Below are positions 1-35,839 of a DNA stretch of 35,839 nt, in pieces. The notes beneath the pieces are model-generated. The model searched no databases. It was given only the letters and a program-made list of their open reading frames with translations, and had not been told where the DNA came from. Every line of letters begins with the position of its first letter. The stretch's first letter is position 1. This DNA is from a virus: IMG/VR virus record IMGVR_UViG_3300025570_000048, positions 1-35,839 of that record; one strand, given 5' to 3'. A program made the position numbers and the translations under genes.

Positions 1-252
1 ACTCTTGACCCAACTTCAACTGACGACATGGCAATACTTGCCAAAATCCGCGCACGTGTTACTGCCGCAAATAAAAGATCTTTAAAACAACAACGTGTTT
101 GCGTTCGCGGCCGTAAGCCTATAACTAAAAAGACAATTACTAACTTCTGGACTGGCCACACAAGCACTGTTGGTTTTGACCACGGTGGCAATGTTGTTGG
201 TGGCCTTGCCAATGCTTCTTCACTTGATGTTTACATTTACGCGCGTCGTTAA
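1..252 (+). CDS. Unidentified basic protein, 3' end only
   Basis: The reading frame is open from the first base to the TAA at 250-252, so this is the C-terminal 83 residues of a gene that begins outside the window. The ATG at 28 is probably internal, because the codons before it stay open. The visible part is rich in Lys and Arg in its first half (motifs such as AANKRSLKQQR and VRGRKPITKK) and turns Gly-rich and uncharged near the end (GFDHGGNVVGGLA). That composition could suit a nucleic-acid-binding or virion protein, but I do not recognise a family. It is followed by a 14-base gap and the next gene on the same strand. Confidence 0.5.
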   Translation, partial: TLDPTSTDDMAILAKIRARVTAANKRSLKQQRVCVRGRKPITKKTITNFWTGHTSTVGFDHGGNVVGGLANASSLDVYIYARR

Positions 253-266
253 TTGGAAATTATATT

Positions 267-722
267 ATGAAAAATTTATTGAAAAATACTACATATTTGG
301 GTTCTCTTTCTATAGATGGCAAAAGGTTAAAGTTTTCACGTGCATTAAACATGGCACGCTGTAACGTTATTGCTATGGGCGACGTTGTCTATTTCATGTG
401 TATTAAAAACAAAATCCATAAAATAGGTATTGCTGGCGGTGAAACCGGCTGGGAAAGTCGGGTTAATATGTACAGTAAAGGTGAAACCGAAGGGGGTGAT
501 GCTACTAATCGCCGTATATTTAAAGAATTGCGCGAAATGTGCGAAACTAATATTGACATTTACGCAGTTTCCGCTCCTCGCCAAAAGATTGTATTGACAT
601 GTCCCATTAAAGGTGATATAATAGAACATTATGTACAAACTCATCGCGCAGTTGAACTCAGTTTAACTCAGCAGTATATCAAAAGCGGCGGGGAGTTAAG
701 ATTCTGCCGCCAACTCAACTAA
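267..722 (+). CDS. Possible GIY-YIG-like domain protein
   Basis: 151 residues. The segment around residues 40-70 has a strand pattern (VVYFMC, then IHKIGIAGG, then GWESRVNMY) resembling the start of the GIY-YIG nuclease fold as seen in some phage accessory proteins: an x-V-Y strand, a K-I-G strand and a downstream Arg. The classic GIY and YIG tripeptides are not both intact and I cannot point with certainty to the catalytic Glu, so a nuclease role is only a suggestion. The rest (the ATNRRIFKELREM helix and a mixed C-terminus) is unremarkable. A perfect sigma-70-type promoter lies inside its 3' third and probably serves the next gene rather than this one. Confidence 0.5.
   Translation: MKNLLKNTTYLGSLSIDGKRLKFSRALNMARCNVIAMGDVVYFMCIKNKIHKIGIAGGETGWESRVNMYSKGETEGGDATNRRIFKELREMCETNIDIYAVSAPRQKIVLTCPIKGDIIEHYVQTHRAVELSLTQQYIKSGGELRFCRQLN
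594..622 (+). promoter_or_regulatory. Sigma-70-type promoter inside a coding region
   Basis: TTGACA at 594-599, 17 bp, TATAAT at 617-622, followed by AG. It matches the TGATATAATAG form repeated before many genes here. It lies within the upstream coding sequence, 110 bases before the DUF1599-type gene at 733, and would start the modification-gene operon. Confidence 0.7.
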
Positions 723-732
723 GGAAACCACT

Positions 733-1200
733 ATGACTGAAAGATCATCAGTAAAAGTATTACAAGAATGCATTGAATTGCAGACCGCAAAGTCTCGTGA
801 TTATCAAAACGCTAAATCGACCGTTCGTCAAGCTGACTATTATCCGCATGGCGTAAATACCATTATGGATATTATTCATGCTAAAACCCTTCGTATACGT
901 TCTGTTATCGAAGCAATGGAAAATGATCCTGATTATAAACCTAACTTTGAGTCGATGGAAGATTCACTTAAAGACATGATTAACTATGCTTCGTTTGCAG
1001 TTGCTTATTCACGTGGTGAAGTTGACGGCCAGTCTACCGATCGCGATTTCTTAAACCGTCAACTTAATGCGCCTGTATCTGATTCTGAGCCGTCTACTCT
1101 TTTAAAACCATTTACTGATGAAGATATAGACGCTATGAATATGTTTCCAACGCATTCTTATGAAATTTTAAAAAATAACTGTGAAGAGCAGATGATATGA
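733..1200 (+). CDS. Nucleotide modification associated domain 1 (DUF1599) family protein
   Basis: 155 residues, helical throughout. The N-terminal part (LQECIELQTAKSRDYQNA) followed by a His/Asp-rich helix (IMDIIHAKTLRIRS) and an acidic helix (SMEDSLKDMINYASFA) resembles DUF1599, the domain named for its association with nucleotide-modification genes and thought to be related to all-alpha (MazG-like) NTP pyrophosphohydrolases. A role in trimming the dNTP pool, for example removing an unmodified dNTP, would fit, but this is inference from family and position. The start has a good Shine-Dalgarno (AAGGA). The stop overlaps the start of the dCMP-hydroxymethylase-like gene (ATGA at 1197-1200), so the two are translationally coupled. 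Confidence 0.6.
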   Translation: MTERSSVKVLQECIELQTAKSRDYQNAKSTVRQADYYPHGVNTIMDIIHAKTLRIRSVIEAMENDPDYKPNFESMEDSLKDMINYASFAVAYSRGEVDGQSTDRDFLNRQLNAPVSDSEPSTLLKPFTDEDIDAMNMFPTHSYEILKNNCEEQMI

Positions 1201-1943
1201 ATATAGATGACATACGCGACCATTTCGTTGATGAACTTGAATGGCACCAAGAAACAATTGATCGTGGTGGTAATAAGACGCTTGAAATGGTTGGTGCAAG
1301 TTTTATTGCTGACGATCCATGTATCTTCGGTACGCCTAATACTGAATACATTGACGCTGAGATCCGTTGGTATTTAACACAATCAACTAATGTTGGTACG
1401 CTTGCAAATATTTATGGCAAAACACCAGTTGCTTGGCAGGCAACCGCAAATCTTTATGGTGAAATAAACTCTAACTATGGCCATCTAATATTTGCTGAAA
1501 AGTTCCATAACCAATTCAAACAATGCTTAAATGAGTTAAAGGGTAATCCGTTTTCGCGTCGTGCTATCATGGTTTATAACCGTCCGTCTATTTGGATTGA
1601 ATATAACGAAAACTCTAAAAACGATTTCATATGTACTAATGCGGTATCATATTACATTCGTGATAATATGTTACAAGCTGTAGTTCAAATGAGAAGTAAT
1701 GATTGTTGGGCAGGTTATAGAAATGACTATGCGTGGCAAATGTACGTAATGGAATTGCTTAAAGACAATTATAATGAGTCAACTAATTCAGATATTAAAA
1801 TAGGCAACCTTCATTGGCAAGTACAAAATTTGCACGTCTATGAGAGAAACTTTTACTTAGTTGATCATTATAGTAAAACTGGTGAACACCATATATCAAA
1901 ATCTGATTACATATCAACGTATCCTAAAAGTGAGTATATCTAA
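1197..1943 (+). CDS. Thymidylate-synthase-family dCMP hydroxymethylase-like enzyme
   Basis: 248 residues, about the size of T4 gp42. The thymidylate synthase fold is clear: EIRWYL early, SRRAIM (phosphate-binding Arg pair), a nucleophilic Cys at 146 and MRSNDCWAGYRND, equivalent to the RSxDxFLGxPFN motif of ThyA. The Cys-to-Arg distance is 20, as in ThyA. The residue that is Asn in dUMP-specific ThyA (Asn177 in E. coli) is Asp177 here; in this family that Asn-to-Asp change marks dCMP-specific enzymes. I therefore infer transfer of a one-carbon unit from methylene-tetrahydrofolate to C5 of dCMP, giving hydroxymethyl-dCMP as in T4. dCMP methylation is an alternative. A separate true ThyA is encoded at 11339. 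Neighbours are DUF1599 and dCMP deaminase. Confidence 0.75.
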   Translation: MNIDDIRDHFVDELEWHQETIDRGGNKTLEMVGASFIADDPCIFGTPNTEYIDAEIRWYLTQSTNVGTLANIYGKTPVAWQATANLYGEINSNYGHLIFAEKFHNQFKQCLNELKGNPFSRRAIMVYNRPSIWIEYNENSKNDFICTNAVSYYIRDNMLQAVVQMRSNDCWAGYRNDYAWQMYVMELLKDNYNESTNSDIKIGNLHWQVQNLHVYERNFYLVDHYSKTGEHHISKSDYISTYPKSEYI

Positions 1944-2386
1944 TGAGCAGTCTTTGGAACGAACGGTTTCTAGCGTTAGCACGTGAAGTAAGCACTTGGT
2001 CCAAAGACCCATCAACTAAAATCGGAGCGGTTGCAGTACGTGACCGCCAGATTCTTTCGGTGGGTTATAACGGGTTCCCACGTGGAGTTGAAGACACTGC
2101 CGAACGTTTAAACAACCGTGAAACAAAATACAAATATGTAGTTCATGCAGAACAGAACCTTATATACAATGCTGTTAATAATGGCGTCAGTTTAAAGAAT
2201 TCTGCTTTATATGTTTGGGGACTACCCGTTTGTAGCGAATGTGCAAAGGGAGTTATTCAAGCAGGTTTCTCAAAAGTTTATTGGGCAACCGATTCTAATA
2301 AAACTATTGACAAACGATGGGAAGTATTATATAATAGTACTGTTGAAATGTTTAATGAAGTTGGAATAGAAGTATATGCCTTATAA
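1943..2386 (+). CDS. cd: dCMP deaminase
   Basis: 147 residues. A zinc-dependent cytidine deaminase-fold enzyme converting dCMP to dUMP for thymidylate synthesis. The zinc site is intact: His68-Ala-Glu70 (VVHAEQN) and Cys97/Cys100 (LPVCSEC). The N-terminal stretch (SKDPSTKIGAV, then GYNGFPRGV) is typical of phage and bacterial dCMP deaminases. The start overlaps the previous stop (TAATG at 1941). In this cluster it competes for dCMP with the hydroxymethylase-like enzyme, as Cd does in T4. The last third of the gene carries a perfect promoter (2307-2335) for the genes downstream. Confidence 0.93.
   Translation: MSSLWNERFLALAREVSTWSKDPSTKIGAVAVRDRQILSVGYNGFPRGVEDTAERLNNRETKYKYVVHAEQNLIYNAVNNGVSLKNSALYVWGLPVCSECAKGVIQAGFSKVYWATDSNKTIDKRWEVLYNSTVEMFNEVGIEVYAL
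2307..2335 (+). promoter_or_regulatory. Sigma-70-type promoter inside the dCMP deaminase gene
   Basis: TTGACA at 2307-2312, 17 bp, TATAAT at 2330-2335 followed by AG. It is 41 bases before the HAD phosphatase start and would give the sugar-activation genes their own transcript. Confidence 0.6.
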
Positions 2387-2726
2387 TGGAAACACTCTTG
2401 TAGTTGATTTTGATGATACGCTTTGCATACATCCACATGATGACAAGTCTAACATCGCTTGCGGTAAACCAAATTACGATCTTATAAGTGAAATTAATAG
2501 GCTCTTCGATAAGGGCTTTGACATATTCATATATACTGCACGCGGTCACTTCAGCGCCGACAATCGAGCTGACGCTGAACATAAATACCGTAATGTTATT
2601 GAAGTATGGCTAATGGAACATTCTGTTAGTTACACAAAGCTTTCGTTTGATAAGCCTTATGCAGTTTATTACATTGATGATAAAGCAATAAGGCCAGATG
2701 AACTATACTTATTGGAGAAGTTATGA
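2376..2726 (+). CDS. HAD-superfamily phosphatase
   Basis: 116 residues. HAD motif I is VVDFDDTLC (nucleophile and acid Asp pair), motif II is IYTARG, and the end carries motifs III and IV (SFDKPYAVYYIDDKA). It resembles the small capsule-biosynthesis-type or nucleotide-type HAD phosphatases found beside sugar nucleotidyltransferases. The substrate is unknown; a sugar phosphate fits the neighbours. The start at 2376 overlaps the dCMP deaminase end by 11 bases, and the stop overlaps the next start (TTATGATT at 2722). It is followed directly by the nucleotidyltransferase-kinase fusion, so the two are co-translated. Confidence 0.75.
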   Translation: MPYNGNTLVVDFDDTLCIHPHDDKSNIACGKPNYDLISEINRLFDKGFDIFIYTARGHFSADNRADAEHKYRNVIEVWLMEHSVSYTKLSFDKPYAVYYIDDKAIRPDELYLLEKL

Positions 2727-4249
2727 TTGGCATAATACCTGCTGCAGGTCGCGGCGTAAGATTCAAAGAACTTGGTAAACAATACAGTAAAACCATTTTA
2801 CCGTATAAAGAAGTACCTATCCTCATTCATCAAATTAAATGGCTAGAGGATTCTGGCTGTAACGATATTAGAGTTGTAGTAAACCATCAAGAAGAAACTG
2901 TACACGATATGTTGGCGATGTATGGAAAGACTCAAGTTAAAGTTGTACGTCAACAAGAACACAATGGTTTATCAGGTGCTATCTTTGCGGCTTTAAAACC
3001 AGAAGATAACGATTCGGTATTGATTGTCCTTGGTGATATTGTTGTTAAGTCGGATGCGTCTAAATATTTCAATGAAAACTTTGTGTCTGTCATTGAAGTA
3101 GAAGACTATGCTAGATGGTGTATGGTTCAAACATCAGCGAATAAGATTTCTACATTTATTGATAAACCTACGGAACGGCCTGATACCAATCTTGCTTTAA
3201 GCGGTGTATATCATATTCTCGATTCGGTTAACTTATATGAGTTATTACGTGAGCAATTGCAACATGAAGAAACTAAGATCGCAGGCGAATTTCAGTTAAG
3301 TGGTGTTTTACAATCAATTGCTGATTGGGATCATATGATAACTGTGTCACTTGGGCATATTGACTTTGGGACTCTTGAAGAATACTTAAGTAATCGTTCA
3401 GTTAAAAACTCAAGATCTTTTAATAATTTGTACGTCGATGATGTAACGGTTCGAAAGTCGTCTGAAACACATGGACAGAAATTAATAGAAGAATTCAATT
3501 GGTATAATAACTTGCCCATGGGACTTACATTAAACACGCCAAGAATGCTGTCACACGAGTTCTTTGATCCGCATCAATGCGTATGTTACGTAATGGAAAA
3601 GATATTGGCACCAACGTTCCGCGAAATATATTTGTTTCTTGATACTTCAACCGAAACTTGGAGAACAATCTTCAATTCATCGTTTAGGCTATTGAACAAG
3701 ATGGAGTCATATGGACAACCTAACAACTTTATGGACACGGTTGTTAAAAAGACGGTTTCACGGGTAAACGATATTAATCTTGCAATTAATCACGACATAA
3801 TAAACAAATTCATTATAACATTAGAAGACGCTGTTGCTAAACATGAGCATGTACCAACATTAATGCACGGCGACTTTTGCTTTAGCAATCTGATGTACGA
3901 TTTCAATTCTGACCGTGTTACTATGATAGATCCAAGAGGTCAGCTATTTGGCGATCATTATTACGAAGTAGCTAAGTTGATGCATTCAGCGGTATATAAT
4001 TATGATATCATTGATTCTGAACTCTATGTTAAAAACGGTAATGATGTTCGTTTGTATTCAAAGGGTAAAGAAGAGGTTGCGGCTGAGTTCATGCGCATTC
4101 TAAAGAATAATTACAGCGATGAAGATATTCGTTACATTAAGATTATTGTTGCCAGTTTGTTCTTAAGCATGATACCTTTACATTCGCACAGTAAAACTAA
4201 CCAAGAACAATATTATAAAATATTTAAAGATATCTATTTACATTTATAG
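2723..4249 (+). CDS. Bifunctional nucleotidyltransferase-kinase (NTP transferase + choline kinase/APH-like domain)
   Basis: 508 residues in two domains. Residues 1-230 form a sugar-phosphate nucleotidyltransferase domain: PAAGRGVRF (residues 6-14) followed by a Lys in QYSKTILPYKEVPIL, then VLGDIVV for the metal-binding Asp. Residues from about 240 to the end look like an aminoglycoside phosphotransferase/choline-kinase domain, with the catalytic loop HGDFCFSN (His382-Gly-Asp384 to Asn389) and the metal-binding motif MIDPRG (Asp403). Together they could phosphorylate a sugar or small alcohol and convert it to an NDP-activated donor. The gene sits between a HAD phosphatase and a glycosyltransferase, which suggests supply of an unusual donor for DNA glycosylation. 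The actual substrate cannot be read from the sequence. Confidence 0.75.
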   Translation: MIGIIPAAGRGVRFKELGKQYSKTILPYKEVPILIHQIKWLEDSGCNDIRVVVNHQEETVHDMLAMYGKTQVKVVRQQEHNGLSGAIFAALKPEDNDSVLIVLGDIVVKSDASKYFNENFVSVIEVEDYARWCMVQTSANKISTFIDKPTERPDTNLALSGVYHILDSVNLYELLREQLQHEETKIAGEFQLSGVLQSIADWDHMITVSLGHIDFGTLEEYLSNRSVKNSRSFNNLYVDDVTVRKSSETHGQKLIEEFNWYNNLPMGLTLNTPRMLSHEFFDPHQCVCYVMEKILAPTFREIYLFLDTSTETWRTIFNSSFRLLNKMESYGQPNNFMDTVVKKTVSRVNDINLAINHDIINKFIITLEDAVAKHEHVPTLMHGDFCFSNLMYDFNSDRVTMIDPRGQLFGDHYYEVAKLMHSAVYNYDIIDSELYVKNGNDVRLYSKGKEEVAAEFMRILKNNYSDEDIRYIKIIVASLFLSMIPLHSHSKTNQEQYYKIFKDIYLHL

Positions 4250-4265
4250 TAAAATTTGATATAAT
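4237..4265 (+). promoter_or_regulatory. Sigma-70-type promoter before the glycosyltransferase
   Basis: TTTACA at 4237-4242, 17 bp, TATAAT at 4260-4265 followed by AG. The -35 box overlaps the end of the preceding gene. A strong Shine-Dalgarno (AAGGGGGAA) follows, 8 bases from the ATG at 4295. Confidence 0.75.
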
Positions 4266-4294
4266 AGCTATCTAATCAACTAAGGGGGAACATT

Positions 4295-5539
4295 ATGGGT
4301 CGCACGTACGTGATCGGGAAGATCGGCAAGTCTATAAAATTTAAGCCTAGCACGTGGGGTGCTATCGGCGGAGATAATGAAGCACCCACACTATATCTTA
4401 AGTTAGCTGAACTTAATCCTGATGATACTTTTATCATGATAGGCAAAAGCGATCTTTATAAGATGCGTGGCTTGCCCACAAATCTTCATGATGCCTGGGC
4501 ACATTACACGAAAGGTGAATCTGATGCCATAGCGTTTATAACTAATCATCTGAAGAATACTAAGGTTGATGCTGGAATTATGGTAGCTGGTCCAACTGGC
4601 GACGTAAACTTTCAAGAAAGGATATACACTCTATCTTCGATTAAAGCAGGTAAACCACAACTAGCCAAAACTCTGTTTATGCACGAGAATTACAGCGGTC
4701 CTATTTATGATTATCTTAATGATAGCATGATACCTTGGATAATGATTAACAATGATCCGCGGTATTTAAAGCTTGGCCGAGATATGTTTAATATGCCAAA
4801 AGAAATACTTTCACAATACGATTCAGCTAAATTGTATCGTCACATATCTTCATATGAAGACCAAACTCTGTTAGTCGATCATCGAGTACAATATAAGTAT
4901 GCTGGTGTAGAAAAAGTCTTTCTTATTAATAAAGAATTGGTTAATATCGAAAAGACTAAGAAGTTTATGGTAGTTCTTAATGAAGGAAGTAATGGTGTTA
5001 GTTCGCGCTATAACAAGTTAAAAGAATATGTACTTGACCACGTTGAGGACGTTGATATTTATGGCAAATGGGATGAAGACACTGTAAAAGGCGATAAGCG
5101 CTTTAAAGGGTCGATTAAGTTTGAGGAACTGCAGCAGATGTTACCTGAGGTCAAATATTCCTTTATGATATCTATTCGAGACGGTTGGGTTACAATGAAA
5201 GTTTGGGAATTGATTAGCAATGGTATTATACCGTTCTTGCATCCAAATTATGACGACCAACACCATATTGCAGTACCCGAGTTTTTGAGACTTAGTAAAC
5301 CTGAAGAGTTACACGAGCGCATTGAGCAACTTGAAAACGACCCTGTCTTATATAATAAGATATTACAGGAATGCCAATATCTTATTACACCAGATGATAC
5401 AAGCGGCAAAGTATTATGCGATAAGATTACTAGTACAATAAATAACTATCGAAGCTCTACTACAGGAACCAAATCTTATGATGAAGTTCTTCAAGAAATA
5501 GCCGATGATAGTAATGATTTAACGCACTTCTTTGGATGA
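4295..5539 (+). CDS. Glycosyltransferase resembling T4 DNA beta-glucosyltransferase
   Basis: 414 residues, longer than T4 Bgt (351). The C-terminal half lines up by eye with T4 beta-glucosyltransferase: a strand plus SSRYNKLKEYV, then RFKGSI before the nucleotide-sugar site, then WVTMKVWELI followed by an acidic stretch ending DDQHHI, against FITLRVWETM and DTKHRI in T4. The Glu of the VWE motif (Glu305), which contacts UDP in Bgt, is conserved; the preceding Arg is Lys302. This suggests a GT-B enzyme adding a sugar to hydroxymethylcytosine in DNA. The donor may not be UDP-glucose, given the adjacent nucleotidyltransferase-kinase. The alternative is a glycosyltransferase acting on another target. 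It has its own promoter, and its stop overlaps the methyltransferase-like gene (ATGA). Confidence 0.65.
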   Translation: MGRTYVIGKIGKSIKFKPSTWGAIGGDNEAPTLYLKLAELNPDDTFIMIGKSDLYKMRGLPTNLHDAWAHYTKGESDAIAFITNHLKNTKVDAGIMVAGPTGDVNFQERIYTLSSIKAGKPQLAKTLFMHENYSGPIYDYLNDSMIPWIMINNDPRYLKLGRDMFNMPKEILSQYDSAKLYRHISSYEDQTLLVDHRVQYKYAGVEKVFLINKELVNIEKTKKFMVVLNEGSNGVSSRYNKLKEYVLDHVEDVDIYGKWDEDTVKGDKRFKGSIKFEELQQMLPEVKYSFMISIRDGWVTMKVWELISNGIIPFLHPNYDDQHHIAVPEFLRLSKPEELHERIEQLENDPVLYNKILQECQYLITPDDTSGKVLCDKITSTINNYRSSTTGTKSYDEVLQEIADDSNDLTHFFG

Positions 5540-6771
5540 TTAATAAAATGAAAAATGATTATAGTTGGGCCCCTCACATACCGCTTATTGGCGGCCTCCC
5601 ACTTGGCGCAGAAGCAGCACTAGGTAAAGCACCTAAATTTGTATCAAGTCTTGATGGGTTTTGGGCTAATGATAGTCTTTATATGAACCATCAGAACGAA
5701 ACGCTGTCTCGTGGAATAGACTACCGACCTTTAGACCCAGGCGAACGCAGTTTTGTTGAAAAGGTTAACATTGTTGTATCAACACCACCATGCGCAGGTT
5801 TATCACAATTGAATACTGGTAAAGCTAACTCTGCAGCAAAAGGTGCTGATGCCGAAAAGAATCAGTTTATGTACATCGCGGCTGAACAGGCAATGAAGTG
5901 TTATGATGCCGATGTAATCGTTGGCGAGAATGCTCCTGCGCTATATACAAATAAAGGAAAGCCAGTTGCGGATAAGCTTTTACAAATTGCACGTGATAAT
6001 GGGTATTCTTTCTCATTGTATAAAACAACTACCTCTTTACATGGTATTCCTCAGAATCGCGACCGTACGTTCTACACATTTTGGAAAGGCGATAAAGCAC
6101 CAATTCAATCATGGTTTAACGAATCACGTAAAAACTTCCCTGATTACTTGAAAGAAGTAACCAATGAAATGTCTCACCAAAGCGACATTATCAATGATAA
6201 AATCGGTACTGGCGAATCGTATTATAACTTCATTCAGTATAAGAACCCTGGCGAAAATCCTCGTGATATTGTGATTGCGAATAATTGCTCAACTGCATTC
6301 AATTATGTTAGGCGCGGTGGCTTCTTACAGGAAGCGATTGACTACTTTGAAGCGATTGATGATACAAAAGGCTTGCATTTAGCAACACATGCTAAAATGA
6401 AATTCTCTAAAGGCTTAGGCATTTGGGATGGTTCAACTCACGTATTCAATGAATGTATGAATGCATGTATCAGTCGTAACATGAATGATACAATTCATCC
6501 AGTGCATGACCGTTCAATGACTATTCGCGAAGCATTACATATGATGGGCTTTCCGCATAACTTCAGTCTCCCTGGTGGAAAACGTAGTGTACCGTTTATT
6601 GCTCAAAACGTTCCGGTATGTACTGCAGCGTCAATGGTCGGTGAAGCAGTTAAGTTTTTAAATGGCGAATTGGAATTATCTGATAGTGATTTTGTTAAAC
6701 AAAACAATCATCATCAACGAATAGATGCAGGCAATATTGCAACAAACACATTAGAACAATTCATTGCGTAA
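5536..6771 (+). CDS. DNA cytosine-C5 methyltransferase family protein
   Basis: 411 residues with C5-methyltransferase motifs in order: a variant motif I/II region (IGGLPLGAEAALG, then SLDGFWANDS), motif IV STPPCAGLSQ with the nucleophile Cys86, motif VI GENAPAL (Glu131-Asn132), motif VIII PQNRDRTFY, motif IX TIREALHMMGFP and a motif X-like QNVPVCTAASMVGEAV. Motif I lacks the usual DLFAGxGG form, so SAM binding may be altered. It could methylate phage DNA against restriction, or act as a modified member of the family within this modification block. The start at 5536 overlaps the previous stop; an in-frame ATG at 5548 is an alternative start. Confidence 0.8.
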   Translation: MINKMKNDYSWAPHIPLIGGLPLGAEAALGKAPKFVSSLDGFWANDSLYMNHQNETLSRGIDYRPLDPGERSFVEKVNIVVSTPPCAGLSQLNTGKANSAAKGADAEKNQFMYIAAEQAMKCYDADVIVGENAPALYTNKGKPVADKLLQIARDNGYSFSLYKTTTSLHGIPQNRDRTFYTFWKGDKAPIQSWFNESRKNFPDYLKEVTNEMSHQSDIINDKIGTGESYYNFIQYKNPGENPRDIVIANNCSTAFNYVRRGGFLQEAIDYFEAIDDTKGLHLATHAKMKFSKGLGIWDGSTHVFNECMNACISRNMNDTIHPVHDRSMTIREALHMMGFPHNFSLPGGKRSVPFIAQNVPVCTAASMVGEAVKFLNGELELSDSDFVKQNNHHQRIDAGNIATNTLEQFIA

Positions 6772-6775
6772 ACCA

Positions 6776-6804
6776 TTGACATCAATACAGAACTGTGATA
6801 TAAT
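6776..6804 (+). promoter_or_regulatory. Sigma-70-type promoter before the primase-like gene
   Basis: TTGACA at 6776-6781, 17 bp, TATAAT at 6799-6804, in the 56-base gap after the methyltransferase-like gene. A GGAG Shine-Dalgarno precedes the ATG at 6828. Confidence 0.85.
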
Positions 6805-6827
6805 TAATTGAATTGGAGTAATACACT

Positions 6828-7769
6828 ATGAAAATATCTTTAACTATATTTCAGTCTCTGTACGATAACAAAACTCATCGGCAGTTCACGGTTAGCGATT
6901 GGCCCGACTTCGTTGAGTTTTTATATACGCTATCTAAAAAACCGATAAAGTCAAAAACCGACGCAACACTGATTTCGCCTGCGGTATACAAGGAAGACCG
7001 TACTCGAAGTAATGATGCTGTTACGTGTTGGGGTGGTTGGGCAGCAATGGACGTTGACGCTCATGACTTTACAAATGAAGAACTTCAGGAAACGCTAAAA
7101 GCAAAATATGGTCAGTACTCATATGTATGTTATAGTACAGCAAGTTCATCAATTAAAACCCCTAAGTTCCGCTTAGTATTCAAACTCGACAAAAGAATAG
7201 AAAGTCAAAAGATTCGCCAGCTTTGGTATGCACTTAATACTGAAATTGGTGAACTAGGCGATCGTCAAACAAAAGACTTAAGCCGCATGTATTATATTCC
7301 AGCAACATATGATAATGCAAATAACTTTATCTTTCATAATGACGGTAACACTATTCCTACTGAAGAAATAATCAATAAACATCCGCTACCATCACGCAAA
7401 ACTGGTAAATCGTTTTTTGATAGAATGCCTGAGTCAATGCAAAAGATGTTTATTGAACATCGTAAAACTCAGCTGAGTAATACATCGTATAGGTGGAATA
7501 ACTATTCGGATTGTCCGTTTCTATCAAAAAGAATGCTTGACTCATACCGAGCTACTACCTATCAAAAAGATTCAGGAAGATACATAAAAATGTACGAAGT
7601 TATGGTGCATGTCGCATCAAATGCAATAAAGAAAGAATACCCAATAACTGGAGGAGAGATAGTAGATTTGTGTAAACAAATTGATATGGAAACTGGTAAC
7701 CGCTATGCAAAACGTGCATGGGATACCGAAGCAAACCGAGCAATTGAATATGCATATAGAAATAATTGA
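6828..7769 (+). CDS. Archaeo-eukaryotic primase (AEP)-like protein
   Basis: 313 residues. The N-terminal 160 residues look like the AEP/primpol fold of phage primases: a D-x-D metal motif in AAMDVDAHD (Asp75, Asp77), then YSTASSSIKTPKFRLVF, then RQTKDLSRMYYIPATY. The second motif usually contains a His (T-x-S-H type); here the position reads Ser/Ala, so activity or exact family is uncertain. The C-terminal half is basic and helical. It leads the replication cluster (UvsX, gp41) and may take the place of the T4 gp61 primase, which was not seen in this window. Confidence 0.55.
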   Translation: MKISLTIFQSLYDNKTHRQFTVSDWPDFVEFLYTLSKKPIKSKTDATLISPAVYKEDRTRSNDAVTCWGGWAAMDVDAHDFTNEELQETLKAKYGQYSYVCYSTASSSIKTPKFRLVFKLDKRIESQKIRQLWYALNTEIGELGDRQTKDLSRMYYIPATYDNANNFIFHNDGNTIPTEEIINKHPLPSRKTGKSFFDRMPESMQKMFIEHRKTQLSNTSYRWNNYSDCPFLSKRMLDSYRATTYQKDSGRYIKMYEVMVHVASNAIKKEYPITGGEIVDLCKQIDMETGNRYAKRAWDTEANRAIEYAYRNN

Positions 7770-7798
7770 TTGACATTCATGTGTGTTTTTGATATAAT
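7770..7798 (+). promoter_or_regulatory. Sigma-70-type promoter before uvsX
   Basis: TTGACA at 7770-7775, 17 bp, TATAAT at 7793-7798 followed by AGATCTA. The -35 box begins at the last base of the TGA stop of the previous gene. AGAGG Shine-Dalgarno about 10 bases before the ATG at 7830. Confidence 0.88.
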
Positions 7799-7829
7799 AG
7801 ATCTAAATTAATAAAAGAGGTTTTACTTT

Positions 7830-8882
7830 ATGAGTCTGATGGCAAAATTAAAAAAGAGTAGTCGAATCAAAGAAACTGAGATTCTTTCAGAGTCAAAACT
7901 ATTCAATGAAATGGAAATGACACCAACCGATGTTCCTATGATGAACGTTGCGTTAGCAGGTGGCCTTGAGGGCGGTATATCGCCAGGGTTAACGGTTTTT
8001 GCAGGACCAAGCAAACACTTTAAGACAAGTTTCTCATTAAAGATTGCGGCTGCATATCTTGCTGAGCATAAAGACTCGGTAATGATGTTTTATGACTCAG
8101 AGTTTGGCTCACCGCAATCGTACTTCGAATCGTTTGGCATTGACTTAGATCGAGTTTTACATGTCCCTATCACTGATGTTGAAGAACTTAAATTCGATTT
8201 AATACATCAACTTGAAAACATTGAAAAGAAAGACAAAGTTATTATCGTAATTGATTCTATCGGTAACCTTGCATCTAAGAAAGAATTGCAAGATGCTAAA
8301 GACGCTAAATCAGTTGCTGATATGTCGCGTGCAAAAGCACTTAAAGGCTTATTCCGTATGGCAACTCCGTATCTTACAATGCGTAATATTCCAATGCTAG
8401 CTATTAACCATACTTATCAGGAAATGGGTTTGTTTCCAAAGGCTATTGTTAGTGGTGGTACTGGTATTTACTATAGCGCATCAACTATTTGGATACTAGG
8501 TCGCCGTCAACAAAAAACCGGTACTGAAGTAACAGGCTATGAATTCGTCATTAACGTTGAGAAGTCTCGTTATGTTAAAGAGAAGTCAAAGATACCAATT
8601 ACCGTTACTTGGGAAGGCGGCATTGAAACTTACTCAGGATTGATTGACGTAGCAATGGCTGGTAACTTTGTACAGAAACCTAAGAACGGTTGGTATGCAA
8701 TTGTTGATCGTGAAACTGGTGAACTAGGTCCAAACAAACGTCTTAAAGATACTATGAACGCCGAGTTTTGGGATCCATTATTATCATTAACGGCCTTCCA
8801 AGAATTTATACGTGGAGTATATAAAATTGGTTATAAGTCTACTTTAACTGAAGAGTTCTTAGGTAATACAGTTCAAGAATAA
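7830..8882 (+). CDS. uvsX: UvsX-type RecA-like recombinase
   Basis: 350 residues. RecA-fold strand-exchange ATPase of the T4 UvsX family. Walker A is GPSKHFKT (residues 59-66, close to the T4 form GPSKSFKS). Walker B is IIVIDS with Asp142. The L2-region segment AINHTYQEMG and the SGGTGIYYSAS stretch are typical. The N-terminus (residues 1-40) carries a short basic segment as in UvsX. It catalyses homologous pairing for recombination-dependent replication and repair together with the gp41 helicase encoded downstream. It has its own promoter, and a further promoter follows the stop, so it may be a single-gene transcript. Confidence 0.93.
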   Translation: MSLMAKLKKSSRIKETEILSESKLFNEMEMTPTDVPMMNVALAGGLEGGISPGLTVFAGPSKHFKTSFSLKIAAAYLAEHKDSVMMFYDSEFGSPQSYFESFGIDLDRVLHVPITDVEELKFDLIHQLENIEKKDKVIIVIDSIGNLASKKELQDAKDAKSVADMSRAKALKGLFRMATPYLTMRNIPMLAINHTYQEMGLFPKAIVSGGTGIYYSASTIWILGRRQQKTGTEVTGYEFVINVEKSRYVKEKSKIPITVTWEGGIETYSGLIDVAMAGNFVQKPKNGWYAIVDRETGELGPNKRLKDTMNAEFWDPLLSLTAFQEFIRGVYKIGYKSTLTEEFLGNTVQE

Positions 8883-8896
8883 AACTAAAATAACTA

Positions 8897-8925
8897 TTGA
8901 CATCGACAGGGAAGTCGGATATAAT
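8897..8925 (+). promoter_or_regulatory. Sigma-70-type promoter before the helicase operon
   Basis: TTGACA at 8897-8902, 17 bp, TATAAT at 8920-8925 followed by AG. A GGGGA Shine-Dalgarno precedes the ATG at 8953. Confidence 0.88.
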
Positions 8926-8952
8926 AGTATATTACGAATTGGGGATACGCTA

Positions 8953-9195
8953 ATGGCATATAGCAGTTTAGGATCATACAAGAATCATCATTACACTATT
9001 GATGATCCTATATCTTTACGTAGGGAAGTGCGTGAGCACGATACTAATAAATTAGTAGCATTTGTATCAAAGGAAATAGTTGACGCGATGCAAGACGATA
9101 TTACGTTAAAATTGGAGATTATTAGAAGTGCTGGCATGTTAACGATTAACCCGTGGTCTTTTGAACCATACACCACAAAAATTGAGGATTTATAA
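8953..9195 (+). CDS. Small protein of unknown function
   Basis: 80 residues with no recognised domain. It has a mixed charged sequence with a predicted helix in the middle (TNKLVAFVSKEIVDAMQ) and a Trp/Phe/Tyr cluster near the end (NPWSFEPYT). It is first in the operon with the gp41 helicase, and its TAA overlaps the next ATG (TAATG at 9193). In T4 a small gene (gp40) also lies between uvsX and gene 41, but I see no sequence likeness to it. Confidence 0.75.
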   Translation: MAYSSLGSYKNHHYTIDDPISLRREVREHDTNKLVAFVSKEIVDAMQDDITLKLEIIRSAGMLTINPWSFEPYTTKIEDL

Positions 9196-9470
9196 TGTAC
9201 AAGTTTATTGATAGCGACCAATATGATACAATGCCAATACAGATAACTGAAGGAGATTTTGCTGATACAGTTTTTCGTTATCATAGTCTAGAAATTACTG
9301 AAGAAGAGGACGGCCTGAATATCAGTTACAAATTCGATATAATCGAAGGCAGTGAAGAACTCCGCGAAGATGTAAAATTCCATGAGCTGATGAGTGCAAC
9401 TTTGAATACGATAGTTGAAGCAAGCGCCAAAGAAGCCATTGAAGCTAAGGAACTTGTTGATGGAAACTGA
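9195..9470 (+). CDS. Small acidic protein of unknown function
   Basis: 91 residues, strongly acidic (for example EITEEEDG and EGSEELREDV), with a C-terminal helix rich in Ala and Glu (NTIVEASAKEAIEAKELV). No family recognised. It overlaps both neighbours: the start shares bases with the previous stop, and its last 11 bases overlap the gp41 start. This tight coupling with the replicative helicase suggests a helicase-associated or replication accessory role, which is only positional inference. Confidence 0.75.
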   Translation: MYKFIDSDQYDTMPIQITEGDFADTVFRYHSLEITEEEDGLNISYKFDIIEGSEELREDVKFHELMSATLNTIVEASAKEAIEAKELVDGN

Positions 9471-10848
9471 GTTAGAGTCGATGATCCTAAAGAGCCTTAT
9501 AACTAACGAAGGTTTTACAAGAAGAGTAATCCCGTTTTTAAAGAAAGAATACTTTGAAGGACGCCATGCCAATATCTTCAATAACATTATTGATTTTGTT
9601 GCAAAGTATAATAAGTTGCCTAACATTGAAGCGCTAAGCGTTGAGCTGCAGTCTGGTGATATATCAGATGGTCAGTATGAAGAATCCGCAATGGCTTTAA
9701 ATGACCTTAAGAACGTTGATGAAAAGGTTGATGAAACTTGGTTACTCGACTCAACTGAAAAGTGGTGCCAAGACCGTTCTATTTACCTAGCAATTATGGA
9801 ATCTATATCAGTTATTGACGGCAAACACAAAACTTTATCAAAGAATAGTTTACCTGAGTTATTACAAGATGCTTTAGCAGTTTCCTTTGATACCAACATT
9901 GGTCATAGTTATCTTGCTGATTCCGACTCTCGGTTTGAGTTCTATCACAGGAAAGAAGCACGTTTGCCGTTTGATTTAGAAATGATGAATCGTATTACAA
10001 AGGGTGGGTTACCTCCAAAAACATTGAACTGTATCATGGCATCGTCAGGTGGTGGTAAGTCACTAATGATGACGCATATTGCGGCTGCGGCTATGATGCA
10101 AGGCAAAAACGTTCTGTATATTACAATGGAAATGAGTGAAGAAAGTATAGCACAACGTGTTGATGCAAACATGCTTAATATTTCACTTGATGACTTACTT
10201 TTGATGCCTAAGAATCTATACACTGATCGTATGGCAAAACTGAATAAAAAAACTAATGGCGAGTTAATCATAAAGGAATATCCAACAAGTTCTGTTCACT
10301 GTGGACATTTCCGAGCATTACTTAATGAATTAAAAGTTAAGAAGAAGTTCGTCCCACAACTCGTAGTTGTTGATTATATTAATATCTGTACAAGTTCAAG
10401 ATTGAAAGGTGGTGGTATGGATAACTCATACATGTTAATAAAATCAATAGCTGAAGAATTGCGTGGACTTGCTGTTGAAAATAACTTTCCGATTATAACC
10501 GCAACGCAAACAAACAGAGCAGGCTTCGGTGATACTGATGTTGATATGAATAACGTTTCAGAATCATTTGGTTTACCGGCAACATGTGATATGTTACTTG
10601 CATTGATTACAACACCAGAACTTGATGAATTAAACCAAATAATGGTAAAACAATTAAAAAATCGTTATGGTGACATTAGCACATATACTCGTTTCATGCT
10701 TGGTATTGAACGCGCTAAAATGCGTTTATACGATGCCGAAGATGACGCTAGTGATGGACTTGTAACAAGCAATTCTGCACCAGTTGCTTCAACTTCACCA
10801 TTCTCAAAGAAAGAAAAACCACAAGGCTTCCAAGGATTTAAAGTATAA
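9460..10848 (+). CDS. 41: Replicative DNA helicase, DnaB family (T4 gp41 type)
   Basis: 462 residues. I place the start at ATG 9460, which gives METELESMILKSLI, the usual DnaB-type N-terminus; the open frame extends upstream only through a TTG inside the previous gene. An N-terminal helical domain (to about 130) is followed by a RecA-like motor: Walker A ASSGGGKS (194-201), then YITMEMSEE (the conserved Glu after strand 2), Walker B LVVVDYIN, and ATQTNRAG for the sensor/Gln motif. It unwinds the lagging-strand template as a hexamer. The C-terminal tail (SPFSKKEKPQGFQGF) is basic and disordered, possibly for partner binding. The stop overlaps the DHFR start (TAATG). Confidence 0.92.
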   Translation: METELESMILKSLITNEGFTRRVIPFLKKEYFEGRHANIFNNIIDFVAKYNKLPNIEALSVELQSGDISDGQYEESAMALNDLKNVDEKVDETWLLDSTEKWCQDRSIYLAIMESISVIDGKHKTLSKNSLPELLQDALAVSFDTNIGHSYLADSDSRFEFYHRKEARLPFDLEMMNRITKGGLPPKTLNCIMASSGGGKSLMMTHIAAAAMMQGKNVLYITMEMSEESIAQRVDANMLNISLDDLLLMPKNLYTDRMAKLNKKTNGELIIKEYPTSSVHCGHFRALLNELKVKKKFVPQLVVVDYINICTSSRLKGGGMDNSYMLIKSIAEELRGLAVENNFPIITATQTNRAGFGDTDVDMNNVSESFGLPATCDMLLALITTPELDELNQIMVKQLKNRYGDISTYTRFMLGIERAKMRLYDAEDDASDGLVTSNSAPVASTSPFSKKEKPQGFQGFKV

Positions 10849-11342
10849 TGATAAGAGTAATATTTGCAGTAGAAACTCACATGGGGTATTCTAATAAGGG
10901 CACGATGCCTGATTGGAAAAGTACAGCTGACTTTAAGCATTTCAAAGAAAGCACTGAAGGTCAGATAGTAGTCATGGGGTCGAAGACATGGGAAGATCCT
11001 ATGATGAAAAGACCTTTACCTAACCGCATTAATTGTGTTGTTTCTACACGTGACGATTTGATTAATGCTGATAAAATAAATCATTTAATAAGCAGCCAAG
11101 ATCTTGTAAGTCAAATGCGATTACTTGAAAAAACGTATCCAAACAAAGATATCGTAATCATCGGTGGGTGGAATATTATTAGTCAATGTTTACCTGTTAT
11201 CGAGAAAGTTACTTTAACTGTAATGTATGAAAAATACGAGACTGATAAGAGACTTCCTTTGGGTTGGTTAATAGGATACGGTCTAGGTAAAACGTTTAAA
11301 CTGTCGGATGGCAAAGGAAAAGTGGTTGAGTATATAAAATGA
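10848..11342 (+). CDS. frd: Dihydrofolate reductase
   Basis: 164 residues. DHFR fold: MPDWKSTADFKHFKEST carries the substrate-binding acidic residue (Asp in the ADFKHFK segment), VVMGSKTWED supplies the NADPH-binding helix, NRINCVVSTR follows, and DIVIIGG is the second NADPH-binding motif. It regenerates tetrahydrofolate from the dihydrofolate released by thymidylate synthase. It lies directly before thyA, with which it overlaps by four bases (ATGA at 11339), the arrangement found in T4 (frd-td). Confidence 0.9.
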   Translation: MIRVIFAVETHMGYSNKGTMPDWKSTADFKHFKESTEGQIVVMGSKTWEDPMMKRPLPNRINCVVSTRDDLINADKINHLISSQDLVSQMRLLEKTYPNKDIVIIGGWNIISQCLPVIEKVTLTVMYEKYETDKRLPLGWLIGYGLGKTFKLSDGKGKVVEYIK

Positions 11343-12331
11343 GAGATTATGATAAAGTACTCAGAAACATATTAGAAAATGGCCAACCAACCGATGATCG
11401 TACCGGTGTTGGCACGTTTGCTACATTCGGCGAAAGAATGGAGTTTGACTTAAACGAAGGGTTTCCTGCTATAACAACAAAACGTTTGGCATGGAAGTCA
11501 GTCGTAAGTGAGTTACTTTGGTTCCTTGAAGGATCAGATGATGAACGCCGACTCGCTGAAATCCTGTATGATAAGCCTCGAGCAGAACTAGTTGATAAGA
11601 AAACTATCTGGACTGATAATGCCGATAATCAAGGTAAAAACTTAGGATACATTAATAGCAATAATGCTAAAGGTCTTGGTCCAGTTTATGGCGTTCAATG
11701 GACAAGTTGGTATAACGGCGCAACTGACGAGCACCATAACCAAATAATTGAGTTGATTGATGGTATTAAGAATGATCCATATTCAAGAAGACATATACTA
11801 AATGCTTGGAACGTCTCAAATATACCAAAAGCAGATGATTTTATGACAAATGAGCCATTGACGAAAGAAGCGTTCTTAGAAAAATTAAAAAATAATAAAG
11901 AATTTAATTTGAAATATGGGAAAAGACTAAAACCCGGACGAAACCCTATGGCATTACCGCCTTGTCATGTTATGGCTCAGTTCCATGTTCAGAATGGTAA
12001 GCTAAGTTGTCAGATGTACCAACGGTCGGCTGATATGTTTTTAGGTATTCCTTTTAATATTGCAAGTTACGCTTTATTAACTCATATGATTGCTAGTATT
12101 ACTGGATATGAAGTAGGTAAACTGATTATAATAATCGGCGATGCTCATATCTATAAGAACCATGTTGAACAAGTTAAAGAACAATTGTCACGTGAGCATT
12201 ATCCGTTACCTACACTTACAATGCCTGCTTTAGGTCCAACTGAAGTTAGCATTTCACGAACTAAAACCGTTGATTACATTCTTGAGAATTATAATCACCA
12301 TCCAACTATTAAAGCGGAGATGGCCGTATGA
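11339..12331 (+). CDS. td: Thymidylate synthase
   Basis: 330 residues, longer than E. coli ThyA (264). All key motifs are present: DDRTGVGT (Arg for dUMP phosphate), ELLWFLEG, YGVQWTSW, SRRHILNAW, ALPPCH with the nucleophile Cys209, and RSADMFLGIPFN ending in Asn240, the residue that selects dUMP. Two insertions account for the extra length: one after the ELLWFL motif and one of about 35 residues before PPCH. It converts dUMP to dTMP. The contrast with the Asp-bearing paralogue at 1197 supports a split between thymidine and modified-cytosine synthesis. I see no intron or intein here, unlike T4 td. Confidence 0.95.
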   Translation: MRDYDKVLRNILENGQPTDDRTGVGTFATFGERMEFDLNEGFPAITTKRLAWKSVVSELLWFLEGSDDERRLAEILYDKPRAELVDKKTIWTDNADNQGKNLGYINSNNAKGLGPVYGVQWTSWYNGATDEHHNQIIELIDGIKNDPYSRRHILNAWNVSNIPKADDFMTNEPLTKEAFLEKLKNNKEFNLKYGKRLKPGRNPMALPPCHVMAQFHVQNGKLSCQMYQRSADMFLGIPFNIASYALLTHMIASITGYEVGKLIIIIGDAHIYKNHVEQVKEQLSREHYPLPTLTMPALGPTEVSISRTKTVDYILENYNHHPTIKAEMAV

Positions 12332-12531
12332 TCGAATATGGAGTGTATCTAATATTTCTTGTAATAGCTTTAGCATTTACATATAGAAGTGCTAGCAATA
12401 AAGCATACAGTTATGGGTTTATTAGAGGCAGTACTGTTGCCAGCCAACGTTTAATTGGTTTGTTAATTGAGCATGATAAAATAACTGAAGATGAAGTACT
12501 GGCTTTTTTGAAATTAATACGAAATAAATAA
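12328..12531 (+). CDS. Small single-span membrane protein
   Basis: 67 residues. One hydrophobic segment at residues 5-20 (YGVYLIFLVIALAFTY) is followed by a short polar tail with a basic end. The start overlaps the thyA stop (ATGA). No family recognised. Small inner-membrane proteins of this sort are common in T4-like early regions; the function is unknown. Confidence 0.7.
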   Translation: MIEYGVYLIFLVIALAFTYRSASNKAYSYGFIRGSTVASQRLIGLLIEHDKITEDEVLAFLKLIRNK

Positions 12532-12533
12532 AT

Positions 12534-12606
12534 GAATATGGATATTCTTTTAAGTTCTAAAAATAATGAAATAAACTATATACATTATCTGTAAATTTGA
12601 TATAAT
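12534..12606 (+). promoter_or_regulatory. Promoter with conserved upstream element
   Basis: TATACA at 12579-12584, 16 bp, TATAAT at 12601-12606. Upstream is the dyad GAATATGGATATTC (12534-12547) and the element GATATTCTTTTAAGTTCTA (12541-12559), 60 bases before the -10 rather than the 51 seen at three sister promoters. The leader (AGATCTACAAATTGAGTTAA) is shared with the promoters at 13459 and 33579. Confidence 0.65.
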
Positions 12607-12640
12607 AGATCTACAAATTGAGTTAAGGAATAAAAACATT

Positions 12641-12889
12641 ATGAAAGATTTAAGAACTGTACTAGACCTAATATGCGAACTTGCTGACAACGATGCCGCT
12701 GCTGCTTATCAAATACCTAACGCATCGTTCGATGACGTTTACTTTGAAATCCCTTTTGAAAAATTTGAAATGCTATCAGGCTTATCGCTTGAAGCTGCTC
12801 AAGACTTAGAATTTAACGAAGAATACCAAGGTTGGGTTGCTTACGACAAATGCCTAGACGCGGTTGTTCTTGGCGGCGCTGAATGTTAA
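12641..12889 (+). CDS. Small acidic protein of unknown function
   Basis: 82 residues, very acidic (many Asp and Glu, few basic residues), with no signal or membrane segment and no recognised domain. Its strongly negative charge is of the kind seen in early phage inhibitors and DNA mimics, but that is only a composition-based suggestion. It is preceded by its own promoter with the repeated upstream element and followed by another of the same type, so it is probably a single-gene early transcript. Confidence 0.7.
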   Translation: MKDLRTVLDLICELADNDAAAAYQIPNASFDDVYFEIPFEKFEMLSGLSLEAAQDLEFNEEYQGWVAYDKCLDAVVLGGAEC

Positions 12890-12912
12890 AAGGTTTTGAA
12901 TTAGTAGGAACG

Positions 12913-12976
12913 GAATATGGATATTCTTTTTTGTTCTAACAAAGTTATTGACATGGACGTCAATAGTTGATATAAT
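12913..12976 (+). promoter_or_regulatory. Promoter with conserved upstream element
   Basis: TTGACA at 12948-12953, 17 bp, TATAAT at 12971-12976. The dyad GAATATGGATATTC is at 12913-12926 and the element GATATTCTTTTTTGTTCTA at 12920-12938, starting 51 bases before the -10 box. Confidence 0.75.
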
Positions 12977-13015
12977 AGTACCATAAATTGATAAACAAAC
13001 TAAAGGTAATAAAAC

Positions 13016-13213
13016 ATGACAAACCAAACCACCGATCGTCGCAATGAAAAACTTAGTGCTAATTCAAAATTTGCAATCACCACCCCTGAAGGCAAACGCT
13101 TTCACGTTTCAACAAATGAAGGGTTGAACGCTATGCTTGAAAGCGGTTTCGTTCCACAAGATTCACTTATTCAAATTGCGTCTTCAACTAACAATTCAAA
13201 CGTTACAAAGTAA
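13016..13213 (+). CDS. Small protein of unknown function
   Basis: 65 residues, rich in Ser, Thr and Asn with no membrane segment. The middle part (FAITTPEGKRFHVSTNEGLNAML) has the look of a short beta-hairpin domain; the ends are polar and probably flexible. No family recognised. It has its own promoter and shares a transcript with the next small membrane protein, 12 bases downstream. Confidence 0.65.
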   Translation: MTNQTTDRRNEKLSANSKFAITTPEGKRFHVSTNEGLNAMLESGFVPQDSLIQIASSTNNSNVTK

Positions 13214-13225
13214 AGGAATTAAATT

Positions 13226-13453
13226 ATGAAAGACAGAGATGCTATTCAGTTTTTACTAGGCGCAGCGTTTGGCGCTGTTGTTGTAACTTTAGTAATGGCT
13301 AACATTAACGCTGACGCCGTCAAAGCTGCAGAAATTCAAGAAAGGCTAGCCAATATATGCTTTATGACTGGTTCTACTCCCAAAGAATATGACAGCTCAG
13401 GCGAGTTAATTTGTGAAAACGGCGCATCATTTAATTATAGCGATTTTGAATAA
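13226..13453 (+). CDS. Small membrane-anchored or secreted protein
   Basis: 75 residues. A short charged start (MKDRDAIQ) and a hydrophobic segment at about residues 9-26 (FLLGAAFGAVVVTLVMA) are followed by a polar domain of about 45 residues containing two Cys. It looks like an N-terminal membrane anchor with a periplasmic domain; signal peptide cleavage at ADAVKA is possible. Unknown function; superinfection exclusion or envelope-related roles are usual for such early proteins but cannot be shown. Confidence 0.65.
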   Translation: MKDRDAIQFLLGAAFGAVVVTLVMANINADAVKAAEIQERLANICFMTGSTPKEYDSSGELICENGASFNYSDFE

Positions 13454-13458
13454 AGTTG

Positions 13459-13487
13459 TTGACATCGTGCGCAATACTTGTTATAAT
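13459..13487 (+). promoter_or_regulatory. Sigma-70-type promoter
   Basis: TTGACA at 13459-13464, 17 bp, TATAAT at 13482-13487. Its downstream leader (AGATCTACAAATTGAGTTAA) is identical to those after the 12601 and 33602 boxes. Confidence 0.85.
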
Positions 13488-13518
13488 AGATCTACAAATT
13501 GAGTTAAGGAATTAAATT

Positions 13519-13854
13519 ATGAATAACATTGATACTGCTTTAGAAGAACTTGTATTGGCTATGAAAGCCGATTACGACTTAATGCTTGCTACGTCTGAAT
13601 ATACTGCTTCACGTGACCAGCTTGTTGTTAACATTGTTAAAGCTCGCAATTATGCTAAAGTGGTGGTTGTGACCGACCGTGGTTATGAATCTGCGGCTGG
13701 CTTCGTAGCTTTAAAAGATAACCCTAAAAAAGGTTTATTGTTTGGTGATTTGCTAAAGTCTTCTTCATGGGATGCTCCAGCAACAAACTTTGCTCGAGGT
13801 AACTTGTTTCAAGCCGGTTGGCAAAACTGCGTAAGATGGGTGGGTATAGGATAA
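13519..13854 (+). CDS. Protein of unknown function
   Basis: 111 residues. The first half is helical and acidic (TALEELVLAMKADYDLML), the middle has a strand-rich segment (AKVVVVTDRG) and the end is aromatic and Gly-rich (FQAGWQNCVRWVGIG). No family recognised. Single-gene unit between two promoters. A 12-codon frame begins at the overlapping ATG 13854, too short to call as a gene. Confidence 0.65.
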   Translation: MNNIDTALEELVLAMKADYDLMLATSEYTASRDQLVVNIVKARNYAKVVVVTDRGYESAAGFVALKDNPKKGLLFGDLLKSSSWDAPATNFARGNLFQAGWQNCVRWVGIG

Positions 13855-13914
13855 TGGCTGAACGATACGAAGCTGATCGCCATGATACTTAATGGTAATG
13901 TTTAAACTTATATA

Positions 13915-13971
13915 GATATTCCTTTTTGTTCTATAAAAACTATATACATTGTGCTTGTTTATTGATATAAT
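13915..13971 (+). promoter_or_regulatory. Promoter with conserved upstream element
   Basis: TATACA at 13943-13948, 17 bp, TATAAT at 13966-13971 followed by AG. The element GATATTCCTTTTTGTTCTA (13915-13933) starts 51 bases before the -10; the extended -35 region reads AACTATATACAT as at 12579 and 25818. Confidence 0.75.
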
Positions 13972-13998
13972 AGCTACTCAATTAATAAGGAAGCACAT

Positions 13999-14421
13999 AT
14001 GTCTAAATACGTTAAAAACACAATCATCGCTAATACTGATTTCTCTAATACTGACTTATCAAATTCTACATACTTAAATTGCTCATTCGTTAACTGCAAT
14101 TTCACAAATGCTATCCTTGACAATTCTTCTTTTGAAAACTCATCGTTCATTAATACTAATTTTATAAATGCCTCAATTAAAAACTGCAATTTCACAAATG
14201 CTAATTTAGCCGGCCTCTATTTATCTGAATGCCTAAATACTACAAATTGTAATTTCACAAACGCTAATTTAGCTGCAACCGTTTTTGCATTCTTGCTTGA
14301 TCTTGCTGACTGTAATTTCACAAATGCTAATCTTACCAATACCGACTTTCAACAAATTCCATTAAATAAAAACATATTTGATAATACTGCATCATTTGAT
14401 AAATATCAAACAGCGGCCTAG
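13999..14421 (+). CDS. Pentapeptide-repeat protein
   Basis: 140 residues made mostly of pentapeptide repeats of the A-[DN]-[LF]-x-x type, here with an Asn-rich version (NCNFTNANL occurs repeatedly, from about residue 5 to 118). Such proteins fold as a right-handed quadrilateral beta-helix; some (Qnr, MfpA) mimic DNA and bind gyrase, others have unknown roles. Asn replaces most Asp, so the surface is less acidic than in MfpA and DNA mimicry is not assured. The helix is interrupted twice (LAGLYLSECLN and ATVFAFLLDLAD). It has its own early-type promoter. The stop codon lies within the loop of a terminator-like hairpin. Confidence 0.85.
   Translation: MSKYVKNTIIANTDFSNTDLSNSTYLNCSFVNCNFTNAILDNSSFENSSFINTNFINASIKNCNFTNANLAGLYLSECLNTTNCNFTNANLAATVFAFLLDLADCNFTNANLTNTDFQQIPLNKNIFDNTASFDKYQTAA
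14095..14328 (+). repeat. Four near-identical 18-base coding repeats
   Basis: The unit TGCAATTTCACAAATGCT occurs at 14095, 14185, 14248 and 14311 (the last two with TGT, and one with AAC for AAT), spaced 90, 63 and 63 bases, all in frame and encoding C-N-F-T-N-A of the pentapeptide protein. Nucleotide identity above what the protein needs suggests recent internal duplication. Confidence 0.85.
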
Positions 14422-14433
14422 CCGTTTGATTTT
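14407..14433 (+). terminator. Terminator-like hairpin
   Basis: CGGC-CTA-GCCG with a bulged continuation (CAAA and TTTG) followed by ATTTTA. It includes the TAG stop of the pentapeptide gene and lies just before the late promoter, so it would separate early from late transcription. Confidence 0.4.
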
Positions 14434-14434
14434 A

Positions 14435-14442
14435 TATAAATA
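14435..14442 (+). promoter_or_regulatory. T4-type late promoter
   Basis: TATAAATA, exact match to the T4 late (gp55-dependent) promoter core, 33 bases before the ATG at 14475. It would begin the late transcript of the packaged-protein block. Confidence 0.65.
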
Positions 14443-14474
14443 CATTATTACAAATTTAAAAGGCGAAGTTGTTA

Positions 14475-15851
14475 ATGGCTTACAATTTTAGACCAAAGAA
14501 TGTTAATGAGATTCTTTCAAAAAATAAAAAGAATGGCTTCGTTGCTGCGAAAATATACGAAGCCATTCTCAAAAAATACGATGCGATAATCGTGCTCGAC
14601 CCAAGTTCGACGTTTAATTTAATAAAAATACCTCGAGGAGTTGGCGACAGCACTACAATAACCGCAGTTAAACAATTCCTAAAAACTGAAAAAATTGACA
14701 TTGGTGACTTAAAACTAGAATTTGGCGATGGCTCAGGTCGTGCTACTGGTACTGATGCAATCACAACAGCTAAACAAGAAAACGTAACCCGTCTTTATTG
14801 TCAAACATATATGAATACTAACGGTAAATTTCCGTCTAACGCCGAAACTAAAGAAATATACTCTGATGTAAATGATGAATGGTTTCGCACATTTGAAGCT
14901 CAAGCAATATCAATTTGTAAATGGCTTGGCTCGAATGGTTATATCTTCTCAAGAGATGAAGGTATTATGCCTTATCTTGAAAATGTTGCAAAGAAATGCG
15001 GAGTCACTACTAAAGATTCTTGGAATCCTGCTGATATATATGCGGTTAAGAAAAACTCACAAGATACAATTCTTAAGGATTTTGCTGCAATAGGTGAACG
15101 CAAAATGGATAAAGCTGCAAAGCTTGATGCGCTTAATTCTTATATGCGTTCAAAAATAGCGACTAAAGAACTAGTCGGCATTTCTCTTAAGAAGCTATTA
15201 AAAGGTAAGGTTAAAACAGTTGAACTCACCAATGCTAAAAGGAAAGAACCGCTTAGTGATATTGAGATACTTCCATCAAGTATCAAACTCAACTTAGATA
15301 TTAGTGCTAAGAACGAATTTGTCACAGGTGATTTCTCAATGAAAATTAAAGCAGAAGGTAAAATTGTTGCGGTGCAAGTCCGTGCTTTTGCTGGCGGACC
15401 ACGTGAATCTACTCAAATGGATATGGGTGGTGTAGGTGCTGCAGCAAAGCTTGGTAAAGTTTCAGCTAACGAAGCAATAGAGCCATTTATTAGAAAACAC
15501 GGACTCCAAAGACGTATGGGTACGCATTTACCAAAAGTCGGCAAATGGACTGAGAAGGATATAGTTAAATATATTGCCGAACAAAAAAGTTTAAAGTCAG
15601 TTAAAATTGGCGGAGTATCAATCGACTGGGGTAAGAGTGATTGGGGTACAGTTTTGCGTGACGCAATAGAATATGAAAAAGACATATCAAGAACAGCTTC
15701 ACAGTTAAGCGCTAAATTGCAATGCTTCCAATGGGTTACGATATTCGACACGATTCAACGTAAAGGAAAGCTTCAAGAGTTTTTATCAGTGCTTTACTTT
15801 GGTGCAAAGAAACAATACGATACGGCTGGACCGTTTTTAAAGGTAGCATAA
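14475..15851 (+). CDS. Conserved-looking phage protein of unknown function
   Basis: 458 residues; start at ATG 14475 (an in-frame TTG six bases upstream is less likely), with AGGCGAAG upstream. Mixed alpha/beta with no membrane segment. The segment WNPADIYAVKK (near residue 180) followed about 50 residues later by LVGISLKKLL resembles the Asp and x-Lys spacing of PD-(D/E)xK nucleases, and I have the impression this pair recurs in T4-like marine phage proteins. No assignment is safe. It heads the late operon and, unlike the five genes after the overlap at 15851, lacks a capsid-targeting N-terminus. Confidence 0.7.
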   Translation: MAYNFRPKNVNEILSKNKKNGFVAAKIYEAILKKYDAIIVLDPSSTFNLIKIPRGVGDSTTITAVKQFLKTEKIDIGDLKLEFGDGSGRATGTDAITTAKQENVTRLYCQTYMNTNGKFPSNAETKEIYSDVNDEWFRTFEAQAISICKWLGSNGYIFSRDEGIMPYLENVAKKCGVTTKDSWNPADIYAVKKNSQDTILKDFAAIGERKMDKAAKLDALNSYMRSKIATKELVGISLKKLLKGKVKTVELTNAKRKEPLSDIEILPSSIKLNLDISAKNEFVTGDFSMKIKAEGKIVAVQVRAFAGGPRESTQMDMGGVGAAAKLGKVSANEAIEPFIRKHGLQRRMGTHLPKVGKWTEKDIVKYIAEQKSLKSVKIGGVSIDWGKSDWGTVLRDAIEYEKDISRTASQLSAKLQCFQWVTIFDTIQRKGKLQEFLSVLYFGAKKQYDTAGPFLKVA

Positions 15852-16747
15852 TGAAATCATTTAAGCGATATTTGACCGAGATAAAAGCCACTCAAAGGGT
15901 CGGGATTCAACATCTTGACAAATTAACACCCACCAAGTTTCTCCAATTAATGAAAGTCTTTAAAGATGATTTCAATGGTGTGTTGCCTAGTAAGCAATTG
16001 CAGGTAACAGAGAAACTTGATGGTTCTTCAATACGTTTAGGAATGAATGGCAATAACGAATTCTTTATCGAGTCATCATATTCAGGTCCAGTGTATAAAG
16101 CCGGTGACTATACTGATTATGTAATTTCAAGAGGGTATGAAGCTAATGAAGTTTCAAAGAACTTTGAGAATTTACTTGATGTATTGAAAAAGAATTCTAA
16201 GCTGCAAGCAGTATTAAAGAAACATAACAATGGCGACGGCATCAAAATTATCGGTGAAATGTTTTATAATCCAATGGGTAAAGAAGTATCGAAAGATAAG
16301 ATACGATTCATCTATATTGATTATGATAAGTCTAAGTTAGCTGAATTGTTAACGGTCGTGCCTTTTAGCATCGAAGGCGATGTTGATAAGAAAGCGTTAA
16401 TTGATGATTTAGTAAAGATTTCAAATAGTAAGATTAGATTTGACAAAATAAAGTCAATGAATATTCCTGACATCGATTTGAACTTTGGTGTTGGTTCAAT
16501 TGCCGAACTATTAAAGAATTATGATAAAGCACTTGCAATATTACAATCAAGAAAGCATGCTGACCGTGAAGAGAAGGCTATCATAAAAGGTTTAATTGAA
16601 AAGGCACAAAGCGATGTCAGAACAACCATTTTACAATATATAAACAAAGGTAAGTATGGCGAAGAGTTCGAGGGAATCGTACTTGATATTCTTGGCAGTA
16701 AGTTAAAAGTAACTAGCGACGTATTCAGAAAAAGGTTTAAGAAATGA
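15851..16747 (+). CDS. ATP-dependent DNA/RNA ligase-like nucleotidyltransferase with capsid-targeting N-terminus
   Basis: 298 residues. Residues 1-10 (MKSFKRYLTE) match the T4 head-targeting peptide with an L-x-E prohead-protease site. The remainder has covalent nucleotidyltransferase motifs: motif I EKLDGSS with Lys55 as the AMP acceptor, a motif III/IIIa-like IIGEMFYN (Glu136), motif IV EFEGIVLD (Glu274-Gly) and motif V-like SKLKV (Lys284/Lys286). No OB-fold domain is obvious after motif V, so it resembles the small RNA-ligase-like or minimal ligase forms. It could seal nicks in RNA or DNA early after entry. The start overlaps the previous stop (TAATG), and the stop overlaps the Pol-beta-type gene (ATGA). 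Confidence 0.75.
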   Translation: MKSFKRYLTEIKATQRVGIQHLDKLTPTKFLQLMKVFKDDFNGVLPSKQLQVTEKLDGSSIRLGMNGNNEFFIESSYSGPVYKAGDYTDYVISRGYEANEVSKNFENLLDVLKKNSKLQAVLKKHNNGDGIKIIGEMFYNPMGKEVSKDKIRFIYIDYDKSKLAELLTVVPFSIEGDVDKKALIDDLVKISNSKIRFDKIKSMNIPDIDLNFGVGSIAELLKNYDKALAILQSRKHADREEKAIIKGLIEKAQSDVRTTILQYINKGKYGEEFEGIVLDILGSKLKVTSDVFRKRFKK

Positions 16748-17637
16748 TATCATTTAAAAAGTTTATAGCAGAAGGCGGCAATGCCGTTAAGGGTGTTACA
16801 CGTATCAATCAAGAAAACGTTGCTGGCACAATGAATAACATTTATAAAGAGATACTGCCAAAGTTAAAGTTAACGCAGAAGCAAACTGCAAGTTTAGGCT
16901 CAACTGGTAAAAAGAAAGCAGGTGGCTCAAGCGGTGATGTTGATTTAGCGTTAGACCTTGGAGCTATCGTTAAAAGCGATAAAGCAGTTAACACTCTTGA
17001 TGATGTCTTTGATAAGATAGTTAATGTAGCAAAATCATCTGGGTATGACTTCCGTGATATGAGGTCTATGGGATTAGTTTCTATATCATTCCCTATTAAA
17101 AACGACGACGGTAAACAAGAAGGAGAAACTGTTCAACTAGACTTGATGCCAACTGAGAATTTAGACTATTCTTCGTGGGCATATTATTCTCCAGCTGAAT
17201 GGGAAAGCCAATGGAAAGGTTTATACCGAAACGAATTATTATATGCAATTGCTAGATTCATGGATTACAAGACCGCAGAGAAAGCAATGGATAAAGAAGG
17301 TAAGGAAGTCGATGCTTCATGGGAACGTAATTTCTTTGACTTATCGAAAGGTTTGCTTCGCGGTAAACAATCAAGGATGGGTAAAAAGGGATTAGTCAAG
17401 AGTTCTAAAACTTTAGAGAAGTGGCTATTAACAATGGATAAGGAAGAAATTGTTACTATGTTGTTCGGCCCTAAGTATAAGTCAACCATGATACTTACTT
17501 GGGAAGACGCGTTTAAAGCTGTCACTGACCCTCGGTTTGTTTACAAAAAGTCCGTTAAAAACATACTGCAAATGACTAAAGACGGCATAATTAAAAAAGG
17601 ATATACCGTTCCACCAGAGTTAGATGCTATAGTATAA
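16744..17637 (+). CDS. Pol-beta-superfamily nucleotidyltransferase with capsid-targeting N-terminus
   Basis: 297 residues. It begins MISFKKFIAEGG, a head-targeting peptide with I-A-E before Gly, the classic T4 gp21 cleavage form. The catalytic core follows: LGST (Gly52-Ser53), then SGDVDLAL with Asp65 and Asp67, and the third carboxylate in VQLDLMP (Asp133). This is the minimal nucleotidyltransferase signature shared by CCA-adding, MNT, OAS and cGAS-like enzymes. The C-terminal half is helical and basic. Which nucleotide it adds, and to what, cannot be read. It is coupled to the ligase-like gene, so the pair might act on the same nucleic acid, for example RNA end repair. Confidence 0.75.
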   Translation: MISFKKFIAEGGNAVKGVTRINQENVAGTMNNIYKEILPKLKLTQKQTASLGSTGKKKAGGSSGDVDLALDLGAIVKSDKAVNTLDDVFDKIVNVAKSSGYDFRDMRSMGLVSISFPIKNDDGKQEGETVQLDLMPTENLDYSSWAYYSPAEWESQWKGLYRNELLYAIARFMDYKTAEKAMDKEGKEVDASWERNFFDLSKGLLRGKQSRMGKKGLVKSSKTLEKWLLTMDKEEIVTMLFGPKYKSTMILTWEDAFKAVTDPRFVYKKSVKNILQMTKDGIIKKGYTVPPELDAIV

Positions 17638-17652
17638 ACCCAATGTTAAGTT

Positions 17653-17696
17653 CCTATCTATTATAAATAAATCATCAGAAACTTATAATAGATGGG
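17653..17696 (+). promoter_or_regulatory. Hairpin covering a Shine-Dalgarno, with late promoter in it
   Basis: Left arm CCTATCTATTATAA (17653-17666) pairs with TTATAATAGATGGG (17683-17696), 14 bp with one G-T wobble and a 16-base loop; outer bases CAATG (17641) and CATTG (17698) can also pair. The right arm holds the GGGA that serves the ATG at 17707. A late promoter (17662-17669) overlaps the left arm. Confidence 0.7.
17662..17669 (+). promoter_or_regulatory. T4-type late promoter
   Basis: TATAAATA, exact. Transcripts starting some 10-12 bases downstream would lack the left arm of the surrounding hairpin, leaving the ribosome-binding site of the 17707 gene free. Confidence 0.65.
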
Positions 17697-17706
17697 ACAT
17701 TGCCTA

Positions 17707-18282
17707 ATGAAAACCTTTAAAGAAACGTTGGTCGAAAAGAAAGTAACTATAGACGTTGATCATACCGGCGAAGATATTAAAACCGCTGAAAGAAAATACA
17801 AGATTAAAATTAAGCATGATGGAGAAACTCAAGCTTATATCACTGGCGAGAAGAAAGACGTATTAAGGTTTCTTAAAGGTCCAGAATACAGTATGGACAC
17901 AAGCGATATTAAAGAATTTTTTCCAGAGTTATATGAATCGTTGGACGAAGCGTTGGATTTAAAACAACGCATGAAAGCAAAGCAAACCTTCCGTAAGAAC
18001 AAAGCAAAGATCGCTATTGGCAAAAAACGCGCCGAAAAGAAGATCGCATCTCCAGAAAAATTAAAAGCTCGTGCCCGTAAAGGCGCGCGTAAAGCAGTTG
18101 AGAAAATGATTTTAAAGAACAAGTCCAAAGAAGACTTGTCATTTTCTCAACGTCAAGCACTCGAAAAACGTGTTGATGCTAAAAAAGGCGCTATCGACCG
18201 TATAGCGAAAAAGATCCTGCCGGCTGTAAAGAAAGCTGAATTAGAAAAGAAACGTGGCGGGACAAAGAAAGATGAGAAATAA
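17707..18282 (+). CDS. Lys/Arg-rich conserved phage protein with capsid-targeting N-terminus
   Basis: 191 residues from ATG 17707; an in-frame ATG at 17692 is rejected because the targeting peptide MKTFKETLVE and the GGGA Shine-Dalgarno fix the later start. Residues 1-85 form a small mixed domain. Residues 86-191 are extremely basic (RKNKAKIAIGKKRAEKK, ARARKGARKAVEK, KKGAIDRIAKKI) and helical. This basic tail pattern recurs in conserved T4-like marine phage proteins that I recall but cannot name. A DNA-binding internal head protein is the best guess. It is preceded by the hairpin/late-promoter switch. Its end overlaps the giant gene by 11 bases. Confidence 0.75.
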   Translation: MKTFKETLVEKKVTIDVDHTGEDIKTAERKYKIKIKHDGETQAYITGEKKDVLRFLKGPEYSMDTSDIKEFFPELYESLDEALDLKQRMKAKQTFRKNKAKIAIGKKRAEKKIASPEKLKARARKGARKAVEKMILKNKSKEDLSFSQRQALEKRVDAKKGAIDRIAKKILPAVKKAELEKKRGGTKKDEK

Positions 18283-21200
18283 AACTTATAAGGAATTGCA
18301 CGAAAATTTATTATATACTTCAGCTGATAAAGCAGATTTTTTAGACGACGACAATGCTATAATTAATGCATTCATGATTAACTTCGTGGGTGTTGCTTTG
18401 GCGTTTAATTTATCGCTAAATCAAGCAAAGGTATTACGTTATATAAAAGCCGATAAGAAAGTTCGCCTTGCTAACATAACAGACGAAAACAATGATATGT
18501 CGCTTATTATAAAAATAATGAGTGACAAGAAAATGTTTAAGAACAATACAGTCACTAACGAAATTACTCGTTTCCTTGCTAAACTAAAGACTGGTTCAAT
18601 TGATAATATCGATGAAGGTATTCTTCTTGCTTGGATCAATCAAGTAAAAGATTCTAATATGATTGGTATGCAGAAATCATTGAAGAAAGCATTAGCTACA
18701 ATAGTTGATGATGGTGATCTTACTTTAGGTTTGAAGCATATTCGTTGGTCAGCAATGCGGAATAAGAAGTCTTCTGGTGAGTTTCTTGACCTAACACGCG
18801 GTATGCGGTTTAAGCAAGTCAATAAAACTATTACACCTGCTACTGCTACTGCTACTAATCAACCTCAAACCGACTCTCCAGATTTAAGTACAGTACAAGC
18901 ACCTGTCGTATCTCAAGCACCAACTGCGCCAGAGATATTATCGTTTGAAGACGCAATGGCTGCTAAGGATAATAAAGCGCTTCTAAAGAGCGCTGCTGAG
19001 AAACCAGTAACTTGGTTTCGCGACTTTACGAACTGGGTAATGTTTGGACCTGATAAAAAAGGCGCACCTAAAGCCGTAAATATGACTCAGATGCGCGACA
19101 CACTATCAACTTTAGGTGATGCCTTTGATTTAATACCAGAAGCAACAATTACAAAATGGATGGATGCAATGGTATCTAAAGCCATTTCCAAAAAGGTTGG
19201 TCTATCCCTTTATAACGAATGGTTTATTCATTTAATAAATATCATAGGCGGCACAAAGAGTGTTGATAAACTAGATTTAGCTGGCGCAATCAAAAGGGCT
19301 GGTATATACGATATAATGGGCACCCAATCTCTAAGTGAATTACCATCATTCAACGCATTAAGAAAGCTTGAATCATTAGTCGGATTGAGGTATAAGCCTT
19401 CTGATTATATTAGAGAAAATTTACCTTCACTTAAAACTGTAGGAATTGGGGCAGAAAAGACCAAAAACCTAATAAGGGTTTCTTTAACATTGGCTTATAG
19501 AGAAACTGACGTAGTATTAGATATGATAAGTGATGCCAAAGAAAACCCATTCATTAATGCAGCCAGTGGTTTAATATCGTTTAACGTTGAAAATGAAAAG
19601 GAATACGACACTGACTGGTTTAGGTCAGTTGCTAAATTTGATGTAATAGTAAAAGATGACGGAACCAGTTCAGCAGTCGATCGGTTAATAAACGCGTTTA
19701 CTACTAGCCAAGGAACTGGCAGGTTCGGATTAGAACAGAAATTACAGGCAGTAATAAGTTCATACTCTAACGAAGAGTTTAAAGCAGCCGTTACATCATT
19801 GAATAATATTTCAGCAGCATATGATTACGAAAAGTTTTATACCGTGCTTAAGGCGTTTTATTATAACGTGCTTCAACGACATCCACTTGCAAGCAGTCCT
19901 GACTTCATGTATATGATATTCAAGATGCATGAACTGATGGTTTTAAAAGACTATAATAGAGCTAAGCATGATTTAATTTCACAAATGGTACTTAGTCAAT
20001 ACTCAAGTCTCAGACAAATTGGTAATAAAATAATTAGAGATGAGTATGCTGATCCTAAGTTGATGCTAACAATCTTTGCGGACACGAACACATATGGCAA
20101 TAAATTACCAAAAGTAGTCCAAGGTGCAAGAAGTTTAGCCGAAGCGTGGAAAGGTTTCTTTAATAACAATAAAGAAATATCAATCTTATTATTTAAAGAA
20201 TATGTCAATCATAATAATGTGCCAATAAAAAATATGACTCAGTGGGCTGACAAATTAGATGTATCCAGTTTTGCTAATAATAATTTTAAAAGCGGTATTA
20301 ATATTTCAAATATCGATGCAAAAAGCGCACAAGATTTATTGGCAATTGGTCTTTGGAAAAACCTACTTGGTACCACTGGTGGCGGATCATTTGAAAGCAA
20401 GTTTCCTGAACTCGTCGGGCAGGCATCGGACTTTATATTAAAGGGCGTTATTAATACTATAATGTCGTTTAACTCAGTTAAATCTGATAAACAATTTTTT
20501 CTTAAAGCTGAGAGACGATTAAACGCGGTTTTACAATTATCATCATATCGTGGTTTGATCGTGCCTTCTCAAATAAAGCGTCTTTCAGGATACGACCAAA
20601 GTTTGTACACAGAAGCGCATGATTTGTTATCAAAAACATCTTTGGCATCTTTAACTGAGGTAAATGCTGATGTGGATGATGCTAAGGCCACTTTAAGATC
20701 ATCCACAATCGATCTTAAACCTATTTTTATAACACAACAACAATACATCTTCAATGATAGCGATTACAAATCTTACTTAAAAGATTTACTTCAAGGCGCG
20801 CATCCAAAAATAAATGTAGCTGCTCAAATACTTGATGCACGGCCAGTAGGTTCTGGTACGTTATCGGAGTTTCCAACTTTCGATATAGTTAAAGATGACC
20901 CCGAATTACAAAATTTGGTTGTCAATTCGTTTATAGCAAATGGCAAATATAAAGGATCCGGCATTAAGCTGGGTGAAATTCGCGATTTAGATAAAATCAC
21001 AAAATTAAACTTAGACGCTAATCAGTCAGCGGCCTTGGAACTACAGGTATATAGCATAATTGAAAAGGCCGTACGTAACCAAGAAACCTTTTATATGGCT
21101 TCAATTGCGGAACACTTTGCAGCGGACGATGCTTCACCTATGTTTAAAGACGAGAAAGTTATAGCGTCAGCGTTTAGCGATATGATAGCTCGTTTAGATG

Positions 21201-22468
21201 GTATGCCAAATACCGTAGCATACCGTGAAGCTCGTGGAGAAATTATTCCTAGCTTCTCTAAGGTATTAATGCAATCAGGTGGTGAAGTTAAATCTATATA
21301 TGATACCATTAATAATAAATACAAGAAAGAAATTGCGGCCGCAATGGTACAAGAACGTGCAATGGAGATACTTGTTGAAGGGAAGATTGAAAACGAAAAC
21401 TCGCCAATTAAACCATTAGTATCAGTAACGCCCGAGCGTTTAACAGAAATATTAAAGTTTAACCATATTGACATCCCTGGCGATAAAGTTAAAGTTTCGG
21501 ATGTACGTACTTATGATGAGCTGATTACGTACACAACTGATGCTGTTAAGGGAGTTTCGTTAAATGACATGAGTGTTGAAGAAGTTGAAATGGATTCGGC
21601 ACAACTTGAGCGTTTAACTGCGGATATGCACAGAGCAAAACGTAATGGCGTACATGGTAAAGCTGGTATGAAAATACGTCGAGTATTTAAAGCCGAATTG
21701 CCATTGCAAGTACGAAGTCAAGAAGCATGGATAGATGATGATCCTACTCAAGAAATAATTAATCCAATGTACCATGGCACAGGCTCAATTGCTGCTTCGA
21801 TTATATTACGAAATGGCTTTGCTGTTATCAAATCAGGCGATGCTTCAGTTGTTGGACGTATGCTAGGCGACGGTGTATATGGAGCAATTCATATTGACAA
21901 ATCCCAACAGTATATCGGCGATGCCGGCTATAGTAGAAATGCGGGTATGATCGGTTACATATTTGCGATGAACGCTGCATTGGGCAAGAGGGGTAAAGAT
22001 TATGATGTAGCTGGAGTTGAAGGTGGTAATGCTAAGTTTAGCGTTGCCTCTCCTGAATGGTGTGTATTTACACCTAACGCACAATTTAAAATTGAAACGG
22101 TATATGAAGTCGAGATTGCTGATGATGCTGCTATGCAAGAAATACTTAAAAATAATAAAGAAGAAGTTAATGAAGCTGTATCGTTTTCAAACTTTATTAC
22201 CGAAGCTAAAACGACTTCAAATAAACAATTGAGATTCACGTTCGTAAATGGGCGTGTACCAATTGGTAAAAGTAAGGTTGTTGAGTTCGAAGATTTCAAA
22301 GGAAATAAAAACGTTTATATCGAAAAGTCAGCTTACGGTCCAGTTGTCGTAATGGATAACACTAAGAATGAAGGTTCTTGGATGTACAAATCACCTACGG
22401 ATTTCCAATCAAATGATCCTAATAAATATAAACAATATCTATCGTTACTTAAAAAGAAGTTGAAATAA
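18272..22468 (+). CDS. Giant protein with PARP-like ADP-ribosyltransferase domain and capsid-targeting N-terminus
   Basis: 1398 residues from ATG 18272; a GTG 18 bases upstream is less likely. The N-terminus MRNKTYKELHE resembles the head-targeting peptide, with L-H-E as cleavage site. A long helical, low-similarity middle (about 30-1150) contains a Pro/Thr/Ala-rich linker near residue 190-225. The C-terminal region carries an ADP-ribosyltransferase of the H-Y-E (PARP) type: MYHGTG (His1168), GDGVYGAIHIDKSQQYIG (Tyr1203) and PEWCVFTPN (Glu1262). It would transfer ADP-ribose from NAD+ to an unknown target. At 1303-1313 a second targeting-like motif (VSFSNFITEAK) precedes an 87-residue tail. 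T4 Alt is a precedent for a packaged ADP-ribosyltransferase, though of the R-S-E class and much shorter. Confidence 0.75.
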   Translation: MRNKTYKELHENLLYTSADKADFLDDDNAIINAFMINFVGVALAFNLSLNQAKVLRYIKADKKVRLANITDENNDMSLIIKIMSDKKMFKNNTVTNEITRFLAKLKTGSIDNIDEGILLAWINQVKDSNMIGMQKSLKKALATIVDDGDLTLGLKHIRWSAMRNKKSSGEFLDLTRGMRFKQVNKTITPATATATNQPQTDSPDLSTVQAPVVSQAPTAPEILSFEDAMAAKDNKALLKSAAEKPVTWFRDFTNWVMFGPDKKGAPKAVNMTQMRDTLSTLGDAFDLIPEATITKWMDAMVSKAISKKVGLSLYNEWFIHLINIIGGTKSVDKLDLAGAIKRAGIYDIMGTQSLSELPSFNALRKLESLVGLRYKPSDYIRENLPSLKTVGIGAEKTKNLIRVSLTLAYRETDVVLDMISDAKENPFINAASGLISFNVENEKEYDTDWFRSVAKFDVIVKDDGTSSAVDRLINAFTTSQGTGRFGLEQKLQAVISSYSNEEFKAAVTSLNNISAAYDYEKFYTVLKAFYYNVLQRHPLASSPDFMYMIFKMHELMVLKDYNRAKHDLISQMVLSQYSSLRQIGNKIIRDEYADPKLMLTIFADTNTYGNKLPKVVQGARSLAEAWKGFFNNNKEISILLFKEYVNHNNVPIKNMTQWADKLDVSSFANNNFKSGINISNIDAKSAQDLLAIGLWKNLLGTTGGGSFESKFPELVGQASDFILKGVINTIMSFNSVKSDKQFFLKAERRLNAVLQLSSYRGLIVPSQIKRLSGYDQSLYTEAHDLLSKTSLASLTEVNADVDDAKATLRSSTIDLKPIFITQQQYIFNDSDYKSYLKDLLQGAHPKINVAAQILDARPVGSGTLSEFPTFDIVKDDPELQNLVVNSFIANGKYKGSGIKLGEIRDLDKITKLNLDANQSAALELQVYSIIEKAVRNQETFYMASIAEHFAADDASPMFKDEKVIASAFSDMIARLDGMPNTVAYREARGEIIPSFSKVLMQSGGEVKSIYDTINNKYKKEIAAAMVQERAMEILVEGKIENENSPIKPLVSVTPERLTEILKFNHIDIPGDKVKVSDVRTYDELITYTTDAVKGVSLNDMSVEEVEMDSAQLERLTADMHRAKRNGVHGKAGMKIRRVFKAELPLQVRSQEAWIDDDPTQEIINPMYHGTGSIAASIILRNGFAVIKSGDASVVGRMLGDGVYGAIHIDKSQQYIGDAGYSRNAGMIGYIFAMNAALGKRGKDYDVAGVEGGNAKFSVASPEWCVFTPNAQFKIETVYEVEIADDAAMQEILKNNKEEVNEAVSFSNFITEAKTTSNKQLRFTFVNGRVPIGKSKVVEFEDFKGNKNVYIEKSAYGPVVVMDNTKNEGSWMYKSPTDFQSNDPNKYKQYLSLLKKKLK
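22169..22210 (+). other. Internal capsid-targeting-like motif with possible protease site
   Basis: Encodes NEAVSFSNFITEAK within the giant protein (motif residues 1303-1313). SFSNFITE-A copies the start of neighbouring proteins (MKSFSQFINE) and ends in I-T-E before Ala, a good T4 gp21-type cleavage site that would free the last 87 residues. Confidence 0.5.
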
Positions 22469-22469
22469 T

Positions 22470-23291
22470 ATGAAGTCTTTCTCACAGTTTATAAATGAAG
22501 ATAAGAATCATGCGGTGGTTGTGTGGGGTCGTTTGAACCCACCGACTATCGGTCACTTAAAACTTCTAGATAAAGGAGCCGCAGCAGCAAAAGGTTCGTC
22601 ATATTTCATATACGTTTCGCAGTCAACCGATGCCAAAAAGAATCCATTAGAATATGGACAAAAGATAAAATGGATTCGTAAAATGTTTCCAACTCATGCG
22701 CGTTCAGTTGTCATGGATAAATCAGTTAAAACTATATTTGATGTATTGACAAAAGTATATGATAGCGGTTTCACGACGTTAACTTTGATAGCAGGATCGG
22801 ACCGTGTTACCGAATATGAAACTATAGCAAACAAGTATAATGGTGTTAAAGCAAGACATGGTTTTTATAACTTCGAAGGTGGAGTTAAGGTTGTGTCAGC
22901 AGGTGAACGTGATCCTGATGCCGAAGGTGCAACTGGTATGTCTGCTTCTAAAATGCGAGCAGCAGTTGTCGCTAATGATTATCAAATCTTTCAAAAAGGT
23001 CTACCTAAAAACTTCTCTGATAGTACTCAATTGTTTAACGATATGCGTAAAGCGATGGGTCTTAAAGAATCGACATCTTTCCGCGAGCATCTTCAATTGA
23101 AATCAGTATCAGAAGTCCGCGAATTATTCGTTAAAGGCGAGATATTTAATAAAGGCGATACTGTAGTAATAAACGAATCAAATGAAGTTTGTACAGTATC
23201 AGTTAAAGGAACCAATTATGTTATTGTTAAGAAAGGCGACGGATCAAAGACGAGGTGCTGGCTAACAGACATTTCGCCAATAGGAGAATAA
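22470..23291 (+). CDS. NMNAT/cytidylyltransferase-like protein with capsid-targeting N-terminus
   Basis: 273 residues. It begins MKSFSQFINE, then enters a nucleotidylyltransferase fold: VVWGRLNPPTIGHLKLL contains T-x-G-H (His29) in place of H-x-G-H, and GMSASKMR (156-163) matches the ISSTxxR motif that binds the NTP phosphates. The middle LIAGSDRV is also typical. Related phage proteins are NadM/NMNAT-like and often labelled cytidylyltransferase. The C-terminal 70 residues (from KESTSFREHLQLKSV) form a small extra domain with another SFREHL-like segment. If it is an NMNAT it would make NAD+, the substrate of the ADP-ribosyltransferase encoded just upstream. Confidence 0.75.
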   Translation: MKSFSQFINEDKNHAVVVWGRLNPPTIGHLKLLDKGAAAAKGSSYFIYVSQSTDAKKNPLEYGQKIKWIRKMFPTHARSVVMDKSVKTIFDVLTKVYDSGFTTLTLIAGSDRVTEYETIANKYNGVKARHGFYNFEGGVKVVSAGERDPDAEGATGMSASKMRAAVVANDYQIFQKGLPKNFSDSTQLFNDMRKAMGLKESTSFREHLQLKSVSEVRELFVKGEIFNKGDTVVINESNEVCTVSVKGTNYVIVKKGDGSKTRCWLTDISPIGE

Positions 23292-23293
23292 TC

Positions 23294-23584
23294 TTGAAGA
23301 CTCTAGGAACGATCGAAGATAAGCTAGATCGGCTAAATGAGATATTAAGTTCAATCACGTCATCAAACAAAATAATTGGAGCTGACTTACACATAATACG
23401 CCAAGAAATTAAAAATTTCAAAGTTGAGATTGAATTCATTAAAGCTAATATTAAAAAACTTGACAACAGTAACCAAACCAAAGTAAATAATAAGACTTCG
23501 GTTTTGGGCGGTTTAAAAGTAATAGGTATCGCAAGTATAGGTTTTGCAATATCGTTAATCGGATTTTTTTTTACAGGTGTATAA
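23294..23584 (+). CDS. Coiled-coil protein with C-terminal membrane anchor
   Basis: 96 residues. I choose TTG 23294 as start, because AGGAG at 23282-23286 lies 7 bases upstream; the open frame continues further upstream only inside the previous gene. Residues 5-60 are heptad-rich (TIEDKLDRLNEILSSI, then IKNFKVEIEFIKANIKKL) and residues 74-94 form one hydrophobic span ending two residues before the C-terminus. The plan resembles XhlA-type proteins, which cooperate with holins, and the next gene has the same plan. A lysis or membrane-associated virion role is plausible in view of the holin-like gene at 25244. Confidence 0.7.
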   Translation: MKTLGTIEDKLDRLNEILSSITSSNKIIGADLHIIRQEIKNFKVEIEFIKANIKKLDNSNQTKVNNKTSVLGGLKVIGIASIGFAISLIGFFFTGV

Positions 23585-23597
23585 GGGGCAGTAGTAT

Positions 23598-23927
23598 ATG
23601 AACGCTAATGGGAGCAGTGATCACGAAGCAAGACTAGATAGAATAGAAAACAAAATTGACCGCTTAAGTGAGGCTATGATAGACTTAGCTCGAGCCGAAG
23701 AAAAGCTTGTCAATTTTGAAAGATTCAACCAACAGTTATTAGAAAGAGTTAACAACACATTTATGCAAATTAACGAAAGAATGCATGAACTTGAAATGAA
23801 GATAGAAACCGCACATGACGAAACAAAAAAGAACACTGCAACGGTACAAATAATTAACCGAGCAGCAATAATCGTCGGTGGTGCAGTTGCTGCAGTATTA
23901 GGTAAGCTATTTATTACAGGAATTTGA
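23598..23927 (+). CDS. Coiled-coil protein with C-terminal membrane anchor (sister of the upstream gene)
   Basis: 109 residues. It begins polar, then a long coiled coil from about 10 to 80 (EARLDRIENKIDRLSEAM, then ERMHELEMKIETAHDE), and a single membrane span at about 87-106 (AAIIVGGAVAAVLGKLFI). IENKIDRLSE matches IEDKLDRLNE of the preceding protein, suggesting tandem duplication followed by divergence, or shared XhlA-like ancestry. Tail-anchored topology with the coiled coil in the cytoplasm is expected. Confidence 0.7.
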   Translation: MNANGSSDHEARLDRIENKIDRLSEAMIDLARAEEKLVNFERFNQQLLERVNNTFMQINERMHELEMKIETAHDETKKNTATVQIINRAAIIVGGAVAAVLGKLFITGI

Positions 23928-23928
23928 T

Positions 23929-24123
23929 ATGAAAAAAGCTAATTGGTTGAAAAACAGTATAGCAACGCCAAATGGTTTTTATTCCAAGTCTGGCGAAAAG
24001 CTAAAAGGAAAGAACCTAACTCAGGCCGAGTGTGATGCGTGGAATGGAGTTAAGAATATAAAAGAAGCGGGTGCCAATAAAGACGGCATCATGACAAAAA
24101 TAAAGATGATGTTCAAACGTTAG
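23929..24123 (+). CDS. Small basic protein of unknown function
   Basis: 64 residues, Lys- and Asn-rich, with no membrane segment. The middle NLTQAECDAWNGVKN looks like a short helical pair. The start is one base after the previous TGA and the stop one base before the next ATG, so it is part of the same message. No family recognised. Confidence 0.65.
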   Translation: MKKANWLKNSIATPNGFYSKSGEKLKGKNLTQAECDAWNGVKNIKEAGANKDGIMTKIKMMFKR

Positions 24124-24124
24124 T

Positions 24125-24493
24125 ATGGGAATGTTTGATTTACTAAATGATAGTACGTTTAGGCTATATGCGGCACGCGTGTACAAAAACTCGAATAATA
24201 CAACAGTTCAAGAATTTGACGAAGACTTAAACCGTATCAAATATTTGGGAAGATTATTCAAGCGGTACCACTTACACGATGATCTTCAAGAACGATTGAT
24301 ATTAAATCATATTATAGTTCTGTTTAACGTATTTGATATAGAAGGTGCTCTCAAATTAGTATTCTTCAAAACCGAACGTGATCATTGGCCGTATCTTAAA
24401 ACATTTCTAATATACGCAAATTTTTTATCAGACAATGCATTGGTCGAGGTACCTTTAGACCAAGAAATAATAAGCAGATTGAGGGCAATATAA
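24125..24493 (+). CDS. Conserved T4-like marine phage protein of unknown function
   Basis: 122 residues, all-helical. The pattern YAARVYKN, then EFDEDLNRIKYLGRLFKRY, then LQERLILNHIIVLFNVF, then FFKTERDHWPYLKTFL is one I recall from hypothetical proteins of cyanophages and other T4-like marine phages, always next to a gene like the following one. Function not known to me. The ATG at 24131 is an alternative start two codons later. Confidence 0.75.
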   Translation: MGMFDLLNDSTFRLYAARVYKNSNNTTVQEFDEDLNRIKYLGRLFKRYHLHDDLQERLILNHIIVLFNVFDIEGALKLVFFKTERDHWPYLKTFLIYANFLSDNALVEVPLDQEIISRLRAI

Positions 24494-24494
24494 C

Positions 24495-25064
24495 ATGGGT
24501 TTAATAGCAAGTGCGGCAGGCACGTTTTATACTTACAAGTTTTTACGAATACTTACTCAGGATTGGAAAGATACACCGGCATTTAGAAACGGTATTGTAG
24601 ATGCTAAGGGTAAAGTTTTAAGAAAGGCATCTACTTTGAATAGTAACGAAAAGGATGAGTACACTCCGTTCCATCGTTTAGTATTTAATATCAAAAGACT
24701 AATTGAAAAACTTCCGATCAATAATAAATTGACTTCTTATGCGGCTGCGTTGTATTTGCTTAAAGAGAACTACGATATTGATATGGAAACAATATTAGAA
24801 GAACTTGAAGCCGAGCAAGACTTGACTGAAAGCGCATGGTTTATTGGTGAAGATAATCATTTATCACCGGGGTTATATAAACTAAAAGAAAACATTCACG
24901 ATCAGATTTCTGATACGTTTTTTAACAAAGGTTCTTCGGTTATTGTTAATGAAAATAACCACAAAGGCAATGTAATGAATGTCGGTATATATAATGTACA
25001 ACATAAATTATCGTCAATCAATTTGACCGTTACTGCAAACCAATTAGAGAAGGGAAAGCTATGA
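24495..25064 (+). CDS. Conserved T4-like marine phage protein of unknown function
   Basis: 189 residues. The N-terminal segment ASAAGTFYTYKFLRILTQDW with AFRNGIVDAKGKVLRK, and PFHRLVFNIKRLIEKLP with YAAALYLLKE, are features of a hypothetical family that pairs with the preceding gene in T4-like marine phages, as far as I recall. The Gly/Ala-rich first 15 residues could insert in a membrane or lie buried. The C-terminus (after 120) is strand-rich. It shares ATGA with the small gene at 25061. Possibly a virion component, unproven. Confidence 0.75.
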   Translation: MGLIASAAGTFYTYKFLRILTQDWKDTPAFRNGIVDAKGKVLRKASTLNSNEKDEYTPFHRLVFNIKRLIEKLPINNKLTSYAAALYLLKENYDIDMETILEELEAEQDLTESAWFIGEDNHLSPGLYKLKENIHDQISDTFFNKGSSVIVNENNHKGNVMNVGIYNVQHKLSSINLTVTANQLEKGKL

Positions 25065-25240
25065 GAAGCTTATCAAAAGTAGAAGAAGTCGCAGCAAATT
25101 CGGTATCTGGCGGTGGAGTTGATATGAACCCTACTGGCAACTACGATAACGATATAATGCACAAACGCAATCAAGGTTCTGAGTCATTAAAGAAATGGCT
25201 TGAAGCGTGCAGTAAGTCTAAAAAGAAATCGGGATTATAA
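25061..25240 (+). CDS. Small protein of unknown function
   Basis: 59 residues, beginning MRSLSKVEEVAANSVSGGG and ending in a Lys-rich tail (SKSKKKSGL). The start overlaps the previous stop (ATGA at 25061-25064) and the stop is three bases before the next gene, which strongly suggests a real coupled gene despite the size. The motif GGVDMNPTGNYDNDIM is polar and probably flexible. No family recognised. Confidence 0.65.
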   Translation: MRSLSKVEEVAANSVSGGGVDMNPTGNYDNDIMHKRNQGSESLKKWLEACSKSKKKSGL

Positions 25241-25243
25241 ATT

Positions 25244-25702
25244 ATGTTAACTATCATAGGTTCTTTAATCGGCTTTGCCGGTTCAACAATTCCATCTATA
25301 ATGGATTTCTTCAATAAGAAGCAAGATGCAAAATTAGAACTTGATATGCTAGCAATGAAAATTGAAATGCAAAAACATGCAGGTGCTTCTGAACTTAAGA
25401 TGTTTGAAAAGACTCAGTATTCTGAAGAACATCAACGATTAATTGATCATGACATTGCGTTAACAAAAGATGTTGGTTGGGTAGGTGCATTACGCAAATC
25501 TGTTCGACCTATTATAACGTATTGCTTCTTCGGGCTTTTTGTTACTGTTAAAGTTACCTTTCTAATACATGTTATGGAAGATCCAAATATGGATTTTAAT
25601 GAAGCAATACAATTAGTATGGGATATTGAAACTCAATCAATGTTTGCTGCTGTATTGTCATTCTGGTTTGGTTCAAGGTCATTAGACAAACTACGTAAAT
25701 AA
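25244..25702 (+). CDS. Holin-like protein (3TM holin type)
   Basis: 152 residues. Features of the three-transmembrane holin family: an N-terminal hydrophobic segment (TIIGSLIGFAGSTIPSIMDF), a central charged amphipathic region with Lys and Glu (about 24-80), then LRKSVRPIITYCFFGLFVTV forming a span and a last hydrophobic segment ending FWFGSRSLDKLRK. These proteins open the inner membrane so that endolysin can reach the wall; the family is known from gene transfer agents and marine phages. No endolysin is visible in the window. It lies at the end of the late block together with the tail-anchored coiled-coil genes. Confidence 0.65.
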   Translation: MLTIIGSLIGFAGSTIPSIMDFFNKKQDAKLELDMLAMKIEMQKHAGASELKMFEKTQYSEEHQRLIDHDIALTKDVGWVGALRKSVRPIITYCFFGLFVTVKVTFLIHVMEDPNMDFNEAIQLVWDIETQSMFAAVLSFWFGSRSLDKLRK

Positions 25703-25789
25703 TTATCTGTATATCTACACTCCTCCCGATTGACTAATCTATTATAACAAGATATCATCAACTTGTCAATAGTTAATTTCAGTTATATT

Positions 25790-25846
25790 CATATTCTTTT
25801 AAATTCTATAGAAACTATATACATCAACGTTATTGTTTGATATAAT
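25790..25846 (+). promoter_or_regulatory. Promoter with conserved upstream element
   Basis: TATACA at 25818-25823, 17 bp, TATAAT at 25841-25846 followed by AG. The element CATATTCTTTTAAATTCTA (25790-25808) starts 51 bases before the -10 box. The rest of the 177-base gap (25703-25879) holds only a weak ACAAG/CTTGT hairpin. Confidence 0.75.
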
Positions 25847-25879
25847 AGTATCTTAAATTGATAAGGAAAAAAAAAAATT

Positions 25880-26236
25880 ATGATTGAATCGGTTTACATC
25901 ACAAATAACATACACAATGCCACGATGTTTATTCAGGCAAACCTTCCTTGGAAAAGAATTCGAGAAAACGAATTTGTATGGGTTAACGAACGTATACGCA
26001 TCATTAATAACATAGATCATTTACGTGGTTGTAGAGTTGACATTGCTTATATGGATTATCATGGATATAGTCAATTGAGATTTTATGAACGCGATGCAAT
26101 TGCCGAGCGTCTTCATATGATCAATGCAAAAATCAAAGATGCCCATAATTTTGTTGAAACAAATTATGGTAGCAAAATTCGTGGATACAGCTACGATACT
26201 ATTATAATAGATGATTACGACGAAAATAGCGATTGA
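25880..26236 (+). CDS. Protein of unknown function
   Basis: 118 residues, with neither membrane segment nor recognised domain. It contains a basic-aromatic first half (NLPWKRIRENEFVWVNERIRIINNI) and a very acidic end (IIIDDYDENSD). A purine-rich tract precedes the start. It is controlled by an early-type promoter with the repeated upstream element, and the nrdA promoter overlaps its stop codon. No function is suggested by the neighbours. Confidence 0.65.
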   Translation: MIESVYITNNIHNATMFIQANLPWKRIRENEFVWVNERIRIINNIDHLRGCRVDIAYMDYHGYSQLRFYERDAIAERLHMINAKIKDAHNFVETNYGSKIRGYSYDTIIIDDYDENSD

Positions 26237-26261
26237 CATTACCTATCATTTGATATATAAT
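26233..26261 (+). promoter_or_regulatory. Sigma-70-type promoter before nrdA
   Basis: TTGACA at 26233-26238 (overlapping the previous TGA), 17 bp, TATAAT at 26256-26261. It drives the ribonucleotide reductase operon. Confidence 0.85.
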
Positions 26262-26291
26262 AACTAAAGAATAAACATAAGGCGATAATAA

Positions 26292-27923
26292 ATGAGAGAT
26301 ATTTTAGTTACTAAACGCGACGGAACAAAAACTCCACTTGACATTAACAAAATACATGATGTAGTAGAATTTGCTTGTGCAGGCTTGACCGGTGTTGCAC
26401 CATCTGAAGTCGAAGTAAAAAGTCATATCCAATTCTCAAATGGTATTACTACTAGTGATATTCAAGAAACTCTAATCAAATCAGCGTCAGAACTAATCAG
26501 CGAAGAATCACCTAACTACCAGTACGTTGCAGGACGTTTAATTAATTTCCATTTACGGAAACTAGTCTACGGCCAATTCGATCCTCTAGACCTCATTGAG
26601 CATTATAAAAACAACGTTCTGTTAGGTTGGTACGATAAGAATCTTTATAACCAATATTCAAAAAATGATTGGGAATTTCTTAATTCAGTTATAAACCATA
26701 GTTTGGATTTCAACTTAACATATGCTGCTATGGAACAGTTTAGAGGCAAATATCTTGTACAGAATAGGGTAACGAAGGAAATATTTGAGACACCTCAGAT
26801 GCTTTATATGCTCGTATCAATGACATTGTTTGCTGATTATCCAGTAGAAACAAGAATATCGTATGTTAAGAAATATTATAACCATATATCGAAAGGCAAT
26901 ATCTCATTACCTACTCCGATACTTGCAGGTGTAAGAACTCCTGATAGACAATTTAGCTCATGTGTATTGATTGAAACTGAAGATAGTCTTAACTCAATTA
27001 GCGCAACCAATGCTGCTATTATTCGATATGTTAGTCAGAAAGCAGGTATCGGTATTGGCGGTGGTTCAATTAGAGCAACTGGTTCTCCTATTCGTAATGG
27101 CCAAGCATCACATACCGGTGTTATTCCTTTTTATAGAACATTTCAGAGTTCAGTAAAGTCATGTTCACAAGGCGGAGTTCGTGGCGGTGCTGCTACTTTA
27201 TATTATCCGGTATGGCATCTTGAAATTGAAGATCTTTTAGTATTAAAGAACAATAAAGGCGTTGAGTCAAATCGTTTACGTCAAATGGATTATGGCGTAC
27301 AGTTTAACAAATTAATGTATGAACGTTTAATAACTAATGGTAACATTACATTGTTTAGCCCAAGCGATGTTCCTGGGTTATATGATGCATTCTTTGCCGA
27401 TCAGGATAAGTTCAAAGAAATATACGAAAAGGCTGAACGTACTACTCATATACGAAAGATAACTGTTAAAGCACTTGACTTGTTTACTACCTATATTCAA
27501 GAACGTAAAGATACTGGTAGAATTTATCTACAGAATGTTGATAACGTAAATATACAAGGGTCGTTTAAACCTGAAGATGCACCAATCAAAATGTCTAATC
27601 TTTGCGTAACTGGCGACACTGAACTTGACATTATTGTAGATGGCATTTCCATGTTTAACGTGCCAATCATTGATGTTATAGGTTATGCTTGTAGAGCACG
27701 TGAAGTGAAGGTTAGTGCATATGATATTGAAACTAATACGTTTAAGTATAGCAAAGTCTCAAAAGGTGCGATGACTGGTCGGGACCGAGAGTTAATGGAA
27801 ATCGAAGATGACACAACAGGCAAAAAGGTAATATGCACGCCTGAACATCAAATATACACTAAGAACCGTGGATATGTTGAGGCTAGAAATTTAGTTGAAA
27901 CTGATGAACTTTTTATAGGATAA
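26292..27923 (+). CDS. nrdA: Ribonucleotide reductase class Ia large subunit, N-terminal part fused to N-half of a split intein
   Basis: 543 residues. Residues 1-437 are NrdA from the N-terminal ATP-cone-like segment (VTKRDGTKTPLDINKI) through ISLPTPILAGVRTP, FSSCVLI (first redox Cys), the active-site loop GIGIGGGSIRATGSPI and SGFK-equivalent regions, to KMSNL. At Cys438 the sequence changes to an intein: CVTGDTELDI (block A) and ICTPEHQIYT (block B, T-x-x-H) with NRGYVEARNLVETDEL, ending in a true stop at 27921. The extein breaks immediately before the Cys that carries the thiyl radical (Cys439 in E. coli), which is supplied by the C-terminal gene at 28713. Not a pseudogene: both halves and all junction residues are intact. 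Confidence 0.92.
   Translation: MRDILVTKRDGTKTPLDINKIHDVVEFACAGLTGVAPSEVEVKSHIQFSNGITTSDIQETLIKSASELISEESPNYQYVAGRLINFHLRKLVYGQFDPLDLIEHYKNNVLLGWYDKNLYNQYSKNDWEFLNSVINHSLDFNLTYAAMEQFRGKYLVQNRVTKEIFETPQMLYMLVSMTLFADYPVETRISYVKKYYNHISKGNISLPTPILAGVRTPDRQFSSCVLIETEDSLNSISATNAAIIRYVSQKAGIGIGGGSIRATGSPIRNGQASHTGVIPFYRTFQSSVKSCSQGGVRGGAATLYYPVWHLEIEDLLVLKNNKGVESNRLRQMDYGVQFNKLMYERLITNGNITLFSPSDVPGLYDAFFADQDKFKEIYEKAERTTHIRKITVKALDLFTTYIQERKDTGRIYLQNVDNVNIQGSFKPEDAPIKMSNLCVTGDTELDIIVDGISMFNVPIIDVIGYACRAREVKVSAYDIETNTFKYSKVSKGAMTGRDRELMEIEDDTTGKKVICTPEHQIYTKNRGYVEARNLVETDELFIG
27603..27920 (+). other. Split intein, N-terminal fragment
   Basis: 106 residues from Cys438 of the nrdA N-part. Block A starts with the nucleophile Cys and TGDTEL. 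Block B has C-T-P-E-H with the conserved His. The C-terminal blocks F and G are missing here and are found at 28713, so splicing must occur in trans. Confidence 0.92.
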
Positions 27924-27934
27924 ATTGCTAAAAA

Positions 27935-27991
27935 GGTAGGTAGAGAGATTTCAGTTTGTATAAATAAACTATAGAAATAACTCTACCTACC
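27935..27991 (+). promoter_or_regulatory. Hairpin before the GIY-YIG gene, with late promoter in its loop
   Basis: GGTAGGTAGAG (27935-27945) pairs perfectly with CTCTACCTACC (27981-27991). The 35-base loop contains TATAAATA (27959-27966) and an inner AGTTT/AAACT stem. The right arm ends 12 bases before the ATG at 28004, next to the GAGG Shine-Dalgarno (27995-27998), so the closed stem should hinder initiation on read-through RNA. Confidence 0.75.
27959..27966 (+). promoter_or_regulatory. T4-type late promoter in hairpin loop
   Basis: TATAAATA, exact, 38 bases before the GIY-YIG start. Late RNA would begin after the hairpin's left arm and escape the structure. Confidence 0.65.
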
Positions 27992-28003
27992 AATGAGGCA
28001 ATC

Positions 28004-28723
28004 ATGTTTATAGTTTACGAGCATAAGAACACTTTAAATAATAAAAAATATATCGGATACACGTCAAAGACAATGAACGAAAGATTACACAAACATTACA
28101 TTAACGCGATTTCAGGAATGGATAATCATTTCTATAAAGCGATACGTAAATATGGTTTGGAAGTCTTTGAGTCGAAAATATTAGAAACTGTTGCAACACA
28201 ACTTGAAGCAACTAATTTAGAAGTTAAACATATCGAACTTAACAATAGTTTTAAGGAAGGTTATAACATGACAAAAGGTGGGGACGGTGGTTATGTTGTT
28301 CCAGCCGAAAAACGTGATGATTGGATCAAAAAACTAACAGCATCCTCGACCAAAGAAAACAATGGTATGTGGAGTGGAATATCAGATGAAACCATATTAT
28401 CATATGCTAGAGAGTTCTTTTTAAGCGAGGGTCATTCTAGTGGAATGCAATCGTTTATTAATTATGGCGTAAAGAAATATTCCATACCAAAATCATATTC
28501 AAAAAATAGGTTCGGCGGCAAGACATTAAAACAGGCATATTGTGAAAAGTACAATGTTAACCCAACTGAACTAAAATATGTCAAATCTGCTGCTCACCGC
28601 GAAAAATTAAAAAACGCGAATATTGGTAAAAACTGGTATTCAAATGACAATTTAAAAACATCATACCAAGCGAACTCACTCCCGGGAAACGATTGGTATA
28701 AAGGAAGAAATTATGGGTATTAA
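28004..28723 (+). CDS. GIY-YIG homing endonuclease between the nrdA halves
   Basis: 239 residues. GIY-YIG domain at 1-90: FIVYEHKNTLNNKKYIGYTSKTMNERLHKH (the GIY position reads IVY, YIG intact, catalytic Arg in NERLHKH), with the Glu in the LEATNLEVKHIEL region and GYNMTKGG closing the domain. The C-terminal part contains SAAHREKLKNANIGKNWYSN, typical of the NUMOD-type DNA-binding modules of GIY-YIG homing enzymes. It is a free-standing gene placed exactly between the two split-intein halves and probably mobilises the intein into intein-free nrdA alleles. A hairpin and late promoter precede it. Its stop overlaps the start of the C-terminal nrdA gene by 11 bases. Confidence 0.88.
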   Translation: MFIVYEHKNTLNNKKYIGYTSKTMNERLHKHYINAISGMDNHFYKAIRKYGLEVFESKILETVATQLEATNLEVKHIELNNSFKEGYNMTKGGDGGYVVPAEKRDDWIKKLTASSTKENNGMWSGISDETILSYAREFFLSEGHSSGMQSFINYGVKKYSIPKSYSKNRFGGKTLKQAYCEKYNVNPTELKYVKSAAHREKLKNANIGKNWYSNDNLKTSYQANSLPGNDWYKGRNYGY

Positions 28724-28814
28724 AATAAGAACACTTGATTACACTGAAAACGTGTATGACATTACCGTTCCTGAAACTAGTAACTTTTTTGCTAATGGTA
28801 TACTAATACACAAT
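28713..28814 (+). other. Split intein, C-terminal fragment
   Basis: 34 residues ending in His-Asn before Cys, the normal C-terminal splice junction. The short length is standard for naturally split inteins. Confidence 0.92.
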
Positions 28815-29804
28815 TGCGCAGAAATTGATTTGCCGACAAAACCTCTTGATGATATTAATGATGAATCCGGTGAAATAGCATTGTGTACGTTATCAGCAAT
28901 TAATTGGGGTAACATTAGTGATCCTTCTGAGTTCGAAGAGATATGTGACTTGTCAGTTCGGGCTTTAGATTCATTACTTGATTATCAAGATTATCCAGTT
29001 AAAGCAGCATACATTGCAACTATGGGTCGTCGTCCACTTGGTGTTGGTATTAATAACTTAGCGTATTGGCTTGCTAAAAACGGTTATACTTATCAAGGCA
29101 TTACTGAAGAAGGATTGTCACATTTACATGAATGGCTTGAAGCATGGTCTTACTATTTGATTAAATCTTCTATCAATCTTGCTAAAGAAAAAGGGGCGTG
29201 TGAATGGTCACGTGAAACTAAGTATTCACAAGGTTTATTTCCAATTGACACTTATAAGAAAGATGTTGATTCATTAGTTGGTAATAACTTAAAAATGGAT
29301 TGGGCTGCATTACGTAATGAAGTTAATGAACATGGGATTCGTAATAGCACTCTTATGGCTATCATGCCTTCTGAAACTTCATCTCAAGTAATTAACTCGA
29401 CGAACGGTATTGAAGCGCCAAGAGCCTTAGTTTCAATCAAACAATCAAAAGATGGTATATTGGCACAAGTTGTTCCTGAGATCCGTAAGTTAAAGAATAA
29501 ATACGATTTATTATGGGATCAGAAATCGCCTGAAGGTTATTTAAAAATATGTGCGGTCATTCAGAAGTTTGTTGACCAAGGCATAAGTGTTAATACATCG
29601 TATAACCCTAAGCACTACGAAGATGGCAAAATGCCTTTAAAAACTCTGATTCGTGACTTATTAACTTTTTATAAATATGGAGGCAAACAGCTATATTATT
29701 TTAATACTTATGATGGTGCTGGCGAATTAACATACGAAGAAGCCAATGATAATCCTGTCAGTGAAGAATTGGATGAAGATGATTGCCCGAGTTGCAAATT
29801 GTGA
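28713..29804 (+). CDS. nrdA: C-half of split intein fused to ribonucleotide reductase class Ia large subunit, C-terminal part
   Basis: 363 residues, with AAGGAAG Shine-Dalgarno 7 bases upstream. Residues 1-34 are the C-intein: NVYDITVPETSNFFANG (block F) and ILIHN (block G, ending His33-Asn34). The C-extein begins with Cys35, both the +1 splicing nucleophile and the NrdA thiyl-radical Cys of the LCxEI motif (here CAEIDLPTKP). It continues with EIALCTLSAINW (second redox Cys), NSTLMAIMPSETSSQ, and the C-terminal redox pair CPSC. Trans-splicing with the 26292 product would give a 766-residue NrdA, close to the E. coli length of 761. Confidence 0.92.
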   Translation: MGIKIRTLDYTENVYDITVPETSNFFANGILIHNCAEIDLPTKPLDDINDESGEIALCTLSAINWGNISDPSEFEEICDLSVRALDSLLDYQDYPVKAAYIATMGRRPLGVGINNLAYWLAKNGYTYQGITEEGLSHLHEWLEAWSYYLIKSSINLAKEKGACEWSRETKYSQGLFPIDTYKKDVDSLVGNNLKMDWAALRNEVNEHGIRNSTLMAIMPSETSSQVINSTNGIEAPRALVSIKQSKDGILAQVVPEIRKLKNKYDLLWDQKSPEGYLKICAVIQKFVDQGISVNTSYNPKHYEDGKMPLKTLIRDLLTFYKYGGKQLYYFNTYDGAGELTYEEANDNPVSEELDEDDCPSCKL

Positions 29805-30250
29805 AAAAAGCAATGTACGTATCAAGAAAGGTATTAAACAGCGAAGATATTATAGCTTGGGCGGAGGCCCAGGCGTTTCCGCAAATAGTATCAGCAAAAG
29901 ACATGCATGTCACTTTAGCATTTTCAAGAGAACCGGTTGATTTCAATGAAGTCGTTAATAGAAACGACAAGATAACAATCAATGGCGGAGAACGTGAAGT
30001 AAAACATTTAGGCCCAGACGCCGCAGTTATAAAATTCTCATCAAAAGTATTATCTAAAAGATGGAAAGAGTTATGTAATATAGGTTGTTCGTGGGACTAT
30101 GATGGTTACCAACCGCATATAACAATCACGTACGATGGTTCAAAAATAAATGTTAAAGACATGACTCCATACAAAGGCCCAATTATTTTGGGTCCAGAAA
30201 TAGTTTCCGAATTAGATGCGGAATGGATAGATAAGGTAAAAGAAAAATAA
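29801..30250 (+). CDS. acb1: 2H phosphodiesterase, Acb1-like (predicted anti-CBASS)
   Basis: 149 residues from GTG 29801, which overlaps the nrdA stop (GTGA); ATG 29813 is an alternative. Two H-x-T motifs of the 2H (LigT) fold: MHVTLAF (His36, Thr38) and PHITITY (His106, Thr108), 70 residues apart. The surrounding segments (AKDMHVTLAFSR, HLGPDAAVIKFSS, GCSWDYDGYQPHITITYDG, PYKGPIILGPEIVSELD) and length match, as I remember it, the T4 57B/Acb1 family, which cleaves cyclic oligonucleotides to silence CBASS. A tRNA-processing 2'-5' ligase-like activity is the alternative. It sits between nrdA and nrdB, an unexpected position for a defence inhibitor. Confidence 0.7.
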   Translation: MKKAMYVSRKVLNSEDIIAWAEAQAFPQIVSAKDMHVTLAFSREPVDFNEVVNRNDKITINGGEREVKHLGPDAAVIKFSSKVLSKRWKELCNIGCSWDYDGYQPHITITYDGSKINVKDMTPYKGPIILGPEIVSELDAEWIDKVKEK

Positions 30251-31344
30251 TGTTTAAATCTTTTGATGTAAATACAAATGATAGTATCACCAAGAATATG
30301 TTCTTTGACGAGCCGGTCGCAATTGCACGATACGATATACAAAAGTATCGCACACTTGAGTCCTTTACAGAATCACAATTAGGATTCTTTTGGATGCCTG
30401 AAGAAATCGACGTATCGAAAGATGCTAAAGACTTTAAAGCATTATCCAACCATGAGCAGCATATCTTTACTAGTAACTTAAAACGACAAATTGTATTAGA
30501 CTCAGTTCAAGGCAGATGTCCTTCAGCAGTGTTTGGCCCTTTGGCATCTTTACCTGAATTAGAAAATTGGATAACTACTTGGGTATTTAGCGAACAAATT
30601 CATAGCCGTTCATACACACATATTATACGTAACATATATTCTAATCCGTCTGAGGTATTTGATGGTATTACTGATATAAAGGAAATCACTGATTGTGCTG
30701 AGTCAATTTCAAGGCACTATGATAATCTTGCACGCCATAACGAACAGGCTGCGGTTGATAGTTCATTGTTTGGAACGTATGAACATAAGAAGCTATTATG
30801 GTTAGCACTACAGGCAACCAATTCTCTTGAAGGTTTACGTTTCTATGTTTCGTTTGCGTGTTCATGGGCATTTGCTGAAACCAAAAAGTCAATGGAAGGT
30901 AACGCTAAAATCATAAAGTTGATTTGTCGAGATGAGAATCTTCACCTTGCTTCAACGGTATTCATGATTAAGAGTTTGCCGCGTGAAGATGAAGACTTCG
31001 CAAAGATTCGCGATGAGTGTCATGACCAATGTGTTGAGATATACGAACAGACTGCAGAACAAGAAAAAGAATGGGCAAAGTACCTTTTTAAAGATGGCTC
31101 AATGGTTGGTCTTAACGAGTCAATGTTATGCGCTTATATAGAATGGTTAGCACATCGCCGAATGAAATCCGTAGGTCTAACTACTAAATACCCTGGTGGA
31201 TCTGATCCTTTGCCTTGGACTAAAAAATGGATAGCAGGTGGTAATGTACAAGTTGCACCTCAAGAAACTGAAATATCTAGTTATACCACTGGCGGTATAA
31301 GTAAAGATGTTAACGAAGAAGAATTTACGGGATTTCAACTATGA
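30250..31344 (+). CDS. nrdB: Ribonucleotide reductase class Ia small subunit
   Basis: 364 residues. The di-iron site is complete: Asp84 (VLDSVQGR), Glu115 and His118 (SEQIHSRSYTHI), Glu194 (SLEGLRFYV), Glu229 and His232 (RDENLHL). The radical Tyr122 is in RSYTHI. It supplies the tyrosyl radical to NrdA. The C-terminal EEFTGFQL is the usual NrdA-docking tail. The start overlaps the stop of the Acb1-like gene (TAATG) and the stop overlaps glutaredoxin (ATGA), so acb1-nrdB-grx are translated as one unit. Confidence 0.96.
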   Translation: MFKSFDVNTNDSITKNMFFDEPVAIARYDIQKYRTLESFTESQLGFFWMPEEIDVSKDAKDFKALSNHEQHIFTSNLKRQIVLDSVQGRCPSAVFGPLASLPELENWITTWVFSEQIHSRSYTHIIRNIYSNPSEVFDGITDIKEITDCAESISRHYDNLARHNEQAAVDSSLFGTYEHKKLLWLALQATNSLEGLRFYVSFACSWAFAETKKSMEGNAKIIKLICRDENLHLASTVFMIKSLPREDEDFAKIRDECHDQCVEIYEQTAEQEKEWAKYLFKDGSMVGLNESMLCAYIEWLAHRRMKSVGLTTKYPGGSDPLPWTKKWIAGGNVQVAPQETEISSYTTGGISKDVNEEEFTGFQL

Positions 31345-31574
31345 AAAAAGACAATGTAGTATGGTCAAAACCTAATTGTACTTTTTGCGTAAAAGCAAAA
31401 GATTTATTAGATCAGAACAATATTGAATATAGCGAGAATGAAATCGGCAATGGTTTTACGAAAGAACAATTACTTGAAGTTGTTCCGACTGCTCGCTCAG
31501 TGCCACAGATATTCCTTGATGGGAAACATGTCGGCGGGTTTGATAGTCTCGAATCAATTTTAAAAGGGGAATAA
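31341..31574 (+). CDS. nrdC: Glutaredoxin
   Basis: 77 residues. Thioredoxin fold with the active site C-T-F-C (Cys13, Cys16), the cis-Pro in SVPQIFLDGKHVGG and the GSH-binding GGFDSL. It provides electrons for ribonucleotide reductase, to which it is coupled by the four-base overlap. Confidence 0.92.
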   Translation: MKKDNVVWSKPNCTFCVKAKDLLDQNNIEYSENEIGNGFTKEQLLEVVPTARSVPQIFLDGKHVGGFDSLESILKGE

Positions 31575-31575
31575 G

Positions 31576-31710
31576 ATGACACAACATGAATGTAGTAATT
31601 GTGCGGCAAGTTTCACACTTGAAGCAACGGATCAGGAAACAGCTGAGTTAAATATATCGTACTGCCCATATTGTGGTACTGAAATAATTGAGGAACTTGA
31701 CTTCTCTTAA
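31576..31710 (+). CDS. Small zinc-ribbon protein
   Basis: 44 residues. Two C-x-x-C knuckles, ECSNC near the start and YCPYCG at about 31-36, form a rubredoxin-like zinc ribbon. It begins one base after the glutaredoxin stop, preceded by AAAGGGGAA, a strong Shine-Dalgarno. It is probably part of the reductase operon; role unknown. Confidence 0.75.
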   Translation: MTQHECSNCAASFTLEATDQETAELNISYCPYCGTEIIEELDFS

Positions 31711-31714
31711 TAAA

Positions 31715-31742
31715 TATTCCATTAGAACTCAATAATGGAATA
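31715..31742 (+). promoter_or_regulatory. Hairpin covering the ribosome-binding site of the next gene
   Basis: TATTCCATTA (31715-31724) pairs perfectly with TAATGGAATA (31733-31742) around an 8-base loop. The right arm contains the GGA that serves the ATG at 31747. AATAAATA (31709-31716), one base off a late promoter, overlaps the left arm. Confidence 0.65.
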
Positions 31743-31746
31743 GAAT

Positions 31747-32181
31747 ATGTGGTATTATAAAGGCGAGGAGTTTACGAGCGAAGACATTGGTGATTACATT
31801 GGCATGGTATATTGCATAACTGATTTATCAAACGGTATGAAATATATTGGAAAGAAAGGCTTGATGTCAGTTCGTAGGCTACCTCCTTTAAAAGGGCAAA
31901 AGCGTAAACGTAAAAAGATCGTAGAGACTGATTGGAAAAAGTATTATGGTTCGTCAGAGCAAGTTAAGCTGTTAGTTGAAGAAAAAGGTCCAGAGAACTT
32001 TAAAAGAGAAATTCTATATCTCTGTACAATGAAAGGTGAAATGACTTACCTAGAAGCTAAGGAGCAATTTGCCCGTGATGTATTACTAAAGCCTGACGAG
32101 TACTACAATAAATTTATAGGAACACGCATACACGCAAAACATGTTGCGGTATTAATGAATAAAGTTGTTGACATCAACTAA
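31747..32181 (+). CDS. GIY-YIG family protein (Seg-like)
   Basis: 144 residues. Domain start YIGMVYCITDLSNGMKYIGKKG carries the two strands of the GIY-YIG fold. A Lys/Arg-rich insertion (KGQKRKRKKIVETDWKKYYGSS) follows, then FKREILYLC and MTYLEAKEQ with the likely catalytic Glu. Similar proteins are widespread in T4-like phages as free-standing Seg-type endonucleases or as conserved proteins of unknown action. It is preceded by an RBS-covering hairpin, as for the nrdA endonuclease. Confidence 0.75.
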   Translation: MWYYKGEEFTSEDIGDYIGMVYCITDLSNGMKYIGKKGLMSVRRLPPLKGQKRKRKKIVETDWKKYYGSSEQVKLLVEEKGPENFKREILYLCTMKGEMTYLEAKEQFARDVLLKPDEYYNKFIGTRIHAKHVAVLMNKVVDIN

Positions 32182-32196
32182 TAAATGTTATATAAT
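32168..32196 (+). promoter_or_regulatory. Sigma-70-type promoter before RNase H
   Basis: TTGACA at 32168-32173, 17 bp, TATAAT at 32191-32196 followed by AG. The -35 box lies in the end of the GIY-YIG gene. AAGGA Shine-Dalgarno before ATG 32232. Confidence 0.88.
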
Positions 32197-32231
32197 AGTT
32201 CTATAAATTAATAATGAGATAAGGAACGAGA

Positions 32232-33092
32232 ATGATAATAGTTGATTTTAACGGTTTGGTAATTCCGGCGCTAACTGCGCAAAAAGGTGCTGACCTTGGT
32301 GATGAAGATTTTGTTCGTCATGTCATATTAAACTCTTTACGCATGTACAATAAAAAGTATCGAGAAAAGTACGGCCAAATGGTTATTGCTTGTGATGCAG
32401 GCGACGTATGGCGTAAAGATTACTTCCCCGAATACAAATGGTCACGTAAAGCTAATCGTGATAAAGATAGTAAAATAGATTGGAAAGCGGTATTTGGTAT
32501 TGTCACTAAGATACGCGAAGAAATCGTTGCTAACTTTCATTATAAAGTTGTATTGGTTCCTCGTACTGAAGCAGATGATATCATTGGCGTATTAGTTGAA
32601 ACCACTCAAGAGTTTGGTAATTGCGAAGAAGTTATGATCGTATCATCTGATAAGGATTTTGCTCAACTTCAAAAGTATTCTAATGTACATCAGTTTTCAC
32701 CGATTACTAAAAAGGTAATTAAAGAGCCTCATCCTAAAACGTTTTTGTTTGAGCATTGCTTTAAAGGTGATAGTTCAGATGGTGTACCAAACATATTATC
32801 AGCTGATGATTGCTTTAAAGAAGGCGTTCGACAAACAGCTTTGTCTGCAAAGCGTAAAGCTGTGTTCCATGCAAATATAGATAAACTGGAATCGGTTATG
32901 ACTGAAAGCGAATATAAAAACTTCATTCGTAATAAAAAGATGATTGACTTGGGTGACTTACCTGAAGAAATTGTTGAGTCGATTCTAAACGTATACGCAA
33001 ATGTTAAGACTTCATCAAAATTAAAAATAATGAATTATCTTATTAAAAACCGTTGCCGCAATTTACTTGAATGTGTAGGAGATTTCCACTAA
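32232..33092 (+). CDS. rnh: T4-type RNase H (5'-3' exonuclease/flap nuclease family)
   Basis: 286 residues, against 305 in T4. The acidic residues of the FEN-1 fold are present: Asp5 (MIIVDFNG), Asp55 (VIACDAGD), the Glu113-Ala-Asp-Asp116 cluster (RTEADDIIG), and Asp140/Asp142 (SSDKDF). Then a GDSSDGVPNIL segment resembles the helix-hairpin-helix site that binds duplex DNA. It removes RNA primers and flaps from lagging-strand fragments. The stop overlaps the next gene's start by one base. Confidence 0.88.
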   Translation: MIIVDFNGLVIPALTAQKGADLGDEDFVRHVILNSLRMYNKKYREKYGQMVIACDAGDVWRKDYFPEYKWSRKANRDKDSKIDWKAVFGIVTKIREEIVANFHYKVVLVPRTEADDIIGVLVETTQEFGNCEEVMIVSSDKDFAQLQKYSNVHQFSPITKKVIKEPHPKTFLFEHCFKGDSSDGVPNILSADDCFKEGVRQTALSAKRKAVFHANIDKLESVMTESEYKNFIRNKKMIDLGDLPEEIVESILNVYANVKTSSKLKIMNYLIKNRCRNLLECVGDFH

Positions 33093-33544
33093 TGACTGAT
33101 AAGTTAGATATTAAATATGTTTATAGCGTGCTTGGCGCTGTTCAGCACGCAAAAAGCAAAAAAGAAAAGGTAGAGTTATTACAAAAGTATAACTCACAAG
33201 GTTTACGAGATGTACTTTATTGTCAATATTCAAATACCATAGAGTTTGCATTACCTGAAGGTTCACCACCTTATACACCATACGACGTTATTAAAAATAT
33301 ACCAAAGCAACTTAGTAAAATTGGCCCTAAGATAATGAAGTTTTTAATTAAGAATGGGCCTGGTGACAAATGGTTGCCGGTAAAACGTGAACGCAAGTTC
33401 TTAGACTTGATTGAAACTATTCATCCTAGAGATGCTGAAATCGTCATTGCTGCTAAAGATAAAAAACTTAAGGAAATGTTTCCAACTATTACAAAGAATG
33501 TGGTTTTGACGGCTTTCCCAAACTTATTGGGAAACGTGCCCTAA
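33092..33544 (+). CDS. DUF6433-like conserved T4-like phage protein
   Basis: 150 residues. I place the start at ATG 33092, overlapping the RNase H stop (TAATG), giving MTDKLDIKYVYSV; the open frame extends 7 codons upstream only within rnh. The pattern AKSKKEKVELLQKYNSQGLRDVL, then EFALPEGSPPYTPYD, resembles a family of T4-like phages known as DUF6433, from memory. All-helical, basic, without known function. The place after rnh is where T4 encodes the gp59 helicase loader, but I see no gp59 likeness. Confidence 0.65.
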   Translation: MTDKLDIKYVYSVLGAVQHAKSKKEKVELLQKYNSQGLRDVLYCQYSNTIEFALPEGSPPYTPYDVIKNIPKQLSKIGPKIMKFLIKNGPGDKWLPVKRERKFLDLIETIHPRDAEIVIAAKDKKLKEMFPTITKNVVLTAFPNLLGNVP

Positions 33545-33578
33545 TAACTAAAGGTTATACTATATTACAAAAGGTTAT

Positions 33579-33607
33579 TGTACATCTGACAGGTATATTG
33601 ATATAAT
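33579..33607 (+). promoter_or_regulatory. Sigma-70-type promoter
   Basis: TGTACA at 33579-33584 (or TTGTAC one base earlier), 17 bp, TATAAT at 33602-33607. Its leader (AGATCTACAAATTGAGTTAA) is identical to those of the promoters at 12579 and 13459. Confidence 0.75.
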
Positions 33608-33637
33608 AGATCTACAAATTGAGTTAAGGAATATATT

Positions 33638-34204
33638 ATGAATTTGTTTGTTTTATCCGATTGTCCGTTCGAGGCTGCAAAGTCTCATTGTGATGTGCAC
33701 GTTAATAAAATGATCATCGAGACTGCGCAAATGCTATCTACTGCGCACCGTCTCCTTGATGGTAAAATGTTTATTGAGTTAAGTAAAGGTGGTAGCCGTT
33801 TAAAGAAATGGGACCACCCCACTTTGCATTCTCTTCTATATAAGTCCACTCATTACAACCACCCATCAGCAGTATGGATTCGCGAAACTTCAAATAATTA
33901 CAACTGGGCATATAACTTGTTTAAAGGTTTGTGTAATGAATATACTGCTCGACGTGGTAAGGTTCATGCAACTGAAAAACTTTTAGACTTGGCTCTAATA
34001 CAGCAACCCGTTAATATCAAATCAGGTTCTCAAACTACATTTGCGATTTGCATTGCCGATGAATACGAACTTGCTGATATTAAAGATCCCATTGAGGCGT
34101 ATCGTCGTTATTACATTAAGAAAAACAACGAGCAGTTTAACATGGGTTGGATTGCGAATAAGCCTGAATGGTTTACTACTGGTGAATACGGAGTTGTTTT
34201 ATAA
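33638..34204 (+). CDS. Phage protein of the pyrimidine-dimer-glycosylase-like family
   Basis: 188 residues. Distinctive conserved segments: DVHVNKMIIETAQMLSTAHR, YKSTHYNHPSAVWIRET, NYNWAYNLFKGLCNEYTARRGKVH and DPIEAYRRYYI. This His- and aromatic-rich pattern belongs to a phage family that I recall being annotated as pyrimidine dimer DNA glycosylase or as hypothetical. The likeness to T4 DenV itself is slight, so a DNA-repair role is tentative. It has its own promoter, and the stop overlaps the next start (TAATG). Confidence 0.65.
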   Translation: MNLFVLSDCPFEAAKSHCDVHVNKMIIETAQMLSTAHRLLDGKMFIELSKGGSRLKKWDHPTLHSLLYKSTHYNHPSAVWIRETSNNYNWAYNLFKGLCNEYTARRGKVHATEKLLDLALIQQPVNIKSGSQTTFAICIADEYELADIKDPIEAYRRYYIKKNNEQFNMGWIANKPEWFTTGEYGVVL

Positions 34205-34416
34205 TGTATACTATTGAAAAAGAAATCACTCAATGGCCAGAAGGTCAAGACTTCAATCATTCGTATTTGTTTGATGACCGCAAACGTTGTGTTGGATATA
34301 TACCTAAAGGTACTGAAGTAATTAAGATGTTTGCGAAACCAAGCTTAAAGTTTTCGCGTTCGTATCGTAAATTTAAAAAGGTAGGTACATACGATGAATC
34401 AAGAAATGCTGCTTAA
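34204..34416 (+). CDS. Small basic protein of unknown function
   Basis: 70 residues, strand-rich then basic (KPSLKFSRSYRKFKKVG). No family recognised. The start overlaps the previous stop, and its last 23 bases overlap the following small membrane-protein gene in another frame. Confidence 0.65.
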   Translation: MYTIEKEITQWPEGQDFNHSYLFDDRKRCVGYIPKGTEVIKMFAKPSLKFSRSYRKFKKVGTYDESRNAA

Positions 34417-34567
34417 AGTTTTAAGTATAATTGTTATAATAGGTTATCTAACAGGTTTAGTCCTAGTGCTACATTCTACACTTGGCTCACCTGTTGCGGT
34501 GATGTTAGTCATTTGCTATTTAGTTTTTGTTTACAAAATATTTAAGGAGCCAAAACGTGAAAATTAG
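34394..34567 (+). CDS. Small two-span membrane protein
   Basis: 57 residues with two hydrophobic segments (about 7-27, VLSIIVIIGYLTGLVLVL, and about 33-50, VAVMLVICYLVFVYKIF) and a short charged C-terminus. It overlaps the preceding gene by 23 bases and the following GTG start by 11. The overlaps are typical of this genome and the hydrophobic pattern argues for a real gene. Function unknown. Confidence 0.6.
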   Translation: MNQEMLLKVLSIIVIIGYLTGLVLVLHSTLGSPVAVMLVICYLVFVYKIFKEPKREN

Positions 34568-35324
34568 TTATTACTCTGATCTTCATTTGGAATTTGATTA
34601 CCATAAATGGGATCACATATTCAATGACGGTGCTGACGTAATGGTTCTTGCAGGCGATATTGGTGTTAAGAATCGACAGGTCGAGTGGATTTTAGCTCAG
34701 CCGCATAAACATATCATTTATGTGCCGGGAAACCACGAATACTATCAGTCTTCAATCGAAAGTGTTAATCGTAAACTCGACAATGCATTTCGGGGCACTA
34801 ATGTACACTTTTTGCCCGAAGGCGAACATGTAATCATTGACGGCGTGCTATTTGTTGGTGCAACAATGTGGACTGATTATTATCTGCATGGTGGTGCTAC
34901 TATGCCTCACTCCCAATATAAAGCACAGACTTCTATGAATGATTATAAACATATTCGTACTGAGCCTGACTATCGAAAAATATCACCAAGATACACGTCT
35001 GAGTTATTTGCAAAGCACACTAAAAAGATTGCGGCTGCTTTACAGTCCGAAGAATATAACAAAAGCGTGGTGGTGTCACACCATGCGCCATCCGAGATGT
35101 CAATACATGAAGACTATAAAGGACAATTATTATCGCCTGCTTACGCATCCAACCTTGAATCATTTATGGGCGAGCATAAACCTGATATTTGGATTCATGG
35201 GCATGTTCATAACAGTTTCGATTATAACATTTATAATACTCGTGTTCTCTGCAACCCACGCGGTTATGTCGCGGCTGGCGAACCTAATCTTGATTTTGCA
35301 CACACGTCGGTGATTGAAATATGA
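34557..35324 (+). CDS. Metallophosphoesterase (calcineurin-like)
   Basis: 255 residues from GTG 34557, chosen because AAGGAG at 34544-34549 lies 7 bases upstream and the family motif begins at once (KISYYSDLHLEF). Metal-binding motifs in order: SDLH (Asp8, His10), VLAGDIG, VPGNHEYY, VVSHHAPS and IHGHVHNS. All five blocks of the two-metal calcineurin-like phosphoesterase fold are intact. Phage members may act on nucleic acids, cyclic nucleotides or phosphoproteins; the substrate here is unknown. It overlaps both the small membrane gene and the next gene (ATGA). Confidence 0.88.
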   Translation: MKISYYSDLHLEFDYHKWDHIFNDGADVMVLAGDIGVKNRQVEWILAQPHKHIIYVPGNHEYYQSSIESVNRKLDNAFRGTNVHFLPEGEHVIIDGVLFVGATMWTDYYLHGGATMPHSQYKAQTSMNDYKHIRTEPDYRKISPRYTSELFAKHTKKIAAALQSEEYNKSVVVSHHAPSEMSIHEDYKGQLLSPAYASNLESFMGEHKPDIWIHGHVHNSFDYNIYNTRVLCNPRGYVAAGEPNLDFAHTSVIEI

Positions 35325-35701
35325 GTCAAGCTACTTATGATAACAAATCATCCATGCTTCGTGAATATTGGATTGACCGCAAGCTAGTATTGGATATTGC
35401 AAAGGAAGACCTTAGTCGCCCACTTCCTGAAAATTTCATCGATGCCAATGAATGGGAAGATGGCAAAATAACTGGAAACAAAATTGCTATACTTGGCTAT
35501 GACTGGTGCCAATGCTGTGATGAGGTACATTTTATAACTCAGCAAATTGAAGAAAATCCATTAATGGATGATTTGCCTTTAAGCGTTAGTGAATGTAATG
35601 GGTGTGGGTCAATGTTTGAAAGACCTGAAGACACCGAATTAAATAATGCTATGGGCACTTGGTATTATTCAACGCCAGAAGGGTATTACTCAATTGACTG
35701 A
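35321..35701 (+). CDS. Protein with two C-x-x-C pairs, probably zinc-binding
   Basis: 126 residues. The N-terminal half is helical and acidic. The C-terminal half holds WCQCCDEVHF and ECNGCGSMF, about 34 residues apart, suggesting one zinc ribbon. The end is rich in Tyr (WYYSTPEGYYSID). The start overlaps the metallophosphoesterase stop (ATGA). Unknown function. Confidence 0.7.
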   Translation: MSQATYDNKSSMLREYWIDRKLVLDIAKEDLSRPLPENFIDANEWEDGKITGNKIAILGYDWCQCCDEVHFITQQIEENPLMDDLPLSVSECNGCGSMFERPEDTELNNAMGTWYYSTPEGYYSID

Positions 35702-35702
35702 C

Positions 35703-35839
35703 ATGGAACTGTTTGTTAATCTTAAAGTCCGAACGGTTGGAACTAAAAAGGTTTGGGTTAACATCTTATATGAAAAAGGTCAAGGGTATTGGTGTTACAC
35801 GTTTTACCCTGGGTATAGGTATGAAGTATATGTAAAGTT
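35703..35839 (+). CDS. Unidentified protein, 5' end only
   Basis: An open frame from ATG 35703, one base after the previous stop, to the window edge (45 codons, no stop). The visible part is rich in Tyr, Trp and Val (ILYEKGQGYWCYTFYPGYRY) and strand-like. No family can be named. Confidence 0.55.
   Translation, partial: MELFVNLKVRTVGTKKVWVNILYEKGQGYWCYTFYPGYRYEVYVK

Follow-up and report, generated by a model that had tools for sequence, protein, structure and literature searches.

In a marine T4-like virus, five consecutive genes encode proteins whose N-termini resemble the capsid-targeting sequence (CTS) of the T4 internal head proteins, which confirms the observation of an earlier note on this DNA. 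We conclude that a small enzyme set is probably packaged in the particle of this virus and may be delivered together with its DNA. The earlier interpretation of the five proteins as a packaged enzyme set with T4-type leaders is supported, with the limits given below. The analysed stretch of 35,839 nt (IMG/VR record IMGVR_UViG_3300025570_000048, hereafter the window) is contained in a 77.9-kb IMG/VR contig (G001) with 99.98% identity over the whole window.

Leaders and late promoters of the gene unit

The open reading frames lie back-to-back with the starts MKSFKRYLTE, MISFKKFIAE, MKTFKETLVE, MRNKTYKELHE and MKSFSQFINE, as had been claimed (Table 1). The claimed similarity of these starts to the T4 decapeptide is exact in four cases, with an aromatic residue at position 4, I or L at position 8 and E at position 10. 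The pattern used for the search (^M..[FY]...[ILMVF].E) considers only these three positions. The leader of the ADP-ribosyltransferase (ART) fits as a variant that is longer by one residue (Y6, L9, E11) and ends in L-H-E. In T4, residues 4 and 7 of the CTS mediate targeting (Y4 and F7 in IPIII), whereas residues 8 and 10 determine processing (Mullaney and Black 1996, in PMC9026906), and the protease gp21 cuts after L/I-x-E (PMC9026906). Targeting position 4 is F in four of the five leaders; position 7 is Y in the ligase-like protein, F in the Pol-beta-type and NMNAT-like proteins and T in the basic protein; the ART lacks a counterpart of this position. A mechanical ORF call placed the start of the third gene at 17692 (MGHCL-MKTF). 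We set this start aside for 17707 because a relative (L006) likewise has MKTF at this point.

Based on the N-terminal composition of the genome itself, the pattern should occur by chance at a rate of 0.0016 per gene; internal methionines of related loci give a rate of 15/9,886. At such rates, four matches among five consecutive genes are expected about 4e-9 times per genome. When T4 was scanned with the same pattern (150 of 169 kb), the only gene-start matches were ipII and ipIII, the products of which begin with MKTYQEFIAE/A (a slash marks the known or predicted cut). Residues shared between leaders are often encoded by different codons (4 of 4 between the ligase-like and the NMNAT-like gene), and the leaders therefore match at the protein level.

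Table 1. Features of the late unit (window coordinates; leaders, cuts and activities are predictions)
Feature	Position	Strand	Remark
T4-type late promoter TATAAATA	14435-14442	+	upstream of first transcription unit
First gene of unit, 458 aa, phrog_1462	14475-15851	+	unknown function; no leader here
Cargo 1, RNA/DNA-ligase-like enzyme, 298 aa	15851-16747	+	EKLDGSS motif; PF09414
Leader MKSFKRYLTE/I	15851-15880	+	start of ligase-like gene
Cargo 2, Pol-beta/lambda-type nucleotidyltransferase, 297 aa	16744-17637	+	conserved motif and model
Leader MISFKKFIAE/G	16744-16773	+	start of Pol-beta gene
Second T4-type late promoter TATAAATA	17662-17669	+	precedes the genes of cargo 3, 4 and 5
Cargo 3, basic protein, 191 aa, phrog_23027	17707-18282	+	55 K+R vs 32 D+E
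Leader MKTFKETLVE/K	17707-17736	+	start of basic gene
Cargo 4, protein with PARP-type ART domain, 1398 aa	18272-22468	+	H1168, Y1203, E1262 conserved
Leader MRNKTYKELHE/N, shifted variant	18272-18304	+	start of ART gene
Internal second leader-like site SFSNFITE/A	22181-22204	+	ART residues 1304-1311; alignment of 24 ARTs
ART C-terminal domain, 87 aa	22205-22465	+	freed if internal site is cut; among collected loci seen only in ART relatives
Cargo 5, NMNAT/cytidylyltransferase-like enzyme, 273 aa, phrog_395	22470-23291	+	PF01467 above cut-off
Leader MKSFSQFINE/D	22470-22499	+	start of NMNAT-like gene

The earlier note had made its proposal depend on a gp21-like protease. Such an enzyme is encoded on the same contig: an S77 (gp21-type) protease gene (E 4e-42) lies about 45 kb upstream of the five genes, beside gp22- and gp23-type genes. 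The contig begins with a T4-type head cluster, which also contains small ORFs at the gp67 and gp68 positions. The scaffold protein at the gp22 position contains many [LI]xE sites, and the gp23 major capsid protein has a predicted cut of its own (MLSE/A). The two late promoters stand one before each half of the leader-gene unit. On the contig, TATAAATA occurs 15 times on the plus strand vs 2 times on the minus strand, and it is also found in the head cluster (contig 220, 1356 and 3872). The leaderless first gene of the unit has a weak homologue in locus L074 that does carry a leader, MEDFRQYLHE.

Several other features of the virus were recorded in passing. A sixth leader-like start, MKSFKQFKEE (MKSFKQFKEETK), stands behind a late promoter at contig 69504-70130 (locus L018); it has both targeting aromatics and lacks I/L at position 8. 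A pentapeptide-repeat-like protein (NTDFSNTDLSNSTYLNC...) is encoded just upstream of the unit (window 13999-14421). Nine near-identical copies of a 37-bp element, TTGATATAATAGATCTACAAATTGAGTTAAGGAAT, which resembles a repeated promoter and ribosome-site cassette, are located directly 5' of gene starts (window 12597, 13478 and 33597; contig 11793, 14337, 14580, 27439, 70192 and 72125). As read from the sequence, the large subunit of ribonucleotide reductase (window 26292-29804) is split across two ORFs, and a gene resembling GIY-YIG endonucleases stands in between. The first ORF ends and the second begins with an apparent intein half (CVTGDTEL... and ...FFANGILIHN); on this reading the gene is fractured, probably by a split intein. 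Finally, a protein with a PPCAG motif (window 5536-6771) resembles DNA cytosine methyltransferases, and DNA modification is possible.

The five predicted cargo proteins

Cargo 1 scores 31.4 bits against PF09414 (RNA_ligase, cut-off 27), and searches of viral_contigs and phages found relatives in the same virus only. Cargo 2 contains the conserved motif GS...D65xD67...D133. A model from a single sequence was poor (pLDDT 38); a model based on a four-sequence alignment reached a pLDDT of 77.8 and leaves the leader disordered. The 50 best PDB matches listed for this model are all Pol beta or lambda, with a best E of 1.7e-3 and low TM. By this model, cargo 2 matches a Pol X or Pol beta-type nucleotidyltransferase with borderline significance. 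Relatives of the Pol-beta and ligase-like genes are few or lacking. One Pol-beta relative (L144) reads MKQFNHFRETITE/GGNAV and would have the same mature start as cargo 2; another (L095) has no cleavage site.

Judged from its family, the basic protein is the weakest case for packaging. Most family members lack the processing Glu (extended motif in 5/56), and many have SFKDYLxVD starts. In T4, D at position 10 of the leader gives targeting without processing, and by this analogy the SFKDYLxVD-like starts might do the same. PDB sequence searches with single cargo proteins returned nothing useful.

The ART domain of cargo 4 is of the PARP type as judged from a family profile, which matches PDB PARP1 with E 6e-7, and from the conserved H-Y-E residues; its activity is predicted. 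With the one sequence alone, Pfam gives a score of 22, under the cut-off of 26.7. Most ART relatives that are complete at the N-terminus have the motif [LI]xE/N[ST]xY close to their start. Exceptions include the ART of Pseudomonas phage pf16, which has no clear leader; the ART of another cultured relative, Aeromonas phage Aeh1, has one.

If the leader is an address label, it could also stand inside a protein, and the ART contains such a copy. The sequence SFSNFITE/A is located between the ART domain and the C-terminal domain. In an alignment of 24 ARTs from diverse phages, the F of this site is invariant, an aromatic residue or H follows at +3 in 22, I, L or V at +4 in 23, and the E is present in 22, while neighbouring columns are variable. 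Since this internal copy is conserved, the motif appears to act as protein and not as a start-site cassette. The aligned ARTs of L046 and L053 keep the C-terminal domain and have lost the Glu of the internal site; an initial reading that the ARTs of L046, L053 and L054 lack this domain was dropped because the alignment shows it to be present. We also dropped the sequence MLSFKEFLRE of L032 as the start of a separate gene for the C-terminal domain, as it begins at an internal Met of the same ORF.

For cargo 5 the earlier claim of an NMNAT-like enzyme holds at the level of the cytidylyltransferase-like superfamily, since membership in PF01467 is supported by sequence; NMN as the substrate is not supported beyond that level. 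A PDB profile search gave one weak match.

Conservation of the leader and association with virions

By scans with the ART and NMNAT families we collected 116 loci. In these loci, 92/1,962 gene starts (4.7%) carry the leader motif, vs 15/9,886 internal methionines (0.15%); the 92 matches are not phylogenetically independent. Position 7 took no part in the search pattern, yet it is a targeting residue in T4, and an address label should have an aromatic residue there. Consistent with this prediction, position 7 is aromatic or His in 84/92 motif carriers vs 286/1,870 (15%) of the other genes.

Once the leader is removed, the leader-bearing proteins form about 25 sequence clusters. In L006 the unit is kept, but without the ligase-like and Pol-beta genes; it encodes instead a DUF6267 enzyme with the leader MKSFKSFITE. 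Among NMNAT relatives the extended motif is found near the start in 53/73, vs 15/1,666 other genes; only 2/59 of these relatives could have been retrieved through the leader itself. Homologues of the NMNAT-like enzyme in jumbo phages have no leader and begin directly with the enzyme. The leader, which stands before varying cargo and is missing from these homologues, is therefore a separable module. An S77 protease is encoded in 14/14 ART-bearing records longer than 125 kb. Since the leaderless jumbo phages also encode an S77 protease, the protease alone is no predictor of the leader. Avoidance of internal [LI]xE in the cargo is slight (observed/expected 1.02 vs 1.20) and was not used as evidence, and a plasmid search with a hand-typed consensus gave no match.

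If the leader directs packaging, relatives that bear it should be found in virions, and published mass spectrometry (MS) agrees with this expectation for S-SM1, S-CREM2 and S-SZBM1. NMNAT/cytidylyltransferase-like proteins have been reported in the virions of five cyanophages (S-SM1, S-CREM2, S-SZBM1, S-SCSM1 and S-CBWM1; PMC3037559, PMC10665884, PMC9146016, PMC9602691), and a leader is present in 3/3 of these nucleotidyltransferases whose starts were read (S-SM1, S-CREM2 and S-SZBM1). The citidylyltransferase T4-GC190, found by MS in S-SM1 virions (Sullivan et al. 2010), is encoded by a gene that starts with MKKFSAFLNE/A. The cytidylyltransferase of S-SZBM1 (MRFRQFIIE/A) was detected, and an adjacent leaderless DUF6267 protein is not in the accessible list.

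The paper on S-CREM2 prints its virion list with coordinates, from which the gene starts could be read. Four MS-detected proteins have exact leaders: a SAM lyase (MKDFDSFLEE), an APH-like kinase (MKRFDAFLTE), the cytidylyltransferase (MKNFSSFLTE/A) and a hypothetical protein (MQTFSMFFSE). Among non-structural proteins the motif occurs in 4/15 detected vs 1/126 undetected proteins (p 4e-4); the association is weaker when all genes including those of the tail are counted (4/52 vs 1/166, p 0.012). Two further detected proteins were spotted post hoc and left out of these counts: one that starts with MKDLHSFLTE, and a Cas9-like nuclease (L156, 7704-10313, minus strand) with the leader-like sequence RFASFMAE/A at residues 18-25, for which a Pfam search gave no domain at E 0.01. 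The printed list contains no leaderless replication proteins.

The authors of these proteome papers suspected packaging of NMNAT-like proteins or kept co-purification open. The accessible cyanophage virion lists name no ART, Pol-X or ligase-like partners; a literature search found no virion data on the ART, Pol-beta and basic families, and the paper on pf16 contains no virion proteomics. In searches of open-licence papers, we found none that links the NMNAT-like virion proteins to a targeting leader. Phage fENko-Kae01 was discarded as a control: its homologue lacks a leader and carries no mark of MS detection, but the sample analysed was not purified virions.

A probable packaged enzyme set and its relation to known systems

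The sequences directly establish the leaders, the protease gene, the late promoters and the conservation across the family, and published data establish the association of leader and virion in relatives. We consider it likely that all five proteins carry a T4-type CTS, are packaged, are cleaved by gp21 and are injected with the DNA; for the window's own proteins we infer packaging, cleavage and injection, as well as every enzymatic role. Late in infection the leader would dock each protein onto the scaffold core of the prohead via the aromatic residues 4 and 7, and the gp21 protease of the phage would then cut after [IL]-x-E, which would leave the mature enzyme free inside the head. These two steps are modelled on T4 genetics and on the conservation described above. 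The ART would also be cut at its second site, before the C-terminal domain. The freed enzymes would remain with the packaged DNA, enter the cell with it and act ahead of all phage gene expression. Takeover or anti-defence may be the role of the PARP-type ART and the basic protein, as with T4 Alt and the internal proteins (IPs). The Pol-X-type polymerase and the ligase could plausibly act on the ends of nucleic acids, either those of the incoming genome or those of its targets, and the NMNAT-like enzyme on NAD or a nucleotide.

The leaders might target these proteins to the prohead as core or assembly components, which would be left behind or inert instead of being injected as effectors. T4 IPIII does affect head assembly, and the charge of the basic protein resembles that of the basic IPs. 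However, four of the five proteins have folds or motifs of enzymes in which the catalytic residues are conserved, a SAM lyase and a kinase are among the S-CREM2 cargo, and proteins fused to the T4 CTS are delivered into cells, which makes such a role unlikely. It is less likely still that the leader addresses another place or partner, such as the portal, the baseplate or a host factor, and that co-purified abundant proteins account for the virion data. The authors of two proteome papers do point out that virion MS may pick up co-purified proteins, but in most carriers the site obeys the gp21 rule and agrees with the T4 CTS at each of the four functional positions, and the leaderless replication proteins are not in the printed S-CREM2 list. 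Least probable of all, the shared start could be a cassette for translation initiation or at the DNA level, which would have spread together with the genes and have no part in packaging: the N-terminal identity is short and covers the first codons, and the TTGATATAATAGATCTACAAATTGAGTTAAGGAAT cassette does exist elsewhere in this virus, but TTGATATAATAGATCTACAAATTGAGTTAAGGAAT does not precede the five leader genes, the shared residues are encoded by different codons, position 7 prefers aromatics, and a conserved copy sits within the ART, far from any start.

Beyond packaging and injection of the five proteins, we lean, with less assurance, toward a broader reading. The CTS would be a general, readable address label in T4-like phages, attached in exchangeable late units to some 20 or more unrelated cargo families, and ARTs with two labels would be cut into two packaged parts. 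The families named behind the leader are PARP-type ART, Pol-X, ligase-like, DUF6267, NMNAT-like, SAM lyase, kinase and Cas9-like nuclease. Since many cargo families would occupy these exchangeable units, the protein payload of uncultured phages should be predictable from sequence. Such a rule would name the proteins that an uncultured T4-like phage delivers. These would be active ahead of phage gene expression, at the time of the first attack by host defences, and the rule therefore points to candidate takeover or anti-defence enzymes, with the SAM lyase as one MS-detected cargo among them. The leader also offers a mechanism for a puzzle in the cyanophage papers, the recurrence of a metabolic nucleotidyltransferase in virions.

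In this system the mechanism is known and the cargo is new: it is the internal-protein system of T4 with other cargo, and packaging of one cargo family has already been reported. The earlier note knew of no described set of this composition, which does not hold for the NMNAT-like proteins reported in the five cyanophage virions. These share with cargo 5 the kind of enzyme, have been detected in virions and carry a leader in the three cases read; in contrast to our account, the accessible text of their papers mentions no targeting leader. T4 IPI-IPIII have the same ten-residue leader (aromatic residues at 4 and 7, I/L at 8, E at 10, gp21 cut) and exchangeable cargo (PMC9026906), but the T4 cargo consists of small basic proteins, whereas here it is mostly enzymes in one late unit. 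T4 Alt is reported to be cut at both termini, including by gp21 near the C-terminus (PMC9026906), and the ART of the window, which is likewise predicted to be packaged, has processing sites near both ends. Unlike Alt, which belongs to PF03496, it is of the PARP type (H-Y-E) and twice as long, lacks a PF03496 domain and shows no homology to Alt by BLASTP. Phage polyvalent and head-packaged effector proteins (PMC5512222) are also enzymes, presumed to be packaged and to be injected in conflicts with the host; they are multidomain polypeptides, whereas the virus described here would send separate proteins under a common leader.

What the first reader, a model, noticed from the sequence alone, without database searches (positions are those of the whole stretch)
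26292..29804. Fractured nrdA: split intein whose halves are separated by a GIY-YIG endonuclease gene
The N-gene ends with intein blocks A and B, and the C-gene begins with blocks F and G. Between them is a complete GIY-YIG gene with its own regulation. The reconstituted reductase would be 766 residues. Fractured genes with split inteins are known from marine metagenomes (including reductases), but a GIY-YIG enzyme with a hairpin-gated late promoter at the split site is notable.
Basis: partly seen in the sequence, partly recalled or inferred. Interest (0 to 1): 0.86.

Follow-up and report, generated by a model that had tools for sequence, protein, structure and literature searches.

The report
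Phage reductase gene split by mobile intein
In this T4-like phage the gene for a DNA-building enzyme is cut in two by a selfish DNA element: two half-inteins that should rejoin the enzyme after translation, with a DNA-cutting gene between them that spreads the element; the arrangement belongs to a known kind, but its relatives show how such elements move, swap cutting domains and decay.

Summary
Confirmed. A 1212-bp element (27603-28814) interrupts nrdA immediately before the codon of the catalytic thiyl-radical cysteine (E. coli C439). It consists of a 106-aa N-intein, an 80-nt hairpin spacer, an I-TevI-like GIY-YIG gene and a 34-aa C-intein. Splicing would restore a 766-aa class Ia NrdA. No second nrdA is present in the 35.8-kb window or in a 77.9-kb contig of the same population. 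This is a 'fractured gene', a known kind; a fractured reductase with a GIY-YIG gene (AceL NrdHF) and late-promoter/RBS hairpins before endonucleases (I-TevI, Aeh1 mobE) are published. It is a new member, not a new kind. The comparison adds more: 66 distinct split-intein loci at this site and 153 empty ones. Near-identical occupied/empty pairs carry mostly synonymous changes packed next to the insertion (co-conversion). Elements 97% identical sit in genes about 75% identical (horizontal transfer). The nuclease's C-terminal half occurs only at this site, under GIY-YIG heads, HNH heads, and inside a continuous HNH intein of Dickeya phages; it was absent from 50 GIY-YIG proteins elsewhere. Several loci have lost the nuclease but stay split. 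Trans-splicing and cleavage are inferred, not shown.

The parts
26292..27602 (+). nrdA N-extein (residues 1-437: ATP-cone, all-alpha domain, first part of the barrel)
   Evidence: Pfam and NCBIfam class 1a NrdA, profile 4-440/761
27603..27923 (+). N-intein, 106 aa (C438-G543, blocks A and B) and stop codon of the N-gene
   Evidence: PF14890 match; family alignment with invariant T77, H80, G88; nearest solved intein NrdJ-1, 8ubs, E=9e-18
27924..28003 (+). spacer with strong hairpin (arms 27935-27945 / 27981-27991; outer stem 27924-27929 / 27997-28002 covering part of RBS GAGG 27995-27998)
   Evidence: -34.5 kcal/mol, z -6.55; 37 of 52 distinct relatives also have a spacer hairpin with z<-2
27959..27966 (+). 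TATAAATA, T4-type late promoter motif inside the hairpin
   Evidence: sequence; xATAAATA in 30 of 52 relatives' spacers; gp55 late sigma in the same population; RNA starting downstream folds at only -3.8 kcal/mol
28004..28723 (+). GIY-YIG homing endonuclease gene, 239 aa; head residues 1-95, C-terminal recognition half about 115-239
   Evidence: PF01541; model pLDDT 88.9, head = I-TevI catalytic domain 1mk0; R27, H31, E73, N88 invariant in 25 relatives
28346..28546 (+). C-half module (residues 115-181) found only at this RNR site, shared with HNH enzymes and with a cis-intein
   Evidence: HMM scan of 10,558 ORFs; tblastn against 50,697 phages
28713..28814 (+). C-intein, 34 aa, blocks F and G (..NFFANGILIHN), start codon overlapping the end of the GIY-YIG gene by 11 bp
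   Evidence: TIGR01443 over cut-off; alignment
28815..29804 (+). nrdA C-extein (329 aa) beginning with Cys = E. coli C439
   Evidence: alignment to E. coli R1 from residue 438/439, E=2e-114
30250..31344 (+). nrdB, the partner subunit (context)
   Evidence: phrog_86 E=2e-132

Best explanation
A mobile 'fractured gene' element at a conserved site of phage nrdA. Shown by sequence: nrdA is cut just before its thiyl-radical cysteine by an element made of N-intein, hairpin/late-promoter spacer, GIY-YIG gene and C-intein; the site is empty in most relatives; the element has moved between phages and carried short flanking tracts with it. Inferred: the two half-proteins are made in the same infected cell, the intein halves associate and trans-splice, giving a 766-residue NrdA. 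The GIY-YIG enzyme is held silent on early read-through transcripts because the hairpin covers its ribosome site. It is made late from the TATAAATA promoter inside the hairpin, by gp55-directed polymerase. In a mixed infection it binds the uninterrupted nrdA of the other phage through its C-terminal half, cuts near the insertion point, and repair from the carrier copies the whole element in. Harmless trans-splicing lets it sit in an essential-type gene.
For: Anatomy. Purifying selection on all parts: window against L009 pN/pS 0.38 N-extein, 0.41 N-intein, 0.41 GIY-YIG, 0.32 C-intein; window against L010 0.20 C-extein. Site occupancy: 153 loci with an empty site, 66 distinct split loci. Mobility: L010 (occupied) and L012 (empty) differ at 5 of 4906 downstream bases, four of them within 21 bp of the insertion and all four synonymous. 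Two more occupied/empty pairs, L323/L053 and L241/L015, show the same one-sided dip (80% identity in the first 25 bp against about 94-98% further out; binomial P 0.007 and 0.0008). Element of window and L010 about 97% identical, flanks about 75%; C-intein dS 0.10 against C-extein dS 1.52. L273/L293 97.5% element against 73% flank; L259/L269 97.4% against 78%; L300/L295 97.3% against 78-83%. Regulation: hairpin and late promoter recur with different stem sequences; gp55 present.
Against: No splicing, cleavage or transcript has been measured. The window is a fragment, so another nrdA outside it cannot be excluded. No empty allele of the window's own population was found. L010 and L012 both end close to the site, as they would in mixed populations, so a chimeric contig is conceivable; the flanks of the other two pairs are less identical (92-97%). 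The recognition role of the C-terminal half is inferred: no solved structure matches it.
Confidence: 0.93

Rival explanations
1. Genes-in-pieces without splicing: as reported for phage Aeh1 nrdA/mobE, the two NrdA halves associate non-covalently and the intein pieces are relics.
For: Aeh1 nrdA is split by mobE and still functional without splicing (PMC3653736, PMC2988022).
Against: Both intein halves are full length with catalytic Cys1, block B T/H and H-N-C intact, and evolve under constraint like the exteins; the break is just before the catalytic cysteine, so unspliced halves would carry 106 and 34 extra residues in the active site. The related NrdJ-1 is a working split intein (PMC7090010).
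Confidence: 0.04
2. A decaying pseudogene: nrdA is dead and the fragments are drifting.
For: Some phage nrdA genes with inteins have been called degenerating (PMC3653736).
Against: 99.9% conserved in three other contigs with all ORFs open; pN/pS 0.2-0.4 throughout; nrdB intact next to it.
Confidence: 0.02
3. The GIY-YIG gene is a passenger that invaded a pre-existing split intein and homes to another target, or no longer homes.
For: HEG-less split loci show the intein can persist without the gene; free-standing HEGs often cut neighbouring genes.
Against: Element and nuclease move as one block; the C-half tracks this site under three architectures; co-converted tracts abut the insertion itself; catalytic residues invariant.
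Confidence: 0.05

Closest known systems
Fractured genes with split inteins (Dassa et al. 2009; not held here, cited through PMC3653736, PMC7090010)
   Same: Conserved enzyme broken by a split intein with a free-standing endonuclease gene in between, in phages; nrdA is among the reported hosts (7 nrdA and 2 nrdJ loci).
   Different: I could not read the paper's locus table. From memory about half of its loci carry a Vsr-like nuclease; here the nuclease is GIY-YIG. L257 carries what I recall as the published NrdA-2 intein halves (memory, not tested).
AceL NrdHF fractured gene (PMC7891396)
   Same: RNR gene in a phage-like contig, split intein, intervening GIY-YIG gene.
   Different: Beta subunit (nrdHF) and a class 3 intein without Cys1; here NrdA and a class 1-type intein starting with Cys.
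Aeh1 nrdA/mobE (PMC2988022)
   Same: nrdA interrupted by an HEG whose ribosome site is covered by a hairpin relieved by a late promoter.
   Different: HNH nuclease, and reported functional without splicing.
I-TevI of T4 td intron (PMC2988022; 1mk0)
   Same: GIY-YIG head and the same hairpin/late-promoter logic.
   Different: Lives in a group I intron; different DNA-binding half; target is td.
Yersinia phage TG1 and Klebsiella phage KP13-7 nrdA
   Same: Cultured phages with split inteins at the same site; TG1 with HNH, KP13-7 with GIY-YIG.
   Different: KP13-7 has at least one further split intein and another ORF in nrdA; its insertion is one codon downstream (SNLC^C).

Membership tests
Fractured gene | Host enzyme in two ORFs whose joined exteins give one full-length enzyme | tested here: met
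   RNR barrel 1-213 + 212-523 of 523; 437 + 329 = 766 aa; E. coli R1 aligned from C439 on
Fractured gene | N-intein at the end of the first ORF and C-intein at the start of the last, with splicing motifs | tested here: met
Fractured gene | Free-standing endonuclease gene between the halves | tested here: met
   GIY-YIG ORF 28004-28723
Fractured gene | Protein trans-splicing occurs | not testable with these tools
   needs co-expression
Class 1 intein | Nucleophile Cys/Ser at position 1, C-terminal Asn, Cys/Ser/Thr at +1 | tested here: met
   C438; N34; C35
GIY-YIG homing endonuclease | GIY-YIG fold and catalytic residues | tested here: met
   Foldseek 1mk0 E=1e-5, TMt 0.83; Y5, Y16, R27, H31, E73, N88 invariant, matched to I-TevI by position (inference)
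GIY-YIG homing endonuclease | Cuts the insert-free allele and promotes its own transfer | tested here: inconclusive
   Transfer and co-conversion signatures seen; cleavage not testable here
I-TevI-type late-expression control | Hairpin covering the RBS on read-through RNA, late promoter placed so that late RNA lacks it | tested here: met
   Folding -34.5 against -3.8 kcal/mol, TATAAATA in the hairpin, gp55 in the population; only two bases of the RBS are in the outer stem; transcripts not measured
Aeh1-type genes-in-pieces | Split without any splicing element | tested here: not met
   Both intein halves present

The most novel reading that the evidence does not exclude
At this one reductase site a site-specific recognition half is shared by nucleases with different catalytic heads and different housing: free-standing GIY-YIG, free-standing HNH, and an HNH domain inside a continuous intein (Dickeya phages). 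The head is swapped while the target is kept. The element runs through a cycle of empty, nuclease-bearing split intein, nuclease-less split intein, and possibly re-fused mini-intein (L325). This would identify the route by which split inteins arise and get locked in.
Probability: 0.7. Interest if true: 0.72.

Novelty: new member of a known kind. Interest (0 to 1): 0.56.

Why it matters
Natural split inteins are the fastest protein-ligation tools, and how genes come to be broken by them is an open question. This site offers a natural series with empty, occupied, decayed and continuous forms, some in near-identical phages and some in cultured ones (TG1, KP13-7, Dickeya phages), so homing, head-swapping and loss can be tested directly. 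The 66 loci are also a source of new split inteins and of nucleases aimed at a universally conserved RNR sequence.

Tried and rejected
Group I or II intron at the break: no Rfam match in the window, L003 or L009, and the gap is filled by ORF plus hairpin. Artefact of one assembly: rejected, same locus in three other contigs. Second continuous nrdA: none in 35.8 or 77.9 kb. NUMOD-type common domain as the explanation of the shared C-half: residues 115-181 match no Pfam family and were absent from 50 GIY-YIG-headed ORFs elsewhere; only the segment after it resembles NUMOD3 (L271, E=0.002). Close DNA relatives of the C-intein: only the window population and L010. Cellular genomes: only catalytic-head matches, none with the C-half. 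Alignment A6 was too diverse for a collection scan; the motif scan instead gave five contigs, all at this RNR site. Extein tree: empty/occupied labels need only 5 changes and long branches meet; sampling is by similarity, so I do not use it to count gains. The Dassa et al. paper is not held.

Full report
Observation. The N-gene carries the first part of a class Ia NrdA and ends with an intein N-half; the C-gene starts with an intein C-half and continues with the rest of NrdA. The exteins are 437 + 329 = 766 residues. The break lies just before C35 of the C-gene, which aligns with E. coli C439, the thiyl-radical cysteine (its role from general knowledge). The whole insert is 27603-28814, 1212 bp. 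The locus is 99.9% identical in three other IMG/VR contigs.

Intein. The nearest solved intein is NrdJ-1 (8ubs, E=9e-18). Cys1, block B Thr and His, and the terminal His-Asn followed by Cys are kept in all complete relatives aligned. The parts evolve under constraint: pN/pS 0.38 (N-extein), 0.41 (N-intein), 0.41 (GIY-YIG), 0.32 (C-intein) against L009.

Nuclease. The 239-aa protein has a GIY-YIG head like the I-TevI catalytic domain (Foldseek E=1e-5; model pLDDT 88.9) with the expected residues invariant in 25 relatives, followed by a helical C-terminal half that matches no solved structure. Its stop overlaps the C-gene start by 11 bp, which suggests translational coupling.

Control. The 80-nt spacer forms a hairpin of -34.5 kcal/mol (z=-6.55). 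TATAAATA sits inside it. An RNA beginning after that motif folds at only -3.8 kcal/mol. A 77.9-kb contig of the same population encodes gp55, the T4-type late sigma factor. In that contig and the window TATAAATA is mostly on the coding strand, several copies 27-38 bp before gene starts; in the window alone its total number is not above chance. This is the logic described for I-TevI, I-TevII, I-TevIII, segB and Aeh1 mobE (PMC2988022). In the relatives the stem sequences differ, yet 37 of 52 spacers have a significant hairpin and 30 of 52 an xATAAATA motif.

Occupancy of the site. Searches with the extein halves gave 153 loci with an uninterrupted site. A profile of the N-intein found 118 split N-inteins among the fetched loci, 66 distinct. 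Of these, 33 have a GIY-YIG gene, 17 an HNH gene, 3 a PD-(D/E)XK-like gene, 1 a truncated GIY-YIG, 5 only a nuclease remnant, 4 no nuclease, 3 unclear. They lie in several reductase subfamilies, at the same SNL^C position or one codon further (SNLC^C).

Mobility. (a) L010 is occupied and L012 empty; they share 4901 of 4906 bases downstream. Four of the five differences lie in the first 21 bp after the insertion and are synonymous. (b) L323/L053 and L241/L015 are further occupied/empty pairs with flanks 92-97% identical and the same one-sided dip to 80% in the first 25 bp. Short, mostly synonymous tracts next to the insertion are what co-conversion during homing leaves; recoding to avoid self-cleavage would look similar. 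(c) Elements 97% identical sit in genes about 75% identical: window/L010, L273/L293, L259/L269, L300/L295. Caveat: L010 and L012 both end near the site.

A recognition half that tracks the site. An HMM of residues 115-181 of the nuclease was run over 10,558 ORFs from all loci. It hit 39 GIY-YIG-headed and 13 HNH-headed proteins, all in split reductases at this site, one nuclease remnant there (L280), and the continuous intein of Dickeya phage Kamild at the same site, which carries an HNH domain. It hit none of 50 GIY-YIG-headed ORFs elsewhere. The HMM was trained on 25 of the GIY-YIG proteins, so the 39 are partly by construction; the HNH proteins, found through the intein, and the Kamild intein are not. 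Eleven of the 17 distinct HNH loci share the half. An independent tblastn of the window's C-half against 50,697 phage genomes returned only 17 Dickeya phages, all inside nrdA (weak, E=0.05, but without any other site). A degenerate motif scan of 2.9 million viral contigs gave five contigs, all at this site. In Kamild the half is better conserved (E=1e-14) than the splicing domains (0.005 and 3e-5), which suggests that the nuclease module moves between inteins of this site.

Decay. In L010 a deletion between TGAACT repeats fused the N-intein in frame to the tail of the GIY-YIG gene. L277 shows the same kind of fusion independently; L283, L304, L278 and L280 keep only nuclease tails; L257, L274, L295 and L316 have short gaps. 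The genes stay split because the C-gene keeps its own start. L325 is a continuous mini-intein of the same family whose joint reads 'SANGNASGLSERFI', similar to the start of the C-half; it could be a re-fused form, but 14 residues prove little.

Classification. The window is a member of the fractured-gene kind. A fractured RNR with a GIY-YIG gene is published (AceL NrdHF, PMC7891396), as are seven fractured nrdA loci (through PMC3653736). I found no description of the shared recognition half, the head exchange or the occupied/empty pairs in the papers held, but the key paper itself is not held, so part of this may be known. Trans-splicing, cleavage and timing remain inferences.

Noticed in passing
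L009 5711-8381 (IMGVR_UViG_3300040781_000109) and L003 7013-9528 (Klebsiella phage KP13-7): nrdA carries a second split intein further downstream (after ..MPAECQS / ..MPGECQS, rejoining at ^TSAQ / ^TSSQ) with its own, different free-standing gene of 372 / 323 aa that has no clear Pfam match in L009.
   Followed up: partly
L003 4876-5574 (KP13-7): A third interruption of nrdA at VKSCSQG with a 128-aa HNH-like ORF; no Rfam intron match. Four or more pieces of one gene in a cultured phage.
   Followed up: no
L325 4184-6341: Continuous (cis) mini-intein of the same family at the same site, with an 18-residue joint resembling the start of the nuclease C-half: candidate re-fused split intein.
   Followed up: partly
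L294 4430-5506, L312 5285-6325: Nucleases with a PD-(D/E)XK-like end (weak TnsA/Phage_endo_I matches) between the same intein halves; probably the Vsr-like family of the fractured-genes paper.
   Followed up: no
L011 5300-6340 (Dickeya phage Kamild and 16 relatives): Continuous nrdA intein with a weak HNH match and the site-specific C-half; annotated only as ribonucleotide reductase.
   Followed up: partly
window 14435 and 17662: TATAAATA 34 and 30 bp before gene starts, further candidate late promoters.
   Followed up: no
window 4295-5539: Weak beta-glucosyltransferase family match (phrog_7922), possible DNA-modification gene.
   Followed up: no
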